A DNA stretch of 64,000 nt from Fibrobacterota bacterium. Its GTDB lineage: Bacteria; Fibrobacterota; Fibrobacteria; UBA11236. Positions 1-64,000 of this stretch are shown one piece after another. The stretch covers positions 124,001 through 188,000 of the forward strand of contig JAEKLQ010000022.1 of the NCBI GenBank assembly GCA_019509785.1, read 5' to 3'. A program made the translations under genes and the position numbers. The notes beneath the pieces are model-generated. The model worked only from the letters and a program-made list of their open reading frames with translations, had not been told where the DNA came from and made no database searches. Position 1 is the stretch's first letter, and each line of letters begins with the position of its first letter.

Positions 1-2016
1 CCAGCTGGCGCCAAGAAATCCCCCCTGCCGGTTTTCGTAGAACCCATGTTGGCCACTCTCGCCGATGAACCCTTCGATCATCCCGATTGGGTGTTCGAAA
101 GCAAGTTCGACGGTTGGCGCGCCCTGGCGCGCGTGGACGCGAGCAGCCTCCATCTCATCTCGCGCAACCGGCACAGCCTGGACGATATGTTTCCCGAACT
201 GCTGGCCCGCGATAGCCTCAAGGCCAAGTCCTGCCTCATCGACGGGGAAATCGTGGCCCTGGATGATCAAGGCGCGCCGCGTTTCCAATTGCTGCAGAAC
301 CGATTGAAAGGGAAAGGCCGCGATAGCGCGGGCATCATCGTTTATTACGCCTTCGATCTTTTGCATTTGGACGGCCAGGATCTGACCGGATGTACCCTAT
401 TGGAACGCAAGGCCTTGCTTAAGCGCATCCTGCCCGGGGGCGGCGCCTGGCGCTACTCGGAACATTTCGCCCGCGACGGGAAGGAAATCTTCCGTAATGC
501 GGTGAAGTTGGGCCTCGAAGGCATCGTGGCCAAACGCTCGGGTTCGGTTTACCGCGCCGGACGTTCGGATGACTGGCTCAAGATAAAGTCCAAGCTCCGG
601 CAGGAAATCGTGATCTGCGGCTATACCGAGCCGCGCCGTAGCCGCATCCTGTTCGGATCCCTGGTCGCAGGCCTGTACGGCGGAGGCGAACTCCGCTTCG
701 CCGGCCATGTAGGCGGCGGCTTCAACGCCAAGCTGCTGAAGGAGGTCCACGGGTTCATGAAGCCCCTGGAAACCGCCAAGTGCCCCTTCGCCACGGTCCC
801 CAAAACCAATGAGAAGGTGCAATGGATCAAGCCCAAATTGGTGGCCGAAGTCGAATTCGCCGAGTGGACCGAAGACGGACGCATGCGCCAGCCCATATTC
901 ATGGGGCTGCGCCCGGATAAGGATCCGAAGGCGTGCGTGCGTGAATTCGCCCGGCCCACCGACGAGGTGGTGGAGGAAGCGGAAGCCGGGCGCGAACGGG
1001 CCGAAGGCGGGACCCGGTCCAAGGCGGGCGGCTCCAAGGCGGGCGGACGCGGCGCCAAGGGAGGCCATAAAGGCGCCGGGCCTAAAACCTCGAAGACCCG
1101 GAAACGGCAACCGGATCGCCAGGGTAACACCCAGGATACCCCCGGGATCACCCATCCCGACAAGGTCTACTGGCCCCGCGACGGATACACCAAGGGCGAT
1201 CTCATCGCCTACTACGATGCGGTTTCCGATTGGATCCTGCCGCATCTCAAGGACCGTCCCCTGATCCTGAAGCGCTTCCCGAACGGCATCGGCAAACCGG
1301 CCTTCTTCCAGCATGACGTGAAATCCGCCCCGTCCTTCGTGACGCGCGCCCCCCTGAAGGAAGAGGACGGAAGCCTGGTGCATTATGCGCTTTGCCAGAA
1401 TAGAGAGTCTCTGCTCTGGTTGGCCAACATGGGCGTTATACCGCAGAACCCCTGGCTCTCGCGCCTGCCCCATCCCGAGCGGCCCGATTTCGCGGTCTTC
1501 GATCTGGACCCGCAGGACAGCGTGCCTTTTCCGGAAGTCTGCTCCTCGGCCTTATTTATCAAGGAAGTGCTCGACGGCCTGGGCCTTTCGGCCTGGGTCA
1601 AGACCTCCGGGTCGCGCGGTATCCATATCTACGTGCCCTTGAAGCCGCGCTACGATTTCACCCAAGGCCTGGCCTTCGCCGAAATGATCGGGGCCTATGC
1701 GGCCAAGCTGAAACCGGATACCTTCACGGTGGAACGCAGCATCAAGGCGCGCCCCAAGGGCCGCATCTACCTGGATTGCATGCAGAATTCGCGCGGCAAA
1801 TCGGTGGCCTCGGTGTATTCGGTCCGCGAAAAGCCGGGCGCCCCCGTGAGCGCCGCCTTGGAATGGGGCGAGTTGAAGAAGAAGTTCGCCATGGAAGACT
1901 TCAACATGAAGACCATGCCCAAGCGCCTGGAGAGGAAGGGGGATCTCTTCGCGGATGCGCTGAAGCAGGGGAACGCCATGGACGGGGCGTTGAAGAAGCT
2001 GGGGAAGTTATTGTAG
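1..2016 (+). CDS. ligD: DNA ligase D, ligase and polymerase domains (5' partial)
   Basis: ATP-dependent ligase/primase-polymerase of bacterial non-homologous end joining. Counting from the ATG at 46, the adenylation motif KFDGWR lies at residues 20-25 (Lys20 the likely nucleophile), EGIVAKR near 155 and WLKIKSKL near 178, followed by an OB fold to about 290. A Lys/Gly-rich linker (about 305-370) leads to the LigD polymerase domain, which shows FDLDP (metal-binding aspartates) and TSGSRGIHIYVP. The reading frame stays open to base 1, and the residues before the ATG match the usual lead-in to the ligase domain. The gene therefore almost certainly starts outside the window, perhaps with a phosphoesterase domain. 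Domain order Lig-Pol is the Pseudomonas-like arrangement. No Ku gene is visible here. Confidence 0.93.
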   Translation, partial: PAGAKKSPLPVFVEPMLATLADEPFDHPDWVFESKFDGWRALARVDASSLHLISRNRHSLDDMFPELLARDSLKAKSCLIDGEIVALDDQGAPRFQLLQNRLKGKGRDSAGIIVYYAFDLLHLDGQDLTGCTLLERKALLKRILPGGGAWRYSEHFARDGKEIFRNAVKLGLEGIVAKRSGSVYRAGRSDDWLKIKSKLRQEIVICGYTEPRRSRILFGSLVAGLYGGGELRFAGHVGGGFNAKLLKEVHGFMKPLETAKCPFATVPKTNEKVQWIKPKLVAEVEFAEWTEDGRMRQPIFMGLRPDKDPKACVREFARPTDEVVEEAEAGRERAEGGTRSKAGGSKAGGRGAKGGHKGAGPKTSKTRKRQPDRQGNTQDTPGITHPDKVYWPRDGYTKGDLIAYYDAVSDWILPHLKDRPLILKRFPNGIGKPAFFQHDVKSAPSFVTRAPLKEEDGSLVHYALCQNRESLLWLANMGVIPQNPWLSRLPHPERPDFAVFDLDPQDSVPFPEVCSSALFIKEVLDGLGLSAWVKTSGSRGIHIYVPLKPRYDFTQGLAFAEMIGAYAAKLKPDTFTVERSIKARPKGRIYLDCMQNSRGKSVASVYSVREKPGAPVSAALEWGELKKKFAMEDFNMKTMPKRLERKGDLFADALKQGNAMDGALKKLGKLL

Positions 2017-2058
2017 CCGGGCCTCACGGAGCCCGCGGGAATTGCCTACCTTATTCCC

Positions 2059-3018
2059 ATGCCCGGCCTTCCTCCTCCCCGGCATGCCATCACTTCTTCC
2101 GCATCCCTGCGGCGCTTGTACTGGCTCATCATCGCCCATCCCCGCTTCGGCCTGCGCTGTCTACGGCTGCTTATAACCATCCTCAGGACCTATATTCTGC
2201 CCCAATACACCGCCCATCGGCGGCACCGGGTCGCCCTGGATATGGAGCTGGATGCGGCCGTTCCCTTCGATGAGACGTGGCTTGCGAGTTACCTGGGTTT
2301 CGTCCGCCTATGGCAGGGATCCCTCGGCTGGCTCCATCTGCGCTTCGGCGATCGCGCCCTGCCCGAAATGGAAGGCTTTATCGAGGGCTTGGGAATCTTG
2401 TTCCGGGAAGCCTGGAAGGTATTCACCGTGCGCGATTCCACCGTGGCCAACCGGCCCGGTCCGCGCTTCCGGGCCGACTCCCTGCTGATCCATGCGTTCG
2501 ATCGGAACGCTTACTGCTTCCCTTCCCTGCACGTGATGATCGTGCGTTACAATCATCTTCGCCTCGCCGCGGCGGTGGCGCGCTTGGGCGGCGGGGCCGA
2601 TGCATACGCCGCCGAGATGGCTTTCCTGGAGGAGCGCGCCCTGCGCATCGTCGAATCCATCGTGCATGTGAAGCAGCATAGCTTGAGCGATATACCCGCG
2701 GCCCTATTCCTCCTGAACGCCCTGGGCGGCCTGGAAGGCATACCGGAAGCCGACCGCGAAAGCAATTTGCGCTTTCTGGATCGCCTCTTTCTCCAGGGTG
2801 AGCACGACCGCCATGGCCGGCGGATCCGGGAATTCATGCGCGCCCTGTACGAGCGGCTGCATTCCGCGCGCGCCTCGGGACGCGGTCCGCACGAGGCCTT
2901 GGCCGGATTCCTGGAGCGGTACGAGGAGGAAGTGGCCGAATTGCTGCGTACCGGAGCGGCCGAAATGCCGGCCGCCGACGCCGGGCCCGGATCGGGCGCG
3001 GATCCGCGCCGGGACTAA
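2059..3018 (+). CDS. PAP2-like (inositol phosphorylceramide synthase-like) phosphatase-fold protein
   Basis: A 319-residue protein I cannot name. It carries FPSLHVMI near residue 155 and VHVKQHSLSDIPAALFLL near 205. This pairing resembles the PSxH and HxxxD halves of the PAP2/AUR1 active site, where the family usually reads KQHYxIDVxAG. Here the second His-to-Asp spacing is kept (HSLSD) but the flanking segments are much less hydrophobic than in membrane PAP2 enzymes. The N-terminus has one amphipathic or hydrophobic stretch (about 20-45) and the C-terminus is acidic and Pro/Gly-rich. It starts 42 bases after ligD and overlaps the convergent DTW gene by 4 bases. No clear Shine-Dalgarno precedes the ATG. 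The PAP2 relationship is inferred from motifs only. Confidence 0.6.
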   Translation: MPGLPPPRHAITSSASLRRLYWLIIAHPRFGLRCLRLLITILRTYILPQYTAHRRHRVALDMELDAAVPFDETWLASYLGFVRLWQGSLGWLHLRFGDRALPEMEGFIEGLGILFREAWKVFTVRDSTVANRPGPRFRADSLLIHAFDRNAYCFPSLHVMIVRYNHLRLAAAVARLGGGADAYAAEMAFLEERALRIVESIVHVKQHSLSDIPAALFLLNALGGLEGIPEADRESNLRFLDRLFLQGEHDRHGRRIREFMRALYERLHSARASGRGPHEALAGFLERYEEEVAELLRTGAAEMPAADAGPGSGADPRRD

Positions 3019-3794
3019 TCCCGCAGGAAAATCCCGCGCGCGTTGGCCCGTTTGCGGCGCTCAGCCCGGGTCGTATAGCCGGTTTTGCTTTCGCGATACC
3101 TGTTCAAGGACGGATCGGCCGCGCAGCGCAGCGAGAATTCGATCATGGAACGGAACACGTCCATGAGGGTATCCTGCGGCCGGCCCGGCAAGGATTCCAG
3201 TCCGCGGCGATCGGATTCGTCCAGGAAACGGTGGATGGATTCCAAGGTCGAAAGGCACCAGGGGGCGGGCTGCTCCTTGATTTCGAAAACCGATTCCCCC
3301 GCGGGCGCGAAGGAGATGCGGGGCAGGGCCCGGATATTATGCGATAGGGTCATCATCTTCTTGGCGCATTGCCAGGTCCCGTCGATGAGGAACACCGTCA
3401 GGCGCCGGCCCGCTTCCGCCTCCCGTAACAAAGGGGTTACGTCCCCTCGGGAAATGTCCAGCGCCTTTTCCCCGGGATAGAGGACCATGCACAGGTTGGC
3501 GGGATCGGATATCAGGGCGTTGACGCGCGCATCCGCGGTAAAATCCACGCCCACGATGATCTCCGAATCCAGCATGGCCGCATGGGTCAGGCGCCCGGTC
3601 CCCAGGCGCTCCCGCCTGGCTTCCTTGGGATGCATGAGCAGGACGAAAAGGGTGCGGGTGGCGAAGGGCCGGATCCAGGGGCAACGGCACAGATGCGGCA
3701 GCCAATGGCAGCGGTAGCAGAGGCGCTCGCGGGGGTAATCGGGGGCTTGTTCGACGAGGGCCCGTTTGCGGGCGAGATAGGCGGCTTTGTCCAC
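3015..3794 (-). CDS. DTW domain protein, tRNA-uridine aminocarboxypropyltransferase (TapT/YfiP type)
   Basis: DTW-domain enzymes transfer the 3-amino-3-carboxypropyl group of S-adenosylmethionine to a tRNA uridine (acp3U). Seen here: an N-terminal zinc-ribbon-like CYRCHWLPHLCRC, then FVLLMHPKEARRERLGTG (a family hallmark), LYPGE, the eponymous DGTW in LIDGTWQCAKKM, and STLESIH near the C-terminus. Length (259 residues) fits the family. The start appears to be GTG, as no ATG lies nearby in frame. The gene is convergent with the PAP2-like gene and divergent from the sigma factor gene 38 bases away. Confidence 0.88.
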   Translation of the reverse strand: MDKAAYLARKRALVEQAPDYPRERLCYRCHWLPHLCRCPWIRPFATRTLFVLLMHPKEARRERLGTGRLTHAAMLDSEIIVGVDFTADARVNALISDPANLCMVLYPGEKALDISRGDVTPLLREAEAGRRLTVFLIDGTWQCAKKMMTLSHNIRALPRISFAPAGESVFEIKEQPAPWCLSTLESIHRFLDESDRRGLESLPGRPQDTLMDVFRSMIEFSLRCAADPSLNRYRESKTGYTTRAERRKRANARGIFLRD

Positions 3795-3816
3795 GGGATA
3801 AAGTTAGCAACCCGTC

Positions 3817-3832
3817 TTGATATATTTGGACC
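3817..3832 (+). promoter_or_regulatory. Possible leaderless promoter of the ECF sigma factor gene
   Basis: The sequence TTGATATATT is followed after six bases by the ATG at 3833. If TATATT (3821-3826) is a -10 element, transcription would begin at or beside the start codon. No Shine-Dalgarno is present. The same ten bases sit four bases before an ATG at 11556. Inference only. Confidence 0.3.
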
Positions 3833-5131
3833 ATGGCCTCTCCGACCCCCGTCGAACGCACCCTGGCCGCCGTATGGCGCATGGAATCGCCGCGCATCAT
3901 CGCCGCCATCGCCCGCATCCTCGGGGACGTAGGGCTGGCGGAGGAATGCGCGCAGGAGGCCCTCCTTTCCGCCTTGGAGAAATGGCCCTGCGAGGGGCTG
4001 CCCGATAATCCCGCCGCCTGGCTGACCACGGCCGCCAAGCATCGCGCCCTGGATCGCTTGCGTTCCGAAAAGCTCCACCATGAAAAGCATTTGGCCCTGG
4101 GACGGGAACTGGACGAAGCGGCCGATCGCGCCGAGGCCGATCTGGACGAGGCCCTCGACGATCCCATCGGGGACGATATGCTGCGCCTCATCTTCACGGC
4201 CTGCCATCCGGTACTTTCGACCGAAGCGCGCACGGCCCTCACCCTACGCCTGGTGGGCGGCCTCGCCACCGACGAGATCGCCCGCGCCTTCCTGGTCCCC
4301 GAAGCCACCATGGCCCAACGCATCGTGCGCGCCAAGCGCGCCCTGGCCGAAGCCAAGGTTCCCTTCGAGGTCCCGCGCGGCGAAGATTTCGCCACCCGCC
4401 TGGCGTCGGTCCTGGAGGTCATCTACCTCATCTTCAACGAAGGCTATTCCGCCACGTCGGGCGGGGATTGGATGCGCCCGGCCCTCTGCGAAGACGCCCT
4501 GCGCCTGGGCCGCGTCCTGCAGGGCTTGGCGCCGCAGGAATCGGAGGTCCATGGCCTGGCGGCATTGATGGAGATCCAGGCGTCGCGGACGGCGGCCCGC
4601 ATCGGGCCGAAGGGGGAGGTCATCCCTTTGACGGAACAGAACCGCGCGGCCTGGGATCGCTTGCTGATCCAACGGGGACTGGACGCCTTGGCCCGCGCGG
4701 AAAACGTAGGGCCCGGCCTCGGCCCGTACGGACTGCAAGGCGCCATCGCCGCCTGCCATGCGCGCGCGCGGACCGCGGCGGAGACCGACTGGGCCCTCAT
4801 CGCCTCCAACTACGAGTCCCTGGCCAAGATCGCGCCTTCGCCCGTGGTGGATCTCAATCGCGCGGTGGCGCTGGCCTACGCCTATGGGCCCCGGATTGGG
4901 CTGGAGGCGGTCGAGCGTCTTTCCGGGGAACCCGCGCTGAAAGGCTATTATCTGCTGCCCGCGGTGCGCGGGGACTTGCTGTACAAACTGGGACGCTTCG
5001 GGGACGCCGCGGGGGAATTCGCGCGCGCGGCGGATCTGACGCGCAATGAAAAGGAACAGGCCTTCCTCAGGGCGCGCGCGGAGGCCTGCATGTGGGGCAA
5101 AGGGCCAGGTAGTCCCGATGGAGCGGCCTGA
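3833..5131 (+). CDS. ECF sigma factor, ECF42 type with DUF6596/TPR-like C-terminal region
   Basis: RNA polymerase sigma factor. Residues 1-80 form sigma region 2 (AEECAQEALLSALEKWP, WLTTAAKHRALDRLRSEK). Residues about 125-190 form region 4 with a helix-turn-helix (LATDEIARAFLVPEATMAQRI). The remaining 240 residues are the long helical, TPR-like extension typical of ECF42, including the conserved IYLIFNEGYSAT segment. ECF42 factors lack a classical anti-sigma factor and are usually encoded beside YCII/DGPF proteins. Here the immediate convergent neighbour is instead a VOC/PhnB protein, and a YCII protein lies 17 kb away (21974-22408). The C-terminal extension is thought to regulate activity. 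Confidence 0.92.
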   Translation: MASPTPVERTLAAVWRMESPRIIAAIARILGDVGLAEECAQEALLSALEKWPCEGLPDNPAAWLTTAAKHRALDRLRSEKLHHEKHLALGRELDEAADRAEADLDEALDDPIGDDMLRLIFTACHPVLSTEARTALTLRLVGGLATDEIARAFLVPEATMAQRIVRAKRALAEAKVPFEVPRGEDFATRLASVLEVIYLIFNEGYSATSGGDWMRPALCEDALRLGRVLQGLAPQESEVHGLAALMEIQASRTAARIGPKGEVIPLTEQNRAAWDRLLIQRGLDALARAENVGPGLGPYGLQGAIAACHARARTAAETDWALIASNYESLAKIAPSPVVDLNRAVALAYAYGPRIGLEAVERLSGEPALKGYYLLPAVRGDLLYKLGRFGDAAGEFARAADLTRNEKEQAFLRARAEACMWGKGPGSPDGAA

Positions 5132-5143
5132 TGGCCGCGCCGG

Positions 5144-5560
5144 TCAGGGTTGTTGTTTCGGGCAGTTCAGCATCCAGTTGATGCCGTATTTGTCGGTGAG
5201 CATGCCGAAGCGGGCGCCCCAGAAGGTATCCTGCAAGGGCATTCCGATCTCGCCGCCTTCGCTTAGGCCTTTCCAAACCGCGTCCTGTTCTTTGCCGTCG
5301 CCGAACTCCAGCAGCAATTTGGTGTTAGTGCCGGCCTTGACCGGGTTTTGCGGATTGCCGGAGGAAGCGGTGAATCGGACAGCGCCGGCCTTGAACACGG
5401 CATGCACGACTTCGTCACGGAGGGGAGGCGGAACGTCCAACTTCGCATCGGAGTAAGTCTGGATGCTTTCGATTTCGCCGCGTAGGGCTTGCTTGTAAAA
5501 CCCGAGCGCCTCGCGGGTTTTGCCAGGCTGGAAATTGAGGTGGGGCGTAAGCGACTTCAT
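5144..5560 (-). CDS. VOC family protein (PhnB / glyoxalase-like)
   Basis: A 138-residue member of the vicinal oxygen chelate superfamily, PhnB subgroup. It starts with the typical LTPHLNFQPGKTREALGFYK and ends with FWGARFGMLTDKYGINWMLN, the usual closing strand. These proteins are homodimeric metal-binding folds; the substrate of this subgroup is usually unknown. It is convergent with the ECF42 gene with 12 bases between the stops. VOC/PhnB and YCII proteins are both common partners of ECF41/42 sigma factors, so a functional link is plausible but not shown. Confidence 0.85.
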   Translation of the reverse strand: MKSLTPHLNFQPGKTREALGFYKQALRGEIESIQTYSDAKLDVPPPLRDEVVHAVFKAGAVRFTASSGNPQNPVKAGTNTKLLLEFGDGKEQDAVWKGLSEGGEIGMPLQDTFWGARFGMLTDKYGINWMLNCPKQQP

Positions 5561-5618
5561 GGTATGCGTCCTTCCCGGATGGTTCCGGGAATATAAATTC
5601 CCGCAACCGTTGCGGGGA

Positions 5619-6422
5619 TCACGAAACGGATTCGGCGCTGTAACGGGCGATCAGGCCCGTGCGAATGGCGCGCCGGTAGGTGATCCGGAAGAAGCCGATG
5701 GCCAAAGCCGCGTAGAATGCGGTCAAGGCCCCTCCCGCCAGGAGAGGCGTCCAGGCCAAACGCCCGCCGCCCACCACCGAACGCAGGCCTTCGAAGACGT
5801 AGGAGGGCGGAACCAGGTAGGAAATGGCGCGCATCCATCCCGGCAGGCTGGACATGGGATAGAAGACGGCGGCGAAGGGCCCCAGGGTGGCCGGGATCAT
5901 CCAGATGAACCATTCCGACGCGGGACCCAGGCGCAACACCAGTCCCGCCCCGAACACGCCCAGGGAAATGCCGGTGAAGAAGAGGATGAGGAGATAGGGA
6001 AAGGAGAGCGCGCCCAAGGCGAAGAACGGCAGGCCGAAGACCGTGGTCGCCATCGCCAGCATGACGAGGAGCCCGACCAGGCTGGTGGCGATGCTCGTGA
6101 GCATCAGGCCGGCGAGATACTCCCCCACGGTGAGCGGGGTGGCGAAGAAGTTGAGGAAGTTGCGCGACCACACGTCTTCGAGAAAGGCGGTGGTGACGCC
6201 TTGGGCCACGCGCACCAGGAAATCCCACAGCAGCACGGCTCCCAAAAGGCGGGGTACGAAATTGAGCGGCGAGCCCGCCACCGAGTCGAGGTAACGCGAA
6301 AGGAACCCCCAGGTGAGCATATCGATGGCGACCCAGGCGAACAATGGCAAGAAGCGCGCGAAGGTGCCCCGGATGAGATAGTACTGGCGCAGTACGACGG
6401 CCAAGACGCGCGCGGCCGACAT
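5619..6422 (-). CDS. ABC-2 type exporter permease
   Basis: A 267-residue integral membrane protein with about six hydrophobic segments and the ABC2_membrane layout, including a proline- and glycine-rich loop near IPATLGPFAAVFYPMSSLPG, characteristic of drug/polysaccharide ABC-2 permeases. It is the second gene of a two-gene operon: the ATPase stop and this ATG share one base (TGATG), implying translational coupling. The substrate cannot be told from sequence. Confidence 0.88.
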   Translation of the reverse strand: MSAARVLAVVLRQYYLIRGTFARFLPLFAWVAIDMLTWGFLSRYLDSVAGSPLNFVPRLLGAVLLWDFLVRVAQGVTTAFLEDVWSRNFLNFFATPLTVGEYLAGLMLTSIATSLVGLLVMLAMATTVFGLPFFALGALSFPYLLILFFTGISLGVFGAGLVLRLGPASEWFIWMIPATLGPFAAVFYPMSSLPGWMRAISYLVPPSYVFEGLRSVVGGGRLAWTPLLAGGALTAFYAALAIGFFRITYRRAIRTGLIARYSAESVS

Positions 6423-7162
6423 CAGGGAGCCTCCGGGATCAGGGACTCGCGGGCCAAGGCGATGAAGAGTTCTTCCAAGGTTTTCTTGCCATTGGCGGCG
6501 GGCAGCTTGCGGGGATCCCCTTCCAGCAGGATGCGGCCCTTGGAAATGAAGAGCACCCGATCGCAGACCTCCTCCACCTCGTACATGTTATGCGAGGTCC
6601 AGAGCACGCCGCCGGTGCCGGCGGCCGCGAAGGCGCGGATGCGCCGGCGGATGTCGCGGGCCATGGCGGGATCGAGCGAGGCCGTGGGCTCGTCGAGCAG
6701 GAGAAGGCGCGGGCGGTTGATCATGGCCTTCGCCAGCGACACGCGCGTCTGCTCCCCGGAGGACAGGACCCCGCATTTGGTATTCCGGAAACGGATCAGA
6801 TCGGATTCGGCCAGGGATTCCTCGATGCGGGCTTTGAGATCGGGCACGGAATAGATGAGGCCGAACACGCGCAGGTTCTGGTAGACGGTAAGATTGCCGG
6901 GTAGGGCCGCGTATACGGCCGCGAAGTTGGTGCGGTCCAGTGCCTGCGCCCGGTGCTTGCGCAGATCCATCCCTTCGATGGCGATGCTGCCCGACGTGGG
7001 TTCCAAAACCCCCAGCACCATGTTCAATGTGGTGGTCTTGCCCGCGCCGTTGGGTCCCAGCAGCCCTACGATTTCGCCGCTTTCGACCGCGAAGGAAACG
7101 TCGCGCACGGCGTCGACGTCGCCATAAGTCTTGCAAAGGCCTTGGGCCGAGAGTACGGGCAT
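6422..7162 (-). CDS. ABC transporter ATP-binding protein (ABC-2 exporter)
   Basis: A 246-residue nucleotide-binding subunit. Visible motifs: Walker A GLLGPNGAGKTTTLNMV (residues about 33-49), ABC signature LSSGEQTRVSLAKAM, Walker B LLLLDEPTASLD, and the switch histidine in WTSHNMYEVEEVCDRV. Its signature begins LSSGE rather than the consensus LSGGQ, which is tolerated in this subfamily. It pairs with the overlapping permease gene downstream. The ATG is the first possible start, immediately after the DUF1801 gene. Confidence 0.92.
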   Translation of the reverse strand: MPVLSAQGLCKTYGDVDAVRDVSFAVESGEIVGLLGPNGAGKTTTLNMVLGVLEPTSGSIAIEGMDLRKHRAQALDRTNFAAVYAALPGNLTVYQNLRVFGLIYSVPDLKARIEESLAESDLIRFRNTKCGVLSSGEQTRVSLAKAMINRPRLLLLDEPTASLDPAMARDIRRRIRAFAAAGTGGVLWTSHNMYEVEEVCDRVLFISKGRILLEGDPRKLPAANGKKTLEELFIALARESLIPEAP

Positions 7163-7173
7163 GGCGGGCTAAG

Positions 7174-7593
7174 CTAGTTTTTCGCCATCTGCCGCAAGCG
7201 GACTTTTACCAACTTCTTCACCAATGCCGCCGGCAAAGGCGCATCGATGGGAAAGCGGATGGTACCCCGGCTGGTCGCATAGCCCTTCAGGTCTTGCGCG
7301 CAAACTTCGATCGGGTAGGAAGTCGGAAAGAAGGAAAGATGCGATTTCATGGCCGCGTAGTAGGCAACCACTCCGTCCGGATTCCGGAAAGCGGGCACGC
7401 CATAGCTGATGCATTCCTCGGCCCCGGGGAGGAGGGCTTTCAGGGTGCGGCGTAGCTTTTCCATGCCTGCGCGCTTCTCCTGGTCCAGGTTCGCGAAATA
7501 TTCCGCGACGGTGGGCGATCTCCCCGTCCTTCCCTTCGCGGGACCCTGGGCAGAGGGCCGTTTTCCGGTAGTCTTCTTCTTGCGCGCTGCCAT
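7174..7593 (-). CDS. DUF1801 / YdhG-like protein
   Basis: A 139-residue protein of the DUF1801 family (YdhG_co, frataxin-like fold in some members). Features: a Lys/Arg-rich N-terminus (MAARKKKTTGKR), TVAEYFANLDQEKRAGMEKLR, then EECISYGVPAFR and the closing GTIRFPIDAPLPAALVKKLV. The frame remains open far upstream, but that part runs antisense across the hemerythrin gene in another frame and looks non-coding, so I take the ATG at 7593. It lies 11 bases after the hemerythrin stop and 11 before the ABC ATPase start, so the genes may be cotranscribed. Function unknown. Confidence 0.85.
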   Translation of the reverse strand: MAARKKKTTGKRPSAQGPAKGRTGRSPTVAEYFANLDQEKRAGMEKLRRTLKALLPGAEECISYGVPAFRNPDGVVAYYAAMKSHLSFFPTSYPIEVCAQDLKGYATSRGTIRFPIDAPLPAALVKKLVKVRLRQMAKN

Positions 7594-7604
7594 AACGAAG
7601 TCCC

Positions 7605-8033
7605 TTATCGGCCGGCCGCGGCCCTCTTTAATTCCTCCGAGGTAATAATATAAGGAACGTATTTCTTGTCGTCTCCCAGGATGTGCCGCGTAAGCCACAC
7701 CCTGAAAAAGTTGCAGAGCCTTCCGGCGGTGGCCGTATTCGGGGCTTTCAGATATTTGCGCGCCAACCCATCCATGACATGCAACAGTTCGCGATGGGTG
7801 CGCATATGATCCTTGATATGGGGAAACCGGGCCTGGCGCATCAGCTCCTCTTCGTCCTGGAAATGGTTTACGGTAAGCGTGAGAAGCCGGCCGAGGGCGC
7901 CGCGCGCCTGATCGTGCTCCTCGTTCGACTGGCACAGGTAATATTCGTGCATCGCGCACATGAGGCCTTTGTGTTGCCCATCGATGTCGGGGACTCCGAC
8001 CGTGTAAAGCGGACTCCATACGAAGCTATTCAT
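7605..8033 (-). CDS. Bacteriohemerythrin
   Basis: A 142-residue single-domain hemerythrin, a di-iron oxygen-binding four-helix bundle. Ligand pattern seen: H in IDGQHKGL (about residue 20), H59-F-x-x-E-E in NHFQDEEELM, HIKDHMRTH, and the terminal WLTRHILGDDKKYVPY. These supply the five His and two carboxylates of the family. It likely stores or senses O2 in the cytoplasm and supports a microaerobic or oxygen-fluctuating lifestyle. The ATG follows an AGGG-like ribosome site. It is divergent from the XRE-thioredoxin operon. Confidence 0.92.
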   Translation of the reverse strand: MNSFVWSPLYTVGVPDIDGQHKGLMCAMHEYYLCQSNEEHDQARGALGRLLTLTVNHFQDEEELMRQARFPHIKDHMRTHRELLHVMDGLARKYLKAPNTATAGRLCNFFRVWLTRHILGDDKKYVPYIITSEELKRAAAGR

Positions 8034-8109
8034 GGTGGGCCCTCGGAACCGAGTATAAGGGAGGGGCGATCATCGAAAGGGAGGATTGCCATAGTGGCGG
8101 AAAATCTCC

Positions 8110-8150
8110 TTGACTTATATAGCGTTTGTGCTATATTATAGCATAGGTGA
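8110..8150 (+). promoter_or_regulatory. Promoter with embedded palindromic operator for the XRE-thioredoxin operon
   Basis: A sigma-70-like -35 TTGACT (8110-8115) and -10 TATATT (8132-8137, 16-base spacer) frame an inverted repeat. ATATAGC (8117-8123) and GCTATAT (8130-8136) are separated by six bases. A third half-site, TATAGC, follows at 8137-8142. The ribosome site AGGTGA (8145-8150) ends six bases before the ATG. The operator overlaps both core promoter elements, so binding would block transcription. Autoregulation by the small XRE protein encoded next is the obvious inference. Confidence 0.65.
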
Positions 8151-8156
8151 TATAAA

Positions 8157-8420
8157 ATGCCCTTCGCAGCCCAGAAAATTCGAGAATTCAGGCAGAAAGT
8201 AGGCCTCACCCAAGTCGGCCTCGCGGCGGTTTTGCAGGTCCCCCAATGCACTGTGGCCCGTTGGGAAACCGGTTTTTCCGTTCCCAGCGCCGAGCATATC
8301 GGCCTGATGTGCGATTTCGGTTACGTGAAGGGCGTTCGGCCGGATTTTTTCTTTCCCAATTTCAACCCGCTTCCAGTACGGCTGGAAGCATCGCTCACGG
8401 CGCAGCCGGTGGCGGAATAG
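8157..8420 (+). CDS. Small XRE-family HTH regulator
   Basis: An 87-residue protein that is almost entirely one Cro/C1-type helix-turn-helix: IREFRQKVGLTQVGLAAVL (helices 1-2) and VPQCTVARWETGFSVPSAEH (recognition helix and following turn). The tail of about 35 residues is Phe/Pro-rich (RPDFFFPNFNPLP) without a recognised ligand domain. Strong AGGTGA ribosome site. Eight bases separate its stop from the thioredoxin start, indicating an operon. A Cys in the recognition helix region (PQCTVAR) makes redox sensing conceivable next to a thioredoxin, but this is speculation. Confidence 0.85.
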   Translation: MPFAAQKIREFRQKVGLTQVGLAAVLQVPQCTVARWETGFSVPSAEHIGLMCDFGYVKGVRPDFFFPNFNPLPVRLEASLTAQPVAE

Positions 8421-8428
8421 GAGGCGGT

Positions 8429-8737
8429 ATGGTGACGTATCTGGAACAAGGCGCGGCCCCGGCGATGGACGAGGGCGTATCCGTGGTGGCCTTTTCGGCG
8501 CAGTGGTGCCCGCCATGCAAGGTAATGGATCCCATCTACGAATCGGCGGCAACCCGATTCCCTGCGCTACGGTTCCTGAAAGCCAATCAGGAAGCCGTAC
8601 CGGATCTTTTCAACCGCTACGCCGTTCAGGCCATTCCGACCTATGTGGTATTCAAGGACGGGAAAGAGGTGCATCGCCAAGTGGGCGCGCTACCCGCCTC
8701 GCGCTTCGACGCCATGCTGGGCCGCTTCGCCGCTTAA
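8429..8737 (+). CDS. Thioredoxin
   Basis: A 102-residue thioredoxin-fold protein with active site WCPPC (in SAQWCPPCKVMDP, about residue 27) and the cis-proline segment QAIPTYVVFKDGKE. WCPPC rather than the usual WCGPC suggests an altered redox potential. No signal peptide, so cytoplasmic. The ATG at 8429 is chosen because GGAGG ends four bases upstream and overlaps the end of the XRE gene; the longer open frame upstream only reads through the XRE gene. Second gene of the XRE operon. Confidence 0.9.
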   Translation: MVTYLEQGAAPAMDEGVSVVAFSAQWCPPCKVMDPIYESAATRFPALRFLKANQEAVPDLFNRYAVQAIPTYVVFKDGKEVHRQVGALPASRFDAMLGRFAA

Positions 8738-8770
8738 GGGCGCATAGGCCGCAGCGTCGGCGGAATCAAA

Positions 8771-8789
8771 GGGCCGGCGCCGCCGGCCC
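8771..8789 (-). terminator. GC hairpin between the convergent thioredoxin and GNAT genes
   Basis: Perfect 8-bp stem GGGCCGGC/GCCGGCCC with a three-base loop. On the minus strand it is followed by TTTGATT, a weak T-tract, so it may serve the GNAT gene more than the thioredoxin operon. Confidence 0.5.
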
Positions 8790-8793
8790 CGCT

Positions 8794-9279
8794 TCAAATG
8801 CGCTTTTCCAGGCTTGCCGAAAGGGTCTCGAAACCCAATTCGTCGCAGAAGGAAAAGGCTTCATGGTTGCGGGCCAGGACTTCCATCTGAACGCTACGGG
8901 CCCGGTGGCGACGGGCCCATTCCTCCGCTTCGGACATGAGGGTCGACCCGATGCCGGAATTGCGCATGCGGCGGGCGACGATCAGGTCGTGGACCCTGAG
9001 GACCGGAGGGGTTTTCGCCGATCCGGTGGAACGGACCAGGGAGGCGTGCAGGCAGGCGACGATTTCCCCGGCGCGTTCGCAAACCAGGAGCAACCCGTTG
9101 CGATCCGAGATCCAGTCCTGGACTTGGCGGCGCGACCGCGCGGCGCGCGGGTTGCGGACGTCTCCCGGCAGAAGCCGGGCGTGATTGCGATCATTTTCCT
9201 GGAAAAGCCCTAGCAACTCCTCGGAATCGGCCTCGATCGCGGGACGAATGGCCATCGGAATTGCGCTCGCTTGGGTCAT
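8794..9279 (-). CDS. GNAT family N-acetyltransferase
   Basis: A 161-residue acetyl-CoA-dependent acyltransferase. The fold is visible as IRPAIEADSEELLGLFQEND at the start, VHDLIVARRMRNSGIGSTLM (motif A, with R/Q-x-x-G-x-G/A pyrophosphate-binding loop RNSGIG), and the closing FSFCDELGFE. The substrate is unknown. The ATG has an AGGCAA ribosome site. About 130 bases separate it from the end of the MNIO gene; a link with that locus is possible but the spacing argues against tight coupling. Confidence 0.87.
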   Translation of the reverse strand: MTQASAIPMAIRPAIEADSEELLGLFQENDRNHARLLPGDVRNPRAARSRRQVQDWISDRNGLLLVCERAGEIVACLHASLVRSTGSAKTPPVLRVHDLIVARRMRNSGIGSTLMSEAEEWARRHRARSVQMEVLARNHEAFSFCDELGFETLSASLEKRI

Positions 9280-9408
9280 GATTTGCCTCCGGTTACGGGT
9301 CCCCCGGGATCGGGGATGCCAGCAACCTACCTCGGTTCCCGCGAGGTAACAAGGTCCAATTTTCGTGGTGCCTAACGGGCCTATTGCGAACCCGTTTCCC
9401 CAACGTTG

Positions 9409-10875
9409 CTAAGGCGTGACTTCCACCACGAATTTCCCTTCGGCCAATCCCACCGGTATCTCCCCGCGGGCCACGCTTTCCAGCAAGGCGTTGGGCTCGT
9501 ACTCGAAGGGGATCTCCCGGGGAAGGCCCGAACGCAAAGCGATCAATTTGGCCTCCTCGAAATCGAGGACGTTCTTCCAATAAGGATGATCGATGGGGTG
9601 GGCGCGCATATAAGCGGCGAAGGTCTCCGTCTCTTGGATGGGGAATTGGCCGGGCATGCACGAGCGGCAATAATCCGCCAACATTTCCTCAACCCAGGCC
9701 GCGCCTTTCAGGCGCAACAAGAATTGCATGGCCAGCCCCATCAAGTCGGTGAGGTTCCCCCAGCGGAAACTGTTGGCGATCATGCGGTAGGTGGCGAGGC
9801 CGCGATCGCCGCGGAGCTTCGGGAATACCGGGCCCGCTTCCCGTTCCTGGGCGGTCCAGAGGCCGAGGGCCTTTTCCCATGCGGCAGGGGTGATGCTTTC
9901 GGCGGAATCCAAGGGGATGAGGTCGGCGCGCGAGGCAATCTCCGCTCGAGGACGCGAACCTTCGGCGCGGGCCTTATAGCGCCCGTCCCAAAGGCCGCGA
10001 AGGACTTGCAGTTGTTGCGCCAGAAGATCCATGCCGGCGCGCGGGACGAAGTAGGGTACGACTTCCAGGGTCAATGCCCGCACCTTGCGGAGCCGCGGAA
10101 GGACGCGTTCGGCCAGGGCCAAGACCTCGTCCTGCAAGGTGCCGTTATGGGCGTCCAGCCAGACGCCTTCGTCGAGACGGGCCCCGGCCAGGTGGACTTC
10201 GATCACGCGATCAAGCGGGATGGCGTCCAGGTATTCCTCCACCGGTTGGCGGCCGTTCCTTTCATTGACCCAGAGGTTGGTCAGATCCAGGAGGATGCCG
10301 CAATCCAGGCCATCGGACACCCGGGCCATGAACTCGCCGTCGGACAAGGTCCCGCAGGCGGACCGCAGGTAATTGACCTGGGTCTCCAGGGCGAACGGGG
10401 CAGGTAACCCGCGCGATACCTGCCGGATGCTCGCGACGGCGGTTTCGGCCCCCGCCGGGGTCTGCAGGGGCGGTAGCATCATGCCGGCGAAATAACGCTC
10501 GCCATTCTCCCGCTGGTGCAGAAAGCTCAAATGCTCGCTGATCCACGCCGGCTTCAGCCGAGCGCAGACTTCGTGGAAATGCCCGGTCATCCCCGGGGGC
10601 GGTAGCACCGTCCCGGCCGCTCCGCCGCCCACGCCATGGACGATTACCGGCTTGCCGCTTTGCTCCAGGAAAGCGAATGCCTCCTCCCGCATGGCGTAGG
10701 GCCGCGCGTCCCCGGCGCGATAGTCCCACCACATTTGCGGTTCGATCTCGATGATGTCGACCAGTCCCGTGCCCGGCGCGAGCAAGGGCTCGACGCCGGG
10801 CACCCACACGAGTCCCACGCCCGATGGCGCGCGTTCCGGCGAGCCGGAATGCGTTTCGGTTCCATTGCCGGCCAT
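9409..10875 (-). CDS. DUF692 / MNIO multinuclear non-haem iron oxidase with C-terminal partner-like domain
   Basis: A 488-residue protein. Residues about 20-295 are a DUF692 TIM barrel, the fold of peptide-modifying MNIO enzymes (MbnB, TglH, BufB). Likely metal ligands or conserved sites: H80 (VIVHGVGGG), H115 (ISEHLSFL), E164 (FALETQVNYL), D197/N200 (LLDLTNLWVN), H228 (EVHLAGA), D241/H243 (LDAHNGT) and E271. The remaining 190 residues are an extension with WxxxNSFRWGNLTDL-like and YCRSCMPGQFP segments. It vaguely resembles the separate partner subunits (DUF2063/MbnC-type) of such systems, here fused. The ATG at 10875 is preceded by GGAGGAGG at proper spacing. It lies 43 bases after a 49-residue one-Cys peptide gene, so the pair looks like a modification enzyme and its precursor. 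Confidence 0.85.
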   Translation of the reverse strand: MAGNGTETHSGSPERAPSGVGLVWVPGVEPLLAPGTGLVDIIEIEPQMWWDYRAGDARPYAMREEAFAFLEQSGKPVIVHGVGGGAAGTVLPPPGMTGHFHEVCARLKPAWISEHLSFLHQRENGERYFAGMMLPPLQTPAGAETAVASIRQVSRGLPAPFALETQVNYLRSACGTLSDGEFMARVSDGLDCGILLDLTNLWVNERNGRQPVEEYLDAIPLDRVIEVHLAGARLDEGVWLDAHNGTLQDEVLALAERVLPRLRKVRALTLEVVPYFVPRAGMDLLAQQLQVLRGLWDGRYKARAEGSRPRAEIASRADLIPLDSAESITPAAWEKALGLWTAQEREAGPVFPKLRGDRGLATYRMIANSFRWGNLTDLMGLAMQFLLRLKGAAWVEEMLADYCRSCMPGQFPIQETETFAAYMRAHPIDHPYWKNVLDFEEAKLIALRSGLPREIPFEYEPNALLESVARGEIPVGLAEGKFVVEVTP

Positions 10876-10918
10876 TGGTTCCTCCTCCTTCAAGCTGGGT
10901 TCCCGCGAGGCGATCCGG

Positions 10919-11068
10919 TCAGACGGATCCGCTCATGTCCTTGAAGCGTACGTCCACCGCCGAGGTGCAGGGCGCATGCCGCATGGACGCGATGATCTTG
11001 TCCGCGATGTTGTGCTTCTTATTGAGATCGAAGCCCAGGCCCGCGGGGATGGTGACTTTCTGGCTCAT
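10919..11068 (-). CDS. 49-residue peptide, candidate precursor for the MNIO enzyme
   Basis: Encoded by an ATG with a textbook ribosome site (AGGAGT six bases upstream), so small-gene status is well supported. It begins MSQKVTIPAGLGFDLNKK and has one cysteine, Cys34, in RHAPCTSAVDVRFKD near the C-terminus, with D39 and D44 after it. No signal peptide or membrane segment. Known MNIO enzymes oxidise Cys, Asn or Asp near the C-terminus of short precursors, so Cys34 is the natural target. I do not recognise the family. Alternatively it could be a small stress protein unrelated to the enzyme. Confidence 0.75.
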   Translation of the reverse strand: MSQKVTIPAGLGFDLNKKHNIADKIIASMRHAPCTSAVDVRFKDMSGSV

Positions 11069-11194
11069 GGATGTACTCCTTTGCGAGCGGCCCGGCATTG
11101 GGCCGTTCGGAGGTATAGACACCATAGCCGGAAGATCGGGTACATCGAAATTTCCGATGCCCGGGAATTTTTCCGGAAGGGAGCGGGAGGGGAA

Positions 11195-11491
11195 TCAGCC
11201 GAGGAGGCCGGCGTCGGGTTCGCGATTACGGAAACGAAGGCGCGAGGCTTCCATGAGCTTGGCCTTCTCGACTTCGCGATCACGGGGAGGCGCGGAGGTT
11301 ACCAGGGAGCGGATCAGCTCCCGGGCCGATGCGTGGATTTGATCCACGGCCAGGTCGAAGGCGGCCTGATTGGCTTGCGAGGGCCTGGCGAAACCGCTCA
11401 GCTTGCGGACGAATTGCACGGCCGAAGCGCGGATTTCCTCTTCGGTGGCCGGCGGGGCGAAATTGAACAGGGTACGGATGTTGCGGCACAT
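11195..11491 (-). CDS. DUF2277 domain-containing protein
   Basis: A 98-residue protein matching DUF2277 over its whole length: MCRNIRTLFNFAPPATEEEI at the start (family hallmark), ASAVQFVRKLSGFARPSQAN, and ARELIRSLVTSAPPRDREVE. The frame stays open upstream, but the hallmark begins at the ATG at 11491. Function unknown; members occur widely as single small genes. It ends 126 bases before the peptide gene on the same strand, so it may or may not share its transcript. It is divergent from the DUF4440 gene. Confidence 0.88.
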   Translation of the reverse strand: MCRNIRTLFNFAPPATEEEIRASAVQFVRKLSGFARPSQANQAAFDLAVDQIHASARELIRSLVTSAPPRDREVEKAKLMEASRLRFRNREPDAGLLG

Positions 11492-11579
11492 GGATCCCAA
11501 TTTACATCGACTTGGCGGGACGGGCTTGCCGCGGGGCCTTGTTGATATATTCCGCATGGCGTTAAGCGAAGGGGAAACG

Positions 11580-11954
11580 ATGGCAATCGAGAAATCCGCG
11601 ATCCTCGCGATCGAAAGCGACCTTATCGAGGCGATCAAAAAGGACGACATCTCCTTTTTAGAGGCCGCCCTGCATGATGATCTGATTTTCCTGGCTCCCA
11701 ATGGGCAACTCATTACCAAGCAGATGGATTTGGACTCCCATAGAAGAGGCGACATGACCGTCGATCATCTGATCCCCTCCATCGAGGAGGTAAGGATATC
11801 GGGCGACGTCGCTACGGTAGTCGTGGTCTATGAAACGAAAGGAACCATGTTAGGGAATCCCATCCAAGGCAGGTTCCGCTATCTCCGGGTTTGGAAAGAG
11901 TTCGCGGATGGTTTGAAAGTGGTCGCCGGGGGCTGTTTCATGCTAGGCCAGTAA
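11580..11954 (+). CDS. DUF4440 / SnoaL-like (NTF2 fold) protein
   Basis: A 124-residue NTF2-fold protein: IESDLIEAIKKDDISFLEAA, LHDDLIFLAPNGQLITK, then beta-strands ISGDVATVVVVYETKG and FRYLRVWKEFADGLKVVAGG, the usual DUF4440 arrangement. Start: the ATG at 11580 has AGGGG eight bases upstream. An in-frame ATG at 11556 lacks that but sits just behind a TTGATATATT promoter-like motif and could be a leaderless start. Small cytoplasmic protein, substrate unknown. Confidence 0.82.
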   Translation: MAIEKSAILAIESDLIEAIKKDDISFLEAALHDDLIFLAPNGQLITKQMDLDSHRRGDMTVDHLIPSIEEVRISGDVATVVVVYETKGTMLGNPIQGRFRYLRVWKEFADGLKVVAGGCFMLGQ

Positions 11955-11981
11955 GGCCAAGCTTGAATCGGAAGGAAGCAT

Positions 11982-12809
11982 TTACGCGTTTGCGGAGTCG
12001 CGGCCGAAGCGGTAGAACGCAGCGTTGATCCACAAGAAGGCCCCGTAAGCGATGGTTCCGATCGCCACCGCGGCGAAGGCCTTGTGGTTCAGGCTGCCCA
12101 GGAAATCGAAGGCGCTATCGGTGTCCCGCACTTTCGACGGGTCGGAAGCCCATGCCGCCTTGGCCAGGCATCCGCCCAGCACCCAAAGGATGACGCCGCG
12201 GGCCGCGAATCCCGCCCATGCGAGGGCGTCCACGCAAGGGCGGACGGGGGCCGCCAGGCGATCCATGCGGATGCGGATCCGATGATTGCCTGCGGCGATG
12301 TAAACGAATTGGTAAAAGCCGACCAGCACGATGACGACACCGAACGCGCCCACCAGCCAACGGCCGTCGTGCCATTGGAATACGCGCGCGACGAGATCGC
12401 GTTGGCTTTGCTCGCCATGGCCTCCGCGGCCGGCCAGCACCTTGAGGGCGGAAACAGCGATGAGCCCATAGGTAAACGCCCCCACCACGGTCGTGGAGCG
12501 ATCGATGAGGCCGGCCGGGCCGGCGTCGAGGCCGTAAGGATCGCGCGCGGCTTCGTACAACCGCCATGCCATGTAGCCGAACACGCCAAGGCAGATGGCG
12601 ATGACCAAGGCCGTGCCGGCCGGGAATTCCCGCAGGCGTTGCAGGATGCGCTCTTCGTCCGCGGCGGGCCGGGCCAGCCGCAGTAACGCCAACTGGGCCC
12701 ACGTTCCGATCAAGGCATACACGGCGCCGATGGAAACGCATCCGGCGCGGGCGCAGAAACGCAATACCGGACCGGCCCGATCGGCCGCGGGATCGCGCGC
12801 GTTGGCCAT
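11982..12809 (-). CDS. DUF1206 integral membrane protein
   Basis: A 275-residue membrane protein with six predicted transmembrane segments arranged as three two-helix DUF1206 repeats. Each repeat begins with an ARxGxxxxGxVY-like motif (CARAGCVSIGAVYALIG, STTVVGAFTYGLIAVSALKV, AGFAARGVILWVLGG) and ends with GxxxFxxYxxWRxYEA-like sequence (VFGYMAWRLYEAARDP, VLVGFYQFVYIAAGN, YGAFLWINAAFYRF). Function unknown; family widespread in Bacteroidota, Actinobacteria and others. Confidence 0.85.
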   Translation of the reverse strand: MANARDPAADRAGPVLRFCARAGCVSIGAVYALIGTWAQLALLRLARPAADEERILQRLREFPAGTALVIAICLGVFGYMAWRLYEAARDPYGLDAGPAGLIDRSTTVVGAFTYGLIAVSALKVLAGRGGHGEQSQRDLVARVFQWHDGRWLVGAFGVVIVLVGFYQFVYIAAGNHRIRIRMDRLAAPVRPCVDALAWAGFAARGVILWVLGGCLAKAAWASDPSKVRDTDSAFDFLGSLNHKAFAAVAIGTIAYGAFLWINAAFYRFGRDSANA

Positions 12810-12905
12810 GACTCAAGATAAAGATAGGGCGGGCGGCGGGGAAGAGGCTAGCGCCGGGTATATCTGGCCCGCATCGACGGGCAAGGAAACGTTCGGGAAG
12901 AACCC

Positions 12906-13676
12906 TCAGTGGGCGCGGGAGGCGGGACGCTGTCGGAAGATCAGGATGCAAGCGGCCATGGCGGCCACGAGGACGAGCGAGGCGGAATACCGGCTCAAGT
13001 CCAATCCGCCTTTGGCCAGAGGCTTGTCGAGGAAATCCCCGACCACGGCTCCCAAGGGTCGCGTGAGCACGAAGGCGATCCAGAACAGGACCGTCCGGGA
13101 GAACCCGGTGAAGGCATAGGCGGCGGCGACCAGGGCCAGGGCGCCGCCAAAGAGGAAAGCGCTTCCCGCATAACCGAGGCCCGCGCTATCCGCGGTCCAA
13201 TCCCCCAGGGCCGTGCCTAAGGTTTGCGAAAAAAGGATGGTGATCCAATAGAACGCTTCGGATTTAGGCCCGGAAACCGAGGCGATGGAGACCGAACCCA
13301 GGCTGAAGCGCCAGGTCGCCAGGGACGCGAGCAACAGCGCCAGCAGAAGCGTAGATCCCCCGGCGTATCCGATTCCCAGGGATCGATCGGCATAGTCGGC
13401 GAGGGTGGTGCCCACCGTGGTGGTGGCGATGATGGTGAGCCAGTACAGCCAAGGATGGAAGCGGCGGGCGGCGATTTGACCCGCGACGGCGATCACGAAT
13501 ACGACCGCGAAGATGGCCGTACCCGCCAGGTAACCCAGATTCATGGTCATGGTCACCGCGTCGCCGCCGGTTTCGCCCAGGGTGGTCGCGAGGATCTTCA
13601 GGGTCCAGAAGAGCAGGGTGGCTTCGGGGACCTTGGCGGAATGGTCCGCGTCTTCGGATGATCGGGTCGGGGGCAT
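12906..13676 (-). CDS. COG4705-type membrane protein with repeated TLGxxxGD motifs
   Basis: A 256-residue membrane protein with about eight hydrophobic segments. Four copies of a polar motif recur inside or between helices: TTLGETGGDAV, TTVGTTLADY, QTLGTALGDWTAD and RPLGAVVGDFLDKP. This internal repetition and the preceding FWxxxxxxx(T/S)Q pattern are typical of COG4705 (membrane-anchored proteins of unknown function, often beside two-component regulators). The acidic residues within the repeats suggest ion binding or transport, which is inference. Confidence 0.8.
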   Translation of the reverse strand: MPPTRSSEDADHSAKVPEATLLFWTLKILATTLGETGGDAVTMTMNLGYLAGTAIFAVVFVIAVAGQIAARRFHPWLYWLTIIATTTVGTTLADYADRSLGIGYAGGSTLLLALLLASLATWRFSLGSVSIASVSGPKSEAFYWITILFSQTLGTALGDWTADSAGLGYAGSAFLFGGALALVAAAYAFTGFSRTVLFWIAFVLTRPLGAVVGDFLDKPLAKGGLDLSRYSASLVLVAAMAACILIFRQRPASRAH

Positions 13677-13689
13677 GGGGTCAAGGTAA

Positions 13690-15396
13690 CTATTCGGCCG
13701 GGCCCATCAATATGCGCGGGAGAGATGCCTTGGGACCGCGGGCCGGAAGCCCCAGGGCATCGAACCAGGGCCCGAGGGGCGATGGACGCAGGCGCGGGAC
13801 GAAACGGGAGGCCGGGCGCCGTAAGGAAAGCGTCCCCGCACCGATGTCGCCCACGCCGGTCCGGAGCGCATTGCCTCGCGCCATGGGCCAATCCGGCCGG
13901 GCATCGCCGGCGCTCGCGACCGTCCAGATCTGCACTCCTCCCAACCCGCCGCCTACCACGTCCTTCAGGCTGATCAGGATGTCGAGCTTATCATCGCCGT
14001 CCACGTCCGCGAGGGCGGGGGAAGCCATGGCCCCGCGCTTGTCCAAGGTGACCGTGCGTTGCAGGCGCCCCTGGTTATCCAGGATGATCAGATGCGATAC
14101 GCCTTGATCCACGCTATAGGTGGTGAGGACGACTTCCGCAACGCCGTCCCCGTTGAGATCCCCGATGACGGGCTCCGATGCCATGATCCAGGGTTCGCCT
14201 TGCACGTCGTACGTATAGGTCCAGAGCAGCGTTCCGTCCGGAGAGAAGGCGCGGAGATGCCCGTCGTTGCTTGCCGCCACGATTTCGGGGCGCGCGTCCC
14301 CGGCGAGGTTCCCGATGGCCGGCGCCGGCGCCGTCTCCACGACATTGTTGTAATAACCCGTAAAGATGGGCGCATCCGAACACAATGGCTTTTCGAAGCC
14401 TTTGGCCCGGGTCATATCGACGTGCAGAGCCCAGAGGCAATTGCCCAGGGCCGCCGTATCCCCGGCTTTGCGGTGGGAGGAGTAAAGGATGACTTCGGGC
14501 TTGCCATCGCCATCGAGGTCGGCGAAGGAGGGCGGGGAATAGGTGAATTCGTCGCGATCGTTCCCGTCAGCGCCCCAGCCCTGCTGGGCCAGCTTTAAGT
14601 CGTGGAACATGGGGACGCTGGAGGCCCAGGGCCCCGCGAACCCGTTCTCCGCCGGCGCCGGTTTCCCGTCCGCTTCCATGATCCCGAGGTAAGATGCGTC
14701 ATAAGTGGACACGACTTCGGGCTTTCCATCGCCGTCCAGATCCGCGATGCCGAGATTCTGGTTATAGCCGCCGTATTGATTGCACTGGTCGCAATCCTTG
14801 GCTTGGGGCCAACCGGGAAGGGCGCTGCCATCGAGCTTCCAGGCCATGGTCGCAGGTCCCGCGCCCGATTTCACGGCCACGATTTCGAGGGTGTCGTCGC
14901 CATCGAGATCGGCAGCGGCCAGGGAGCGGATTTCACTGGCCGGGCCCGGGAAGGTTTGCGGCCATCCGGGGAGGACCCGGCCCGCCTCATCGTATACCGC
15001 CACCTTGTTGTCGTAAGCCACGGCGATGCGGCCCTTGCCCTTGGGCGCGAAAGCCCCAACCACGGGTCCCGCGTACTGGCGCGCGGACCCGTGCACTTCC
15101 TCCTGGACGCCGTTCTGTCCCACGGCTGCGCGCCAGGCGATTTCGCCCTTGGCGTTCCACACGTAGAGCACGCTATGGCGCGCGGCGATGATCTCCATCG
15201 CGCCGTCGCCGTCGAGATCATAGGCCACCGGCGAGCCGAACCAGCTTTCGTCCCAACTGGCGGGAAGGGTGGTTTTCAAGACGGGAAGGGATACGGCTTC
15301 GGCCTGGGCGGCTTCCGGAAGGACAAGGGGCGATGCCAAGGCGCAAACCACGGACAAGACCGCCGGCGCCGTCAGATGCGGAAAGGTTGGGCGCAT
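13690..15396 (-). CDS. Secreted FG-GAP/VCBS-repeat protein
   Basis: A 568-residue exported protein: signal peptide with cleavage near AAQAEA (about 32), then an integrin-like beta-propeller. Ca2+-binding repeats of the form DLDGDG recur at least seven times (AYDLDGDGAMEI, AADLDGDDTLEI, IADLDGDGKPEV, FADLDGDGKPEV, IGDLNGDGVAEV, LADVDGDDKLDI and a weaker one around GNLAGDARPEI). CDQC and other Cys may form disulfides. Such propellers bind polysaccharide or protein on cell surfaces. The C-terminal 60 residues are Pro/Arg-rich without a recognisable sorting tail. Confidence 0.85.
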   Translation of the reverse strand: MRPTFPHLTAPAVLSVVCALASPLVLPEAAQAEAVSLPVLKTTLPASWDESWFGSPVAYDLDGDGAMEIIAARHSVLYVWNAKGEIAWRAAVGQNGVQEEVHGSARQYAGPVVGAFAPKGKGRIAVAYDNKVAVYDEAGRVLPGWPQTFPGPASEIRSLAAADLDGDDTLEIVAVKSGAGPATMAWKLDGSALPGWPQAKDCDQCNQYGGYNQNLGIADLDGDGKPEVVSTYDASYLGIMEADGKPAPAENGFAGPWASSVPMFHDLKLAQQGWGADGNDRDEFTYSPPSFADLDGDGKPEVILYSSHRKAGDTAALGNCLWALHVDMTRAKGFEKPLCSDAPIFTGYYNNVVETAPAPAIGNLAGDARPEIVAASNDGHLRAFSPDGTLLWTYTYDVQGEPWIMASEPVIGDLNGDGVAEVVLTTYSVDQGVSHLIILDNQGRLQRTVTLDKRGAMASPALADVDGDDKLDILISLKDVVGGGLGGVQIWTVASAGDARPDWPMARGNALRTGVGDIGAGTLSLRRPASRFVPRLRPSPLGPWFDALGLPARGPKASLPRILMGPAE

Positions 15397-15437
15397 AGTC
15401 CGAAATTAGGGTCCTATCCGGAAGAGGGAAAGGATTT

Positions 15438-16658
15438 TCAATCCACCTGCACCGTGAACCACGGGATCCCCAGGGCCCCGTTCCGCAGCCATACGCTTAC
15501 GCTGTCCCCTCGTTGGGCCTGAGCATACGCGCTCTCGCTTACGGTGACATCTTTGGGAACGCTGCGGGGGCCCCATGGGGAAAGCTTCAGGTAGTAGGTA
15601 GTGGTTTTCCCATGGGAGGCCCACTTTTCCTCGACTTCGGCGCGGTACTTTTTCGCCCGTGCATGATCTTCCAGGCAATTATACGAGATGGTCGCGCCAT
15701 AGCCGTAAGCGGCGGCCAGGATAATGGGAAAAAGCGCGTTGCGGGGCTTGCGCCGAATCTCCGGGAAGCGGAGGAGCAGGGAGGCGAAAAGCAATCCGGA
15801 GACGATCGTGAAAGGCGTCCAGAACCGATCCCAGGCCAAGATGTCCCGGTCGATAAAGGCCCTTAAGGCAAGGCCTATGGCGGCCAGGGTGACGACAGGG
15901 GACAGGATGGGATAGGCGCCTTTGGGAGGTCCGTTGAATCGGACCAGGTCGGGGAACATTGATGCCGTGGCGAAGGCGGCGAAAGGCAGGCTGATGAGGA
16001 TCCAAATGACGACTTCATAAGGCGATGGATAGAAGAAGGCCCACAGCAAGGCGACGGTGCCGGCGCCGTTCACCAGCCTCGTGAGGCGCATGGCGAAACG
16101 GTATTTTCGCCCGCGCGTCTCCGCGTCGCCGCCCAGCGATTCGTCCGCCAGGATCTTCCGCAGATCGGCTTCCCTTTCCTCCGCGTCCAAGTCCCGGAAG
16201 TTCCCGCGGGCCCAGGCCTGGAATTCCTTGCTGCGGGGCATCATCAGGTTGATCTTGATCTTCTTGCCGCCCGGATCTTTCGGGAGGAAGACCAGGGTGC
16301 GGGAGTTTTTCGTCTGGATGGTGCGGATGCCCGCGATCGCTTCGAGCCGCATCTCGCGGGAACCGAATGCGCCTTTCCGTACCAACCGATCGGAACATAC
16401 TTCGATGCGGTATCGAAAGGTGGAAACCAAGCCGGCGGATACGAGCAGAGCGACGGCCAGGCAGCTCACGCATATGATGGCGCGCTGGGTCCAGCTATGG
16501 AAATCCCCGCCGACGAGGCCATATACCGCGAAGCCGAGCGCGCCAAGGGCCAGGAGAGCGAGGATGGTTCCCAAGCCCATCCGGTAGGCTTTCGAGGTCC
16601 CGTACACCTCCGGCGTCCGGATGGCTAGGTCCTTGGTCGATGCATCATTTGCGGCCAT
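15438..16658 (-). CDS. Membrane protein with PH-like domain and DUF3592-like tail
   Basis: A 406-residue multi-pass protein. Two N-terminal helices (about 28-75) precede a soluble PH-like stretch (YRIEVCSDRLVRKGAFGSREM to about residue 130), then four or five further helices (195-330), and a final globular domain of about 80 residues with YYLKLSPWGP and DSVSVWLRNGALGIPWF. The arrangement resembles bacterial-PH/DUF3592 membrane proteins of unknown role. AAAGGAA ribosome site before the ATG. I do not assign a function. Confidence 0.7.
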   Translation of the reverse strand: MAANDASTKDLAIRTPEVYGTSKAYRMGLGTILALLALGALGFAVYGLVGGDFHSWTQRAIICVSCLAVALLVSAGLVSTFRYRIEVCSDRLVRKGAFGSREMRLEAIAGIRTIQTKNSRTLVFLPKDPGGKKIKINLMMPRSKEFQAWARGNFRDLDAEEREADLRKILADESLGGDAETRGRKYRFAMRLTRLVNGAGTVALLWAFFYPSPYEVVIWILISLPFAAFATASMFPDLVRFNGPPKGAYPILSPVVTLAAIGLALRAFIDRDILAWDRFWTPFTIVSGLLFASLLLRFPEIRRKPRNALFPIILAAAYGYGATISYNCLEDHARAKKYRAEVEEKWASHGKTTTYYLKLSPWGPRSVPKDVTVSESAYAQAQRGDSVSVWLRNGALGIPWFTVQVD

Positions 16659-16691
16659 GGGGTTTCCTTTCTGATCCTGCCAAAAGGCGAT

Positions 16692-17504
16692 TCAAGCCGG
16701 AAGGATGCGGCCCTCGGAGTAGAGTACCGTCCTTCCGCCGATAAAGACCCTGGGGCCGGCGAGCCGGACCCGCAATGAGCCGCCGCGAGCGGAGACCTGG
16801 CGTGCCTGCATCTCCGTCTTACCCAGGCGCGGGGCCCAATAAGGCGCCAAAATGCAATGGGCCGACCCCGTAACCGGATCCTCGTCGATGCCGAACTTCG
16901 GGGCGAAGAAACGGGAAACGAAATCAACGCTGTCGCCCGGGGCGGTCAGGATCAATCCTCGCAAATCGATATGCCGCAATCCCTCCATGCGTGGCGATGC
17001 GGCCCGCACTTCGGCTTCGGAAGCCATAGCGACCAGATAATCATCGGCGCGGAAGCAGGGCAGATCGGAACGCCCCAGGGCTTCGGCCACCTCGGGCGGC
17101 ATAGGGCAGGGAAGGGGCGCTTGCGCGGGGAAATCCATCTCATACCCGCCGTCGCGGCGCTCAACCGTGAGCGTTCCGCTCAGGGTATGGAACTCCACGC
17201 GTGTCCCGGGGAATCCCATCCTTTCGAATACCACGAATGCCGAGGCGAGGGTGGCGTGGCCGCAAAGTTCGACTTCCGCCACGGGCGTGAACCAGCGAAG
17301 ATGGTATCCGCCGGAGTCGGGCACCAGGAAAGCGGTTTCGGAAAGGTTGTGTTCGGCGGCCATCTTCTGCATGACCGCATCCGGAAGCCAGGCTTCCAAG
17401 GGGCAAACGGCGGCGGGATTGCCCTGGAACCGCGCGTCGGCGAAGGCGTCCACGGTGAACAACGGGATGGGGCCGCGCTGGGTCAGGTTCTCGTTCACCG
17501 CCAT
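16692..17504 (-). CDS. PhzF family isomerase/epimerase
   Basis: A 270-residue PhzF-like protein (diaminopimelate-epimerase fold). Conserved points: FTVDAFADARFQGNPAAVCPL at the N-terminus, AAEHNLSETAFLV containing the catalytic Glu, LRWFTPVAEVELCGHATLAS, and DEDPVTGSAHCILAPYW in the second half. Family members isomerise small cyclic or amino-acid-derived metabolites; without phenazine genes nearby the substrate is unknown. AGGAGG ribosome site immediately before the ATG. Divergent from ychJ. Confidence 0.93.
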   Translation of the reverse strand: MAVNENLTQRGPIPLFTVDAFADARFQGNPAAVCPLEAWLPDAVMQKMAAEHNLSETAFLVPDSGGYHLRWFTPVAEVELCGHATLASAFVVFERMGFPGTRVEFHTLSGTLTVERRDGGYEMDFPAQAPLPCPMPPEVAEALGRSDLPCFRADDYLVAMASEAEVRAASPRMEGLRHIDLRGLILTAPGDSVDFVSRFFAPKFGIDEDPVTGSAHCILAPYWAPRLGKTEMQARQVSARGGSLRVRLAGPRVFIGGRTVLYSEGRILPA

Positions 17505-17577
17505 AAGGCCTCCTTGGTTTCAAAACATAAATCCTTGACTAGATTTCCCGACCGACCCCATCCGGAAGGCCCGATCC

Positions 17578-18072
17578 ATGACCACGCAATCTTGCCCCTG
17601 CGGCTCGCAGAAACCGTTTTCCGAATGCTGCGGCCCCGCGCTTTCCGGCGCCGTCGCGCCGGCCACTCCCGAGGCCCTGATGCGGGCGCGCTACACGGCT
17701 TTCGCGACGCACGACGTCGATTACATCTACAATACCATCGCGCCTTCGCGCCGCAAGGAGTTCGATCGGCAAGGCATAGAGGATTGGTCCCGCAAATCGG
17801 AATGGCTGAGCCTGGAGATAGTAAGGACGGAAAAGGGCGGTCCCGGGGACGATACCGGAACGGTCGAATTCACGGCCAGGTACAAGGATAAAGGCGAGGA
17901 ACAGCGGCATGATGAGTTGGCCACCTTCGTGAAAATAGACGGCCGCTGGTATTTCGAGGACGGGACGACACCGGCGGTGAAAACCGTGCGCAACGAAGCG
18001 CCGAAGGTGGGCCGCAACGACGCCTGCCCTTGCGGGAGCGGGAAGAAATTCAAGAAGTGCCACGGAGCCTGA
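17578..18072 (+). CDS. ychJ: YchJ family protein with two SEC-C zinc motifs
   Basis: A 164-residue protein with the YchJ layout: N-terminal SEC-C ([14 protein letters not shown]), an NTF2-like core ([20 protein letters not shown], then [13 protein letters not shown] and [13 protein letters not shown]), and a second C-terminal SEC-C ([17 protein letters not shown]). Each SEC-C binds one zinc. E. coli YchJ has the same domain order. Role unknown. GGAAGG ribosome site eight bases before the ATG. Confidence 0.93.
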
Positions 18073-18084
18073 TGCCGGGGCCGG

Positions 18085-18513
18085 TCAGGAGTATTTCCTC
18101 TCCAGTTCGGTAAAGAAGGCCTTGGAGAGTTTAAGGAAGTCCCCCTCCGTCAATCCGATCGCGTCCCCGTTCTTCAACCCCAAGACGGATTTCTCCGCGG
18201 GCAGCTTCAATCCGGAGACGGCGGATGTGGGCCAATCCGGTTTTTTCTCCACCTGCACCTTTCCATCGTTGAGCAAGAGCGAATTGCAAAGCACGCGTAC
18301 CTCGTTGAGGGGGTTGCCATCCTTGCCTTCGGCCCCCGATAGGCGGTGCACGAACATGTAGTCGAGCAAGAGGGTTTGATCGTTGAAAAAGCGCTTCTCG
18401 AATTCGGGATCCGGGGGCTTCCCGGCTTGCTTGCGCCATGCCTTAACGTTGGCGTCCACGCGTTTCTTGCACGCGGCGATATAGTCCTTGGGGTACGTCT
18501 TCATTCCGAGCAT
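18085..18513 (-). CDS. Uncharacterised small soluble protein
   Basis: About 142 residues, not recognised. Charged, helix-rich sequence with TYPKDYIAACKKRVDANVKA at the start, FNDQTLLLDYMFVHRLSGAEG in the middle and FLKLSKAFFTELERKYS at the end. No signal peptide or membrane segment. I choose the ATG at 18513 because GGAGG lies just upstream; the ATG at 18504 is an alternative, and a longer start at 18585 would overlap the lipoprotein promoter region. It is convergent with ychJ (12 bases between stops) and divergent from the lipoprotein gene. Confidence 0.65.
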   Translation of the reverse strand: MLGMKTYPKDYIAACKKRVDANVKAWRKQAGKPPDPEFEKRFFNDQTLLLDYMFVHRLSGAEGKDGNPLNEVRVLCNSLLLNDGKVQVEKKPDWPTSAVSGLKLPAEKSVLGLKNGDAIGLTEGDFLKLSKAFFTELERKYS

Positions 18514-18623
18514 GCGGCCTCCGCGCCGGTTCACCGGCTTGGAGGGGAAAAATAACCATGATTGCTTGACCCCGGCACGGGCCACCCTTTACCATCCGGG
18601 CGGACCCGTTCCGCGAGGCAGCT

Positions 18624-19925
18624 ATGCGATCTGGAATCAAGTGGGCTACGGTTGGCGCGGCCTTGCTGTTCGGGGCCGGATGCTTCGATTCGGGATCCTC
18701 CGGAAGCGGAGAAGCCCGGGGCGGCCGCATCCAACTCGAGCCTAGCGTGAATGGCGCCGAGCATTCCCTGGCGCGCGTCGCTCCCAGCGGGGCCGACGGG
18801 GTGAAAAGCTTCCAGGTGGCGATCGCGGACATTTCCATCGCCAAGGATTTGACCACCAGCGGGAGCGGTTGGTCGAACATCTCGGGCGCGCTGTCCCTCT
18901 TCAGCCAGCACGATATGGGCGATCATAACGCCATCGATTCCACCCTGGCCCGCGATCCGGCCTGGCGTTCGCATTTCATCGACTTCTGCGATCCCGCCAG
19001 CATCGCCAGGATGGCTTCCAGCCAACCCTTCACCGTCCGCGATACCGGCGCCTACAACTGGGTGGTCGTGAATTGGGCTCCATTCTTCCGGGTCCGGTCC
19101 GCCATCCCGCTCCCCGGCGGGGATACGGCCTATACCCATGACGGCTACATCGAGCGGCATAGCTATCCCAACAGCACCCGCGACGACAATTTCTATTACA
19201 TCACCCGGCCCTCGACCTCGTTGCTGCAAGGCCCCGCCGAGGATGCCGTGGTCCGCAAGAACAACGGCGGCACCTGGTTCCGCTTCCTGCGGCCCCTCCA
19301 TCTGACCGAGGCCGATCTGGATAGTACCACCACCATCGCCGACACCACGGGCCGGGACTCGCTGGGCCATCCCACCATCCGGTACCTTCCGTCGGGCCGC
19401 TGGAACGTGCTTCTCGTCTTCAACCCCCAGGATCTGCTTTTCGCCGGGGCCGGGGATAGCAGTAACTCCAGCGTTACGCCCGACCTGCTCTCCTCCGATT
19501 CCTCCGCTTACATCCGGGTTCCCTTCCTGAAAGCGACCGCGGTACCCTACCGGGAGGGCGAGGACGTCATGCGCGAGACTTACGAGTTCGCCGTGGCCAT
19601 CGATCAAGCCTGGGCCCGCGGGACCTACGGCATGCGCCTGGAGTTGTACCTCATCGGGGACAACGTGGTGGCCGCCAACGTCAACGCCTATCCGACCGAC
19701 GGCGCCTTGGCCCCGCCCGAGGTTCCCGTCATTTTCTTCGCCGAGGGCAATGCCGACGGTAGCTTGAGCCTGCAAGGCTACGATCATGCCGCCATCTTCG
19801 ACGGCTTCGCGCGTAAGACGTCGGTGGGCGAAACGGGGACGGTGCCGTGGAACCCGGGCGGAGTGGCCGACACGGCGCCGCAGACCTTGACCTACCACTT
19901 AAGCGAAATCAAGAAGATGAACTGA
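18624..19925 (+). CDS. Uncharacterised lipoprotein
   Basis: A 433-residue exported lipoprotein. Signal sequence MRSGIKWATVGAALLFGAGC has lipobox FGAGC (Cys20), followed by a Ser/Gly-rich linker. The mature part is rich in Asp, Ser and Thr with many beta-strand-like segments; no domain is recognised. A repeated lexical style (DSTLARD, DTTGRDSL, DSSNSS) is compatible with a surface-exposed protein. GCGAGG ribosome site before the ATG. A strong hairpin follows the stop. Confidence 0.7.
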   Translation: MRSGIKWATVGAALLFGAGCFDSGSSGSGEARGGRIQLEPSVNGAEHSLARVAPSGADGVKSFQVAIADISIAKDLTTSGSGWSNISGALSLFSQHDMGDHNAIDSTLARDPAWRSHFIDFCDPASIARMASSQPFTVRDTGAYNWVVVNWAPFFRVRSAIPLPGGDTAYTHDGYIERHSYPNSTRDDNFYYITRPSTSLLQGPAEDAVVRKNNGGTWFRFLRPLHLTEADLDSTTTIADTTGRDSLGHPTIRYLPSGRWNVLLVFNPQDLLFAGAGDSSNSSVTPDLLSSDSSAYIRVPFLKATAVPYREGEDVMRETYEFAVAIDQAWARGTYGMRLELYLIGDNVVAANVNAYPTDGALAPPEVPVIFFAEGNADGSLSLQGYDHAAIFDGFARKTSVGETGTVPWNPGGVADTAPQTLTYHLSEIKKMN

Positions 19926-19931
19926 GGGCGC

Positions 19932-19966
19932 GGGGACCGCGCCGCGGAAAAGCGGCCCGCGTCCCC
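19932..19966 (+). terminator. Hairpin downstream of the lipoprotein gene
   Basis: GGGGAC (19932-19937) pairs with GTCCCC (19961-19966), and the inner CCGC/GCGG extend the stem around a GAAAA-type loop. The T-run is weak and late (TATTTTT about 20 bases on). It lies 7 bases after the stop. Confidence 0.5.
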
Positions 19967-20014
19967 TAAGCCGTCCCGCTGTGCTATTTTTCGTCCTCAT
20001 AACAGCGAGGACGT

Positions 20015-20554
20015 ATGCCCGAAGAACCCGAAGTCCCTACCGAACACCTCCACGAATCCCTGGAAGAACATGCCCGCGAATCCCGCGAGGCGTGGATCTC
20101 CAAGGTCGCCCTGAGCGCGGCCATCCTGGCCGTGCTGGCGGCCATCGCCTCCATGCTCGCGGGCCACCATGCCAACGAGGCCTTGATCGTGCAATTGAAA
20201 GCATCCGATCAGTGGGGTTATTACCAAAGCAAGGGCATCAAGGCGGGAGTGCTGAATTCCAAGGTCGATCTATTCAACGCCTTGGGCAAGGCCGCCAATC
20301 CGGAAGACGGCAAGAAGCTGGAGGAATACAAGCAGGAGCAAACCGAGATCAAGGAAAAGGCGGAAGACCTGGAGAAGGAGGCGGCCGCGCATTTGCGGGT
20401 CCATACCACGCAGTCGCGCGCCGTAACCTGCTTCCAGATCGGCATCGCCTTATCCGCGATTTCCGTCCTGACCCGAAAAAAGGCCCTGTGGTTCGGAAGT
20501 ATTCTGCTGGGCTTGGCCGGAATCGGATTCCTGATCGTGTCTTCCCTGGCCTGA
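20015..20554 (+). CDS. DUF4337 domain-containing protein
   Basis: A 179-residue protein with one N-terminal membrane helix (VALSAAILAVLAAIASMLAG, about 31-50), the DUF4337 hallmark GHHANEALIVQLKASDQWGYYQ, a central Lys/Glu coiled coil (about 85-128), and two C-terminal helices (about 134-178). Family of unknown function, common in Gram-negative bacteria. GAGGA ribosome site five bases before the ATG. Confidence 0.88.
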   Translation: MPEEPEVPTEHLHESLEEHARESREAWISKVALSAAILAVLAAIASMLAGHHANEALIVQLKASDQWGYYQSKGIKAGVLNSKVDLFNALGKAANPEDGKKLEEYKQEQTEIKEKAEDLEKEAAAHLRVHTTQSRAVTCFQIGIALSAISVLTRKKALWFGSILLGLAGIGFLIVSSLA

Positions 20555-20586
20555 TGCCGCGCGCCGAGGGGGTTGATTTCGCGCTT

Positions 20587-20640
20587 CGCGGAAACATATT
20601 TAGACGGACATTATCTTGATCACGTCCGGTTTCCGCGAGG
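20587..20640 (+). promoter_or_regulatory. Inverted repeat in the leader of the VCBS protein gene
   Basis: CGCGGAAAC (20587-20595) and GTTTCCGCG (20629-20637) are perfect 9-bp inverted arms 33 bases apart. The right arm abuts the ribosome site GAGG (20637-20640), which is six bases before the ATG. Folding of the leader could influence translation; equally it may be an operator. Confidence 0.35.
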
Positions 20641-20646
20641 TGATGC

Positions 20647-21924
20647 ATGCATCGCACCCCGCCATTATTCGCGTTCTGCTTATCCTGCCTTCTCCCGGCT
20701 AGGCTCCTCGCCGCGGATCCTTCGCCTTTCAAATTAAGCGTTCTGCATGCGGGAGATAACGGCGCCTTCGCGGCCGCCGACATCGATGGGGACGGTCGCG
20801 CCGATATCGTGGTGGCCCGAGAGCCCCAAGCCCTCCGGTGGATGTCCTATCCGGCCTTGCAATCCCATACCATAGAGGCCGCGGGCAATCTCTGGATGGA
20901 GATCCAGGCGGCGGACGTGGATGGGGACGGCGATATCGACGTGCTGGCCCGGGACATGGGAGATTCCACCGTGTATTGGTGGGAGAACCCGGGTAAGGCG
21001 GAGGTGCTGACCGCGACGGGCTGGAAGCGCCATCGAATCGGCCGATGGGGCGGCGGCTTCCCGCATGACTTTAAGGTTGGCGACCTGGACGGCGATCATC
21101 GCGTGGACGCGGTACTGCGCCCGAAAGCCGGTAGCGCATTCACGATCTTCCATCAGGATGCGCCGGATGCCTGGTCCACGCGGATTTTGGAGATGGCCTT
21201 CGGCGCGGGCGAAGGCACCGCGTTGGGCGACATCGACGGTGATGGCGATCTGGACATCACCGACGGGCTGGTGTGGCTGGAAACCCCGGCCGATCCGATG
21301 CGGGACGCCTGGCCGCGGCATGTCTTCAACGCCGAATATGGATGCTCCATGACCCGGGTCGTCATTGCGGATCTCGATGGCGACGGCAGCAACGATATCG
21401 TGGTGGGCCCGTCGGATACCTCCATGCCCATGCCCGTGGTCTGGTTCGCATCCGCCCATCCCCGGGCGGGCCCATGGACATCGCGTTTGATCATGCCCGC
21501 GGATCGGGCCCAATGGTTGCACTCCCTCCAAGTCGGGGACCTCGATCACGACGGTTATCCCGACGTGGTCACCGGGACCGATCACCATGGTTCGAAGGAG
21601 ATGCTGATCTTCCGGAACGCCGACCGCGGCAAGGGGGACGCTTGGTCCGAAACGGCCTGGCCCACCGCCGACGGCGTATGGCAGGCGGTGTTGGCCGACG
21701 TCAATGGCGATGGTTATCCGGACATCCTGAGCGCGGACGATGCCAACGATGCGCAGCAGGAACTGTGGCTGAATCCGGCCGTATGGGGGGATGCCGTGCG
21801 GTCGCCCCGGAGGCAATTAGTCCAACCGCTCATGCAGGGCATGCGTCCACGTCCTGGCGGGGGGGAGGAATGGTTCTGGGCCCGGGGGCGGGCTTTCGGA
21901 GCCGAAGGACGCAGGCGGCGCTAG
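20647..21924 (+). CDS. Secreted VCBS/FG-GAP repeat protein
   Basis: A 425-residue exported beta-propeller. Signal peptide with cleavage near RLLAADP (about residue 23). Ca2+-binding repeats: AADIDGDGRADIV, AADVDGDGDIDVL, VGDLDGDHRVDAV, LGDIDGDGDLDIT, IADLDGDGSNDIV, VGDLDHDGYPDVV, LADVNGDGYPDIL, seven blades' worth. This resembles the FG-GAP group found on surface or secreted proteins of soil bacteria. The C-terminal 45 residues are Arg/Gly-rich and look unstructured. It is unlike the 13690-15396 protein in detail but shares the fold. Confidence 0.87.
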   Translation: MHRTPPLFAFCLSCLLPARLLAADPSPFKLSVLHAGDNGAFAAADIDGDGRADIVVAREPQALRWMSYPALQSHTIEAAGNLWMEIQAADVDGDGDIDVLARDMGDSTVYWWENPGKAEVLTATGWKRHRIGRWGGGFPHDFKVGDLDGDHRVDAVLRPKAGSAFTIFHQDAPDAWSTRILEMAFGAGEGTALGDIDGDGDLDITDGLVWLETPADPMRDAWPRHVFNAEYGCSMTRVVIADLDGDGSNDIVVGPSDTSMPMPVVWFASAHPRAGPWTSRLIMPADRAQWLHSLQVGDLDHDGYPDVVTGTDHHGSKEMLIFRNADRGKGDAWSETAWPTADGVWQAVLADVNGDGYPDILSADDANDAQQELWLNPAVWGDAVRSPRRQLVQPLMQGMRPRPGGGEEWFWARGRAFGAEGRRRR

Positions 21925-21973
21925 AAGCGGTTCCATCAATGGACCACTTCCGGGCCGCCCGGCTCTCGCGCCG

Positions 21974-22408
21974 CTACTTCCTTAGCATCCGCTCGCCTTC
22001 CGCGCGCAATCGTTCTTCCTGTTCCCTCAATTCCGGGGTCAGGGCCGGGCCGAAATCATCGGCGCTCATAACCTGACGCAGTTCCAGGATGGACTCCTCG
22101 CCGGGCATGGGATCCGGGCAACGCCGGGCCCACTCCACGGCCTCTTCCATGGACTTCACCTGCCACATCCAGAAACCGGCCACCAGTTCCTTGGTTTCCG
22201 CGAAAGGCCCGTCGACCACGGTGCGTTTGCCGGTGCCCATCACCATGCGTTTGCCCTTGGAAGAGGGGTGCAATCCTTCGCCCGCGAGCATGATGCCGGC
22301 CTTCACCAGTTCTTCGTTGTATTTGCCCATCTCAGTGAGCAGCTTGATATCGGGCATGACGCCGTTTTCGGAATTCTTGCTGGCTTTGACGAGGACGATG
22401 ACTTTCAT
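21974..22408 (-). CDS. YCII/DGPF domain protein
   Basis: A 144-residue protein of the YCII-related family: MKVIVLVKASKNSENGV at the start, MAGEGLHPSS-like GIMLAGEGLHPSSKGKR, and VVDGPFAETKELVAGFWMW carrying the DGPF-type motif with the conserved His/Asp chemistry of the fold. The ATG at 22408 has a perfect AGGAGT ribosome site; the longer open frame upstream lacks one. Such proteins are typical neighbours or targets of ECF42 sigma factors like the one at 3833-5131. Confidence 0.88.
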   Translation of the reverse strand: MKVIVLVKASKNSENGVMPDIKLLTEMGKYNEELVKAGIMLAGEGLHPSSKGKRMVMGTGKRTVVDGPFAETKELVAGFWMWQVKSMEEAVEWARRCPDPMPGEESILELRQVMSADDFGPALTPELREQEERLRAEGERMLRK

Positions 22409-22533
22409 TTTCGACTCCTTGTTGCCGGGGGCGGAACTGCCTTTTCCCGGGCCTCTCCTGATACGGCGATCGGGAAAGCCCGGAATCGACACGTCACCGG
22501 ATTTTTTTTTCGATCTTCCGAATTTGGAAAACG

Positions 22534-22560
22534 CGGGCCGGGGCGGCTCGGTCCGGCCCG
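22534..22560 (-). terminator. Hairpin downstream of the methyltransferase gene
   Basis: An 8-bp perfect stem, CGGGCCGG/CCGGCCCG, with an 11-base loop, followed on the minus strand by CGTTTTCC. It lies about 35 bases beyond the stop of the methyltransferase gene and upstream of the YCII gene. Confidence 0.45.
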
Positions 22561-22594
22561 GAAAATCGGCCCTACCGGAATTATAAATCCCCGC

Positions 22595-23605
22595 TCAGGC
22601 CAGCGCGAATCCGCCCAGCCCATCCGGCGGGGGAGGCCATAAAGGCTTGAGCCAATCATGTCGGGCGATTTCGACCGAGGCGGGCCCATAAGTGAACATG
22701 CGGGCCCCGGCTCGGCATTGGCCGCGAATCCGATCCAACACCGCTTCCAGCATGGGCCCCCGGAACGGGGTATACAGGAACAGCGCGCTCGCATCGGAGT
22801 AGTCGGCGTCGCGGGCATCGACCCTCTGAAAGCGGACCGCGGGGAGGCCGAATGCGGCGGCCAGGTCGCGCGCGTATCCGACGTAGGCGGGCTCGCGTTC
22901 GATGCCGATGGCGCGGGCCCCCGTCAAAAGATGGACCGTCAACGGGACCTGTCCCAGGCCGGAGCCGATATCGTAGAAGGTATCCGAAGGCGCTAAGGCC
23001 GATTTTTCGATCAGCTCCAGCAGAATGCGGACCGGGGTATTCTGGAGTTGAACCATACCAGGCTCAAGGGGATGGACGGGCGCGGGGATGGGCTCCGCCA
23101 ACAGGAGGCCGGATAGGAAGGCGTCGCGCGCGTCGTATCCCGGGCTAATGCGGATGCCTTCGAAGGCGCGGCTCGGGAGATAGGTTGCCAGCATTCCCCG
23201 GAAGGCCGCGCCCGGATCGCGGGCTTCCCGCAAGGCGAGACGCAAGCCCTGGAAAAGGGAATCATCGAGGGCCTCCCAACGGGCCAAAAGGGACTCCGCC
23301 CGCCGACGGAGATCGGCGAGATCACCGATGGCATTCGGCTCTTCCGCAACTTCCAGGCCGCCGGCCGCTTCAGCCTCTCCAACCGCTTCCGGCGCGGAGC
23401 CCAGGCTTGCGAGCGGAAGGGATACTCCCAGTTCCAACTCATCCATCGCTTCCGATCGGGCCAGGAATTCCGCTGCCTCGCCCGCGGTGGGGTTTTCTTC
23501 CAAGGCCGAAAGGCGCGCGCGGAGGGCTGCCAATGCGACCGCGACGGACGTAGCGTCCATATCCGCGCTAGCGCCATTAGCTCCCGCATCGATTCCGGCT
23601 TCCAT
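22595..23605 (-). CDS. SAM-dependent methyltransferase, DOT1-like class I fold
   Basis: A 336-residue protein. The N-terminal 130 residues are acidic and helical (Ala/Glu-rich). The C-terminal 180 residues form a class I methyltransferase: motif I FYDIGSGLGQVPLTVHLL, acidic loop IGIEREPAYVGYA, motif around VDARDADYSDASALFLYTPF. The DIGSGLGQ plus IGIERE pattern resembles the DOT1 histone-methylase-like group common in bacteria. PGMVQLQNTPVRILLELIEK before motif I fits that group. Substrate unknown. Confidence 0.82.
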   Translation of the reverse strand: MEAGIDAGANGASADMDATSVAVALAALRARLSALEENPTAGEAAEFLARSEAMDELELGVSLPLASLGSAPEAVGEAEAAGGLEVAEEPNAIGDLADLRRRAESLLARWEALDDSLFQGLRLALREARDPGAAFRGMLATYLPSRAFEGIRISPGYDARDAFLSGLLLAEPIPAPVHPLEPGMVQLQNTPVRILLELIEKSALAPSDTFYDIGSGLGQVPLTVHLLTGARAIGIEREPAYVGYARDLAAAFGLPAVRFQRVDARDADYSDASALFLYTPFRGPMLEAVLDRIRGQCRAGARMFTYGPASVEIARHDWLKPLWPPPPDGLGGFALA

Positions 23606-23612
23606 CCCGGCC

Positions 23613-25475
23613 CTAATGTAGTTCGGGCGGTAACATGCGTGGTAACACTGGCGCAGGAGGCGACGCGTGCGCGGCCGCCGTATCCTGGCCCGAGGCGCGG
23701 GTAATCCAGGCCAAGGCTTGCGCGCGAATGGCGGCCGTATCCTGGTTCAGATCCACCGGGGACGGGCCGCCCAGGAGGCGGGCCAATCCCTGGTCGGCGT
23801 AATAGCGCACCAAGGGACGCGGATCGGTCAGCACCTCGGCCATGTCCCCGGCCCAATCCTTACGGCCAAGCGTTCCAGCCAGGTAGGCGGCCACCGCCTG
23901 CTCATGGGGCTTCCCCAGGCGCAAGGTCGCTTGCAGGGCATTGGCGTCGAGATCGCCGTACAGGCCGCGCAGGCGAGCGCGATCGTAGCGATGCCCCCAC
24001 CAAGCCTCCAGGGTGTCCACCAGGGACGCCACGCTGCGATCGCCATGACAGAGCGCGCATTCCAAGGGCCGATCGCCTTCCACCTTGGCGGGTTCATCGG
24101 GCGAGCCGATGCGATGGTAGCGGGAAAGCCGAAGGTCCAGGGACATGTTCTTGCGGGGCATATGGCAGTTCATGCATAGGCCGCCCGGCCCTTGCGGATC
24201 GTGGCGGGAGTGGGCGCGCAAGGCGGCCGGTTCGCGGAAGGCGCCATGGCATTTCAGGCAGATCGCGTTTCCGGCGGGGCCTTCCAGGCGCGCGAATTCC
24301 CCGCCGCGATCATGCGAATGCGGATCGTGGCAGGCATTGCAGGCGATGCGGCAATTCCCCAACAACATATCGCGGGCTTCCCCGGAATTGATATGCGCTC
24401 CCCCGGCCGGGAGATCCGAACGCCGCTTGCCTTCCCAAGTCCAAGGATATCCCGAGTACAGCACCTGGTGGCAACGCGCGCATGCCCGGATGACCTGCTC
24501 GTCATGGGCCTTGGAGGGATCGATGCCGGCGCGTTGGAGTTGCGCCTGGGGTCGCAGGAATGGGGCGACCGGCGCGAAGGAAGGCCGCACGGCGGGATCG
24601 CGGATATGTTCGGCGCAGCCGCCATGGCAGGACTCGCATCCGATCCCCAGTTCGACCAGGTCGCCCTCGCCGAAATGATCGCGGGTGGCCGCGATGGTCT
24701 TGCGTACCCACGCCGAAGTCGAAGCCACAGGCGCGGGAAGCGATGCATGCAGGTATCGGATCTCCGATTCCAAGGCGGCGCGCAGGCCCGCGGAATCGGA
24801 GACGGCCGGCGCCGCGCGCTTCCCGGGGGGCAGGGAAAGGTCGAGGATCTGGCCCTGATAGCCCGTGCCTCCCGGCCCGGCCCAGGCGCCCAGCGCGGTC
24901 GAAAGGTAAGGCACGGTATTGTGGCAGAAGATGCAGGTGGCGCGCCATTCGGGCCCCGCCTTGAGTCCCGGGCGTTCGGGGACCATCACCGAATAGCCCT
25001 TATACCGGAAGGCGCCCGTCGCGTACACGTAGGAAACCGGCAGGATCTGTTCGGTGATCGAATCGCCGTCGGCTTCCACGCCGGCGAAGTCCTCGCGATG
25101 ATGGCCTCCGATCACCTTGGTGACCCGGTATACGCGTTCAGGCTTGCCCGGAGCGCCGATGCGCATCCAACGATGGCCCTCGCGCATCTCCAGGGAAACG
25201 GAACCATCCTTGAAGCGGAAAGAGCGATCGAAAGGGGCCAGGATGCGCGCGGTGTCCGCCCGGCGCGTCATGTTATGCATCGGCGCGGACATGTAGGCGG
25301 CGTACTCGGCGGGATGGCAGGAGGCGCAGGCGGCCGAGCCCACGTAATCGGCGCGCGTGACATTGCTCCGTACGATCCGTTCCCGCGCCGCGGGCGGTGG
25401 CACGGGCCGGATGCAGCCCGCGATCAGGAACAAGCCGAGCCAGGCGGAGCGCGATGGGGATCCGAATGGGATCAT
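23613..25475 (-). CDS. Eight-haem c-type cytochrome lipoprotein
   Basis: A 620-residue exported protein. Signal sequence ends in lipobox LIAGC (about residue 21). Eight CxxCH haem sites are present: CASCH, CIFCH, CESCH, CARCH, CNACH, CLKCH, CMNCH and CALCH. Additional His residues (for example HNTVPY, GAHINSG, DPHSHD, HSRHDPQG) can provide axial ligands. The last 130 residues lack haems and look like short helical repeats (RLGKPHEQAVAAYLAGTLG, DPRPLVRYYADQGLARLLG), HEAT-like. Spacing of the haem sites resembles octahaem/multihaem periplasmic reductases, but no catalytic Lys-type haem (CxxCK) is seen. Probably periplasmic electron transfer. It ends 8 bases before the methyltransferase ATG. Confidence 0.9.
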   Translation of the reverse strand: MIPFGSPSRSAWLGLFLIAGCIRPVPPPAARERIVRSNVTRADYVGSAACASCHPAEYAAYMSAPMHNMTRRADTARILAPFDRSFRFKDGSVSLEMREGHRWMRIGAPGKPERVYRVTKVIGGHHREDFAGVEADGDSITEQILPVSYVYATGAFRYKGYSVMVPERPGLKAGPEWRATCIFCHNTVPYLSTALGAWAGPGGTGYQGQILDLSLPPGKRAAPAVSDSAGLRAALESEIRYLHASLPAPVASTSAWVRKTIAATRDHFGEGDLVELGIGCESCHGGCAEHIRDPAVRPSFAPVAPFLRPQAQLQRAGIDPSKAHDEQVIRACARCHQVLYSGYPWTWEGKRRSDLPAGGAHINSGEARDMLLGNCRIACNACHDPHSHDRGGEFARLEGPAGNAICLKCHGAFREPAALRAHSRHDPQGPGGLCMNCHMPRKNMSLDLRLSRYHRIGSPDEPAKVEGDRPLECALCHGDRSVASLVDTLEAWWGHRYDRARLRGLYGDLDANALQATLRLGKPHEQAVAAYLAGTLGRKDWAGDMAEVLTDPRPLVRYYADQGLARLLGGPSPVDLNQDTAAIRAQALAWITRASGQDTAAAHASPPAPVLPRMLPPELH

Positions 25476-25638
25476 GCCGGCTTAACTCCCGTATCCGGAA
25501 TCCCGGGGACGTCGGAGGGAAATTACTCGCACCCCGGACCGGCGCCAAACCGCGGATGGAAAATCCCCACGGGAAAATCCGCAAGGTCCGGCTCCAAAAG
25601 GATACATTGAGGGATTAGGTACCCATGGAGCCCTCACC

Positions 25639-28218
25639 TTGCCGGAATTGATTTCCCTGAAAACCCAGGCCCTGGCCCGCAAGGTCCTTCCGTTGTTGCT
25701 GGCCGCGCTGTTCGGGGTCGCGCTTTATTTCATCCACCATGATTTGCGATCGGTTCACTACCACGAGATCGTCAAGGCCCTGCGGGCCATTCCGGCGTCA
25801 TCCGTGGCCCGGGGAGCCTTCTTTACCGCCCTGTCCTACGCCGCCCTCACCGGCTACGATGCCTTGGGCTGCCGCTTCGCCGGCGTCAGCATTCCCTACC
25901 CGAAGATCGCCCTCAGCTCTTTCCTGGCCTACGTTTTCAGCAACAACATCGGCTTCGGGGCGGTGACCGGCGGCTTGATCCGCTACCGCATCTACTCCCT
26001 GTTCGGCGTCAGCGCGGTGGAGACGGCGGCCATCGCCGGCTTCGCGGCGGTCACCTTCTGGATCGGCCTCTTCGCCATCGGGGGCCTGGTCTTGATCCTC
26101 GAACCCTTGCCCTGGCAGATACCTGTGCTGGGCCTGGGGCTGCGCCCTCTGGGCTTCGCGATGGAAACCGTTTTCCTGGCCTATGTGGGCCTGGCGATCG
26201 GATTGCGCGGGCGTCCCTTGCGCATCCGCCGATGGGAACGCGCGCTGCCGGGACCAGGCCTGGCCATCTTCCAAGCGCTGGTATCGGCATTGGATTGGCT
26301 TGCCGTCGCTGCCGCCTTCTACGCCATGCTGCCGGCGGAACTGGGGATCAGCCTGCCGCGGGCGGCGGGCGTCTACATGGCGGCCCAGATCCTGGCGATG
26401 TTGAGCCACGTCCCCGGCGGGGTGGGCGTGTTCGAAGCCGCGGTCCTGCTCTTCATCCCGCATGAGGGGATGCGCAGCGCCCTGTTCGGATCGTTGTTGG
26501 CTTTCCGGGCGCTCTACTACCTGGGTCCGCTGGCGCTGGGAGGCGTCACCTTCGCCGCCTTCGAGGCTTGGAACGGCCGCGTCTGGCTCGGGCGTCGCGT
26601 CGCCTGGGTGCGGGAGTTCGCGGCCCCCATGGCGCCGGGGGTTTCTTCGGTCATGGTGTTCTTCGCCGGCATCGTGCTCTTGCTTTCGGGTTCGACCCGC
26701 GGCCTACCCTACCGCCTGGAGTGGCTGAACCGGATTTTCCCCTTGGCCGTGATCGAAACCTCGCACTTCCTGGCCAGCCTATGCGGTATCGCCCTACTCC
26801 TATTGGCGCGAGGCTTGCAGCTACGCTTGGATTCCGCCTTCCACATGGCCCTATGGGCGCTCGGCGCGGGCGCCGTTTTCTCCTTGGCGAAGGGGTTCGA
26901 CGTGGAGGAAGCCTGCGTGCTGTTCTCCATCGGGTTGATCCTCCTTCCCGGCCGGCCCTACTTCAACCGGCGCGCTTCCATCCGCGAACAGAATTTCCCC
27001 GCCGGCTGGATCGCGGCCATCGCCATTTCCCTGATGGCGGCCCTATGGCTGGGCCTGTTTTCCTACAAGCACGTCGAATACAGCCAGGATTTATGGTGGA
27101 AATTCACCCTGCGCGGCAATGCCTCGCGCTTCCTGCGCGCCGAAGTGGGCATAGCCAGCCTCCTGGTGTTCTACGGGATCTGGACGGCCATGCGCGCCGC
27201 CCGGCCTTCGGCGGCGGTTTCCGAACCGGGCCCGACGGCACTCGATCATGCGCAGGCCATCGCCCGCGCCCACTGGGCCGCTTATGGCCATCTGGCCCTG
27301 GTGGGGGACAAGACCCTACTCTTCAGCGCCAACGGCAAGGCTTTCATCATGTTCGCGGCCTCGGGCCGCTCCTGCGTGGCCATGGGCGATCCCGTGGGTC
27401 CTGAAGTGGAAATGCCCGAGCTCATCTGGGCCTTCAAGGGCCTCTGCGATCGCTACGCGTCGCATATGGTTTTCTACCAGGTCACCCAATCGCACTTGCC
27501 CGCCTATATCGATGCGGGGCTTTCCTTCCTGAAACTCGGGGAGGAGGCCCTGATTCCCTTGGCGGATTTTTCCCTCGAGAAAAAGGCGTTCAAGCCTTTG
27601 CGCTCCAATTGCACCCGGGCCGTCCGGGAAGGCGTCGAATTCGCCGTGCTGCCGCCCGAGCAGGTAACCGAAGCGTTACCCCAGCTGCGGCTGGTATCCG
27701 ATTCCTGGCTGCAGGACAAGGGCGCCCGCGAAAAAGGCTTTTCCCTGGGCTATTTCGACCAGGCATATCTGGCGCGCTGCGCGGTGGCGGTGGCGCGCGT
27801 GGAAGGCCGGATCGCCGCCTTCGCGAATTTGTGGCGCTGCGATGGCAAGCAGGAGCTCTCCGTCGACCTGATGCGCTACGCGGGCGACGCCCCCAAGGGG
27901 ATCATGGACTTCCTGTTCGCCTCCATCCTGCAATACGGGCGGGATCAAGGTTATGCCCGCTTCAACCTGGGGATGGCGCCGCTCTCGGGCCTGGAGAACC
28001 GCGATTTGGCTCCCTTCTGGGCCAAGGCCGCGTCCTTCGTATACCAGCATGGGGAACGCTTCTACAACTTCCAGGGCCTGCGGCATTACAAGGAGAAGTT
28101 CGATCCGATCTGGGAGCCCCGTTACCTGGCCGCCCAAGGCGGCATGGCGATGCCGAGGGTGCTCGCCAACGTCACGACCCTGATCTCGGGAGGATTGAAA
28201 GGGGCCATAGGGAAATGA
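25639..28218 (+). CDS. mprF: Bifunctional lysylphosphatidylglycerol flippase/synthetase MprF
   Basis: An 859-residue membrane enzyme that transfers lysine (or another aminoacyl group) from tRNA to phosphatidylglycerol and flips the product outward, lowering surface negative charge. Residues about 1-330 are the flippase (LSSFLAYVFSNNIGFGAVTG, SHVPGGVGVFEAAVLLFIP). Further helices continue to about 520. The C-terminal synthase (DUF2156) starts near 540 with SGRSCVAMGDPVGPE, RSNCTRAVREGVEF, GFSLGYFDQAYL and RFNLGMAPLSGLENRDLAPFW. The likely start is TTG at 25639 with GGAG eight bases upstream; no in-frame ATG is close. It overlaps the hydrolase gene by ATGA. Confidence 0.95.
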   Translation: MPELISLKTQALARKVLPLLLAALFGVALYFIHHDLRSVHYHEIVKALRAIPASSVARGAFFTALSYAALTGYDALGCRFAGVSIPYPKIALSSFLAYVFSNNIGFGAVTGGLIRYRIYSLFGVSAVETAAIAGFAAVTFWIGLFAIGGLVLILEPLPWQIPVLGLGLRPLGFAMETVFLAYVGLAIGLRGRPLRIRRWERALPGPGLAIFQALVSALDWLAVAAAFYAMLPAELGISLPRAAGVYMAAQILAMLSHVPGGVGVFEAAVLLFIPHEGMRSALFGSLLAFRALYYLGPLALGGVTFAAFEAWNGRVWLGRRVAWVREFAAPMAPGVSSVMVFFAGIVLLLSGSTRGLPYRLEWLNRIFPLAVIETSHFLASLCGIALLLLARGLQLRLDSAFHMALWALGAGAVFSLAKGFDVEEACVLFSIGLILLPGRPYFNRRASIREQNFPAGWIAAIAISLMAALWLGLFSYKHVEYSQDLWWKFTLRGNASRFLRAEVGIASLLVFYGIWTAMRAARPSAAVSEPGPTALDHAQAIARAHWAAYGHLALVGDKTLLFSANGKAFIMFAASGRSCVAMGDPVGPEVEMPELIWAFKGLCDRYASHMVFYQVTQSHLPAYIDAGLSFLKLGEEALIPLADFSLEKKAFKPLRSNCTRAVREGVEFAVLPPEQVTEALPQLRLVSDSWLQDKGAREKGFSLGYFDQAYLARCAVAVARVEGRIAAFANLWRCDGKQELSVDLMRYAGDAPKGIMDFLFASILQYGRDQGYARFNLGMAPLSGLENRDLAPFWAKAASFVYQHGERFYNFQGLRHYKEKFDPIWEPRYLAAQGGMAMPRVLANVTTLISGGLKGAIGK

Positions 28219-29648
28219 AAGCCGTCGTTTGCCTGTCCCTCTGCCTCGGGATTTCGTTTTACCGTACAGCCTCCGCGGAATCGTTCCACTACTCCCCCTT
28301 CGGCGACGTGCGGGTATTCCGCGGGGCCTCGGTGCCCGAACGCGTCGCGTTGTTGATTTCCGGTGCGGCCGGCTGGGGCCCCCGCGACTCGGCGCTCGCG
28401 CGCGGACTGGCCGATTCGGGGAATGCATGGATCCTGGGCGTGGACATGCGGGTCTACCTGCGCGACATGGCCTCCACCCACGGCAAATGCGCCTATTGCG
28501 CCGCCGATTTCGACGGCCTCAGCCATTTCGGCCAGAAGCTGCTGGGCCTCTCCGATTACCGGATGCCCGTCTTGATCGGCTCAGCCGAAGGCGGCGCCAT
28601 GGCTTACGCGATCCTGGCCCAGTCCCCGCCCGCCACCTTCGCCGGCGCCGTGAGCCTGGGCTTCTGCCCTCGGCTGGTTTCGCCTAAGCGGCTTTGCCCG
28701 GGCACGGGCTTGACCGCGCGGGATCGGCGCGAAGGCACGGAGATGGACTTGCTGCCTTTCCCGGGCCTGAGCCAACCGTGGACGATCCTCCTGGACACGA
28801 CCCGGGGCGGAGGTCCGGTCGGAAGCCCGCGCGAAGGATCGGGCGGAAGCCAAAACGCATGCGCCGTCGATAGCGCCAATGCATTCGTTGCCGTGATCGC
28901 GAAAGCGAAAGCGATCGATTTGCCGGACACCTCTTGGCTTACCGCGGTGCGGTCGGCTACGCGCGCTTTCGCCCGCATCGCTCCCGGAGGCGCCCCGCCC
29001 GAACCCCGGGCTTCCGGCCTGCCGCGGGAACTCCCGTTGGTGGAAGTGCCCGCCGAAGGCCCGCGGGCTCCCTTCTTCGCCATCCTCCTTACCGGTGACG
29101 GAGGTTGGGCCGGCATCGATCGCGATCTCGCCAAGCAGCTCTCCCGGCGGGGAATCCCGGTGGTGGGATGGAATTCGCTCAAGTACTTGTGGAAGCGGAA
29201 AAGCGAAGCGCGCGCGTCGCAGGATCTGGCGGAAGTGATCCAAGCCTATGGCGAGCGCTGGCATGCCTCAAAGGTCGCGCTCCTTGGCTATAGCCTGGGC
29301 GCGGACGGGCTCCCGGCCATGGCGGCCCGGCTGCCGGACTCCCTCAAGCAGAGGATCTCCCTCATCGGGCTAATGGGCGTGGAGACCCGCTACGATCTGG
29401 AATTCCACATCACCGAATGGATCCCCGGGAAACCCGAAGGCGTGCCGGTCCTTCCGGAGTTGCGCAAGCTGAAGGGCCTGCATATCATTTGCGTTTACGG
29501 AACCGACGAAAAAGGGAGCCTCTGCCCGGAGCTCGCCAAGAACGAAGCGGACAAGTCCTTGGCGGAAGTGAAATCCTTCACCGGGGGGCATCATTTCGGG
29601 GGCGATTACAAAGCCTTGGCCGATGCGCTGTTTCCGCCTGTGCCTTGA
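28215..29648 (+). CDS. AcvB/VirJ-type lysylphosphatidylglycerol hydrolase
   Basis: A 477-residue exported alpha/beta hydrolase. Signal peptide MKAVVCLSLCLGISFYRTASA, an N-terminal half with degenerate hydrolase fold (VLIGSAEGGAMAYAILAQ), and a C-terminal VirJ domain with ILLTGDGGWAGIDRDLAKQL, the nucleophile elbow LLGYSLGADGLPA (Ser in GYSLG) and the His region FTGGHHFGGDY. In Agrobacterium and Rhizobium acvB lies beside the lysyl-PG synthase gene lpiA and removes lysine from lysyl-PG in the periplasm. The ATG overlaps the mprF stop (ATGA), so the same partnership is strongly suggested. Confidence 0.9.
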   Translation: MKAVVCLSLCLGISFYRTASAESFHYSPFGDVRVFRGASVPERVALLISGAAGWGPRDSALARGLADSGNAWILGVDMRVYLRDMASTHGKCAYCAADFDGLSHFGQKLLGLSDYRMPVLIGSAEGGAMAYAILAQSPPATFAGAVSLGFCPRLVSPKRLCPGTGLTARDRREGTEMDLLPFPGLSQPWTILLDTTRGGGPVGSPREGSGGSQNACAVDSANAFVAVIAKAKAIDLPDTSWLTAVRSATRAFARIAPGGAPPEPRASGLPRELPLVEVPAEGPRAPFFAILLTGDGGWAGIDRDLAKQLSRRGIPVVGWNSLKYLWKRKSEARASQDLAEVIQAYGERWHASKVALLGYSLGADGLPAMAARLPDSLKQRISLIGLMGVETRYDLEFHITEWIPGKPEGVPVLPELRKLKGLHIICVYGTDEKGSLCPELAKNEADKSLAEVKSFTGGHHFGGDYKALADALFPPVP

Positions 29649-29786
29649 AGCCCCAGGCTTCGGAGTTGGGGACAAACTGGCCCCAGGCCGGGCTATCTTC
29701 CCAATCACCCAGCCAGCTTTTCAATACTACTCTGGAATGGCCTTCGGTGGCGCGGTTCGGAACAGGGTTCTTTAGCGGGGTAGGTT

Positions 29787-31751
29787 ATGAACAAACGGAT
29801 AATCGCTTGCTTTTGCCTATCCTTCGGATTGGCAGCCAACGCCCAAATCATAAACGTGCGCGGCAAGGTCGCCAATGCTTCCGGGAATCCGGTGACGAAT
29901 GCCATCGTTGAACTCGTGCGCCAGGGACTAAAGGACACTACTGGATCGGACGGGTCTTTTTCGATCACCAGGAACCTCTCGGCGATGGAAGGCCCTTCTC
30001 ACCCGATGTTTGCTCGCTTCAGCCTGAACCGAGGCCTATTGGAGCTGTTCCTGGGTAACCCCGCTCCGGTCAAGATCGAGATCTTCGATGTAAAGGGCAA
30101 GCTTCTAAATCGGGTAGTGATGGAGAAAGCCCCGGCGGGCGTGTATCGGATGGATATCTCAGGGATGGGCCCAAAGGAGAACCTGGTCCTGGTACATGCT
30201 TCAGTCGGAGGCTATTCGAAGATTTTCCGTTACTTCGGGATGGGGTTCGCCCCTCCTTCGGCGAGTCCGGAGTTGCTGAACGTTTCGCGGATGAGCGCCA
30301 GCATGGCCAAGATGGCCGCCGTCGTGGATACCCTCACCGTTACCGCCGCCGGATTCACTGCGAAGACGGTGATGCTTTCCGCCTACGACACGACGGTCAA
30401 CGTGAGCATGGCGCCGACGACGGGTGGCGGCAGTGGCGGAGTCCCCCAGGGCCTTACAGGCACCGACGTTTGCACCACCGCCCTGGTCGGCAGCCACATG
30501 ACCTATGACGTCGGGCCCGGAAGGCCTTATGCCGAACTCGACTCCGTCCCGTTCGGCTCGCTCGTCGCCGGCGACGTCGTCAACATCTACGCGCGTCCCA
30601 CGCCCTACCTGGCCAAGTTCGGCCTACGCGCGCAAGGCACCGCCTCCCAGCCCGTCATCATCAACGGCGTCAGCGACGCGGACTGCAAAAAGCCGATCCT
30701 CAACTTCGACGGAGCCAAGACAGCCGTCGGCACCGACAGCCCCGGCAACCTCGTCTTCGGGGGGTACAACGAGGGCCTGGGAGGCATCGTCATCAAGCGC
30801 GGCCCTTCTACGCAGGACCCGTACGGGGCGTATGAGCCGAAATTCATCACGATCCAGGGTCTCCAGGTCCAAGGCGCCCGCAAGGGAGCCGCCTACACGA
30901 CCCTCGCCGGCGTCGCCTCGACCTACGGTTCGGCGGGCTGCATTTGGATCCAGCAGGGCGAGGACATTACCGTCCGCAACAACATCGTCTCCGACTGCGC
31001 CTTCGGCATCTTCCTGATGGCCAAGGACGAACTGCTGACCGAGACGACCACCCGGGTCACCCTCGCCAACAACCGCGTATACGGCAACGGCGTCTCCGGA
31101 TCCTATAGCGAGCACGGCTTCTACGTCCAGGCGGCGAGCCCCATAGTCGAAGGCAACTACATCGGCGTCGTCCGCCCCGGCTCGACCGGATCCTCGTACA
31201 AGTCCCGCTCCAGCGGCGAGATCTTCCGCAACAACACGGTGGAATGCAGCGCCCTGTGCATGGACTTCGTACAGTCCGAGGAGCAGACCAACGGCATAGT
31301 CAAGCAGCCGGACTACGGCACCGACTATGTCTACGGCAACACCGTCATCTCGAATGGCCCGCCCGTCATCCACTACGGCGGCGACAACATGGGGGAGCAG
31401 GACCAAAGCGCCGGCCCCACCTTCGTCCCTCCGGTGCCGTACCGCAAGCGCCTGCGCTTCTGGAAAAACACCTTCAACCTCACGACCAGCACCTATCGCG
31501 ACAACGTCTTCCGCCTCTCTGCGCTCGAAACCGAAGCGGACGCCTGGGACAACGTCTTCAACTTCAACTTCACCGGCGCCGGCGCGCTCTCTTGGGTCGA
31601 CGTCGCGGGCACCCTACGATTGGGTCCCGGGAACGTCATCAATGGCAGGCAACCTATCGCCCAAGGGCAGAACGCAGCGGTCGGCAACTACTCGGTGACC
31701 GTCGGCGCCCCCATCCCCAACGATCCGTTGCTTTCGCAGTTGGACCCCTAG
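29787..31751 (+). CDS. Secreted right-handed beta-helix protein with carboxypeptidase-regulatory-like domain
   Basis: A 654-residue exported protein. Signal peptide ends near AANAQ (about 20). Residues 22-65 form a carboxypeptidase-regulatory-like/CNA-B-type sandwich (INVRGKVANASGNPVTNAIV, TGSDGSFSI). Residues 85-150 (PVKIEIFDVKGKLLNRVV, APAGVYRMDIS) look like a T9SS C-terminal sorting module, but placed internally. Residues about 225-654 are a right-handed parallel beta-helix (VTLANNRVYGNG, YVYGNTVISNG, RFWKNTFNLT), typical of polysaccharide lyases or glycan-binding proteins. No catalytic triad is identified. Codon use changes near base 30450: Val and Leu become mainly GTC and CTC. Confidence 0.8.
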   Translation: MNKRIIACFCLSFGLAANAQIINVRGKVANASGNPVTNAIVELVRQGLKDTTGSDGSFSITRNLSAMEGPSHPMFARFSLNRGLLELFLGNPAPVKIEIFDVKGKLLNRVVMEKAPAGVYRMDISGMGPKENLVLVHASVGGYSKIFRYFGMGFAPPSASPELLNVSRMSASMAKMAAVVDTLTVTAAGFTAKTVMLSAYDTTVNVSMAPTTGGGSGGVPQGLTGTDVCTTALVGSHMTYDVGPGRPYAELDSVPFGSLVAGDVVNIYARPTPYLAKFGLRAQGTASQPVIINGVSDADCKKPILNFDGAKTAVGTDSPGNLVFGGYNEGLGGIVIKRGPSTQDPYGAYEPKFITIQGLQVQGARKGAAYTTLAGVASTYGSAGCIWIQQGEDITVRNNIVSDCAFGIFLMAKDELLTETTTRVTLANNRVYGNGVSGSYSEHGFYVQAASPIVEGNYIGVVRPGSTGSSYKSRSSGEIFRNNTVECSALCMDFVQSEEQTNGIVKQPDYGTDYVYGNTVISNGPPVIHYGGDNMGEQDQSAGPTFVPPVPYRKRLRFWKNTFNLTTSTYRDNVFRLSALETEADAWDNVFNFNFTGAGALSWVDVAGTLRLGPGNVINGRQPIAQGQNAAVGNYSVTVGAPIPNDPLLSQLDP

Positions 31752-31885
31752 ACCCCGCCCAGAGACGGGAAAAACCGGAGTCGCGCCCTTTCGTCCCCTC
31801 CGATCGGGAAGCCGTTGCCCTTGACCTTCCCGCCGCCGAACCCTTCTTTCAAAGGACGGGGAGGTCCCGTAACCGGGAGGGCGCC

Positions 31886-33460
31886 ATGCATCCGAACCAT
31901 CGCGACAGCACATCGGGAGCCAAGGTTTCCATTTGGACCCGTTCCGCCGGCATGCCCAAATATCCCGTCGCGCCCGAAGGCCTCGCGCCCGACGTCTGCG
32001 TGATCGGGGCCGGGATCACCGGGCTTAGCGTTGCCTATACCTTGGCCGAGCAAGGCGCTTCGGTGGTTGTCATCGACGATGGGGCGGTGGGGAGCGGCGA
32101 AACCGGTCGCACCTCTGCCCATCTCGCCAGCGCCGTCGACGATCATTATACCGAGATCGAATCCATGCACGGCCCGGAGGCCGCGCGCATCGTGGCCCGC
32201 AGCCATTCCGACGCCATCGCGCGCATCGAGGCCATCGCGGCCGTCGAGGGCATCGAGTGCGGCTTCGAGCGCGTGCCCGGTTATCTCTTTTCCGCTGCCG
32301 GCGGGGAAGTGGAATTCTTGGATCGAGAGTTGGCGGCGGCCCGGCGCGCGGGCTTGCCGGCGCGGAAGGCCGCACGCGCGCCCATTCCCCTTTTCGATAC
32401 CGGCCCGGCGATCGAATTCGACGCGCAGGCCCAATTCCATCCCCTGTTGTACCTGGCGGGCCTGGCCGAGGCGGTGGAACGCCGGGGCGGCCGCATCTAC
32501 ACCGCGCATGCCGCGGAAATCCGGGGAGGCTCCGACGCGCTGGTGGGTTTGCGTTCGGGCCATGCCATCCATCCCAAAGCCATCGTGGTGGCCACCAACG
32601 TCCCCGTCAACGATCGCTTCACCATGCATACCAAGCTCATGCCGCATCGCACCTACGTGATCGCCGCGCATGTTCCCGAAGGGCTGCCCAAAGCATTGCT
32701 ATGGGATACGGCCGATCCTTACCATTACGTGCGGCTGGCGGCGGGGGCCGATAACGCGCCGGGGCAGGACCTGCTGGTGGTGGGCGGCGAGGATCATCCG
32801 GTGGGCCAGGCGGAAGATTTCGATTCCCGCTATGCGCATCTGGAAAACTGGATGCGATCGCGTTGGCCCGAGGCGGGCGTGGTGCATGCGCGCTGGTCGG
32901 GTCAGATCGTGGAAACCCTGGACGGACTGGCCTACATCGGCCGCAACCCCGGCGATCACGACAACGTTTTCATCGCGACCGGGGATTCGGGCAACGGGCT
33001 TACCCACGGGACCATCGCCGGCTTGATCCTGCCCGAATTGATAAGCGGCCGTCTGCATGCCTGGGCTTCCACCTACGATCCCGCGCGTAAAAGCCTGAAG
33101 GCGGCGGGAGAGTTCGGCCGGCATAACCTCAAGGTGGCGGCCCGTCTGGCGGCCGATTGGGTAAAAGGCCATACGGTGAAGGAAGAAGAAACCATCCCGA
33201 TCGGCAGCGGGGCGGTGATCCGCAAGGGAATGCAGCATATCGCCATCTACCGCGACGAGAACGGCGAAGCGCATCGCATGTCGGCGGTTTGCCCCCATCT
33301 TAAATGCATTGTCACCTGGAACGCCTCGGAGCGGACCTGGGATTGCCCTTGCCATGGATCGCGCTTCGATTGCCGCGGCCATGTGCTGAACGGTCCCTCC
33401 ATCTCCGATTTAGAGCACTTAACCTCCGCCGAGCACCGCGCCGCGCCCCCGGTCGCCTGA
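31886..33460 (+). CDS. DadA-like FAD oxidoreductase fused to a Rieske domain
   Basis: A 524-residue two-domain protein. Residues about 35-410 are an FAD-dependent amine/glycine oxidase-type domain: dinucleotide loop VCVIGAGITGLSVAYTLAEQ, SGETGRTSAH, and C-terminal FIATGDSGNGLTHGTIAG. Residues about 430-524 are a Rieske [2Fe-2S] domain with CPHLKC and CPCHGSRFD (C-x-H...C-x2-H ligands). The same fusion is seen in Bacillus YhfW. GGGAGG ribosome site five bases before the ATG at 31886; the open frame upstream runs through the previous gene and is not used. It probably oxidises an amine or related substrate and passes electrons to the Rieske centre; substrate unknown. Confidence 0.93.
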   Translation: MHPNHRDSTSGAKVSIWTRSAGMPKYPVAPEGLAPDVCVIGAGITGLSVAYTLAEQGASVVVIDDGAVGSGETGRTSAHLASAVDDHYTEIESMHGPEAARIVARSHSDAIARIEAIAAVEGIECGFERVPGYLFSAAGGEVEFLDRELAAARRAGLPARKAARAPIPLFDTGPAIEFDAQAQFHPLLYLAGLAEAVERRGGRIYTAHAAEIRGGSDALVGLRSGHAIHPKAIVVATNVPVNDRFTMHTKLMPHRTYVIAAHVPEGLPKALLWDTADPYHYVRLAAGADNAPGQDLLVVGGEDHPVGQAEDFDSRYAHLENWMRSRWPEAGVVHARWSGQIVETLDGLAYIGRNPGDHDNVFIATGDSGNGLTHGTIAGLILPELISGRLHAWASTYDPARKSLKAAGEFGRHNLKVAARLAADWVKGHTVKEEETIPIGSGAVIRKGMQHIAIYRDENGEAHRMSAVCPHLKCIVTWNASERTWDCPCHGSRFDCRGHVLNGPSISDLEHLTSAEHRAAPPVA

Positions 33461-33681
33461 AATCCCGATGAGGGCAGGGCCGGACCCGGCCCCGTTTTTT
33501 CGGCTGTCGGGCCGATTCCGACCGGCAAAGATTGAGCAAGGCGTCCCCCCATGCTTTCCCCTACGGGCTCGACGAAGGTCTAAATCGCGATTTTCGGACT
33601 TTCGCGAACCTAAAACCCCTTTTCCCGAACCAAATAGGTCGGGCTCGGAATTTGCATCAGGGTGTTCATGGAGGTATGTCC
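33461..33681. other. Intergenic region with terminator, no further gene seen
   Basis: Holds the terminator at 33477-33500 and then 180 bases of lower GC with no supported gene. An open frame begins near 33532 but has no ribosome site until the GGAGG at 33670-33674. Confidence 0.5.
33477..33500 (+). terminator. Rho-independent terminator after the DadA-Rieske gene
   Basis: A 7-bp stem GGGCCGG/CCGGCCC with a very short loop, followed two bases later by six T residues. It begins 16 bases after the stop codon, a classical arrangement. Confidence 0.75.
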
Positions 33682-33897
33682 ATGCAAAAGGCGTACATCA
33701 TCCTCAAGGCGGCCGCCACCGCGTTGATCGCGGCGGCTTGCGCGCAGGGACCGCTCCATCTTTCCAAATCCTTATGGGTCGCGGGGAGATGGGCTTCCGG
33801 CGAAGCCCGCTCATTGCGGGCGATTCCGGGGCTCGAGCCGGCCCAGGCCTCGCCGCCGGAAATCGACGGCGCCGGGCCCGTCCCGGCCTCCCCCTGA
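33682..33897 (+). CDS. Possible small lipoprotein
   Basis: A 71-residue open frame starting MQKAYIILKAAATALIAAAC, which reads as a signal peptide with lipobox IAAAC (Cys20). The ATG has GGAGG seven bases upstream. The remaining 50 residues are Ala/Pro/Ser-rich and unrecognised. The gene is short and I found no homology, but the ribosome site plus lipobox combination supports it. The open frame continues upstream to 33532 without good starts. Confidence 0.4.
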   Translation: MQKAYIILKAAATALIAAACAQGPLHLSKSLWVAGRWASGEARSLRAIPGLEPAQASPPEIDGAGPVPASP

Positions 33898-33952
33898 TCG
33901 TTCGCGAAGATTCCGTTTGCGCCCGCGCCCGGCGGAAGCGTTTTTTCCGCCT

Positions 33953-34630
33953 ATGGCTTCCCCAAATCTCCCCCGACTGTTTTTTTCCGCGGCCGCTTTG
34001 ATCCTCACGGCCGCGGCCCGCCCGCAAGCCGTTCCCCTGTACTATTCCTTCACGGGCCAAGTAGTCTATTCCACCCTGTCCGAGTACCCCTTGGGAATGG
34101 ACGTAACCTACGTGTTTCGGGTGGATCGAAGCGCCCCGGGATACACCGTCGATGGCCAAGGCCAGTCCCAGGCGATGGCGGATTACGTCGAGGAGCCGGA
34201 CTATTTCACCAAGTATTTCCTGGCGGACTACATCGGCGGAAACATCCTCCCCAGCGACAATCCCGCTTCCGAGAACAAAGAGTCGTCCCATTACGGGATG
34301 GACATCATGCGCTATCAGGACGAGATCTTCAGCGCCTTGCGCGGGAGCAACTCCGATGCGAGCGGCATGGATTTGCTGGACATATGGTCCTCCGACGCCA
34401 TGTTCGAAGATTGGCAGGTAGGGAAGATCGTCCAAGGGGAGAATTTCGTACAGAACGGGCCGGGAGTAGAGAATAGCACCTACAGCTCGTCCCTTGTGCT
34501 CTCATCCATCGATACGCGCAACCCTCTGGAGGCTCCGGCCGTTCCCGAGCCCTCCGCCTACGCCCTCTTCGCCCTCGGCCTCGCGGGCCTGTGCCTGTCC
34601 TTGCGCGGCGTCCGCTCCAAAGGCCGCTGA
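33953..34630 (+). CDS. PEP-CTERM sorting domain protein
   Basis: A 225-residue exported protein. N-terminal signal peptide (LPRLFFSAAALILTAAA). C-terminal PEP-CTERM tail: VPEPSAYALFALGLAGLCL followed by the basic RGVRSKGR, giving the canonical VPEP motif, membrane helix and positive end. These tails are cleaved by exosortase and mark surface or EPS-associated proteins. The mature region (about 30-190) is Asp/Ser/Tyr-rich and unrecognised. An alternative ATG lies at 33917. No exosortase gene is in the window. Confidence 0.8.
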   Translation: MASPNLPRLFFSAAALILTAAARPQAVPLYYSFTGQVVYSTLSEYPLGMDVTYVFRVDRSAPGYTVDGQGQSQAMADYVEEPDYFTKYFLADYIGGNILPSDNPASENKESSHYGMDIMRYQDEIFSALRGSNSDASGMDLLDIWSSDAMFEDWQVGKIVQGENFVQNGPGVENSTYSSSLVLSSIDTRNPLEAPAVPEPSAYALFALGLAGLCLSLRGVRSKGR

Positions 34631-34687
34631 GCCCCGGCTTTCCTCCGCTTTCCCCTCGCTTTTCCCGTTCAGGATTTTTCCCTCCCC

Positions 34688-34707
34688 CTCCGGCGGGAGT
34701 TTATTTT
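34688..34707 (+). terminator. Weak terminator after the PEP-CTERM gene
   Basis: A short stem CTCC/GGAG around GGCG is followed by TTTATTTT. The T-tract is good but the stem is only four pairs, so support is modest. Confidence 0.3.
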
Positions 34708-34721
34708 CAGGAAAGCGTAAA

Positions 34722-34737
34722 GAGCCTCTAACATAAT
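34722..34737 (+). repeat. Solo copy of the 16-base end of the foldback element
   Basis: GAGCCTCTAACATAAT matches, without mismatch, the outer 16 bases of the 18-base inverted ends of the element at 54930-55089. No partner end lies nearby. It may be a remnant, an independent insertion with a decayed partner, or a conserved sequence motif. Confidence 0.6.
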
Positions 34738-34820
34738 CGGCAAGGATCCGCGCGGCGTCGTGAGGGGTAACCGACAGGTTATCCTGCCCCGCCCCGGATC
34801 CCGTATGCCCGGAAAGGAGC

Positions 34821-35708
34821 ATGGCGATGGATAAGGCGATGATTGGAGGCCTGGCGGCCGTCATGGCGCTCGCAGGTTGCGGCAAGCTGGGTTTCCTGGG
34901 ACCCATCAAGGACAGCAAGGACACCAGGAACCATATTGATGTGGTGGCCAAGGTCCGGGATTTCAAGGAAGGCAATCCCACCTCCACGGACAACACCCAC
35001 CCGCATTTCAACCAAGGCGTGGCCGCCTGCGAGGCCCACCTCGCGGGCATATTCACCGTCCTTCCGGATCTCTCCACCGGCGGCGGCAAGGATCCCTCTT
35101 TTCCCGGTGACGAACGGACTCCGGTGCTGGCGCCTCTGGATAGCATGCCCGTCAACGTTTCGCGATGCTTCGAGCCGGCTGATCGCTTCACGGATTGGTT
35201 CGAGGATCGCGGCCAAGACGTGAACCGCCCCTTCCTGTATACCATGAAATTCGAGCAGGACGATAATACCGGTTACTACGTCTTCCAGGAGAACCAGTTT
35301 TTCCCCTTGGACAAGGATCAAGGCGCCAGGAAGGAAGCCGATTCCGGTCCCGACCCTTTCGGATATCTGCAGAGCGGGACCAAGGATGGCGTCGACCTCT
35401 CCACCCACAACTATGGCTTCACCTTGGAATTCCACGCGACCTTCACCTACAGGCAGGGAGAGCGCCAGTTCCTTTCCGCACGCGGCGATGATGATGTGTG
35501 GGCCTTCGTGAACGGCCACCGCGCCATCGATCTGGGCGGCATCCATTCGGCGGAGTCCGATTCGGTTTCCTTGGACGACAAAGCCGGCGCCTTCGGGCTA
35601 GCGGATAAGAGCCAGTACTCTCTCGACTTTTATTTCGCCGAGCGCTCGGTGGCCTCATCCACATTGGACATCGTCACCAACCTGGAATTCTCCCCCTTAA
35701 AACCCTGA
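34821..35708 (+). CDS. Fibro-slime domain lipoprotein
   Basis: A 295-residue exported lipoprotein with lipobox ALAGC (about residue 18). Residues about 30-290 match the fibro-slime/PA14-like domain: FTYRQGERQFLSARGDDDVW and AFVNGHRAIDLGGIHSAESD are signature strands (a Ca2+-binding DDDVW-FVNG-DLGG pattern), followed by YSLDFYFAERSVASSTLDIV. This family is named for Fibrobacter and slime-mould proteins and suggests a cell-surface carbohydrate-binding role. AAGGAG ribosome site before ATG. This is the main taxonomic clue in the window. Confidence 0.88.
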   Translation: MAMDKAMIGGLAAVMALAGCGKLGFLGPIKDSKDTRNHIDVVAKVRDFKEGNPTSTDNTHPHFNQGVAACEAHLAGIFTVLPDLSTGGGKDPSFPGDERTPVLAPLDSMPVNVSRCFEPADRFTDWFEDRGQDVNRPFLYTMKFEQDDNTGYYVFQENQFFPLDKDQGARKEADSGPDPFGYLQSGTKDGVDLSTHNYGFTLEFHATFTYRQGERQFLSARGDDDVWAFVNGHRAIDLGGIHSAESDSVSLDDKAGAFGLADKSQYSLDFYFAERSVASSTLDIVTNLEFSPLKP

Positions 35709-35987
35709 CCCGGTCTCGGGTCTGTTTACCATTTGTTGCCGGGACCGGCTCCTCTAGCGCGGATTCCGGCATGTGCACACGCATGTTACCCCCATTTTCG
35801 ATACGATTAGCGTTGGTTACGGAGTGGTAAACACGCCTGAACCCAATAATGATGTGTCGGGGTTTGAGGAATTCAGGGAAGATGGTTCTCTAGCGATCCG
35901 CCTCTTGCAATCGACTGCATATTCGATCCCATTTTCGCCGACTTCGGCCGTATATTCATCTTCGCACGCCAAAGGAGGGGAATATCC

Positions 35988-36590
35988 ATGGCGAATCTTG
36001 GACCTGAGATTTCTGGCACTCACGAAGAGACCTTGGCAGGTGATCTTCAGACCACACGTAGCTTCCGGCCGTGGGAAACCCGGCCTGAAACGGGAATGGG
36101 CTTGACCACTACTTCGACCGTGCGCGCCTTGGCTCTCGGCCCGAAGCCGCCGGCACCGGCCCTCCGCGAGGCATTGCGGCCCCAGGTAACCGGAAGGTTT
36201 CCCGGTTCCGATCGCGTGATCGCGATCCAACCCGCGCGCCTTCCGGAAGCCTTCATCGGCGCGGCCGATGATGCCTCGGGAATGGATCGCGTCATGGGAT
36301 ACCTGAGCGAACATTTCCGCGAGAACGTTCCCATGAAGGCGCTCGCCGACCTGGTCCGCCTCTCCTTGCGGCAGTTCCACCGGAACTTCAAGAAGCAGTT
36401 CGGGATGCCCCCGAACCAGTTCCTGATCCGGATGCGGGTGATGGCCGCGCGGGACATGCTGGTATCGGACAAGCGCCCCGTCGCCAAAATCGCCTATGAC
36501 CTGGGTTTCGCGGACGACACCCTGTTCATCCGGCAATTCAAGGCGCGGATGGGCATGACTCCGCTGCAGTACCGTAAAGCCAACCGCTAA
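35988..36590 (+). CDS. AraC-family transcriptional regulator
   Basis: A 200-residue protein with a C-terminal AraC-type double helix-turn-helix (about 100-198): MGYLSEHFRENVPMKALADL, LSLRQFHRNFKKQFGMPPNQ, VAKIAYDLGFADDTLFIRQF and the closing GMTPLQYRKANR. The N-terminal 95 residues are Pro/Thr-rich and not a recognisable sensor domain. AAAGGAGGGG precedes the ATG by nine bases. The preceding 279 bases (35709-35987) contain no gene I can support and probably its promoter. Regulated genes are unknown. Confidence 0.9.
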   Translation: MANLGPEISGTHEETLAGDLQTTRSFRPWETRPETGMGLTTTSTVRALALGPKPPAPALREALRPQVTGRFPGSDRVIAIQPARLPEAFIGAADDASGMDRVMGYLSEHFRENVPMKALADLVRLSLRQFHRNFKKQFGMPPNQFLIRMRVMAARDMLVSDKRPVAKIAYDLGFADDTLFIRQFKARMGMTPLQYRKANR

Positions 36591-36624
36591 GCGTTAGCGG
36601 TGAAGCCCGGGATCAAGAGCCGGT

Positions 36625-37098
36625 TCAGCTTGCTGAACCGGCCGGTTTAGCCCAGGCCGCCAATTCGGACTTAATCCGATCCCAATCTTTGAAGATCCTC
36701 GCGATCACCAAGGTCTTCTCCGGCCCGCGCAGGACGATGCGCCGCCCCTTCGTTTCCACCTGCCGTACCTGATCGCGGCTGATCTTCTTCCCGTTGCCGT
36801 CCCAGTAGACCACCGCCACCTGGCTTTCGCTCAAGCGCAGCTCCCGCGGGCGGAAGAAGAAACCGTAGATGACCGAGAGGATGCCCACGACGACGAAAGC
36901 GAAGGCGAGGGCCCAGGGCAAAACGGGCATGGGCTGGCCGGCATGCGCCGCTTTAATCGTCAAGTTCGCCGCCCACATCGCCGCCAGAATGCCCGATCCG
37001 TAGATCCCGCTGGCCACCACGGCCAGGAAGGCGATGCGTAAGGCGTCGGGCTTGAATCGCTTGCCGTCGGCGACGGGTTCTTCGGAAGTATTGGCCAT
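36625..37098 (-). CDS. Membrane protein with PH-like (bPH) domain
   Basis: A 157-residue protein: two N-terminal transmembrane helices (about 21-45 and 61-85), then a short cytoplasmic PH-like fold (LRLSESQVAVVYWDGNGKK, ISRDQVRQVETKGRRIVLRG, LVIARIFKDWDRIKSELAAW). I take the ATG at 37098 because the segment upstream is Arg/Cys-rich and lacks a ribosome site. Unknown function; similar architectures act as envelope stress or trafficking accessories. Divergent from the symporter gene. Confidence 0.65.
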   Translation of the reverse strand: MANTSEEPVADGKRFKPDALRIAFLAVVASGIYGSGILAAMWAANLTIKAAHAGQPMPVLPWALAFAFVVVGILSVIYGFFFRPRELRLSESQVAVVYWDGNGKKISRDQVRQVETKGRRIVLRGPEKTLVIARIFKDWDRIKSELAAWAKPAGSAS

Positions 37099-37185
37099 GG
37101 GACCAAGATAGCAAGCCGCGCATTCCCGTCTGCCGGCGGACGTCCTTTTTACATTATGGGCTGCTTTCAAGAAGGGACCGCGCGG

Positions 37186-38685
37186 ATGTTCAGCCCCGTC
37201 GACTGGCTCGTAATCGTCCTCTACTTCGCGGTAGTGGCCGGCATCGGGGTCTATTTCTCCCGGCGCAACCGGGATTTCAAGGACTTCATGTTCGGGGGCG
37301 GCAATATGCCGTGGCTGGCGGTGGGCATTTCCCTCATCGCCACTTCGGTATCGGCCAATACCTTCCTAGGCAATCCCGCCGACGGCTATGCCAACGACAT
37401 GCGCCTCTTGATGCTGAACGTTGGCTCGCTCGCCGCCATCGCCATCGTGGGGACCGTATTCATCCCCCGTATCCGTTCCAGCGGGATCAAATCGGCTTAC
37501 GAATTGTTGGAGATGAAGTTTTCCCGGCCGGTAAGGGTCATGGCCGCATCCTTCTACTCGTTCCACCTGCTATTGCGGATGGGCATGCTCATCTACGGGC
37601 CGTCCCTGGTCCTGATGAAAATAACGGGCGCCCCCTATTGGGCTTGCGCCGTCGCCATGGCCGTCTTCGCCATGATGTACACCTCGCTGGGCGGCATCAA
37701 GGCGGTGACCACCACCGACATCATCCAGTTCGTCATCTTCTTCGGGGGCGGCTTGCTATGCATCGGCTTCGTGGCCCATGCCGTGGGCGGCTTCGGCGCG
37801 GCCTGGCACATGGCCAGCGAGGCCGGCAAAACCCGTTGGCTCGATTTCAGTTGGGACCCCTCCAGCCCGCGTAATTTCTGGACCGCGTCCTTGGTCTACA
37901 TCGTCTTCGAAGTGGCCATCCGCGGGTGCGATCAGCAATTCGTGCAAAGGTATCTCTCCACCAAGGACGTGCGCGCCGCCAATTACTCTTCCGTCACCTC
38001 ATCCCTGCTTGGCGTATGCGTAGGCGTGCTCTTTTTCACGGTAGGCGCCTTCCTGTACGTGTATTTCCAAATCGCCCACGTGGAAGTCTTGCCGGACCTC
38101 AAGGCCAATCAAGTGCTCCCGCACTTCATCGTGAACGTCCTGCCCACCGGCGTCAAGGGCTTATTGGTGGCGGCCATCCTGGCGGCGGATATGGGCGCCC
38201 TGAGTTCGGTGCTGACCGCGCTCTCGAACACGACGGTGATCGATTTCCTGCGGCGGGATCAGGGGGGCGAAGGCAGCCATTCGCTCAAGCATGCCCGGAT
38301 CTGGGTGGTGCTGTGGGGGACCTTGGGTACCGCGGCCTCATTCCTATGCGCCCTGGGGGATGAAACCATTCTGGGGAAGGCCTTGTTCTTCACCTCGCTT
38401 TTCACGGGTCCCCTGCTGTCGATGTTCTTGCAGGCCTTCTTCCTGCCGAAGACCCGGCCCGTGGCGATCATGATCGGAGCGGTAGTCGGAATGTTGGCGC
38501 TGCTTCCCTTCAGCACCATCCCCGTGCTTCCGCCGGGGATGTGGAAGCCTTGGTTGGCGTTGGCCTGGCCTTGGAATCCGCTGATCTCGCTGACCGGGTC
38601 CCTCTTGGCGGCGCAGGGGATTAACGCGGTGATGGGGCTTCGCTCATCCTCTTCCAATACCAATCCGAATCGACGCCCATCCTGA
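37186..38685 (+). CDS. Sodium/solute symporter (SSS family)
   Basis: A 499-residue membrane protein with about 13 helices, SSS superfamily. Seen: DWLVIVLYFAVVAGIGVYFS, the family stretch RRNRDFKDFMFGGGNMPWLAV, SANTFLGNPADGYANDM, GGIKAVTTTDIIQFVIFFGG and LVAAILAADMGALSSVLTAL, which contains the conserved Na+-site helix. The substrate (sugar, sialic acid, amino acid or other) cannot be assigned. Start at 37186 follows AAGAAGGGA; an upstream ATG at 37156 has no ribosome site. Confidence 0.92.
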   Translation: MFSPVDWLVIVLYFAVVAGIGVYFSRRNRDFKDFMFGGGNMPWLAVGISLIATSVSANTFLGNPADGYANDMRLLMLNVGSLAAIAIVGTVFIPRIRSSGIKSAYELLEMKFSRPVRVMAASFYSFHLLLRMGMLIYGPSLVLMKITGAPYWACAVAMAVFAMMYTSLGGIKAVTTTDIIQFVIFFGGGLLCIGFVAHAVGGFGAAWHMASEAGKTRWLDFSWDPSSPRNFWTASLVYIVFEVAIRGCDQQFVQRYLSTKDVRAANYSSVTSSLLGVCVGVLFFTVGAFLYVYFQIAHVEVLPDLKANQVLPHFIVNVLPTGVKGLLVAAILAADMGALSSVLTALSNTTVIDFLRRDQGGEGSHSLKHARIWVVLWGTLGTAASFLCALGDETILGKALFFTSLFTGPLLSMFLQAFFLPKTRPVAIMIGAVVGMLALLPFSTIPVLPPGMWKPWLALAWPWNPLISLTGSLLAAQGINAVMGLRSSSSNTNPNRRPS

Positions 38686-38873
38686 ATGCTCAGGTGGAAG
38701 CGGGCGTTTCCATTGGCTTCGATTTGTCGTGCGCGTCGCTCTAGTTTGCCGTGAGCGCAATTTTATTCCACCACATGCGCAAGTATCGGAAATTTGGCCA
38801 ATTTTGGCGATTGGGGCAATCGGAATAAGGTTATGTTATCGGCGTTGCAAACCTTTACGTCGACGGAGAAACG

Positions 38874-40709
38874 ATGCGTCGTCCCTTACTTCCAAGTTCC
38901 GAATTCGTTCTGCTCGCGTTGCTATCGCTGGCGGTCCCCCCAGCGAACGCCGCCATCACGGGAGCCTATTCCGGCAAAGAGGCGCACCCCGGGTTTACCA
39001 TCTCCGCCATAGACGCCCTGGGCAAGTACAGCACCATGGGGATGGCTTGGTTGAAGAACGGGGACATGGTCTGGGTGCGCTGCCCGAACAACTACGCTAC
39101 TCCGCCCGGTAACAACGCCAATGCAGGCGTATGGATCGTGAAGAATATCGCCACCACTCCGACCGTGACCAAACTCATCGATCAATTCCGCCAGCCCACG
39201 GGAGTGACGGTCGGCCCGAACGACGAAATCATGGTCGTCGATTTGGATGGCGTGTACAAGGTTTCCGCCACCGATGGGACCCGGACCAAGGTGGTGGCCG
39301 CTCCTCCGACCTACGATGGGACGCTCCCGTACCACTCGTACATATTCTGCCCCATGTACAGCAACGGCATGTACTATGCGCCCTACTCCGGGACCTTCAT
39401 CTCCGGCGGCTTCGCGGATACCGATCCGAGCGGCGACTACGCCAGTTCCATACTCGCCTGGAAACCGGACGGGACGGGCGGATTCACCAAGTACGCCGGC
39501 GGCACGCGGTCGCCCAACGGCGGGGGGCTGGGGCCGAACGGCATCATGCTGTTCACGGATAACCAAGGAAGCTGGAACCCTTCCTGCGCGCTGAACATCA
39601 TCAAGCCGAACTCCTTCTACGGCCTCCATCAGAATACCTCGAAGGGATTCAAGGACAACTGGGCGGGACTGGCCAATAAGGCCGGCACCTTGCCTTACCA
39701 GCCTCCGGTCGCCTGGATGATGCAGGCCCAAGCGGTCGGGGAATACGGCGTGGGCGCGAGCACCTCGCAGCCCCTCTACATGGATCATGGGCCCTACGCG
39801 GGCGACGTGGTCGTGGGGGACGTCACCCTGGAGGGAATGTCCCGCATCGCGTTGGATCCCGTGAACGGCGCCACCGGCGTGAACGCGAATTACAACGGAT
39901 CGGTGCATTGGTTCACGAACCTGCCGGGAGGGGCCAATTGCCCCGCCCCTAACCGCTTCGTCATGGATCCGACCGCTGACGTCATTTACGTGGGCACCTT
40001 GGAGATCATCGGCCAAAGCGGGGGAGCCTGGCCCTCCGGCGCCGATCAGCCGGTCTATAAGGTCGCCTTGGACGCCGCAGCCATCAAGGCGAGCTTCGAA
40101 ATCCTGAGCGTGAAATCGAGGGCCGGGGGAATCGAAGTCGCTTTTTCCCAGCCCGTCTCCGAAGCCTCGGCGGTGGCCGCGAGCTTCGCCATCAAGCAGT
40201 ATGATCTGGTGCGCCAAGAGGGTTATGGCGCAGGGAACAACACCTCGGCCGCGCCCGCCATCACCAGCGTCCAGTTGTCCCAGGACGGCTACCGGGTTTT
40301 CCTGGGCATCGGAAGCAACGCCAAATTCGATCGCGTCTTGTCCATCACCGCCGGCGGCATCCATGCGCGCACCGGCAACGCATCCTTGGTCTACAACTCA
40401 ACCTTGTTCACGCACAACTACCAATCCACGGTGGCCTTCAATCCCGCCCCGGTTTCCATCGCGGATCGCGCTTCCGATCAATACATGAATAACCATGTTA
40501 TGCATACCATGCTTCCGGGAGCGGTGAAGCTTCGCGTGGACCTCAAGGGGGCCTACACCGTTTCGCTCAGGGAATTGAACGGCGCCCGCAGGGAAGAGCG
40601 TCAGGGTTTCGACGCGGGCGAATTTACGCTGAAGGCCCCCGGCGCGGGCCTGCACATCCTGGAAGTGCGGCAGGGCGGGCGCGCCTATGTCCGGCCGGTG
40701 ACGTTCTAA
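38874..40709 (+). CDS. Secreted beta-propeller protein (PQQ-sugar-dehydrogenase-like) with T9SS-like tail
   Basis: A 611-residue exported protein, signal peptide ending near ANAA (about 26). Residues about 30-410 look like a glucose/sorbosone-dehydrogenase-type propeller with spaced WLKNGDMVWVRCP, QPTGVTVGPNDEIMVVDLDG, LYMDHGPYAGDVVVGDVTLE and NRFVMDPTADVIYVG segments. Residues about 410-540 form an Ig-like module, and the last 50 residues (VDLKGAYTVSLRELNGARRE, APGAGLHILEVRQGGRAYV) resemble a T9SS sorting tail. Whether it binds PQQ cannot be told. GGAG ribosome site. Convergent with the di-haem gene. Confidence 0.75.
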   Translation: MRRPLLPSSEFVLLALLSLAVPPANAAITGAYSGKEAHPGFTISAIDALGKYSTMGMAWLKNGDMVWVRCPNNYATPPGNNANAGVWIVKNIATTPTVTKLIDQFRQPTGVTVGPNDEIMVVDLDGVYKVSATDGTRTKVVAAPPTYDGTLPYHSYIFCPMYSNGMYYAPYSGTFISGGFADTDPSGDYASSILAWKPDGTGGFTKYAGGTRSPNGGGLGPNGIMLFTDNQGSWNPSCALNIIKPNSFYGLHQNTSKGFKDNWAGLANKAGTLPYQPPVAWMMQAQAVGEYGVGASTSQPLYMDHGPYAGDVVVGDVTLEGMSRIALDPVNGATGVNANYNGSVHWFTNLPGGANCPAPNRFVMDPTADVIYVGTLEIIGQSGGAWPSGADQPVYKVALDAAAIKASFEILSVKSRAGGIEVAFSQPVSEASAVAASFAIKQYDLVRQEGYGAGNNTSAAPAITSVQLSQDGYRVFLGIGSNAKFDRVLSITAGGIHARTGNASLVYNSTLFTHNYQSTVAFNPAPVSIADRASDQYMNNHVMHTMLPGAVKLRVDLKGAYTVSLRELNGARREERQGFDAGEFTLKAPGAGLHILEVRQGGRAYVRPVTF

Positions 40710-40750
40710 TAGACGGCCCGGCTATCGGAGGCGCTCCTCTATCGGAGGCC

Positions 40751-40765
40751 CGCCTATCGTAGGCG
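40751..40765. terminator. Small hairpin between convergent genes
   Basis: CGCCTA/TAGGCG with loop TCG forms a 6-bp stem between the propeller gene (+) and the di-haem gene (-). It sits in a run of three imperfect repeats of CTATCGGAGGC (40722-40765). No T-tract is visible on either side, so bidirectional terminator function is only a guess. Confidence 0.35.
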
Positions 40766-40783
40766 CACCTAATGGGGTCTCGG

Positions 40784-42529
40784 CTATCTCAGCAACGATG
40801 CCCTGAAAAAGCTCTGGCCGACCCGCAGAAAGTAGATGCCGTCCTGCGCCCTATCCGGGATGCCGTAACGGCCGTTCCCTAAGGACCGCAGGGCGAAGAC
40901 CCGTCCGCGGATGTCCATCAACCTCACGGCTCCCGTGAAGCCGGCCGGCACGATGAGGATGCGGTCCCGGATATACGGGGATGGGAAGGCGCGGGACCCG
41001 ATGGCCCGGATCCCGATCCCCGGCGATGCGCCTTGCTTGGCTACCCATTCCCCCAGGATCTTCAGGGACGCGGTGTCCGGGATATAGGTGGCTAAGGGCG
41101 GCATGCCGTCGCCGTCGTTCCGGTACAGGTTCACGCCTCCCAGGCCCGCCATGACCGAATCCAGGCTGAAAGCATGGGTGGCCAGGTTATCGGTCCATTC
41201 CTTCGATCCCCAAGGCTGCGAGAACATCCAAGCCAGCTTGGCCAGCGCGTCCGCGTCCCCGAAGCCGGCCGCCTTCTTAAGCGCCCGGTACCAGGTCGCC
41301 GAATCCGCGGCCGGGGTGGTCCGGGCCCACTGCCGGAAAAGCCCATAGGACAGGGACGGGTAGCCCTTCTTGGTCGCGGGATCGATATAGATCTCATTAG
41401 TGGTCAGGGTGTCGGGATTGCCGGGGGGAAGAGCAAGGTTCCAGTTCGGATCCGACCCCAGCCCGGACGTGGACACGAGCCACTTGTACTTGTTGCGGCC
41501 CTGGATCAGGGAGAGAGAATCGGTATAGGCGGCGGTGTCGTTGAGGATCCCGATCGACTTGATCTGGTTGAACGGGATATCATGCTGGCGTAAATCGAAG
41601 TAATCGAAATTGGGAGGGATGGTGGCGGCGCTGGCCCCTATCAGCGCGGACCTGTCGCCATGGCATCCCGAGCAATTCGCGGCCAGGTAGGATCGGGACA
41701 TGTTGTCCACCACCACCCGCCTTTGGGCGTCGGTCAGGGTGGGATCGATCGCTTCAGCCATGCCGATGAACCGCCGGGCCAAGGAGGCCGCATTAGGTTG
41801 GGCGCCGGAGAAGACCCCGGCCGCGAACAAATCCAGCACTTGGTTGCTGGCGCCGTTTTGGGTGGGCCTCTTGAGCTGCGCCGGATAGAATCCCATCACG
41901 CCGCGGCCCTGTCTCACCGGCAGGTTCGGGGAGGGATGGTTGCCCGAGGTGACCTGATGGCAGCGGTTACAGTCCGCTTGCGCCGGGAATCGCCATTTCT
42001 TGTAGGTTGTGCGTCCCTGATTGTCCTTCACGGAGAGGACCCCATTGGCCCCGGTCCCGGGATCCACCAGGTTGGCGTCGGTCTGCGCCGTATTCCAGCG
42101 ATAGGAAAACCCATACCAATTCTGAGCGCCCTCCGCGGTATCCGCCTTCTTCACGAGGAAGCGGGTTTCCCAATAGATCGTGTCGCCGGGCGCGCGCACG
42201 TGCAGGAAGGCTTTCACGAAGACGGTGCTGTCCGGATAATCGAAAAAGTCGGTGTCGTCCGCCCAGGCGATTTTTTTGCCGGGGCGTAGGATCACCCATC
42301 TCTTTTTCAAGCTCCCGTCGGACCAAAGCGGGGAGTTCACCACGAATGCCTTGGCGGCAGTGTCCGTGGTTCGGCTCGCTATGGCGCTGTAGAATCCGGT
42401 TTGCGAAAGGAGTTGGGGGATTTCGCCCGGTTTGGTCGGGTCGAAGTATTTAAATGCCGCCGACGCGAGCGCAGGCGTTCCCAACATCATCAATAAGAAC
42501 AAGGATAAACGCCGCCGTCCGTATGCCAA
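40784..42529 (-). CDS. Di-haem c-type cytochrome, HNE_0200/SO2930-like family, T9SS-like tail
   Basis: A 581-residue exported protein. Signal peptide ends near ALASAA. The N-terminal domain has NSPLWSDGSLKKRWVILRPG, the hallmark of the SO2930/HNE_0200 family. Two haem sites follow: ADCNRCHQ (about 186) and ANCSGCHGD (about 287). The last 70 residues (LIVPAGFTGAVRLMDIRGRV, QDGIYFLRVGQSFFRASLLR) resemble a T9SS sorting tail. The start is TTG: AGGAGG lies six bases upstream of it and no ATG is near. Probably an electron-transfer or peroxidase-related outer protein; role unknown. Confidence 0.82.
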   Translation of the reverse strand: MAYGRRRLSLFLLMMLGTPALASAAFKYFDPTKPGEIPQLLSQTGFYSAIASRTTDTAAKAFVVNSPLWSDGSLKKRWVILRPGKKIAWADDTDFFDYPDSTVFVKAFLHVRAPGDTIYWETRFLVKKADTAEGAQNWYGFSYRWNTAQTDANLVDPGTGANGVLSVKDNQGRTTYKKWRFPAQADCNRCHQVTSGNHPSPNLPVRQGRGVMGFYPAQLKRPTQNGASNQVLDLFAAGVFSGAQPNAASLARRFIGMAEAIDPTLTDAQRRVVVDNMSRSYLAANCSGCHGDRSALIGASAATIPPNFDYFDLRQHDIPFNQIKSIGILNDTAAYTDSLSLIQGRNKYKWLVSTSGLGSDPNWNLALPPGNPDTLTTNEIYIDPATKKGYPSLSYGLFRQWARTTPAADSATWYRALKKAAGFGDADALAKLAWMFSQPWGSKEWTDNLATHAFSLDSVMAGLGGVNLYRNDGDGMPPLATYIPDTASLKILGEWVAKQGASPGIGIRAIGSRAFPSPYIRDRILIVPAGFTGAVRLMDIRGRVFALRSLGNGRYGIPDRAQDGIYFLRVGQSFFRASLLR

Positions 42530-42596
42530 GAAAACCTCCTAACCCGTATTGTCTATTCTACGGATATCGCCATGGAAAACCGTGATCCGCCGTCCT

Positions 42597-43709
42597 TCAC
42601 CGCCCCTTTTCGCAGGGGTCGATATTCTTCATCCCCAACACCCCGTCCAGCCCCGCGGATGCCACGTAACACAGATGCTTCGGGGCCTCGGCGCCGTCGA
42701 TACGATCCCCTTGGCTGCCCTGGGGTAGGGCCTGGATTTCCCGCATCCACACCGCCCGGGCCTTGAATCGATCCAGCAAGGCCTTGGAACGCTCCGGGCC
42801 CAGGATGAACAAGGGCTTGGTCAGGCGATCGGCCAGCAGCCCGCTGTCCGCCAGGACCGTCACCGAGCAGAAGGGCCGGGCCGGACGGCCGGTGCGGGGA
42901 TCGAAGATGTGGTGGTAGCGGATGCCGTCCTTGAAGAAGTAGCGCTCATAGTCGCCGGAGGTGGAGACGGCGCGCGGCTCGGTCAGCTTCAATGTGCCGG
43001 CCAGGCCTTCGGGATCGCGCGGATGGCGGATGCCCAGCGTCCAAGGCTCCCGTCCCTTATGGCCGCCCACGCGCATGTCCCCGCCGGCCGAAACGATATG
43101 GTCCGGGAAGCCCATGGAATCGAGGAGGGCGTGCATGCGATCGACCGTATAGCCCTTGGCGATGCCGCCCAGATCGAGGATGACGCTGTCCCGCAGGATC
43201 ACCAGCCGGTTGCCGCCCACCAGGCGATAGGGCGGATACTTGGCGGGGTTGCCGTCCAAAGGCGCGCCGAAGGCGGGATTGCCATGCATCAAGGCCAAGA
43301 TGGCGGCATCGGAAGGCACCCGGCCGCTGTCCCCGCTGCCCAGACCCCAGGCCGCTTTCAAATCGTGCATGGTGATGTCGAAGGCGCCCTGCGAAGCCTC
43401 GGCCATCTCCGCGGCCGCGCGCAGCACGGTGATGATCTCCGTATCGGCCGTCAGCGTATCGCCCACGCGGCCCATCACCCGCCTTAAGTCCGATCCCGGC
43501 AGGTAATCGCTGAAGACCTGTTCCAGTCGCGCGCTCTCCCGTTGCAGCCGGGCGAAGGCGCTGTCCGGCGGAACGGCGCCATGCCCATAGAGCGTCGCGA
43601 CGAACTCGGTATCCATGTCGAACCAGCGATGGATGTTCTTCTCGGGACGGGAGCAGGCGAGAAGCAGGAGGGGCGCCAGGGCGATGGCGGAGCGCAGGGA
43701 GAGTGCCAT
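42597..43709 (-). CDS. apbE: FAD:protein FMN transferase (ApbE), lipoprotein
   Basis: A 370-residue ApbE. It attaches FMN covalently to Thr/Ser of partner proteins (Rnf/Nqr subunits, FMN-binding domains) in the periplasm. Lipobox LLLLAC (about residue 18) tethers it. Conserved blocks: FDMDTEFVATLYG, LPGSDLRRV, DLGGIAKGYTVDRMHALL, IVSAGGDMRVGG (the diphosphate/metal site), and YHHIFDPRTGRPARP. No Rnf, Nqr or FMN-binding-domain gene is in the window, so its target is elsewhere. Length fits the family. Confidence 0.92.
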   Translation of the reverse strand: MALSLRSAIALAPLLLLACSRPEKNIHRWFDMDTEFVATLYGHGAVPPDSAFARLQRESARLEQVFSDYLPGSDLRRVMGRVGDTLTADTEIITVLRAAAEMAEASQGAFDITMHDLKAAWGLGSGDSGRVPSDAAILALMHGNPAFGAPLDGNPAKYPPYRLVGGNRLVILRDSVILDLGGIAKGYTVDRMHALLDSMGFPDHIVSAGGDMRVGGHKGREPWTLGIRHPRDPEGLAGTLKLTEPRAVSTSGDYERYFFKDGIRYHHIFDPRTGRPARPFCSVTVLADSGLLADRLTKPLFILGPERSKALLDRFKARAVWMREIQALPQGSQGDRIDGAEAPKHLCYVASAGLDGVLGMKNIDPCEKGR

Positions 43710-43862
43710 ATCCGTAACTTAGCAAAGGCCTGGAATCCTCGCCGCCCTCCGCGACGAACCCATTTATGAGACCCCTTCTAAGGGACGGGCGACTAGGGCC
43801 CCCGCGCAACCGGCCGGGGCCGAGCGCGGGCCGCAGCCGGTTATGCCTGAATCGGATGGCCG

Positions 43863-44489
43863 TTAGGGCAGGGGCAGGCGGTACAGAGCCGTTCTCGCTG
43901 CCAAAGGCCGGGAACGGCCCAGGACATCATGGATGGCGGCGCGCCCGGCGGATGTTGGCCTTTCGATCCAGGCGTGGATGGGGCTGGCGGACAGGCTTAA
44001 GGTCGCCAGGGCCGATTCTAAATCCGCGACGGCGCCATCCTCGCTTCCCGGAGTATAAATAAGAATGCTTGTGAAAAGGTTCGAACCTACGTTGGTGTAG
44101 TAGATCCGCACCCGGGAAGAGTCATTGGCGGTAACCGTGGATTGGTATTCCACGAAGGAGAAGGACTTGCCACCGAGGGTCTTCGTTCCATCCGCTACCT
44201 TGTTCACGCTATCGGATCCGGCGTACGCCTTCCGATATGCTTCTAGTTCCTGGGCGGTAAGGGGATGATCGGTGGTGCTTGCGGTCATGTAGCAATAGGC
44301 CATATTCGTGTCGTTAAATACGGCCAAGAGCGAATCGCCTCCCGCCATGAAAGGGACCTTTTGCCATGCGGGAGGAAAGCTGATGCTGAAACGGCTGGTC
44401 GTAAACGTGGTATCGGCCGCGGTCGAGATCGACGTCAACACGGCCAAGGACAGAAAGGAAAGGGCGATCAGGATTTTACGGGATTGCAT
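43863..44489 (-). CDS. Secreted protein, paralogue A
   Basis: A 208-residue exported protein, signal peptide ending near ISTAA (about 25). The mature domain has FSISFPPAWQKVPFMAGGDSLL and YCYMTASTTD, a lipoprotein-like PsbP/DUF1795-type fold that I cannot place firmly. It ends IHDVLGRSRPLAARTALYRL, which resembles a truncated T9SS-type tail. The neighbouring gene at 44593 encodes a protein of identical length and closely similar order of motifs, so this is a tandem duplication. CGGAGG ribosome site before the ATG. Confidence 0.72.
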   Translation of the reverse strand: MQSRKILIALSFLSLAVLTSISTAADTTFTTSRFSISFPPAWQKVPFMAGGDSLLAVFNDTNMAYCYMTASTTDHPLTAQELEAYRKAYAGSDSVNKVADGTKTLGGKSFSFVEYQSTVTANDSSRVRIYYTNVGSNLFTSILIYTPGSEDGAVADLESALATLSLSASPIHAWIERPTSAGRAAIHDVLGRSRPLAARTALYRLPLP

Positions 44490-44592
44490 GCAGGCCTCCG
44501 GATAGGGTAGTGGCGGGTAAAGATGAACGGCAAACTAAGCGTTTCGCGCCGGAACCGGAAGGGGCGAAAATCCCCCTGCGTCCGGGTCGGCG

Positions 44593-45219
44593 CTACCGTC
44601 CCGGTAAGCGGAACGAAGTCGGCCGCATCGCCAAGGGCCGGAGCCGGCCGAGGACATCATGATCGGCCGCTCGGAGAACGAGAGGCGAACGCGCTTGTAG
44701 GGCGTGGATGGCGGTGGGAGAGAGGGCCAAGGTGGCCAGGGCCGAGTCCATCGCGGAGACCAAGAGGGTGCCGACGGGATACTCGTAAACCAGCAGGGAT
44801 TGGAATCGGAGCGATCCGTCCGAAGTGGAGTAAAGGCGGATGCGGGTGTCCCCGTTGGAAGTATCCGCGTTCTTGAACTCGGAGTAAGCGAAGGCTTTCC
44901 CGCCCAGGCTATCCGTTCCCTCGGCCACCTTGGTCACGCTGTCCGCCCCGGCGTATTGCTTTCGGAAGTTATCGAAATCCCCGGCGGAGACGGGGCTTTC
45001 GCCGCTGCCGGCGGTCATATAACAGAATCCCAACATGGAATAGCCGTACATCAGGAAGACGGACGAATCGCCACCGACGGAAGGCTGGTTCTGCCAACCG
45101 TCACCGAAAGTGATTTCGAACCGGTTCGTCGCGAAGCGGGATTCGGCGCGGGCGGGAGCGGCGAAGAGGGCGGCTGAAGCCAGGATGGTGCAGGCGATTG
45201 AAGATATGCGGGAATGCAT
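44593..45219 (-). CDS. Secreted protein, paralogue B
   Basis: A 208-residue exported protein, signal peptide ending near APARAE (about 25). Mature domain mirrors its neighbour: FEITFGDGWQNQPSVGGDSS, LGFCYMTAGSGE, FRKQYAGADSVTKVAEGTDS, and the tail HDVLGRLRPLAMRPTSFRL. The longer open frame to 45567 is antisense to the MFS gene and has no ribosome site before it; the ATG at 45219 follows CGGAGGCCTCC. Function unknown. Confidence 0.72.
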   Translation of the reverse strand: MHSRISSIACTILASAALFAAPARAESRFATNRFEITFGDGWQNQPSVGGDSSVFLMYGYSMLGFCYMTAGSGESPVSAGDFDNFRKQYAGADSVTKVAEGTDSLGGKAFAYSEFKNADTSNGDTRIRLYSTSDGSLRFQSLLVYEYPVGTLLVSAMDSALATLALSPTAIHALQARSPLVLRAADHDVLGRLRPLAMRPTSFRLPGR

Positions 45220-45304
45220 GGAGGCCTCCGGTTGGGATGGAGGCGAAAATATGCTTTTCGTGACGCGTAGGGAAGGGGAATTTAGTTCCGATCCGCTACG
45301 GAGA

Positions 45305-46858
45305 TCACTCCATGGCCATATCCACGTGGGGTTTGCCCTTCTCCGCTTTCGGCGATTTGAAGAGCAACAGCAACGGAATGCACACCAGGAAGAAGAATCC
45401 GATGACGTAGAAGGTATCCAGGAAGGATAACAGGGAAGCCTGGTGTCCCGTATTCGCGTTGAGCAGCCCCAGCGCCTTCTGATGGGCCAAGCCGAAGGCG
45501 TCCCCCTTGGAGACGAACAGGCGGGTAAGGCCTTCCATCCGCTGTTGGGCGGCGGTGGCGAAGGCATCCACCTTGTCCGCGAGCACGGAGCGGTGGAACG
45601 CGGTGCGCCGCTCGATGAAGGTTGCCATCAGCGCCACGCCGAAGGAGCCGCCCAATTGGCGGATCATGTTGGAGAGGCCCGTGCCCTGCGGGATATCGCG
45701 TCCCTTCAGGTCCACCAGGGTCAAGGTGGTGAGGGGGATGAAGATGAGCCCCAGCCCTACGCCGCGGATGATCAAGGGCCAGAAAAAGCTGCCCGCGCCG
45801 GATTCCGGCCCCATATGCGAGAGCATCCAGGTGGAAATGAAAAAGAAGAGGAAGCCCAGGCCGCTGAACAAATGGGCCGGGAATTTCTGCATCAGCTTGC
45901 CGATCACCGGCATCATCACCGCCGTGGCCAGGCTGCCCGGAATGAGTAGAACGCCCGTATCCGTGGCGGTGAAGCCGAGGAAGCTTTGGGCGAACAACGG
46001 GATCACGAATACCGATCCGAACAGCCCGAAGCCGAGGATGAAATTGAAAAGCATACCCACGGCGAAGGTGCGGCTCTTCATCAGGCGCAGATTCACCACG
46101 GGATGTTCATGCACGATCTCGCGCCAGATGAAGGCGACCATGCCCACGGCCGCCACCGCCATCAGCACGTTGATGTAGGCCGATTCCGTCCAGCCCTCCT
46201 GATCGCCCCGCTCCAGCACCACCTGCAAGGCGCCCACGCCGGCCACCAGGAAAATGATCCCCGGCCAATCCATCCCTTGCGGCTTTTGCCGATAAGCGGG
46301 CTCCTTGATGAAGAGCATGGTCATGATGGTCGCCACGATGCCGACGGGCACGTTTATGTAGAAGATCCAATGCCAGGAAAGATGGTCGGTGATGTAGCCG
46401 CCCATGGTCGGGCCGATGGTGGGGCCGATCACCACGCCCAGGCCGTAGATGGCGTTGGCCAGCCCCAGCTCTTCCTTGGGGAAGGTCTCCACGATGATGG
46501 CCTGGGCCGTGGAGAGCAGCCCGCCGCCGCCGATGCCTTGCACGAACCGGAAAAACACCAGCATCCACACGCTGGTGGACATGCCGCACAGGACCGAGGC
46601 TATGGTGAAAAGGATGATGGAGGCTGCGAAGAAGCGCTTGCGCCCGAAACGGGAGCTGAGCCATCCCGACATGGCGATCATCACCACGTTGGCGGCCGCG
46701 TACGAGGTGATGACCCAGCTGATATCGGCCAGGGTGGCGCCCAGGCTTCCCATCATCTGCGTCAAGGTGACGTTGACGATGGAAGTATCGATAAGCTGAA
46801 GGAGCGCGGCGGACACCACCGTGAGGATGATGATCCACTTCTCCATCCCGAACTTCAT
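45305..46858 (-). CDS. emrB: EmrB-type MFS drug exporter (DHA2, 14 TM)
   Basis: A 517-residue major facilitator of the DHA2 family with about 14 helices. Seen: DTSIVNVTLTQMMGSLGATL (motif D1), GWLSSRFGRKRFFAASIILF (motif A), FRFVQGIGGGGLLSTAQAII (motif B), and GVVIGPTIGPTMGGYITDHL (motif C, the antiporter signature). It exports drugs, bile salts or similar substrates using proton motive force. Last gene of tetR-tolC-emrA-emrB; 27 bases separate it from emrA. Confidence 0.94.
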   Translation of the reverse strand: MKFGMEKWIIILTVVSAALLQLIDTSIVNVTLTQMMGSLGATLADISWVITSYAAANVVMIAMSGWLSSRFGRKRFFAASIILFTIASVLCGMSTSVWMLVFFRFVQGIGGGGLLSTAQAIIVETFPKEELGLANAIYGLGVVIGPTIGPTMGGYITDHLSWHWIFYINVPVGIVATIMTMLFIKEPAYRQKPQGMDWPGIIFLVAGVGALQVVLERGDQEGWTESAYINVLMAVAAVGMVAFIWREIVHEHPVVNLRLMKSRTFAVGMLFNFILGFGLFGSVFVIPLFAQSFLGFTATDTGVLLIPGSLATAVMMPVIGKLMQKFPAHLFSGLGFLFFFISTWMLSHMGPESGAGSFFWPLIIRGVGLGLIFIPLTTLTLVDLKGRDIPQGTGLSNMIRQLGGSFGVALMATFIERRTAFHRSVLADKVDAFATAAQQRMEGLTRLFVSKGDAFGLAHQKALGLLNANTGHQASLLSFLDTFYVIGFFFLVCIPLLLLFKSPKAEKGKPHVDMAME

Positions 46859-46885
46859 CGGCGCACCTCTAGGGAAACCACGCGT

Positions 46886-47983
46886 TCACTCCCCCGCGCG
46901 GGTATCCACGGCCACCGTCGCCGACATGCCCGGCCGCAACAGCTTGGCCGCGTCCGCGTCGGTCAGGTCGATGCGTACCGGCACGCGCTGCACCACCTTG
47001 GTGAAATTGCCGGTGGCGTTGTCCGGCGGCAAAAGGCTGAATTTGGCGCCCGTCGCGTATTGGATGGAGGCCAACTTGCCATGGAAGGTCCGGTCCGGGA
47101 AGGCGTCCACGTCCACATCGACGGGTTGGCCGGGACGCAAACCTTCCAACTGGGTCTCCTTGAGATTGGCCACCACCCAGGGAGGCGTCGCTTCCACGAT
47201 GGCCATCACCATCTGGCCGGGCGAAACCAATTGGCCGGGTTCCAGGTTCTTTTTGGCGATATGGCCCGCGGAGGGCGCGATCACGGCGGAATAGGCCAGC
47301 TGCAAGCGGGCCGCATCCACGGCGGCTTGGGTCGCGGCCAAGCGCGCGTCGGCGGCGCGCACCTGGGCGTTGGCCCCCTGGATGGAGAAGGAGCTTCCCC
47401 GCGCGGCTTCCGAAGAAGACTGGTAGGTGGCCTGCGCCGACTGGAAGGCGGCCTCGGCGGCGTCCAACTGGGCCTTGCTGGCGATTTGCTGCTGGAACAG
47501 GCGGCGCGCGCGTTCGAGATCGGACTTGGCCTTGTCGAGGCTGGCCTTGGCCGCGGCCAAGTTGGCTTCGGCGGCGGTGCGCTGGGCTTCGGCCACGTGC
47601 GCGCCGGCCCCCGCGACGCCGCCTTTGGCGGAGGCTTCGGCGGCCAAGAGATCCGCTTCCGCCTGCCGCAACTTGATGGCGAGTTCGGCGTTGTCGATGG
47701 TGAACAAGGTGTCCCCCGGCTTCACCTCTTGCTCATCGGCCACGAAGATATGGGCCACGAAGCCGCCTACCTTGGGGCTTACGGGCAGGATATGGCCTTC
47801 CACCTGGGCATCGTCCGTGGTGGCGTGGGTGAGGTGGAAGCGCCAGGTGCGTATGCCGTAGAAAAGGCCTACGGCCAGGAACGCCAGCAGGATCACGTTG
47901 CGGACGGTGTTCTTCTTTTTCGGGGCCTTGCCGCGGGCGGCGGTCTCCCCATCCAATACTTCGGTTTCCCGGCGCGTCGTCAT
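46886..47983 (-). CDS. emrA: EmrA-type membrane fusion protein (HlyD family)
   Basis: A 365-residue periplasmic adaptor: one N-terminal helix (about 28-48), then a split barrel-sandwich (DDAQVEGHILPVSPKVGGFV, LQLAYSAVIAPSAGHIAKKN), a long alpha-hairpin coiled coil (about 105-240, Ala-rich, typical of EmrA), and a beta-barrel (VVANLKETQLEGLRPGQPVD). It links the MFS pump to TolC. The ATG at 47983 overlaps the tolC stop (ATGA); the longer open frame upstream reads into tolC. Confidence 0.94.
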   Translation of the reverse strand: MTTRRETEVLDGETAARGKAPKKKNTVRNVILLAFLAVGLFYGIRTWRFHLTHATTDDAQVEGHILPVSPKVGGFVAHIFVADEQEVKPGDTLFTIDNAELAIKLRQAEADLLAAEASAKGGVAGAGAHVAEAQRTAAEANLAAAKASLDKAKSDLERARRLFQQQIASKAQLDAAEAAFQSAQATYQSSSEAARGSSFSIQGANAQVRAADARLAATQAAVDAARLQLAYSAVIAPSAGHIAKKNLEPGQLVSPGQMVMAIVEATPPWVVANLKETQLEGLRPGQPVDVDVDAFPDRTFHGKLASIQYATGAKFSLLPPDNATGNFTKVVQRVPVRIDLTDADAAKLLRPGMSATVAVDTRAGE

Positions 47984-49278
47984 AAATCCCCCAAGCGATG
48001 GGCGGCCCGCAGGTATTCCAAGCGGGCGCGGTTGTATCCGTAGGCGGCGTCGATATATGCCTGATGCGCCAAGCTCACGCTGGCCTGGGCGCTGATGACT
48101 TCGAGGTTCCCCGAGGCTCCGCTCTTGAACTTCTCGCGGGCCAGGCGTTCTTCCTCTTCGGCCAGCGCGGCGCGTTCGCGGGCGAAGCCGGCCTCGGCGC
48201 GCAAGCTGCGCATGGCGGAGGATGCGGAGCGCAAACCTTGTTCGGCGGCATCGCGGATGTCGCGGGAGGCCAGGGCGGCTTGCTTGGCGTTCTCGGACTG
48301 GGCGGCCAGGCGCGCGCGTCGGCTGCCCCCGTCCCACAAGTTCCAATTGAGGGTCAACGCGATGTTCTCCGTCCATTCGGAACGATCATCGAGACGGGGA
48401 CCGCTGAGGCCGTAGTCCCCCGATAATTCCACGGTGGGTAAAACCTCGGCGCGTAAGGCGGAAACCTGATCGCGCGCGGCGCGTTCACGCGCGTCGGCGG
48501 CGGCCACTTCGGGCATGGCCCCGGCGGCGGAAGCCGTAGGCGGCTCGGGCAGACCCAGGGTATCGCCCAGGACCGGCATCGCATCCAGGGAAGCGCCCAC
48601 GGCCCTCAGCAATACGTAACGCGCGCGTTCCTCCTCGCCCTCGGCGGCGGCCACGCCGCTGTTGGCATTGGACACCTGGCCCTCGGCCCGCAGGGTCTCG
48701 AGGCGCGTGGCCGCGCCCGCCTGTTGTTGGGCGCGGCTGAGTTCGGCCAATTGGGTCGCCAGGGAGGCTTCGGCATGCCGGCTGGCGACCAAGGCGCGCG
48801 CCCGCTCCAGCGCCAAGTAGGCTTCGGCCGCGCCCAGTTCGGCCCCTTCGGCGGCGGCTTCGGCTTCGTAGCCCCCGCCTTCGGCCTCGCCGCGGGCGGC
48901 CGCGTAACGTTTCCAGTTCGCGACATCGATCAGGGACAGGCGTCCGTTCACGCGCGCGTCCTGGACGTTGAAGGGTCCCACCAGCTGGGGAAAGGCCGGG
49001 GCCCCGCTACCGGAGGGAAAGGAAAGCCCCATGGCGGGGAGATCGAAGGAGCGCCTGGCTTCGAAAGCGGAGGCGCCGAAATGCGGCAGCAAAGCGGCGC
49101 GCGATTCGTTGACCCGGCTCCGGGCCTCGGCGGAACGGGAGCGGGCCGCTTGCGCGGCGTATCCCGAAGACTGCGCGGCCTCCATGGCCTGGCGTAAGGT
49201 TAAGCGCAAGGTATCGGGCCCGGACTGCGGGCCCGCCTGGACGGTAAGGCAGGGAACGAGTAGGAAAGCGGCGATCAT
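47980..49278 (-). CDS. TolC-family outer membrane efflux protein
   Basis: A 432-residue outer-membrane channel. Signal peptide ends near VQAGP (about 16). Two OEP repeats: LRLTLRQAMEAAQSSGYAAQ at the first, and VSALRAEVLPTVELSGDYGL, NIALTLNWNLWDGGSRRARL, KSGASGNLEVISAQASVSLA at the second. Long heptad-rich helices form the periplasmic tunnel. Start codon overlaps the tetR stop (ATGA). Channel of the EmrAB pump. Confidence 0.93.
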   Translation of the reverse strand: MIAAFLLVPCLTVQAGPQSGPDTLRLTLRQAMEAAQSSGYAAQAARSRSAEARSRVNESRAALLPHFGASAFEARRSFDLPAMGLSFPSGSGAPAFPQLVGPFNVQDARVNGRLSLIDVANWKRYAAARGEAEGGGYEAEAAAEGAELGAAEAYLALERARALVASRHAEASLATQLAELSRAQQQAGAATRLETLRAEGQVSNANSGVAAAEGEEERARYVLLRAVGASLDAMPVLGDTLGLPEPPTASAAGAMPEVAAADARERAARDQVSALRAEVLPTVELSGDYGLSGPRLDDRSEWTENIALTLNWNLWDGGSRRARLAAQSENAKQAALASRDIRDAAEQGLRSASSAMRSLRAEAGFARERAALAEEEERLAREKFKSGASGNLEVISAQASVSLAHQAYIDAAYGYNRARLEYLRAAHRLGDL

Positions 49279-50036
49279 GCTATTCTCCGGCGGACGGCGC
49301 TACGGGAAGGACGGGAAGCGGGAGCATGGCCATGCGCTTTGGCGCGTTCGGCGCGCGAAGAACGGATCCCGGCCAGGAGGGTATCCACACCGGCCGCGTA
49401 GATGCGCTCCAAGGGGAAGGCGTCCAGCTTGCCGATGCCCATATGGACCTGCAGGAAGGCCTGGTTCGTCAGGCCCGAAAGCAGGAAGCGCGCCAAGGCT
49501 TCGGCATCCGCCTCGGCGCGGAACTCCCCCGAGGCCTGGCCCTCGGCCAGGATGCCGGCGACCAGCTTCCATCCGCGCAGCAAGCCGTTGCGGATCCAGA
49601 CGCGATAGAGTTCGGGCGCTTCGTCCGCGATCTCGCCATGCATGAGCCTGTGCAAGCGTCCCCAATCTTCCGTGAGGGTCTTGGCCCACAAGTGTTCCAG
49701 GAAAAGACGCAATTTATCCTCCGCGGATCCACGGAAATCCCGGAGCTGGGCTTCGAAGCCGGCTTTGTTGGCTTCCTGGCGATGTTCGATCGCTTTGCGG
49801 AGCAGGTCTTCCTTGTTTTGGAAATAAGTGTAAACGGTTCCTTTGGAAACCCCGGCGGCCTCGGCGATGGTTTCCAAGCGGGTGGCATGGAAACCGTGAT
49901 GGGCGAAGGCGTCCAGGGCGGCCTCCAGCAAGGCGCTGGGGCGTTCGTCGGCCTTGCGTTCCCAGCGAGGGGAACGCGGGCGGGTCGCGCGGGAGGCGGC
50001 GGTCGCGGAAGGCCGGCGTTTCTTGGGGGTGGACAT
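49275..50036 (-). CDS. TetR/AcrR-family repressor of the EmrAB-TolC operon
   Basis: A 253-residue TetR regulator. After a basic, disordered N-terminus (about 28 residues), the helix-turn-helix is LLEAALDAFAHHGFHATRLE, TIAEAAGVSKGTVYTYFQNK, EDLLRKAIEHRQ, and a C-terminal ligand/dimer region. It is the first gene of the four-gene operon and lies directly behind a 33-bp nested palindrome (50038-50070), so it most likely represses its own operon and responds to pump substrates. Confidence 0.94.
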   Translation of the reverse strand: MSTPKKRRPSATAASRATRPRSPRWERKADERPSALLEAALDAFAHHGFHATRLETIAEAAGVSKGTVYTYFQNKEDLLRKAIEHRQEANKAGFEAQLRDFRGSAEDKLRLFLEHLWAKTLTEDWGRLHRLMHGEIADEAPELYRVWIRNGLLRGWKLVAGILAEGQASGEFRAEADAEALARFLLSGLTNQAFLQVHMGIGKLDAFPLERIYAAGVDTLLAGIRSSRAERAKAHGHAPASRPSRSAVRRRIA

Positions 50037-50037
50037 A

Positions 50038-50070
50038 ATTGACTCTAGAGTAAATTACTCCTCGGTCAAT
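50038..50070 (-). promoter_or_regulatory. Nested palindromic operator before the tetR efflux operon
   Basis: Two inverted repeats share one centre (50054): inner GAGTAA (50048-50053) with TTACTC (50055-50060), and outer ATTGAC (50038-50043) with GTCAAT (50065-50070). It ends one base before the tetR start codon, so bound repressor would cover the promoter and start region. On the minus strand TTGACC can act as -35. A 13-bp inner core plus outer arms fits binding of TetR dimers. Confidence 0.7.
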
Positions 50071-50172
50071 TAATCCGTCAAGGCCGGAAAGGGCGGGGCC
50101 GGCCCCTTACCGGGCGGATCGGCTTATTCGCGCTGATTCCGCCTTACCGGCGGCTTCCGGTGCGGTCCTTAC

Positions 50173-51393
50173 CTATTCGTAACGGAGGGCGTCGATGGGA
50201 TTCAGCCTGGCGGCCTTGCGCGCCGGATACCACCCGAAGAAGATGCCAGTGGCGCCGCTGAAGGCGAAGGCGACCGCAACGGAGGAGGGCGAGATGCGCA
50301 CCGCCCAGCCTTGCACCGAGGACAGGAAGGCGGAAGCCCCCATGCCCACGCCTATGCCCAGCAATCCCCCGCATAGGCTGATGGCCAGCGCTTCCACCAG
50401 GAATTGTAGCAGGATGTCGCGACCGCGCGCGCCTACCGCCAGGCGGATGCCGATCTCGCGGGTGCGCTCGGTGACCGAGACTAACATGATGTTCATGATG
50501 CCGATGCCTCCCACCAGCAGCGAAATGCCGGCGATGCTGGACAAGAGCAAGGTCATGGTCTGCGACATGCTGCCCGCCGCCTGGGCGATTTCGGTTTGGG
50601 TGCGGATCTGGTAGCTGGGTTCTTCCCCCGGGGGAACGCGGAAGCGGCGGCGCAGCACCTCGTCGATCTGCCGGGTGGCTTCGGGCATGAGGTCTTCGCT
50701 GGCGGCGGAAGCGATCAAGGTCATGGCATACTGGGCGCCCTGGACTTTCTTGAGCACCGTCTCGTACGGGGCGATCAGGATGTCGTCCTGGTCCTGCCCG
50801 AATGAGCCTTGGCCTTTGGCCTCCAACAAGCCGACGATCTTAAAGGGCAAATTCTTCACGCGGATGGTCTGGCCTACCGGATCGACCCCTTCGCCGAAGA
50901 GGTTCTTGGCTACGGTCTGGCCGATCAGGGCCACCTTGTTCCCGGAACGTTCGTCGCTCTGCGAGTAGGGTGCCCCCGACACCAGGGCCCAATTGCGGAT
51001 GTCCAGGTATTCGGGATACGCGCCGTATGCGCTGGTCCGCCAGTTCTGGCTGCCGTACTTCACCTGGACACTCGAGCGCACCGTGGGGGTGATGAACTTG
51101 ACAGCGGGAGCATCCTTACGGATGGCTTCTACATCGTCCCCGGTGAAGCGGCTCGAGGTCGAGGCGTCCTGGCGCACGTTTCCGGGGCCGCCGCCGCCGC
51201 CGAACACGTTGATGACATTGGTGCCCAGGCTGGCGATGGACGATTCGACCATGGACTTCGCCCCTTGGCCGACCGCCATCATGGTTATCACCGAACCTAC
51301 GCCGATGATGATGCCCAGCATGGTCAGGAAGGACCTCAGCTTGTTGCGCATCATCGACCGCAGCGCGATCAGCATCAAGGCCGAAAACCGCAT
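50173..51393 (-). CDS. MacB/FtsX-type ABC permease
   Basis: A 406-residue permease with the MacB/FtsX layout: one N-terminal helix, a large periplasmic domain (about 45-280), and three C-terminal helices. Seen: [40 protein letters not shown], and a C-terminal [18 protein letters not shown], the standard end of this family. The ATPase is encoded by a separate gene. It accepts the start by TGATG overlap with that gene. Likely exports macrolides, peptides or lipoproteins. Confidence 0.93.
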
Positions 51394-52157
51394 CAGGCGA
51401 TCCCTTCCGCGGGTTTCAGTTTGGCGAGTTCGGCGCGGGCGTCCATCGGGGAGGGATTGGCCTCATCGCGGATGATGAGACCATCGCGGAATACGATGAG
51501 CCGGCCCGCGAAGGCGGCGATGTCGGGCTCATGGGTCACCAGCACCACGGTGATCCCTTTGGAATTCAGCCCTTGGAAAAGGGCCATGATTTCGGTGCTC
51601 GAGCGCGTATCGAGGTTGCCGGTGGGCTCGTCGGCGAGGATGACGACGGGGTCGTTGACCATGGCCCGGGCGATGGCTACGCGTTGCTGCTGGCCGCCGG
51701 AAAGCTGGTTCGGATGATGATGGACGCGCTTCCCCAAGCCCACCGCCTCCAGGGAGGCCTGCGCTTTCGAACGCATGGTTTGCGGGGAGATTTCGCTTCG
51801 GTAGAGCAGGGGCAGTTCCACGTTCTCCAAGGCCGAGGTGCGGCTAAGCAGATTGAAGGACTGGAAAACGAAGCCCAGCTTGCGATTGCGCACCAGGGAC
51901 AATTCATCGGGCTTCAGCGCCTGGACCGGCCGGCCGTCCAAGTCGTAGCTGCCGGCCGTTGGCTGATCAAGGCAGCCGAGGATGTTCATGAAAGTGGATT
52001 TGCCCGAGCCGCTGGCCCCGCTGATGGCCACGAATTCGCCCCGATGGATTTGGGCATCGACGCCGCGCAAGGCCGAAACCGTGACTTCCCCCATGCGGTA
52101 GGTTTTGGTCAGGCCGCGCACCGCGATGATGGGGCCGTCCGCGGCAACGGGGCTCAA
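51393..52157 (-). CDS. MacB/LolD-type ABC ATPase
   Basis: A 254-residue ATPase: Walker [21 protein letters not shown], signature [15 protein letters not shown], Walker [19 protein letters not shown]-loop [10 protein letters not shown]. The order and spacing match MacB/LolD exporters. The start codon is TTG, overlapping the macA stop (TTGA), which implies coupled translation. Paired with the permease gene that overlaps by TGATG. Confidence 0.93.
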
Positions 52158-53500
52158 TGCGGGCGTCCTCCGCCCCCGCCGCCCATGCGGGGCATGCCGA
52201 ATGGCGAGCTCTGGGCCGCCGCCGATCCTTTAGGGGATTCGGTGCCGATGATGACCTCGGCCCCCGGCTCCAAGGGTCCGTCGACTTCGGTGTGGGATCC
52301 GTCGCTGAGGCCCGTTTTCACGTCCACCGCTTTGGGCTTCCCCGCTTCCAAGACATACACGCGTCCGAGCCCACGATTCCGCTTGCCGGACCAGGGTCCG
52401 CCGCCTTTGCCTCCATGGCCGTCCGAGCTGTCCGAACCGGCCCGGTTCCGGCGCATATGGGCGCTGCCCGCCGAGTCGGCCGGGCTTGCGGCGGCGCCGG
52501 GCGCCGAGGAAGCCGTATTGGCGCCGCCGTTCGAATCCGTCTCCGTCTTCTTCCATTCGCCTTTGGCCTTCCGCGGGGAAGCATCGGGCGGGGCGAAACG
52601 CAAGGCCGCGATGGGTACCTGGAGTACATCTTCCTTCCGGGCCACCGCGATGGACAGATTGGCCGTCATACCCGGCATCAAGCGCAGATTGGGATTCGGT
52701 ACGCTGATCAGGACGTCATAGCTGACCACGTTCTGGTTGACGACGGGGTTCAAGCGGATCTGCGAGACTTCGCCCACGAAGTTGGTGTCCGGGTAGGCGT
52801 CCACGGTGAAGCTGGCGCTTTGCCCCATGCGCACCTTTCCGATATCGGCTTCGTCCACCGAGGCTTGCACCTGCATCTGGCGCAGGTCGTTGGCGATAGT
52901 GAATAGGGTGGGGGTGTTGAAGCTGGCGGCCACGGTTTGCCCGACATCTACGGCGCGCGACAACACGGTGCCGTCGATGGGCGAAACGATGGTGGCGTAA
53001 CGGAGGTTGATGCGGGCGCGATCGACCTGGGCCTTGGCCGAGGCGAGATTGGCGTTCGCAACGCGCGCGTCCGCCACCGCCTGATCGAGCTCGGACTGGG
53101 AGATGAGATCGCGATCGAACAAGGCTTGGGAGCGCTTACGCGTGTCCTCCGCTTGGCGCGCCTGGGCCGCGCTCTTTTCCATGTTGGATAGCGCATCGGA
53201 GAGGGAAGCGCGCAACAAGGTGGTGTCGATGCGGGCGATGACCTGGCCCTTTTTCACCTGCGAGTTGAAATCGGCGTAGATGGCCGAGACGGTTCCGGAA
53301 ACCTGGGTGCCTACCTGCACCGTGAGCACCGCCTGCAAGGTTCCGGTGGCGGTGATCGCGACTTGCAAGGGACCGCGCTCGACGGTCGCGGTGCGCCATT
53401 TCACTTCCGGGGCCCCGCGGCCCTTGAACCAGTAGACCCCGCCGGCGATCAATGCCGCTGCCGCGGCGCCCCACAGGGCCTTCGGTAACCAACCTGCCAT
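52154..53500 (-). CDS. macA: MacA-type periplasmic adaptor (RND/ABC membrane fusion protein)
   Basis: A 448-residue adaptor. N-terminal membrane anchor (LPKALWGAAAAALIAGGVYW), barrel-sandwich GTQVSGTVSAIYADFNSQVK, coiled-coil hairpin (about 100-160), SPIDGTVLSRAVDVGQTVAA and barrel domain GQSASFTVDAYPDTNFVGEV. A Ser/Gly/Arg-rich insert (about 310-390), not usual for MacA, separates the barrel from the C-terminal strand. Ribosome site AGGAAG before the ATG at 53500 (a GTG lies six bases upstream). Confidence 0.9.
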   Translation of the reverse strand: MAGWLPKALWGAAAAALIAGGVYWFKGRGAPEVKWRTATVERGPLQVAITATGTLQAVLTVQVGTQVSGTVSAIYADFNSQVKKGQVIARIDTTLLRASLSDALSNMEKSAAQARQAEDTRKRSQALFDRDLISQSELDQAVADARVANANLASAKAQVDRARINLRYATIVSPIDGTVLSRAVDVGQTVAASFNTPTLFTIANDLRQMQVQASVDEADIGKVRMGQSASFTVDAYPDTNFVGEVSQIRLNPVVNQNVVSYDVLISVPNPNLRLMPGMTANLSIAVARKEDVLQVPIAALRFAPPDASPRKAKGEWKKTETDSNGGANTASSAPGAAASPADSAGSAHMRRNRAGSDSSDGHGGKGGGPWSGKRNRGLGRVYVLEAGKPKAVDVKTGLSDGSHTEVDGPLEPGAEVIIGTESPKGSAAAQSSPFGMPRMGGGGGGRPH

Positions 53501-53526
53501 GTTCACTTCCTACCGTCTGCCGTTCA

Positions 53527-54837
53527 TCATTTGCGGTCTCCCGCCCCGGCCGGTTGGCCGGCCGCGGACACCAGGCTCCCGGCCAGCCGCCGCAAAGCCG
53601 TCTCGGCCTGCTTGGCGCTTTGCCGCGCGGTGATCAGCCGGCCCTGGGCGTCGAGCAGGCGAGTTTGCGCGTCCCGGAATTCCAGCGGGGAGGATGCGCC
53701 CAGGCGGTAGCGCGCCTGCGCGGCCTCGGCCTGGAGCTTCGCCACCTGGAGGTTCCGGGTTTCCAATCCGATGCGCGTCATGGCCAAAGCGTACTGCCGC
53801 CTCGCGACCTCGAAGTCCGCGGCCGCCTGGGATTCGGCATGGGCCGCGCGGGTCGCGCCCGAGCGCACATCGAGACGGGCTTGCCTTACCGCCGTGGGGG
53901 TGGAAAGCCGATCGAAGAGCGGCAGGGAAAGATTCACTCCATAAGTGGCGCCTTCCCGGCCGGTGCCCCCGGGCGCGTTCAGGACCGAGGACGAATTAAG
54001 CGCATCGGGCGTGGTAGAGTAGTTGAGACCGGCCGACAGGGTGGGGAACCAACGCCCTTGAGCCTGGGACAAGCCGGCTTGGGCGGCGCTCTGCTGCGCG
54101 CGCGCATAGGCGACGGAGGCATTGCGATCCGGAAGGCCCTTCTGCCAATCCTCCAAAGGCAAGCCGGGATCGAGAGGAATGGAATCGGCGACCTCGAAGT
54201 TCATGGCGGGATCGCGGGCCAGTTCCTGGTTGAGGCGCACCTTGGCGCTTTGCAAGGCCAAGGTCCGATCCAGCCAGGTGGACGAATCCTGGTTCAGATC
54301 GGAAAGGGATTGCAACTGCTCGAGTTTCGATCCCGAACCCACCTCCAGTTTGGCCTGCGCCAAGCGCGCCCGGTCCGACGAAGCCGCCAGCTGTTGCTCG
54401 ATGGCCTGCAATTGCTGCTTCAATTGCACCACGTCGTAATAGGAGACGATCACGGTTTCGAGCAGGTTTTCCAGGTCGAGACGTTCCTGTAAGGTCGCGG
54501 CCTGTTCCTGGGCCTTGAGCCGGCGGTAGCCGTTCACGTTTTGGAGCCCGTCGAAAAGGATCCATGTCGCCGAGGCCCCGAGGGTGGTCGTGGGGGAACC
54601 GCCCGACACCTTTCCGCTCAGGGAAGCGTTGGCATCGGCCGAGGGCAGGAACTGCCCCACGCCGCCTTCGCGCGCGACCGTGGCGGCCTCGCGTTGATCG
54701 CGCGAAACGGAAAGGCCGAAGTTGCGTTCCACCGCTTGGCGGATGGCTTGGTCCAACCCCAAGATATCATCGGCGCGGGTCGGGTAGCAAAGGCATGCGG
54801 CCAAGAGGGCGGCGAGGAAGATGCTGCGTGGGCTCAT
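53527..54837 (-). CDS. TolC-family outer membrane efflux protein
   Basis: A 436-residue channel. Signal peptide MSPRSIFLAALLAACLCYPT. OEP repeats: ILGLDQAIRQAVERNFGLSV, FLPSADANASLSGKVSGGSP, SQAQGRWFPTLSAGLNYSTT, VNLSLPLFDRLSTPTAVRQA, YRLGASSPLEFRDAQTRLLD. First gene of the tolC-macA-ATPase-permease set. I use the ATG at 54837 because the signal peptide starts there; an upstream start at 54885 adds 16 residues. No clear ribosome site for either. Confidence 0.9.
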   Translation of the reverse strand: MSPRSIFLAALLAACLCYPTRADDILGLDQAIRQAVERNFGLSVSRDQREAATVAREGGVGQFLPSADANASLSGKVSGGSPTTTLGASATWILFDGLQNVNGYRRLKAQEQAATLQERLDLENLLETVIVSYYDVVQLKQQLQAIEQQLAASSDRARLAQAKLEVGSGSKLEQLQSLSDLNQDSSTWLDRTLALQSAKVRLNQELARDPAMNFEVADSIPLDPGLPLEDWQKGLPDRNASVAYARAQQSAAQAGLSQAQGRWFPTLSAGLNYSTTPDALNSSSVLNAPGGTGREGATYGVNLSLPLFDRLSTPTAVRQARLDVRSGATRAAHAESQAAADFEVARRQYALAMTRIGLETRNLQVAKLQAEAAQARYRLGASSPLEFRDAQTRLLDAQGRLITARQSAKQAETALRRLAGSLVSAAGQPAGAGDRK

Positions 54838-54929
54838 GAAGCCGAGAAGATACTCGCGGGGGGTGTGTAGAACAAAGGATCTCATCGGATTTTAATTGGA
54901 CAACCCGATGACGATTGGGGTTCCCTTTA
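54838..54929 (-). promoter_or_regulatory. Upstream region of the MacAB-TolC-like operon
   Basis: 92 bases with AT-rich TTTTAATT near 54890 and a run of six G around 54860. It probably carries the promoter, but I see no convincing -35/-10 pair. Confidence 0.25.
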
Positions 54930-55089
54930 GAGCCTCTAACATAATGGTTGCTCGGCTGCGGCCGGCTGCGCGGCCCGGGGCCTGCGTCGGACTCAGTCGC
55001 GATATTCTCCGAATATCGCTCCTTCGTCCTCCTTGGCCGCGGGTCGCTCGCTCGGCCTCGCTGCTTCGCCCCCATTATGTTAGAGGCTC
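54930..55089. mobile_element. Foldback miniature inverted-repeat element (MITE-like), 160 bp
   Basis: Perfect 18-bp inverted ends: GAGCCTCTAACATAATGG (54930-54947) and its complement (55072-55089). Both sides carry TTA (54927-54929 and 55090-55092), a likely target duplication. The centre holds a perfect 9-bp inverted repeat GCGATATTC/GAATATCGC (54999-55019), exactly at the middle of the element, so the whole unit can fold back. No open frame of note. TNA-type duplication fits the IS5 superfamily; the transposase would have to act in trans. Confidence 0.75.
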
Positions 55090-55320
55090 TTAGTTCAGGG
55101 CTTTCGGTTTGATTTCGATATAGATGGGTTGCTTGTCGCCGGCGCGGCGTTGCGGCGTCGGCGCCGCCGCGGTTAGGGGAGCAGGCGTTTCGGCGGGCGC
55201 CCGCACGTTCGAATCCCAGCCTTCGCCATGCGTTGGCAGCACGAATGCGTAAGGGAAATCCCGGACTTGTGTCCCGTACGTTTCCCGCATTTCACCGGGC
55301 CGTACGATTCGCGAGCGCAT
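55090..55320 (-). CDS. Uncharacterised small protein
   Basis: A 76-residue open frame from an ATG at 55320 (or 88 from TTG at 55356), MRSRIVRPGEMRETYGTQVR at the start and KQPIYIEIKPKALN at the end, Pro/Ala-rich in the middle. Its stop codon TAA is the target duplication of the foldback element, which abuts it without disrupting it. It follows the 55366-55995 gene by a short gap on the same strand. Low support, no homology recognised. Confidence 0.35.
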   Translation of the reverse strand: MRSRIVRPGEMRETYGTQVRDFPYAFVLPTHGEGWDSNVRAPAETPAPLTAAAPTPQRRAGDKQPIYIEIKPKALN

Positions 55321-55365
55321 GCCGTCCAAACTAAACAAATGCCGGCCGCCCTGCAATCGCCGTAG

Positions 55366-55995
55366 TTACTCGCCTCCGCCTCCGTTACAGCCTTCCGGGT
55401 TCTCGTCCTCCGCCCGTAAAGTCTCGAATTCCGGCTCTTGGGCCTTGGGGACGAAGATCATGGAATCGGACTTGCCGTTGGCCCGGGGCCGGATCCACAG
55501 CAGAATGCGGTCTTGGAAGGGCGCCTCCGGGAAGGCCTGCAAAAGGCTGTCGCTGACCGGTACGATGCGGACGTCGCCGGCTTCGGGAGTAAGCCGCAGG
55601 TACCAAGCGCTATCCTTGCGGTCGCGCGCGATGGCCTTGACCGTGAAAGAGTCCAAGCTATCGCAATACTCGCAGATGACGCCGGGAGGGTTTTCCGGCG
55701 CGGTGCGGATGGCGATCTCGCTATTGGCCGCGTAGCACGGCACGTAAAGCACCCATCCCTGGCCTTCGACCAGGGTGACTTTGGACCAATGTTCGGGCAG
55801 GCTCCGGAGCCAGACGCGTATTTGCGGAGTGGTGGTCACCACCTCGGTACCTTCGCCGGATCGCGTCCGCCGTTCCCGGAGGCCCAACAGGAACACCGAC
55901 AGCCACATCAGCAGGGCGCCGCCGAACACCACGAATACCACCCATTTGCCGGAGACGCCGGATTGCTTAGGAGGATCGGGAAGGGGTTCGGCCAT
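55366..55995 (-). CDS. Uncharacterised membrane-anchored protein
   Basis: A 209-residue protein with a Pro-rich N-terminus, one membrane helix (about 18-40: VVFVVFGGALLMWLSVFLLG) and a soluble domain (YVPCYAANSEIAIRT, ICEYCDSLDSFTVKAIARDR, DRILLWIRPRANGKSDSMIF). One CxxC (CEYC) is present. I do not recognise the family. It is divergent from pgi with 64 bases between starts. Confidence 0.6.
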   Translation of the reverse strand: MAEPLPDPPKQSGVSGKWVVFVVFGGALLMWLSVFLLGLRERRTRSGEGTEVVTTTPQIRVWLRSLPEHWSKVTLVEGQGWVLYVPCYAANSEIAIRTAPENPPGVICEYCDSLDSFTVKAIARDRKDSAWYLRLTPEAGDVRIVPVSDSLLQAFPEAPFQDRILLWIRPRANGKSDSMIFVPKAQEPEFETLRAEDENPEGCNGGGGE

Positions 55996-56059
55996 GGCGT
56001 GCCAAGGTAGAAAAACGAGAATCTATATTTCGGCCACAACCTAAGCCTAGGATGAGAAC

Positions 56060-57733
56060 GTGAGCTCATTGACCCAAAGCCCCGCCTGGAAGGCCTTGCA
56101 AAACCATCACCGCAGCGCCGCTTCCCTGAAGATGAAGGATCTCTTCGCCGGCGATCCCGGACGCGCGGCGAAGTTCAGCCTGGAAGCGTGCGGGCTTTAT
56201 CTCGATTACAGCAAGAACCTGATTACGGAGGAAACCCTATCCCTCCTGCGCGCGCTGGCGAAAGAGGCCGCGATCGATCAGGCCAAAGAGGATTTGTTCG
56301 CCGGCAAGAAGATCAATACCACCGAGAACCGTGCCGTGCTGCACACGGCCCTGCGCAACCTCGGCAACGCCCCGGTCCTGGTCGACGGGCAGGATGTCAT
56401 GCCCAAGGTACGGGCGGTGTTGGACAAGATGCGGGATTTCAGCGAGCAGATCCGGACCGGCGCCTGGAAGGGCTTTTCGGGCAAACCCATCAAGCACGTG
56501 GTGAACATCGGCATCGGCGGATCGGATCTGGGGCCGGTGATGGTGACCGAGGCCCTCAAGCCGTATTCACGCGATGCTTCCGGGAAGGAAGTGGTGCGCG
56601 CCCACTTCGTCTCCAACGTGGACGCCACCCATCTCGCCGAGATCCTGCGCGAAGTGGAATTGGACCAGACCCTATTCATCGTGGCTTCCAAGACCTTCAC
56701 CACCCAGGAAACCATGACCAACGCCATGAGCGCGCGCGCGGCCCTGCTCATGGCTTGCGGCGGAGATATGTCGGCCGTAGCCAAGCATTTCGTCGCGCTC
56801 TCCACCAATCTCAAGGACGTGGCCGCCTTCGGCATCGATCCCAAGAACGCCTTCGAATTCTGGGATTGGGTGGGAGGCCGCTATTCCTGCTGGTCGGCCA
56901 TCGGGCTTTCCATCGCCCTCTCCGTCGGCTTCGGCCATTTCAAGGACTTCCTCTCCGGCGGCTACGACATGGATCGCCATTTCCGCGAAACCCCCGCCGA
57001 GCGTAACCTCCCGGTTACCCTGGCCCTCCTGGGCGTCTGGTACGGGGATTTCTTCGGGGCGCAGACCCACGCCATCCTGCCTTACGACCAATACCTGCAT
57101 CGCCTCCCGGCCTACTTGCAGCAAGCCGATATGGAGTCCAACGGGAAGTCGGTACGGAAGGACGGCGAGCGGGTCGATTACCAGACCGGGCCCATCATCT
57201 GGGGCGAACCCGGCACCAACGGCCAGCATTCCTTCTACCAGCTCATCCACCAGGGGACCAAGGTGATCCCGGCCGACTTCATAGCGCCGGCGCAATCCCA
57301 CAATCCCATCGGCGATCATCACCGCATCCTCTTGTCCAATTTCTTCGCCCAGACCGAAGCCCTCATGGTCGGCAAGACCTTCGACGAGGCGCTGGCCGAG
57401 CTGAAGACCGGTGGGATGCCGGATGCCGATGCCAAGCGCGTGGCGCCGCATAAGGTCTTCGAGGGGAACAAGCCCACCAATTCCATCCTCTTCCAAAAGC
57501 TCACGCCGCACTTGCTGGGATCCCTGGTCGCCCTGTACGAACACAAGATTTTCGTGCAAGGCATCATCTGGGGGATCAACAGCTATGATCAGATGGGCGT
57601 GGAGCTGGGCAAGCAATTGGCCAAGAAGATCCTGCCCGAACTGGAGGCGGGGGAAAAGGATGCCAACGTGGCGCTGAAGCACGATGGGTCGACCAACACC
57701 TTGATCCGGAAGTATCTGAAAGAACGGGTTTGA
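56060..57733 (+). CDS. pgi: Glucose-6-phosphate isomerase
   Basis: A 557-residue enzyme of glycolysis and gluconeogenesis (glucose-6-P to fructose-6-P), cytoplasmic. Conserved: [74 protein letters not shown] (catalytic Glu/His region) and [19 protein letters not shown]. Length fits the bacterial type. The start is GTG with AGGATGAG upstream. The last codons overlap the TTG start of the next gene. Confidence 0.97.
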
Positions 57734-58311
57734 AAGCGGCTCGCCTCGTCCCCGTGTTGGGGCTTCTCGTTTCGGATTGCACGACCACGCGCTATGTGCG
57801 GCCATCCGAGGAATTCGCCTACCGGGGCCGGGCGCAATTGATCGTAAGCGATGCGGATGGGGACGCGCGGGCGGTGGAGGTGGAGGCCGTGCGCGCCCAT
57901 GGCGATACGGTGCTCGCATCGGACGGCGATTCCCTGATGGATCTGCGCTTCCGCTCCGCGGACGTGCGACGGTTGGTGGTGCGCAACGCCAAAAGAGGCG
58001 CGTGGCAAGGCATGGGCCTGGGCCTGGCGGCGGGAACCGCCGTCGGGTTCGTTTGGGGAAGCATTTTGGAAAGCGAAGTACCGGATGAGGTCTGCGAAGG
58101 GGATCCGTCCGGCCCATCCGCCAATTGCAGGAAAACCGGTCCCAAGGAGATTTTCCTCTACGGCGGAACCCTGCTGGGAAGCCTGGGCGGTATGGCTGCG
58201 GGAGGGTTGGCCGGAGCTTGGTTGGCCGCGAAAACCGAATTCGTTTTCAAGGATACGCTCGTCGCGGAGAGAACCGCTCCTACCCTCCAAGGTCGTTCCG
58301 GCGGTCGTTGA
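57730..58311 (+). CDS. Predicted envelope protein with glycine-zipper, possible lipoprotein
   Basis: A 193-residue protein starting at TTG (TTGA overlaps the pgi stop). The N-terminus [20 protein letters not shown] looks like a signal with Cys17, but the residue before the Cys is Asp, atypical for a lipobox. A beta-rich domain (about 30-95) is followed by glycine-zipper segments [20 protein letters not shown] and [20 protein letters not shown], as in outer-membrane or pore-like lipoproteins. Function unknown; translational coupling with pgi is probably incidental. Confidence 0.6.
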
Positions 58312-58336
58312 AGGGCATGCCCTCCGCGTCGATCCC

Positions 58337-61300
58337 TCAGGGATTGGCCGCCGCTTCCGCCTCCGATTCCGCCCCATCGTTCCCCGAGCCCATCTCCGAT
58401 CCGCCCAAGGCCGAGCGCATCGCTTCTTGGAAACGGTTCCAGACGTAATCGCTTTGCGCGCGCGGCACCGCGCCGATGCGCTTCCATTCGCGTTCCAGCT
58501 GCTCGCCGCGCCGCGCAGAGGCGGGCCCGGGATTACGGGCCAGCTCTTCGGCCTCGGCGATCAATTCGAGCTTCCGCTCCAGGTTGGCTTGCGGGTCTTC
58601 CGGGCGCAGGCCCAGGGCCGCGCGGCGCTCTTCGAAGAAGCCGTCGCAGGCCGCATGGAAGCGCTCCCAGATGGAGTCGCTCAGCTCCCGTGGCACCGGC
58701 CCGAGTTTTTTCCATTCCCTTTGCAGGGCCTTGATGGTCTCGGTGGCGGCGTTCCAATCGACGGCCCCGCCCGGCGCCTTGAAGCGGGCGAGATCGACGG
58801 GCAGGCTCTTGGCCTCCCAGGCCGCGCGGGCTTCGGCTTCTTCGGGGGACAATGGGCGCGAGACCCAGCTCTCGGCCAGGAAGCAGAGTTCGATCTTCCG
58901 CTTGAGATTGCTTTCGCGCTCTTGATCGCGCTTGGCGGAATTTTCCTTGAGGCGATCGAAGAATCCGTCGCAGGCGGAACGGAAGCGTTTCCACAAATCG
59001 CGGTCGGCCTCGCGCGAGGCGGGGCCGGTGGCCTTCCAGCGCTCTTGCAGCGATTTGATCTTATCGATGGTGGCCTTCCATTCGGTCGATCCGATCAGGG
59101 ATTCGGCCTCCAGGCAGATGTCTTCCTTCATCTTGCCGTTCTCATCGCGTTGCGCGCGCTCCTCGCCGACGCGGGCCTTGCGTCCTTCGAAATACGCGTC
59201 GATGGGTTTGCGGAAGCGCTCCCAGAGCGCCTCGTCGGTTTCGCGGGTACCGGCCGGCCCGGTTTCCTTCCATTGGCTTTGCGCCTGCTTGATGGCGTCG
59301 AAGCGCGCCTGGTCGTCCGGCAGGTCGCCGAGGCCTTCCATTCCCTTGATGAGATCTTCCTTCTTGGCCAGGTTCAAGGGCTTTTCGGTATCCAGCTTTT
59401 CCATGAACGCGCGCCGGGCGGTGAAGAATCGTTCGCAGGCCCCGTGGAAGCGTCCCCAGACGGCTTCGGCCTGATCGCGCGGGACCGGTCCGATGGCCTT
59501 CCATTTCTCCTGGGCTTCCTTGATCTTGGCACCGGCGGCCTTCCACTCGGTGGAATCCGCCAGGGATTCGGCCAGGGCGGCCAGTTCCTGCTTGCGCGCC
59601 AGGTTGTCCTGGTTCTGCTTATCCTTGCGCTCGAAGAAGGCGCCGCAAGCCGCGCGGAACCGGGTCCAGATCGCTTCCGACTGGGCTTTGGGCACGGCCC
59701 CCAATGCCTTCCAAGCGCTCTGCGTTTCTTTCACGGTTTCCATCGCGTCGCGCCAATCGATTTCGTCCGCCGCGTTCAAGGCCTCGATACGCGCGCACAA
59801 TTCCTCTTTGGCTTTGAGATTGCCCTCGCGTTCTTCGTCCAGCTCGGCGAAATATTCCCGGCAACGCTCGTAAAGCTTATCGCAAGCATGATGGTAACGC
59901 TCCCATAAGGCTTCGGAACTATCCCAGGGCACCGGCCCCAGGGATTTCCATTCGGCCAGCAGTTCCTTGAATCGCGCCACCATCGCCTTGCGGTCCACGG
60001 CTTCGCCCGGATTGGCCTGCGGGGCATCCGCCGACGCGGCCAGGGATTCGAGCCGTTCGCATACCGAGGTCTTGGCGCGCAGATTGGACCAACGCAGCCA
60101 ATCGGAGGCCTCGCGGAAGCGATCCAGGAATGCTTGATAGCGTCCCAGCGCCTCATCGGCCCCGGGACCATGCGGCACGGGATGGAGGGCGCGCCACTCG
60201 CCGTTCAGTTCCTTGAAGCGCTTCTCGGCCGCGGTCATGTCCGGGCTTTCCAGCAAGCCTTCCAGTTGGGGCAATAAGGACTGCATGCGGTCCAGGTTAC
60301 TGGCGCGCAGCTGGTCCAGGGAGCCTTCGAGCGATCCCACGGCGGAATCGAAGCGGGCGCGGTATTCCTCGCGGCCCGGCCAACGTTCGGCGCCAGCCAG
60401 GGCCTTGTTCCATTCGCGGCGAAGTTCGCGGAAGCGTTCCGCGGCCTGCAGCGCCGGCACCTGGGCCAGCGCCTCGGCCTGCTCGCACAGGGCGCGCAAA
60501 CGTCCGCCGTGTTCCTTGTCCTCGGAAGCGCGACGCGTCGCGGCTTCCCGTTCGCGGCTCCGCTTCTCCAGGCGATCCACGGCGCCCCGGAAGCGCTTTT
60601 GCAATTCGCCTTCGGCGGGTTCCGGGGAGGGCCCGGTGGCCAGGAAACGCTCGCGCAAAGCGCGGATTTGCGGCGCCAGGGGATTGGCTTCCGGTCCGTT
60701 CTCGCCCTCGGCGCCCGCGGGGGCCTGGGGTTCCACGGCCCAAAGCGCTTCCAGTTCGGCGCAGATGGTTTCCTTCACGGCCTGGTCGGCCAAGGCTTGG
60801 CGGTCCTTCTCCTGCTTCTCGTTCTTCTCGTGGCGCCAGCGGGCGTAACGCGCATGGAACCGGCTGGCCCCTTCGCGGAAGCGCGCCAGGCGCGCGGCAT
60901 CGGGCCCGGCGCCTTGGGCGATTAGATCTTCCAAGGCGGCTTCCGTCTCGTCGACCCGGGCCTTGCCCTTCTCCCAATCGTAGTGGGCGGGCGTCTCATC
61001 GGCCGCGGCGGCGGCCTTCTCCATCGCGGATAATACCAAGCCGAGCTTGGCCCGGTTGACCGAAGCGGCATCGGGGCCTTTGGCGGCCTGCGCCGACTTG
61101 AGGCGTTCCTTGGCGGCGGTGCGCACGGCCTTGCTGACGGCGCCTTTGGCGAGGCTTTCCAATTGGCTTTCGCGGGCAACCTTATCGAGGGCGCGCAGGG
61201 CCAAGCCGTTATCCGACTCGGACAGGGCCACCGCATGATGGGCGCTGGCGTGGATCAATTTCGCGAAAGCGAGCTTGCGGATCTCGAGGGCGGAAGCGCC

Positions 61301-61660
61301 GGTCGCGATCGCTTCCAGGGCGCGCTGATCCTCGCCGACCTCGGCCAGCATTCCGCGTACGTCTTCCATCGATCGCGGATCATCCTGCGAAGTCTTGGCC
61401 GCGTCCACCGCGCGTTCCACCCAAGCCTTCTGGGCCCATTCCCGCACCGCGCGATCATTGGTCTTGTCCCGCAGCTTCTTGAGCAGGTCCATGGACTTCA
61501 GCTTGCGCGCTGCCAACATGCGGTTCCCGGCATCCGCGTCTTCATAGGCTAGGACGTAGAGTACTTCTTGTTGATCCTCTTCCAGGGCCCGGATCGCGGC
61601 GGCGCGCATGGCGGGATCGCTATGCTTCCATTGCGGTTTAAAGAAATCCAAGAATCCCAT
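58337..61660 (-). CDS. Giant DUF349 repeat protein
   Basis: A 1107-residue cytoplasmic, highly charged helical protein. From about residue 480 to the end I count at least eight DUF349 repeats, recognisable by WKxxGxVPxxxxxxxWxRFxxACxxFF: for example WKALGAVPKAQSEAIWTRFR, WKAIGPVPRDQAEAVWGRFH, WKATGPASREADRDLWKRFR, WKKLGPVPRELSDSIWERFH. The N-terminal 60 residues start MGFLDFFKPQWKHSDPAMRA and look like a short HEAT-like or ARM-like repeat. Typical DUF349 proteins have three to seven repeats. Role unknown. The ATG at 61660 has AGGAG upstream; an alternative lies five codons earlier. Confidence 0.85.
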   Translation of the reverse strand: MGFLDFFKPQWKHSDPAMRAAAIRALEEDQQEVLYVLAYEDADAGNRMLAARKLKSMDLLKKLRDKTNDRAVREWAQKAWVERAVDAAKTSQDDPRSMEDVRGMLAEVGEDQRALEAIATGASALEIRKLAFAKLIHASAHHAVALSESDNGLALRALDKVARESQLESLAKGAVSKAVRTAAKERLKSAQAAKGPDAASVNRAKLGLVLSAMEKAAAAADETPAHYDWEKGKARVDETEAALEDLIAQGAGPDAARLARFREGASRFHARYARWRHEKNEKQEKDRQALADQAVKETICAELEALWAVEPQAPAGAEGENGPEANPLAPQIRALRERFLATGPSPEPAEGELQKRFRGAVDRLEKRSREREAATRRASEDKEHGGRLRALCEQAEALAQVPALQAAERFRELRREWNKALAGAERWPGREEYRARFDSAVGSLEGSLDQLRASNLDRMQSLLPQLEGLLESPDMTAAEKRFKELNGEWRALHPVPHGPGADEALGRYQAFLDRFREASDWLRWSNLRAKTSVCERLESLAASADAPQANPGEAVDRKAMVARFKELLAEWKSLGPVPWDSSEALWERYHHACDKLYERCREYFAELDEEREGNLKAKEELCARIEALNAADEIDWRDAMETVKETQSAWKALGAVPKAQSEAIWTRFRAACGAFFERKDKQNQDNLARKQELAALAESLADSTEWKAAGAKIKEAQEKWKAIGPVPRDQAEAVWGRFHGACERFFTARRAFMEKLDTEKPLNLAKKEDLIKGMEGLGDLPDDQARFDAIKQAQSQWKETGPAGTRETDEALWERFRKPIDAYFEGRKARVGEERAQRDENGKMKEDICLEAESLIGSTEWKATIDKIKSLQERWKATGPASREADRDLWKRFRSACDGFFDRLKENSAKRDQERESNLKRKIELCFLAESWVSRPLSPEEAEARAAWEAKSLPVDLARFKAPGGAVDWNAATETIKALQREWKKLGPVPRELSDSIWERFHAACDGFFEERRAALGLRPEDPQANLERKLELIAEAEELARNPGPASARRGEQLEREWKRIGAVPRAQSDYVWNRFQEAMRSALGGSEMGSGNDGAESEAEAAANP

Positions 61661-61764
61661 GAGCGCTCCTAACAATTGATGGGGAATGGGCGCGAGGGGC
61701 GTTGCGACCGCAAGGGGCGTGGACGCAGAGCCAGGGGCGCGATATCCCTAAGGGAATCTATTGT

Positions 61765-61807
61765 AAAAAAATCCGACCGTACCGCCAAAACAGGCGGGAA
61801 TCGCGGA
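61765..61807 (-). terminator. Rho-independent terminator after the CDF gene
   Basis: Inner stem CCGCC/GGCGG (61782-61786, 61793-61797) with loop AAAACA, and outer pair TCCG/CGGA (61772-61775, 61804-61807), followed on the minus strand by seven T. It lies about 53 bases after the CDF stop. Confidence 0.65.
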
Positions 61808-61859
61808 TTGGGTTTTTAAGCAGGCCGGATTGGTTACCGATTCTTCCCTATTCTTCGAA

Positions 61860-62852
61860 TCAGCTTATTCCGGCGTTGTGGGGGTGCGGGGAGCCGGCCG
61901 GGCGGGGAGGTTCTTCGCAGTTGTTAAGGCAATCGGCGTCCAGGCACTGGCCGACCTGCAGGGTTATATGGTCCATTTCGAAATCGCGGGTCAGGGAACG
62001 GGTGAGGCTCGCGACCGCGGCCTTCTGGGGTCCTTCGCCCCCGGCGACGTCCACGTGAGCGCTTAAATAGAGGTCCCGCCCGTTCATGGTCCAGACATGC
62101 AAATCATGCACTCCCCGGACTTCCGGGGCGGCCAGCATGGCGCGGCGCACCTCCTCGATGGCGATCCCCTCCGGCGTGCCCTCTACCAGGATATGCCCGC
62201 TGCGGCGCATGACGCCGATGCCGGCGAAGGCCATGGCGCCCGCGATAGCGAGGCTCAATACCGGATCGGCCCAGAGCCAGCCTTGGGCGAGGATGAGGAT
62301 GGCGGCGGCCACGGCGGCCAGGGAAGCGGCCAGATCGCTGAGCACGTGCTTGAAGGCGCTTTCCTCGTTAAGCGTCTTTTCATGCCCGCCGCGATGCAGC
62401 CACCATGCGACCACGATATTGACGATGAGGCCCAGGGTTGCCACGATGAGCATGGATCGGGCCGCGACGGGCTGCGGATGAGCCAGCCGCGCGATGGCCT
62501 GCGCGGCGATCAGAACGGAGAGGAGCGCCAAGGTGAGACCGTTGCCGAAGGCGGCCAAGACCTCGAAGCGCTTGAAGCCGAAAGTCTTTTCGCGGGTGGC
62601 GCGCCGCGCCCCGAGGGAAACCGCCAGGGCGGAAAGCCCCAAGGCCACGGCATCCGAAAGCATATGCACGCCGTCGGAAAGCAAGGCGAGCGAATGGAAG
62701 AGGGAGCCGCAGGCGATTTCCACGCCCATGAAAGCGGTGATGATCCAGAAGCCGGTCAGCAATTTCCCGTAGGATGCATGTACCAGATGCAGGCCGGAAC
62801 CTTCATGGTGGTGATCGTGATGATGGGGGTGATGGTGATGCGGCTGGGCCAT
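61860..62852 (-). CDS. Cation diffusion facilitator (CzcD-like zinc/divalent metal exporter)
   Basis: A 330-residue membrane exporter with six helices. N-terminus MAQPHHHHPHHHDHHHEGSG is His-rich and likely binds metal. Conserved HSLALLSDGVHMLSDAVALG contains the HxxxD site of helix II, and EESAFKHVLSDLAASLAAVA the DxxxH-like site of helix V. The C-terminal cytoplasmic domain (MLAAPEVRGVHDLHVWTMNG, YLSAHVDVAGG) is the ferredoxin-like metal-binding domain. It ends with a Cys/His-containing tail (CLDADCLNNCEE). Zn2+ (or Co2+/Cd2+) export against proton flow. Confidence 0.94.
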   Translation of the reverse strand: MAQPHHHHPHHHDHHHEGSGLHLVHASYGKLLTGFWIITAFMGVEIACGSLFHSLALLSDGVHMLSDAVALGLSALAVSLGARRATREKTFGFKRFEVLAAFGNGLTLALLSVLIAAQAIARLAHPQPVAARSMLIVATLGLIVNIVVAWWLHRGGHEKTLNEESAFKHVLSDLAASLAAVAAAILILAQGWLWADPVLSLAIAGAMAFAGIGVMRRSGHILVEGTPEGIAIEEVRRAMLAAPEVRGVHDLHVWTMNGRDLYLSAHVDVAGGEGPQKAAVASLTRSLTRDFEMDHITLQVGQCLDADCLNNCEEPPRPAGSPHPHNAGIS

Positions 62853-62942
62853 ATCCGTAATATACCCTATGGGCGGGACGGAAAACCGGATCGGAAGGGT
62901 CTTGAAACGGGAGCCGCGGGCCTCGGGGACGAAGGCCCGGCC

Positions 62943-63353
62943 TCAGCCATGCGGCGCATGCGACGAATCCGCAGGGGCCGCCCCGGAATCGCCTCCGTGC
63001 ATGGAGGCAGACACCCCGACCAAGTACTGGGTTATGGCCCGCTGCTGATCGGGATTGAGTTTGGCGTTCTCCGACATGCGCTCCACCATTCCCGGCCAAT
63101 CCTGGGGATCGAGGAAGGCGGGATCCTTGAGGGAATGGCAAGCTCCGCAACGCCCGATATAGAGGCTGCGGCCAACCTTGAGGGCCTCCAGCGTAGTAAC
63201 TTGCCCGTTACGTCCCGCCAACTCCACTTCCTTGGCGGTGGGGTGGGGGATGCGCGAACTGCCGGCGCATCCCGCCAGCGAAAAAAGCGCGACGGCCACG
63301 GGGACGGCCGCGCGGAGCCGATCAGATATGGAAGGAGAAGAGCAACCTGGCAT
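62943..63353 (-). CDS. Mono-haem c-type cytochrome lipoprotein
   Basis: A 136-residue lipoprotein: lipobox LAGC (Cys29), one haem site CGACH (residues 69-73), and WPGMVERMSENAKLNPDQQ with Met as probable sixth ligand. Monohaem cytochrome fold, periplasmic electron carrier. The ATG at 63353 has AAAAGG upstream; an earlier in-frame start would place it deeper inside the preceding gene. It overlaps the end of the upstream gene by about 30 bases, suggesting coupling. Confidence 0.8.
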   Translation of the reverse strand: MPGCSSPSISDRLRAAVPVAVALFSLAGCAGSSRIPHPTAKEVELAGRNGQVTTLEALKVGRSLYIGRCGACHSLKDPAFLDPQDWPGMVERMSENAKLNPDQQRAITQYLVGVSASMHGGDSGAAPADSSHAPHG

Positions 63354-64000
63354 TGACCTTTTCGCCGTCATCGAGCACAAGTATAGAACCGCCCGATTCC
63401 TTGGACAAGGCCGGCAATTGCGGAAGGACGGAAAGCGTCACCCACCAGGACTGGGTCGCGTAGGAGACCACGGGGCCGGCGTACAGGGCCGAGAACCGGT
63501 AGGCCAGGTCTTCTGCTTCCGCCTTCGCGATGGCGTTGTGGTTGCGGAGTTCCAGGCCGGCCATGAATCCCGGCTTGATCTCGTAGGTCGCGCCCAGGGA
63601 AAGGTCGGGGGCGATCTCTTCCAATTCCATCCCGCCGTCGGCTTTGGCCGCGTACTCGAATTCGGTGATGGCGTTGGCGGCGAACAGCCAATTCCCCGCC
63701 TTCTTGTCAAGGAGGATTTTAGGTTCGATCTCCATCCCCGCGGTCCCGTAGGACAATTCCGCGTACAGCCCCAGGCCCACGGGATCGGCCACCGGATCCA
63801 TCAACTTCCATTTCCATTCGTTGGAGATGCCCTGCCATTCGAAGGACGAGGACAAGGCGGTTCCGCCTTCGGTGACGTTGCTCCAGTTCAGGTAGAAAGA
63901 GGTCATCAGGCGTTCGGCCACGCCCACTTCGAATTCCAGGCGATGATCGAGGGCGGCGTAATAATCGTCGCGGCCGGCGCGCAAGGTGGTGGAGGTCTCG
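63322..64000 (-). CDS. Outer-membrane barrel-like protein (5' partial)
   Basis: The frame is open to base 64000, so the start lies outside the window. About 226 residues are visible, with alternating hydrophobic strands typical of beta-barrels: FEVGVAERLMTSFYLNWSNV, GLGLYAELSYGTAGMEIEPK, WLFAANAITEFEYAAK, LSLGATYEIKPGFMAGLELR, and a terminal RLLFSFHI, compatible with a C-terminal barrel strand ending in an aromatic/hydrophobic residue. Overlap with the cytochrome gene links the two, possibly as an outer-membrane conduit. Family not certain. Confidence 0.6.
   Translation of the reverse strand, partial: ETSTTLRAGRDDYYAALDHRLEFEVGVAERLMTSFYLNWSNVTEGGTALSSSFEWQGISNEWKWKLMDPVADPVGLGLYAELSYGTAGMEIEPKILLDKKAGNWLFAANAITEFEYAAKADGGMELEEIAPDLSLGATYEIKPGFMAGLELRNHNAIAKAEAEDLAYRFSALYAGPVVSYATQSWWVTLSVLPQLPALSKESGGSILVLDDGEKVNARLLFSFHI

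Follow-up and report, generated by a model that had tools for sequence, protein, structure and literature searches.

The 64,000-nucleotide stretch of Fibrobacterota DNA analysed here (the window) encodes a 49-residue protein with a single cysteine and, directly downstream, an MNIO enzyme whose C-terminal part looks like a fused partner protein. A homologous small protein is encoded directly 5' of all ten intact enzymes of this architecture that we found, and we consider it rather likely that the fused enzyme oxidises Cys34 of this signal-less, probably cytosolic protein, the two genes together forming a post-translational modification system. The features of the locus are the following:

9409..10875, minus strand: gene of the MNIO-partner fusion enzyme P0001, 488 amino acids (PF05114 match and fold)
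9412..9888, minus strand: C-terminal partner-like domain, residues ~330-488 (HHalign and AlphaFold2 model; weak DUF2063 signal)
9988..10875, minus strand: MNIO (MbnB_TglH_ChrH) TIM-barrel domain, residues 1-296 (Pfam, fold matches and conservation)
10881..10890, minus strand: ribosome-binding site of the enzyme gene, AAGGAGGAGG (from sequence)
10919..11068, minus strand: peptide gene P0002, candidate substrate, 49 amino acids, MSQKVTIPAGLGFDLNKKHNIADKIIASMRHAPCTSAVDVRFKDMSGSV, with Cys34 as its single cysteine
10967..10969, minus strand: codon of Cys34, the candidate modified residue (position from the translation; residue kept in 11 of 12 copies)
11076..11082, minus strand: ribosome-binding site of the peptide gene, AAAGGAG, 7 nt before the ATG (from sequence)

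The gene pair and its fused enzyme

The peptide gene lies upstream of the enzyme gene on the same strand, with a gap of 43 nt, and both genes carry strong Shine-Dalgarno sites. A sister species (L015/L004, labelled Fibrobacteres) has the same pair in the same order. Across 48 aligned residues the two peptides share 42 (88%), with eight nonsynonymous and 21 synonymous changes (dN 0.075; dS 1.59, a value near saturation, drawn from 32 sites and imprecise, which makes the dN/dS of ~0.05 approximate), while the enzymes are 65% identical (dN 0.27, dS 1.10). Approximate as it is, this ratio, together with the homologues described below, excludes a chance open reading frame, and the 49-residue, one-cysteine peptide gene that the preliminary description had placed next to an MNIO gene is thus real. 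Purifying selection is stronger on the peptide than on the enzyme, an uncommon pattern among RiPP precursors that points to a function of the peptide itself.

The N-terminal half of the peptide is predicted to form a strand followed by a helix (residues 15-29), the structure model being of low confidence (pLDDT 63) and used no further than this helix; the C-terminal half contains the stretch H31-A-P-C34-T-S36-A-V-D39. By inspection, the peptide has no Sec signal or hydrophobic N-terminus. Neither the Pfam nor the NCBIfam library contains a family for it, and no related solved structure was found.

The enzyme belongs to the MNIO superfamily both by profile (PF05114, MbnB_TglH_ChrH, the MNIO or DUF692 family; E = 2e-36 over residues 65-268, 126 bits against a cut-off of 25) and by its MNIO TIM-barrel fold; no curated NCBIfam equivalog matched it at its own cut-off. 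In a Foldseek search with the whole AlphaFold2 model (pLDDT 88, pTM 0.86) the best matches were TglHI, 3BWW and MbnB, all on the catalytic half (E values of 1e-15 to 1e-9 for TglH and MbnB). Thirteen putative metal-site or core residues (E45, H80, E114, H115, E164, N168, D197, N200, N204, H228, D241, H243 and E271) are invariant in all ten intact fused enzymes, and several of these positions align with TglH and 3BWW. The D-x-H pair D241/H243 appears to be the counterpart of D242/H244 in HvfB, which are required for thiooxazole activity (PMC13419390). This pair may be the motif reported as absent from the Asp-hydroxylating MNIOs PesH and PflD (PMC13060819), where it is written 'HxD' and perhaps denotes a different site.

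The preliminary description had seen no partner gene, probably because the partner is fused to the enzyme: the locus indeed has no free gene of this kind. In Xanthomonadaceae and one other genome, however, stand-alone MNIOs are followed by a separate gene whose product is homologous to the last ~160 residues of the window enzyme (HHalign probability 99.3%, E = 2e-20, 131 columns), and this part of the enzyme thus looks like a fused MNIO partner. The AlphaFold2 model of this part comprises a helical bundle (residues 330-449) followed by a short strand-helix-strand (453-486), an arrangement also described for PME-type 2 partners (PMC12452194). Matches to DUF2063 were weak, being confined to the free partner protein and two of nine fused domains (best E values 0.02-0.03; 0.022 among the fused domains), and the free partner protein matched an HvfC model with E = 0.016. 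The C-terminal domain itself gave no significant match to a two-sequence HvfC-type profile, and its sequence retrieved nothing meaningful from the PDB. That fusing enzyme and partner is compatible with function is illustrated by an engineered HvfB-HvfC fusion, which is highly active (PMC13419390).

Upstream of the pair lies a DUF2277 gene, in the window (11195-11491, minus strand) as well as in L015 (6302-6598), where an ankyrin-repeat-like open reading frame lies in between; this synteny is possibly merely inherited. The GNAT gene that follows the pair in the window does not do so in L015, and the flanking open reading frames differ among distant loci. Next to the pair in the window, a Pfam scan of the neighbouring genes showed neither a protease nor an exporter, and none is evident among the listed flanking open reading frames of the relatives, inspected as a listing. 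A second MNIO of the same genome (L001; G000 contig 40, ~23795-24574) is found near proteins rich in CKGxxGCK repeats and resembles an EGKCG/oxazolin-type system.

Distribution of the fused enzymes and their small proteins

A scan of contigs and genome searches with enzyme alignments yielded ten intact fused enzymes with the ~480-residue architecture: two from Fibrobacterota, five from Acidobacteriota (L016/L052, L039, L040, L041 and L070) and three from Xanthomonadaceae (L042, L043 and L044). In a tree calculated without L070, their MNIO domains formed one clade separate from stand-alone MNIOs and from the BufB type (support 100/100). This count leaves out a fused MNIO from Luteimonas (L017/L053), in which the reading frame changes partway and no upstream peptide is detectable, the locus probably being broken, decaying, mis-assembled or mis-sequenced. 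The fused enzymes are rare. Among 168 Fibrobacterota genomes only two encode one, both in the genus of the window; a class-level search gave matches above threshold in six of 299 genomes and a family-level search in nine of 247, stand-alone enzymes included, and among 398 genomes drawn from one phylum only the query genome itself matched. Viral contigs held no relative, and plasmids gave distant matches to the MNIO domain only, none of them covering 80%.

All ten intact fused enzymes are directly preceded by a gene for a homologous small protein, at spacings that range, in the loci measured, from a 1-nt overlap to 43 nt, several pairs overlapping or lying within 16 nt of each other. With a profile built from the peptides of Acidobacteriota and Xanthomonadaceae, the window peptide obtained 24 bits, compared with 6-10 bits for the best of 2000 shuffled sequences. 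The statement that its family was not recognised therefore stands for Pfam and NCBIfam but not for the neighbourhoods of other MNIOs, where its homologues occur. The preliminary description would have been contradicted by an absence of such homologues beside other enzymes of this kind; since they sit 5' of all ten, and 11 of the 12 peptide-domain copies keep Cys34, the opposite was found. Genomes that contain a good match to the peptide were searched by profile, and no significant homologue turned up away from an MNIO.

Members of the family begin with a strand-like segment, which leads to a predicted helix and then to a [C/H]-x-x-C-x-S-[G/A] motif, frequently with an Asp after it, as in LGCAGCHSGFD (L042), LGCPNCFSGAD and LGACPCHSGFD (both in L040), VGHPTCYSGFN (L041) and MRHAPCTSAVD (window). 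Cys34 corresponds to the last Cys of this motif and is replaced by Arg in the one deviating copy. Every one of the 12 copies has Ser36, eight have Asp and one has Asn at residue 39, and the first motif Cys has become His in the pair formed by the window and L015 and, separately, in L041. Two acidobacterial proteins (L039, 6033-6461; L040, 6375-6812; oriented coordinates) contain the peptide domain twice, the first copy having CxxC and the second CxC. Small proteins with comparable motifs (GCTTCGLGG, GCAPCLSGLD and CPTCVSGIE) also precede the stand-alone MNIOs of L046, L045 and L057, which suggests a wider group of signal-less CxxC(S/G)G precursors.

The copy with Arg belongs to L070 (G1615:C234:10621-10860 region), whose upstream peptide, VEERDRHSGWHG, was recognised as a homologue with E = 1e-9 by a profile built without it and has no motif Cys at all. 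Its enzyme is intact, with 13 of 13 checked residues kept, and no second, Cys-bearing copy of the peptide was found in this genome. Either this peptide has decayed or, judging from these sequences, Cys may not be the target in every member, which makes L070 a natural test case for Cys as the target.

Proposed chemistry and alternative readings

In MbnB, HvfB and TglH a mixed-valent diiron site binds the thiolate of the substrate Cys and oxidises it, while a partner holds the peptide (PMC13419390, PMC12452194). By analogy, the fused domain would stand in for MbnC, TglI or HvfC, its helical bundle being possibly DUF2063-like and its end possibly a truncated RRE, and may bind the small protein, presumably through the conserved N-terminal strand and helix of the latter. 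The Cys34 thiolate would then become a ligand of the diiron site in the MNIO domain, and an O2-dependent oxidation at this residue, most likely a four-electron one, would give a group of the oxazolone-thioamide or 5-thiooxazole type; a 5-thiooxazole, as in the HvfA product, absorbs near 302 nm (PMC13419390). The product would probably be the whole modified 49-residue protein in the cytosol instead of an excised, exported small molecule; we regard such a retained protein as likelier because there is no recognisable signal sequence and no adjoining protease or exporter in the window. The finished [C/H]-x-x-C* site might, speculatively, bind a metal, since most relatives have Cys at position -3 and two separate lineages have His there. 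A more far-reaching idea, which we put forward tentatively and think has perhaps one chance in three, is that the fused MNIO-partner enzymes convert the single conserved [C/H]-x-x-C-x-S-G site in a family of cytosolic small proteins, as opposed to excised peptides, into a permanent modified-Cys centre, possibly metal-binding, that is, into a prosthetic group on a stable protein.

Oxidation of Cys34 is favoured over hydroxylation of an Asp mainly because Cys34 is conserved. The peptide could nevertheless be the substrate with another residue as the target, through β-hydroxylation of Asp39 or a change at Ser36, leaving Cys34 for binding or metal ligation. The invariance of Ser36, which the Cys does not match, the Asp (or, once, Asn) at residue 39 and the precedent of PesH and PflD, which hydroxylate Asp (PMC13060819), speak for this possibility, yet it seems unlikely to us: Cys34 is present in 11 of 12 copies whereas Asp or Asn occupies residue 39 in only nine, the enzyme has the D-x-H pair of the Cys-modifying HvfB (with the caveat that the motif lost in PesH and PflD is perhaps another site), and Cys is the target of most known MNIOs (PMC12452194). 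About equally unlikely, in our judgement, is that the small protein serves as an obligatory subunit or regulator of an enzyme acting on something else. Its small size and tight coupling to the enzyme, its conservation above that of the enzyme and the Cys-less homologue that still adjoins an intact enzyme in L070 would all suit such a role. In known MNIO operons, however, the gene 5' of the enzyme is that of the substrate (PMC12452194), the part of a partner already appears to be filled by the fused domain, the locus contains no other candidate substrate, and the double-domain proteins of the two acidobacterial relatives fit a multi-site substrate better.

MNIO enzymes mostly yield RiPPs (PMC12452194), and Cys34 occupies a C-terminal, core-like position, as would be expected if the C-terminal part were released by cleavage and left the cell as a metallophore or antibiotic. 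We hold this to be improbable, given that a protease or exporter neither adjoins the pair in the window nor is evident in the listed flanks of the relatives, that inspection revealed no Sec signal, and that leader and core are equally conserved.

Relation to known systems

The closest published group, compared by description, is adjamnio-7 (reference sequence WP_078758616), which comprises predicted signal-less CxxC precursors near MNIO cluster 7 in Lysobacteraceae (Novilysobacter and others; Antoine et al. 2025, PMC12452194). A small signal-less CxxC protein before an MNIO also describes L047-L051 of this analysis (GCRPCLSGLDRF). The window peptide matches these L047-type peptides at chance level only (6.9 bits, against 11.3 in shuffled sequences); HxxC takes the place of CxxC in the window and L015, whose enzymes fall in the fused clade, and adjamnio-7 is purely predicted.

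Systems of the HvfABC, bufferin and oxazolin type share the enzyme fold, the metal-site residues and the gene order substrate-enzyme(-partner), and the host genome has a locus resembling them in L001. Their precursors, in contrast, carry a Sec signal and several EGKCG-type Cys residues, whereas the window peptide has one Cys and no signal, and their partner is a separate DUF2063-RRE protein. Membership of the bufferin/oxazolin systems (BufABC, HvfABC) was rejected on the enzyme scores (107.5 bits against the BufB cut-off of 310, and 71 against the HvfB cut-off of 360), and membership of the BufB type on the tree, in which the BufB sequences form a separate clade (support 100/100). TglHI (3-thiaglutamate) and MbnBC (methanobactin) provide the nearest solved structures and likewise act on a Cys of a short precursor, but structure alignments give only 21-22% identity to TglH and 15-18% to MbnB, the peptide is a different one and their partners are separate. 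MovX, a known MNIO with a fused RRE, has its partner function at the C-terminus as well; the window domain differs in being ~160 residues long, mostly helical and homologous to stand-alone partner genes, and the substrates are unrelated as far as known.

The preliminary view of the locus as a candidate new system thus holds in part. It overlaps with the adjamnio-7 predictions (PMC12452194), and the MNIO superfamily, the fused RRE of MovX and the active engineered HvfB-HvfC fusion are already known; the natural MNIO-partner fusion clade with this peptide family, its occurrence in three phyla and the variant with HxxC appear to be undescribed in the open-licence literature. More than 14,000 MNIOs are known and a handful have been characterised (PMC13060819). 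The strong conservation along the entire peptide, together with the exchange of His for Cys in the motif, prompts one to ask if MNIOs equip functional proteins with permanent sites, which has so far been suggested for MNIOs only on the basis of long precursors (PMC12452194). Most characterised MNIOs have a separate protein as their partner, whereas enzyme and partner would here be naturally fused, and this minimal case of two genes and one target Cys could allow substrate, site and chemistry to be resolved by a single co-expression experiment.
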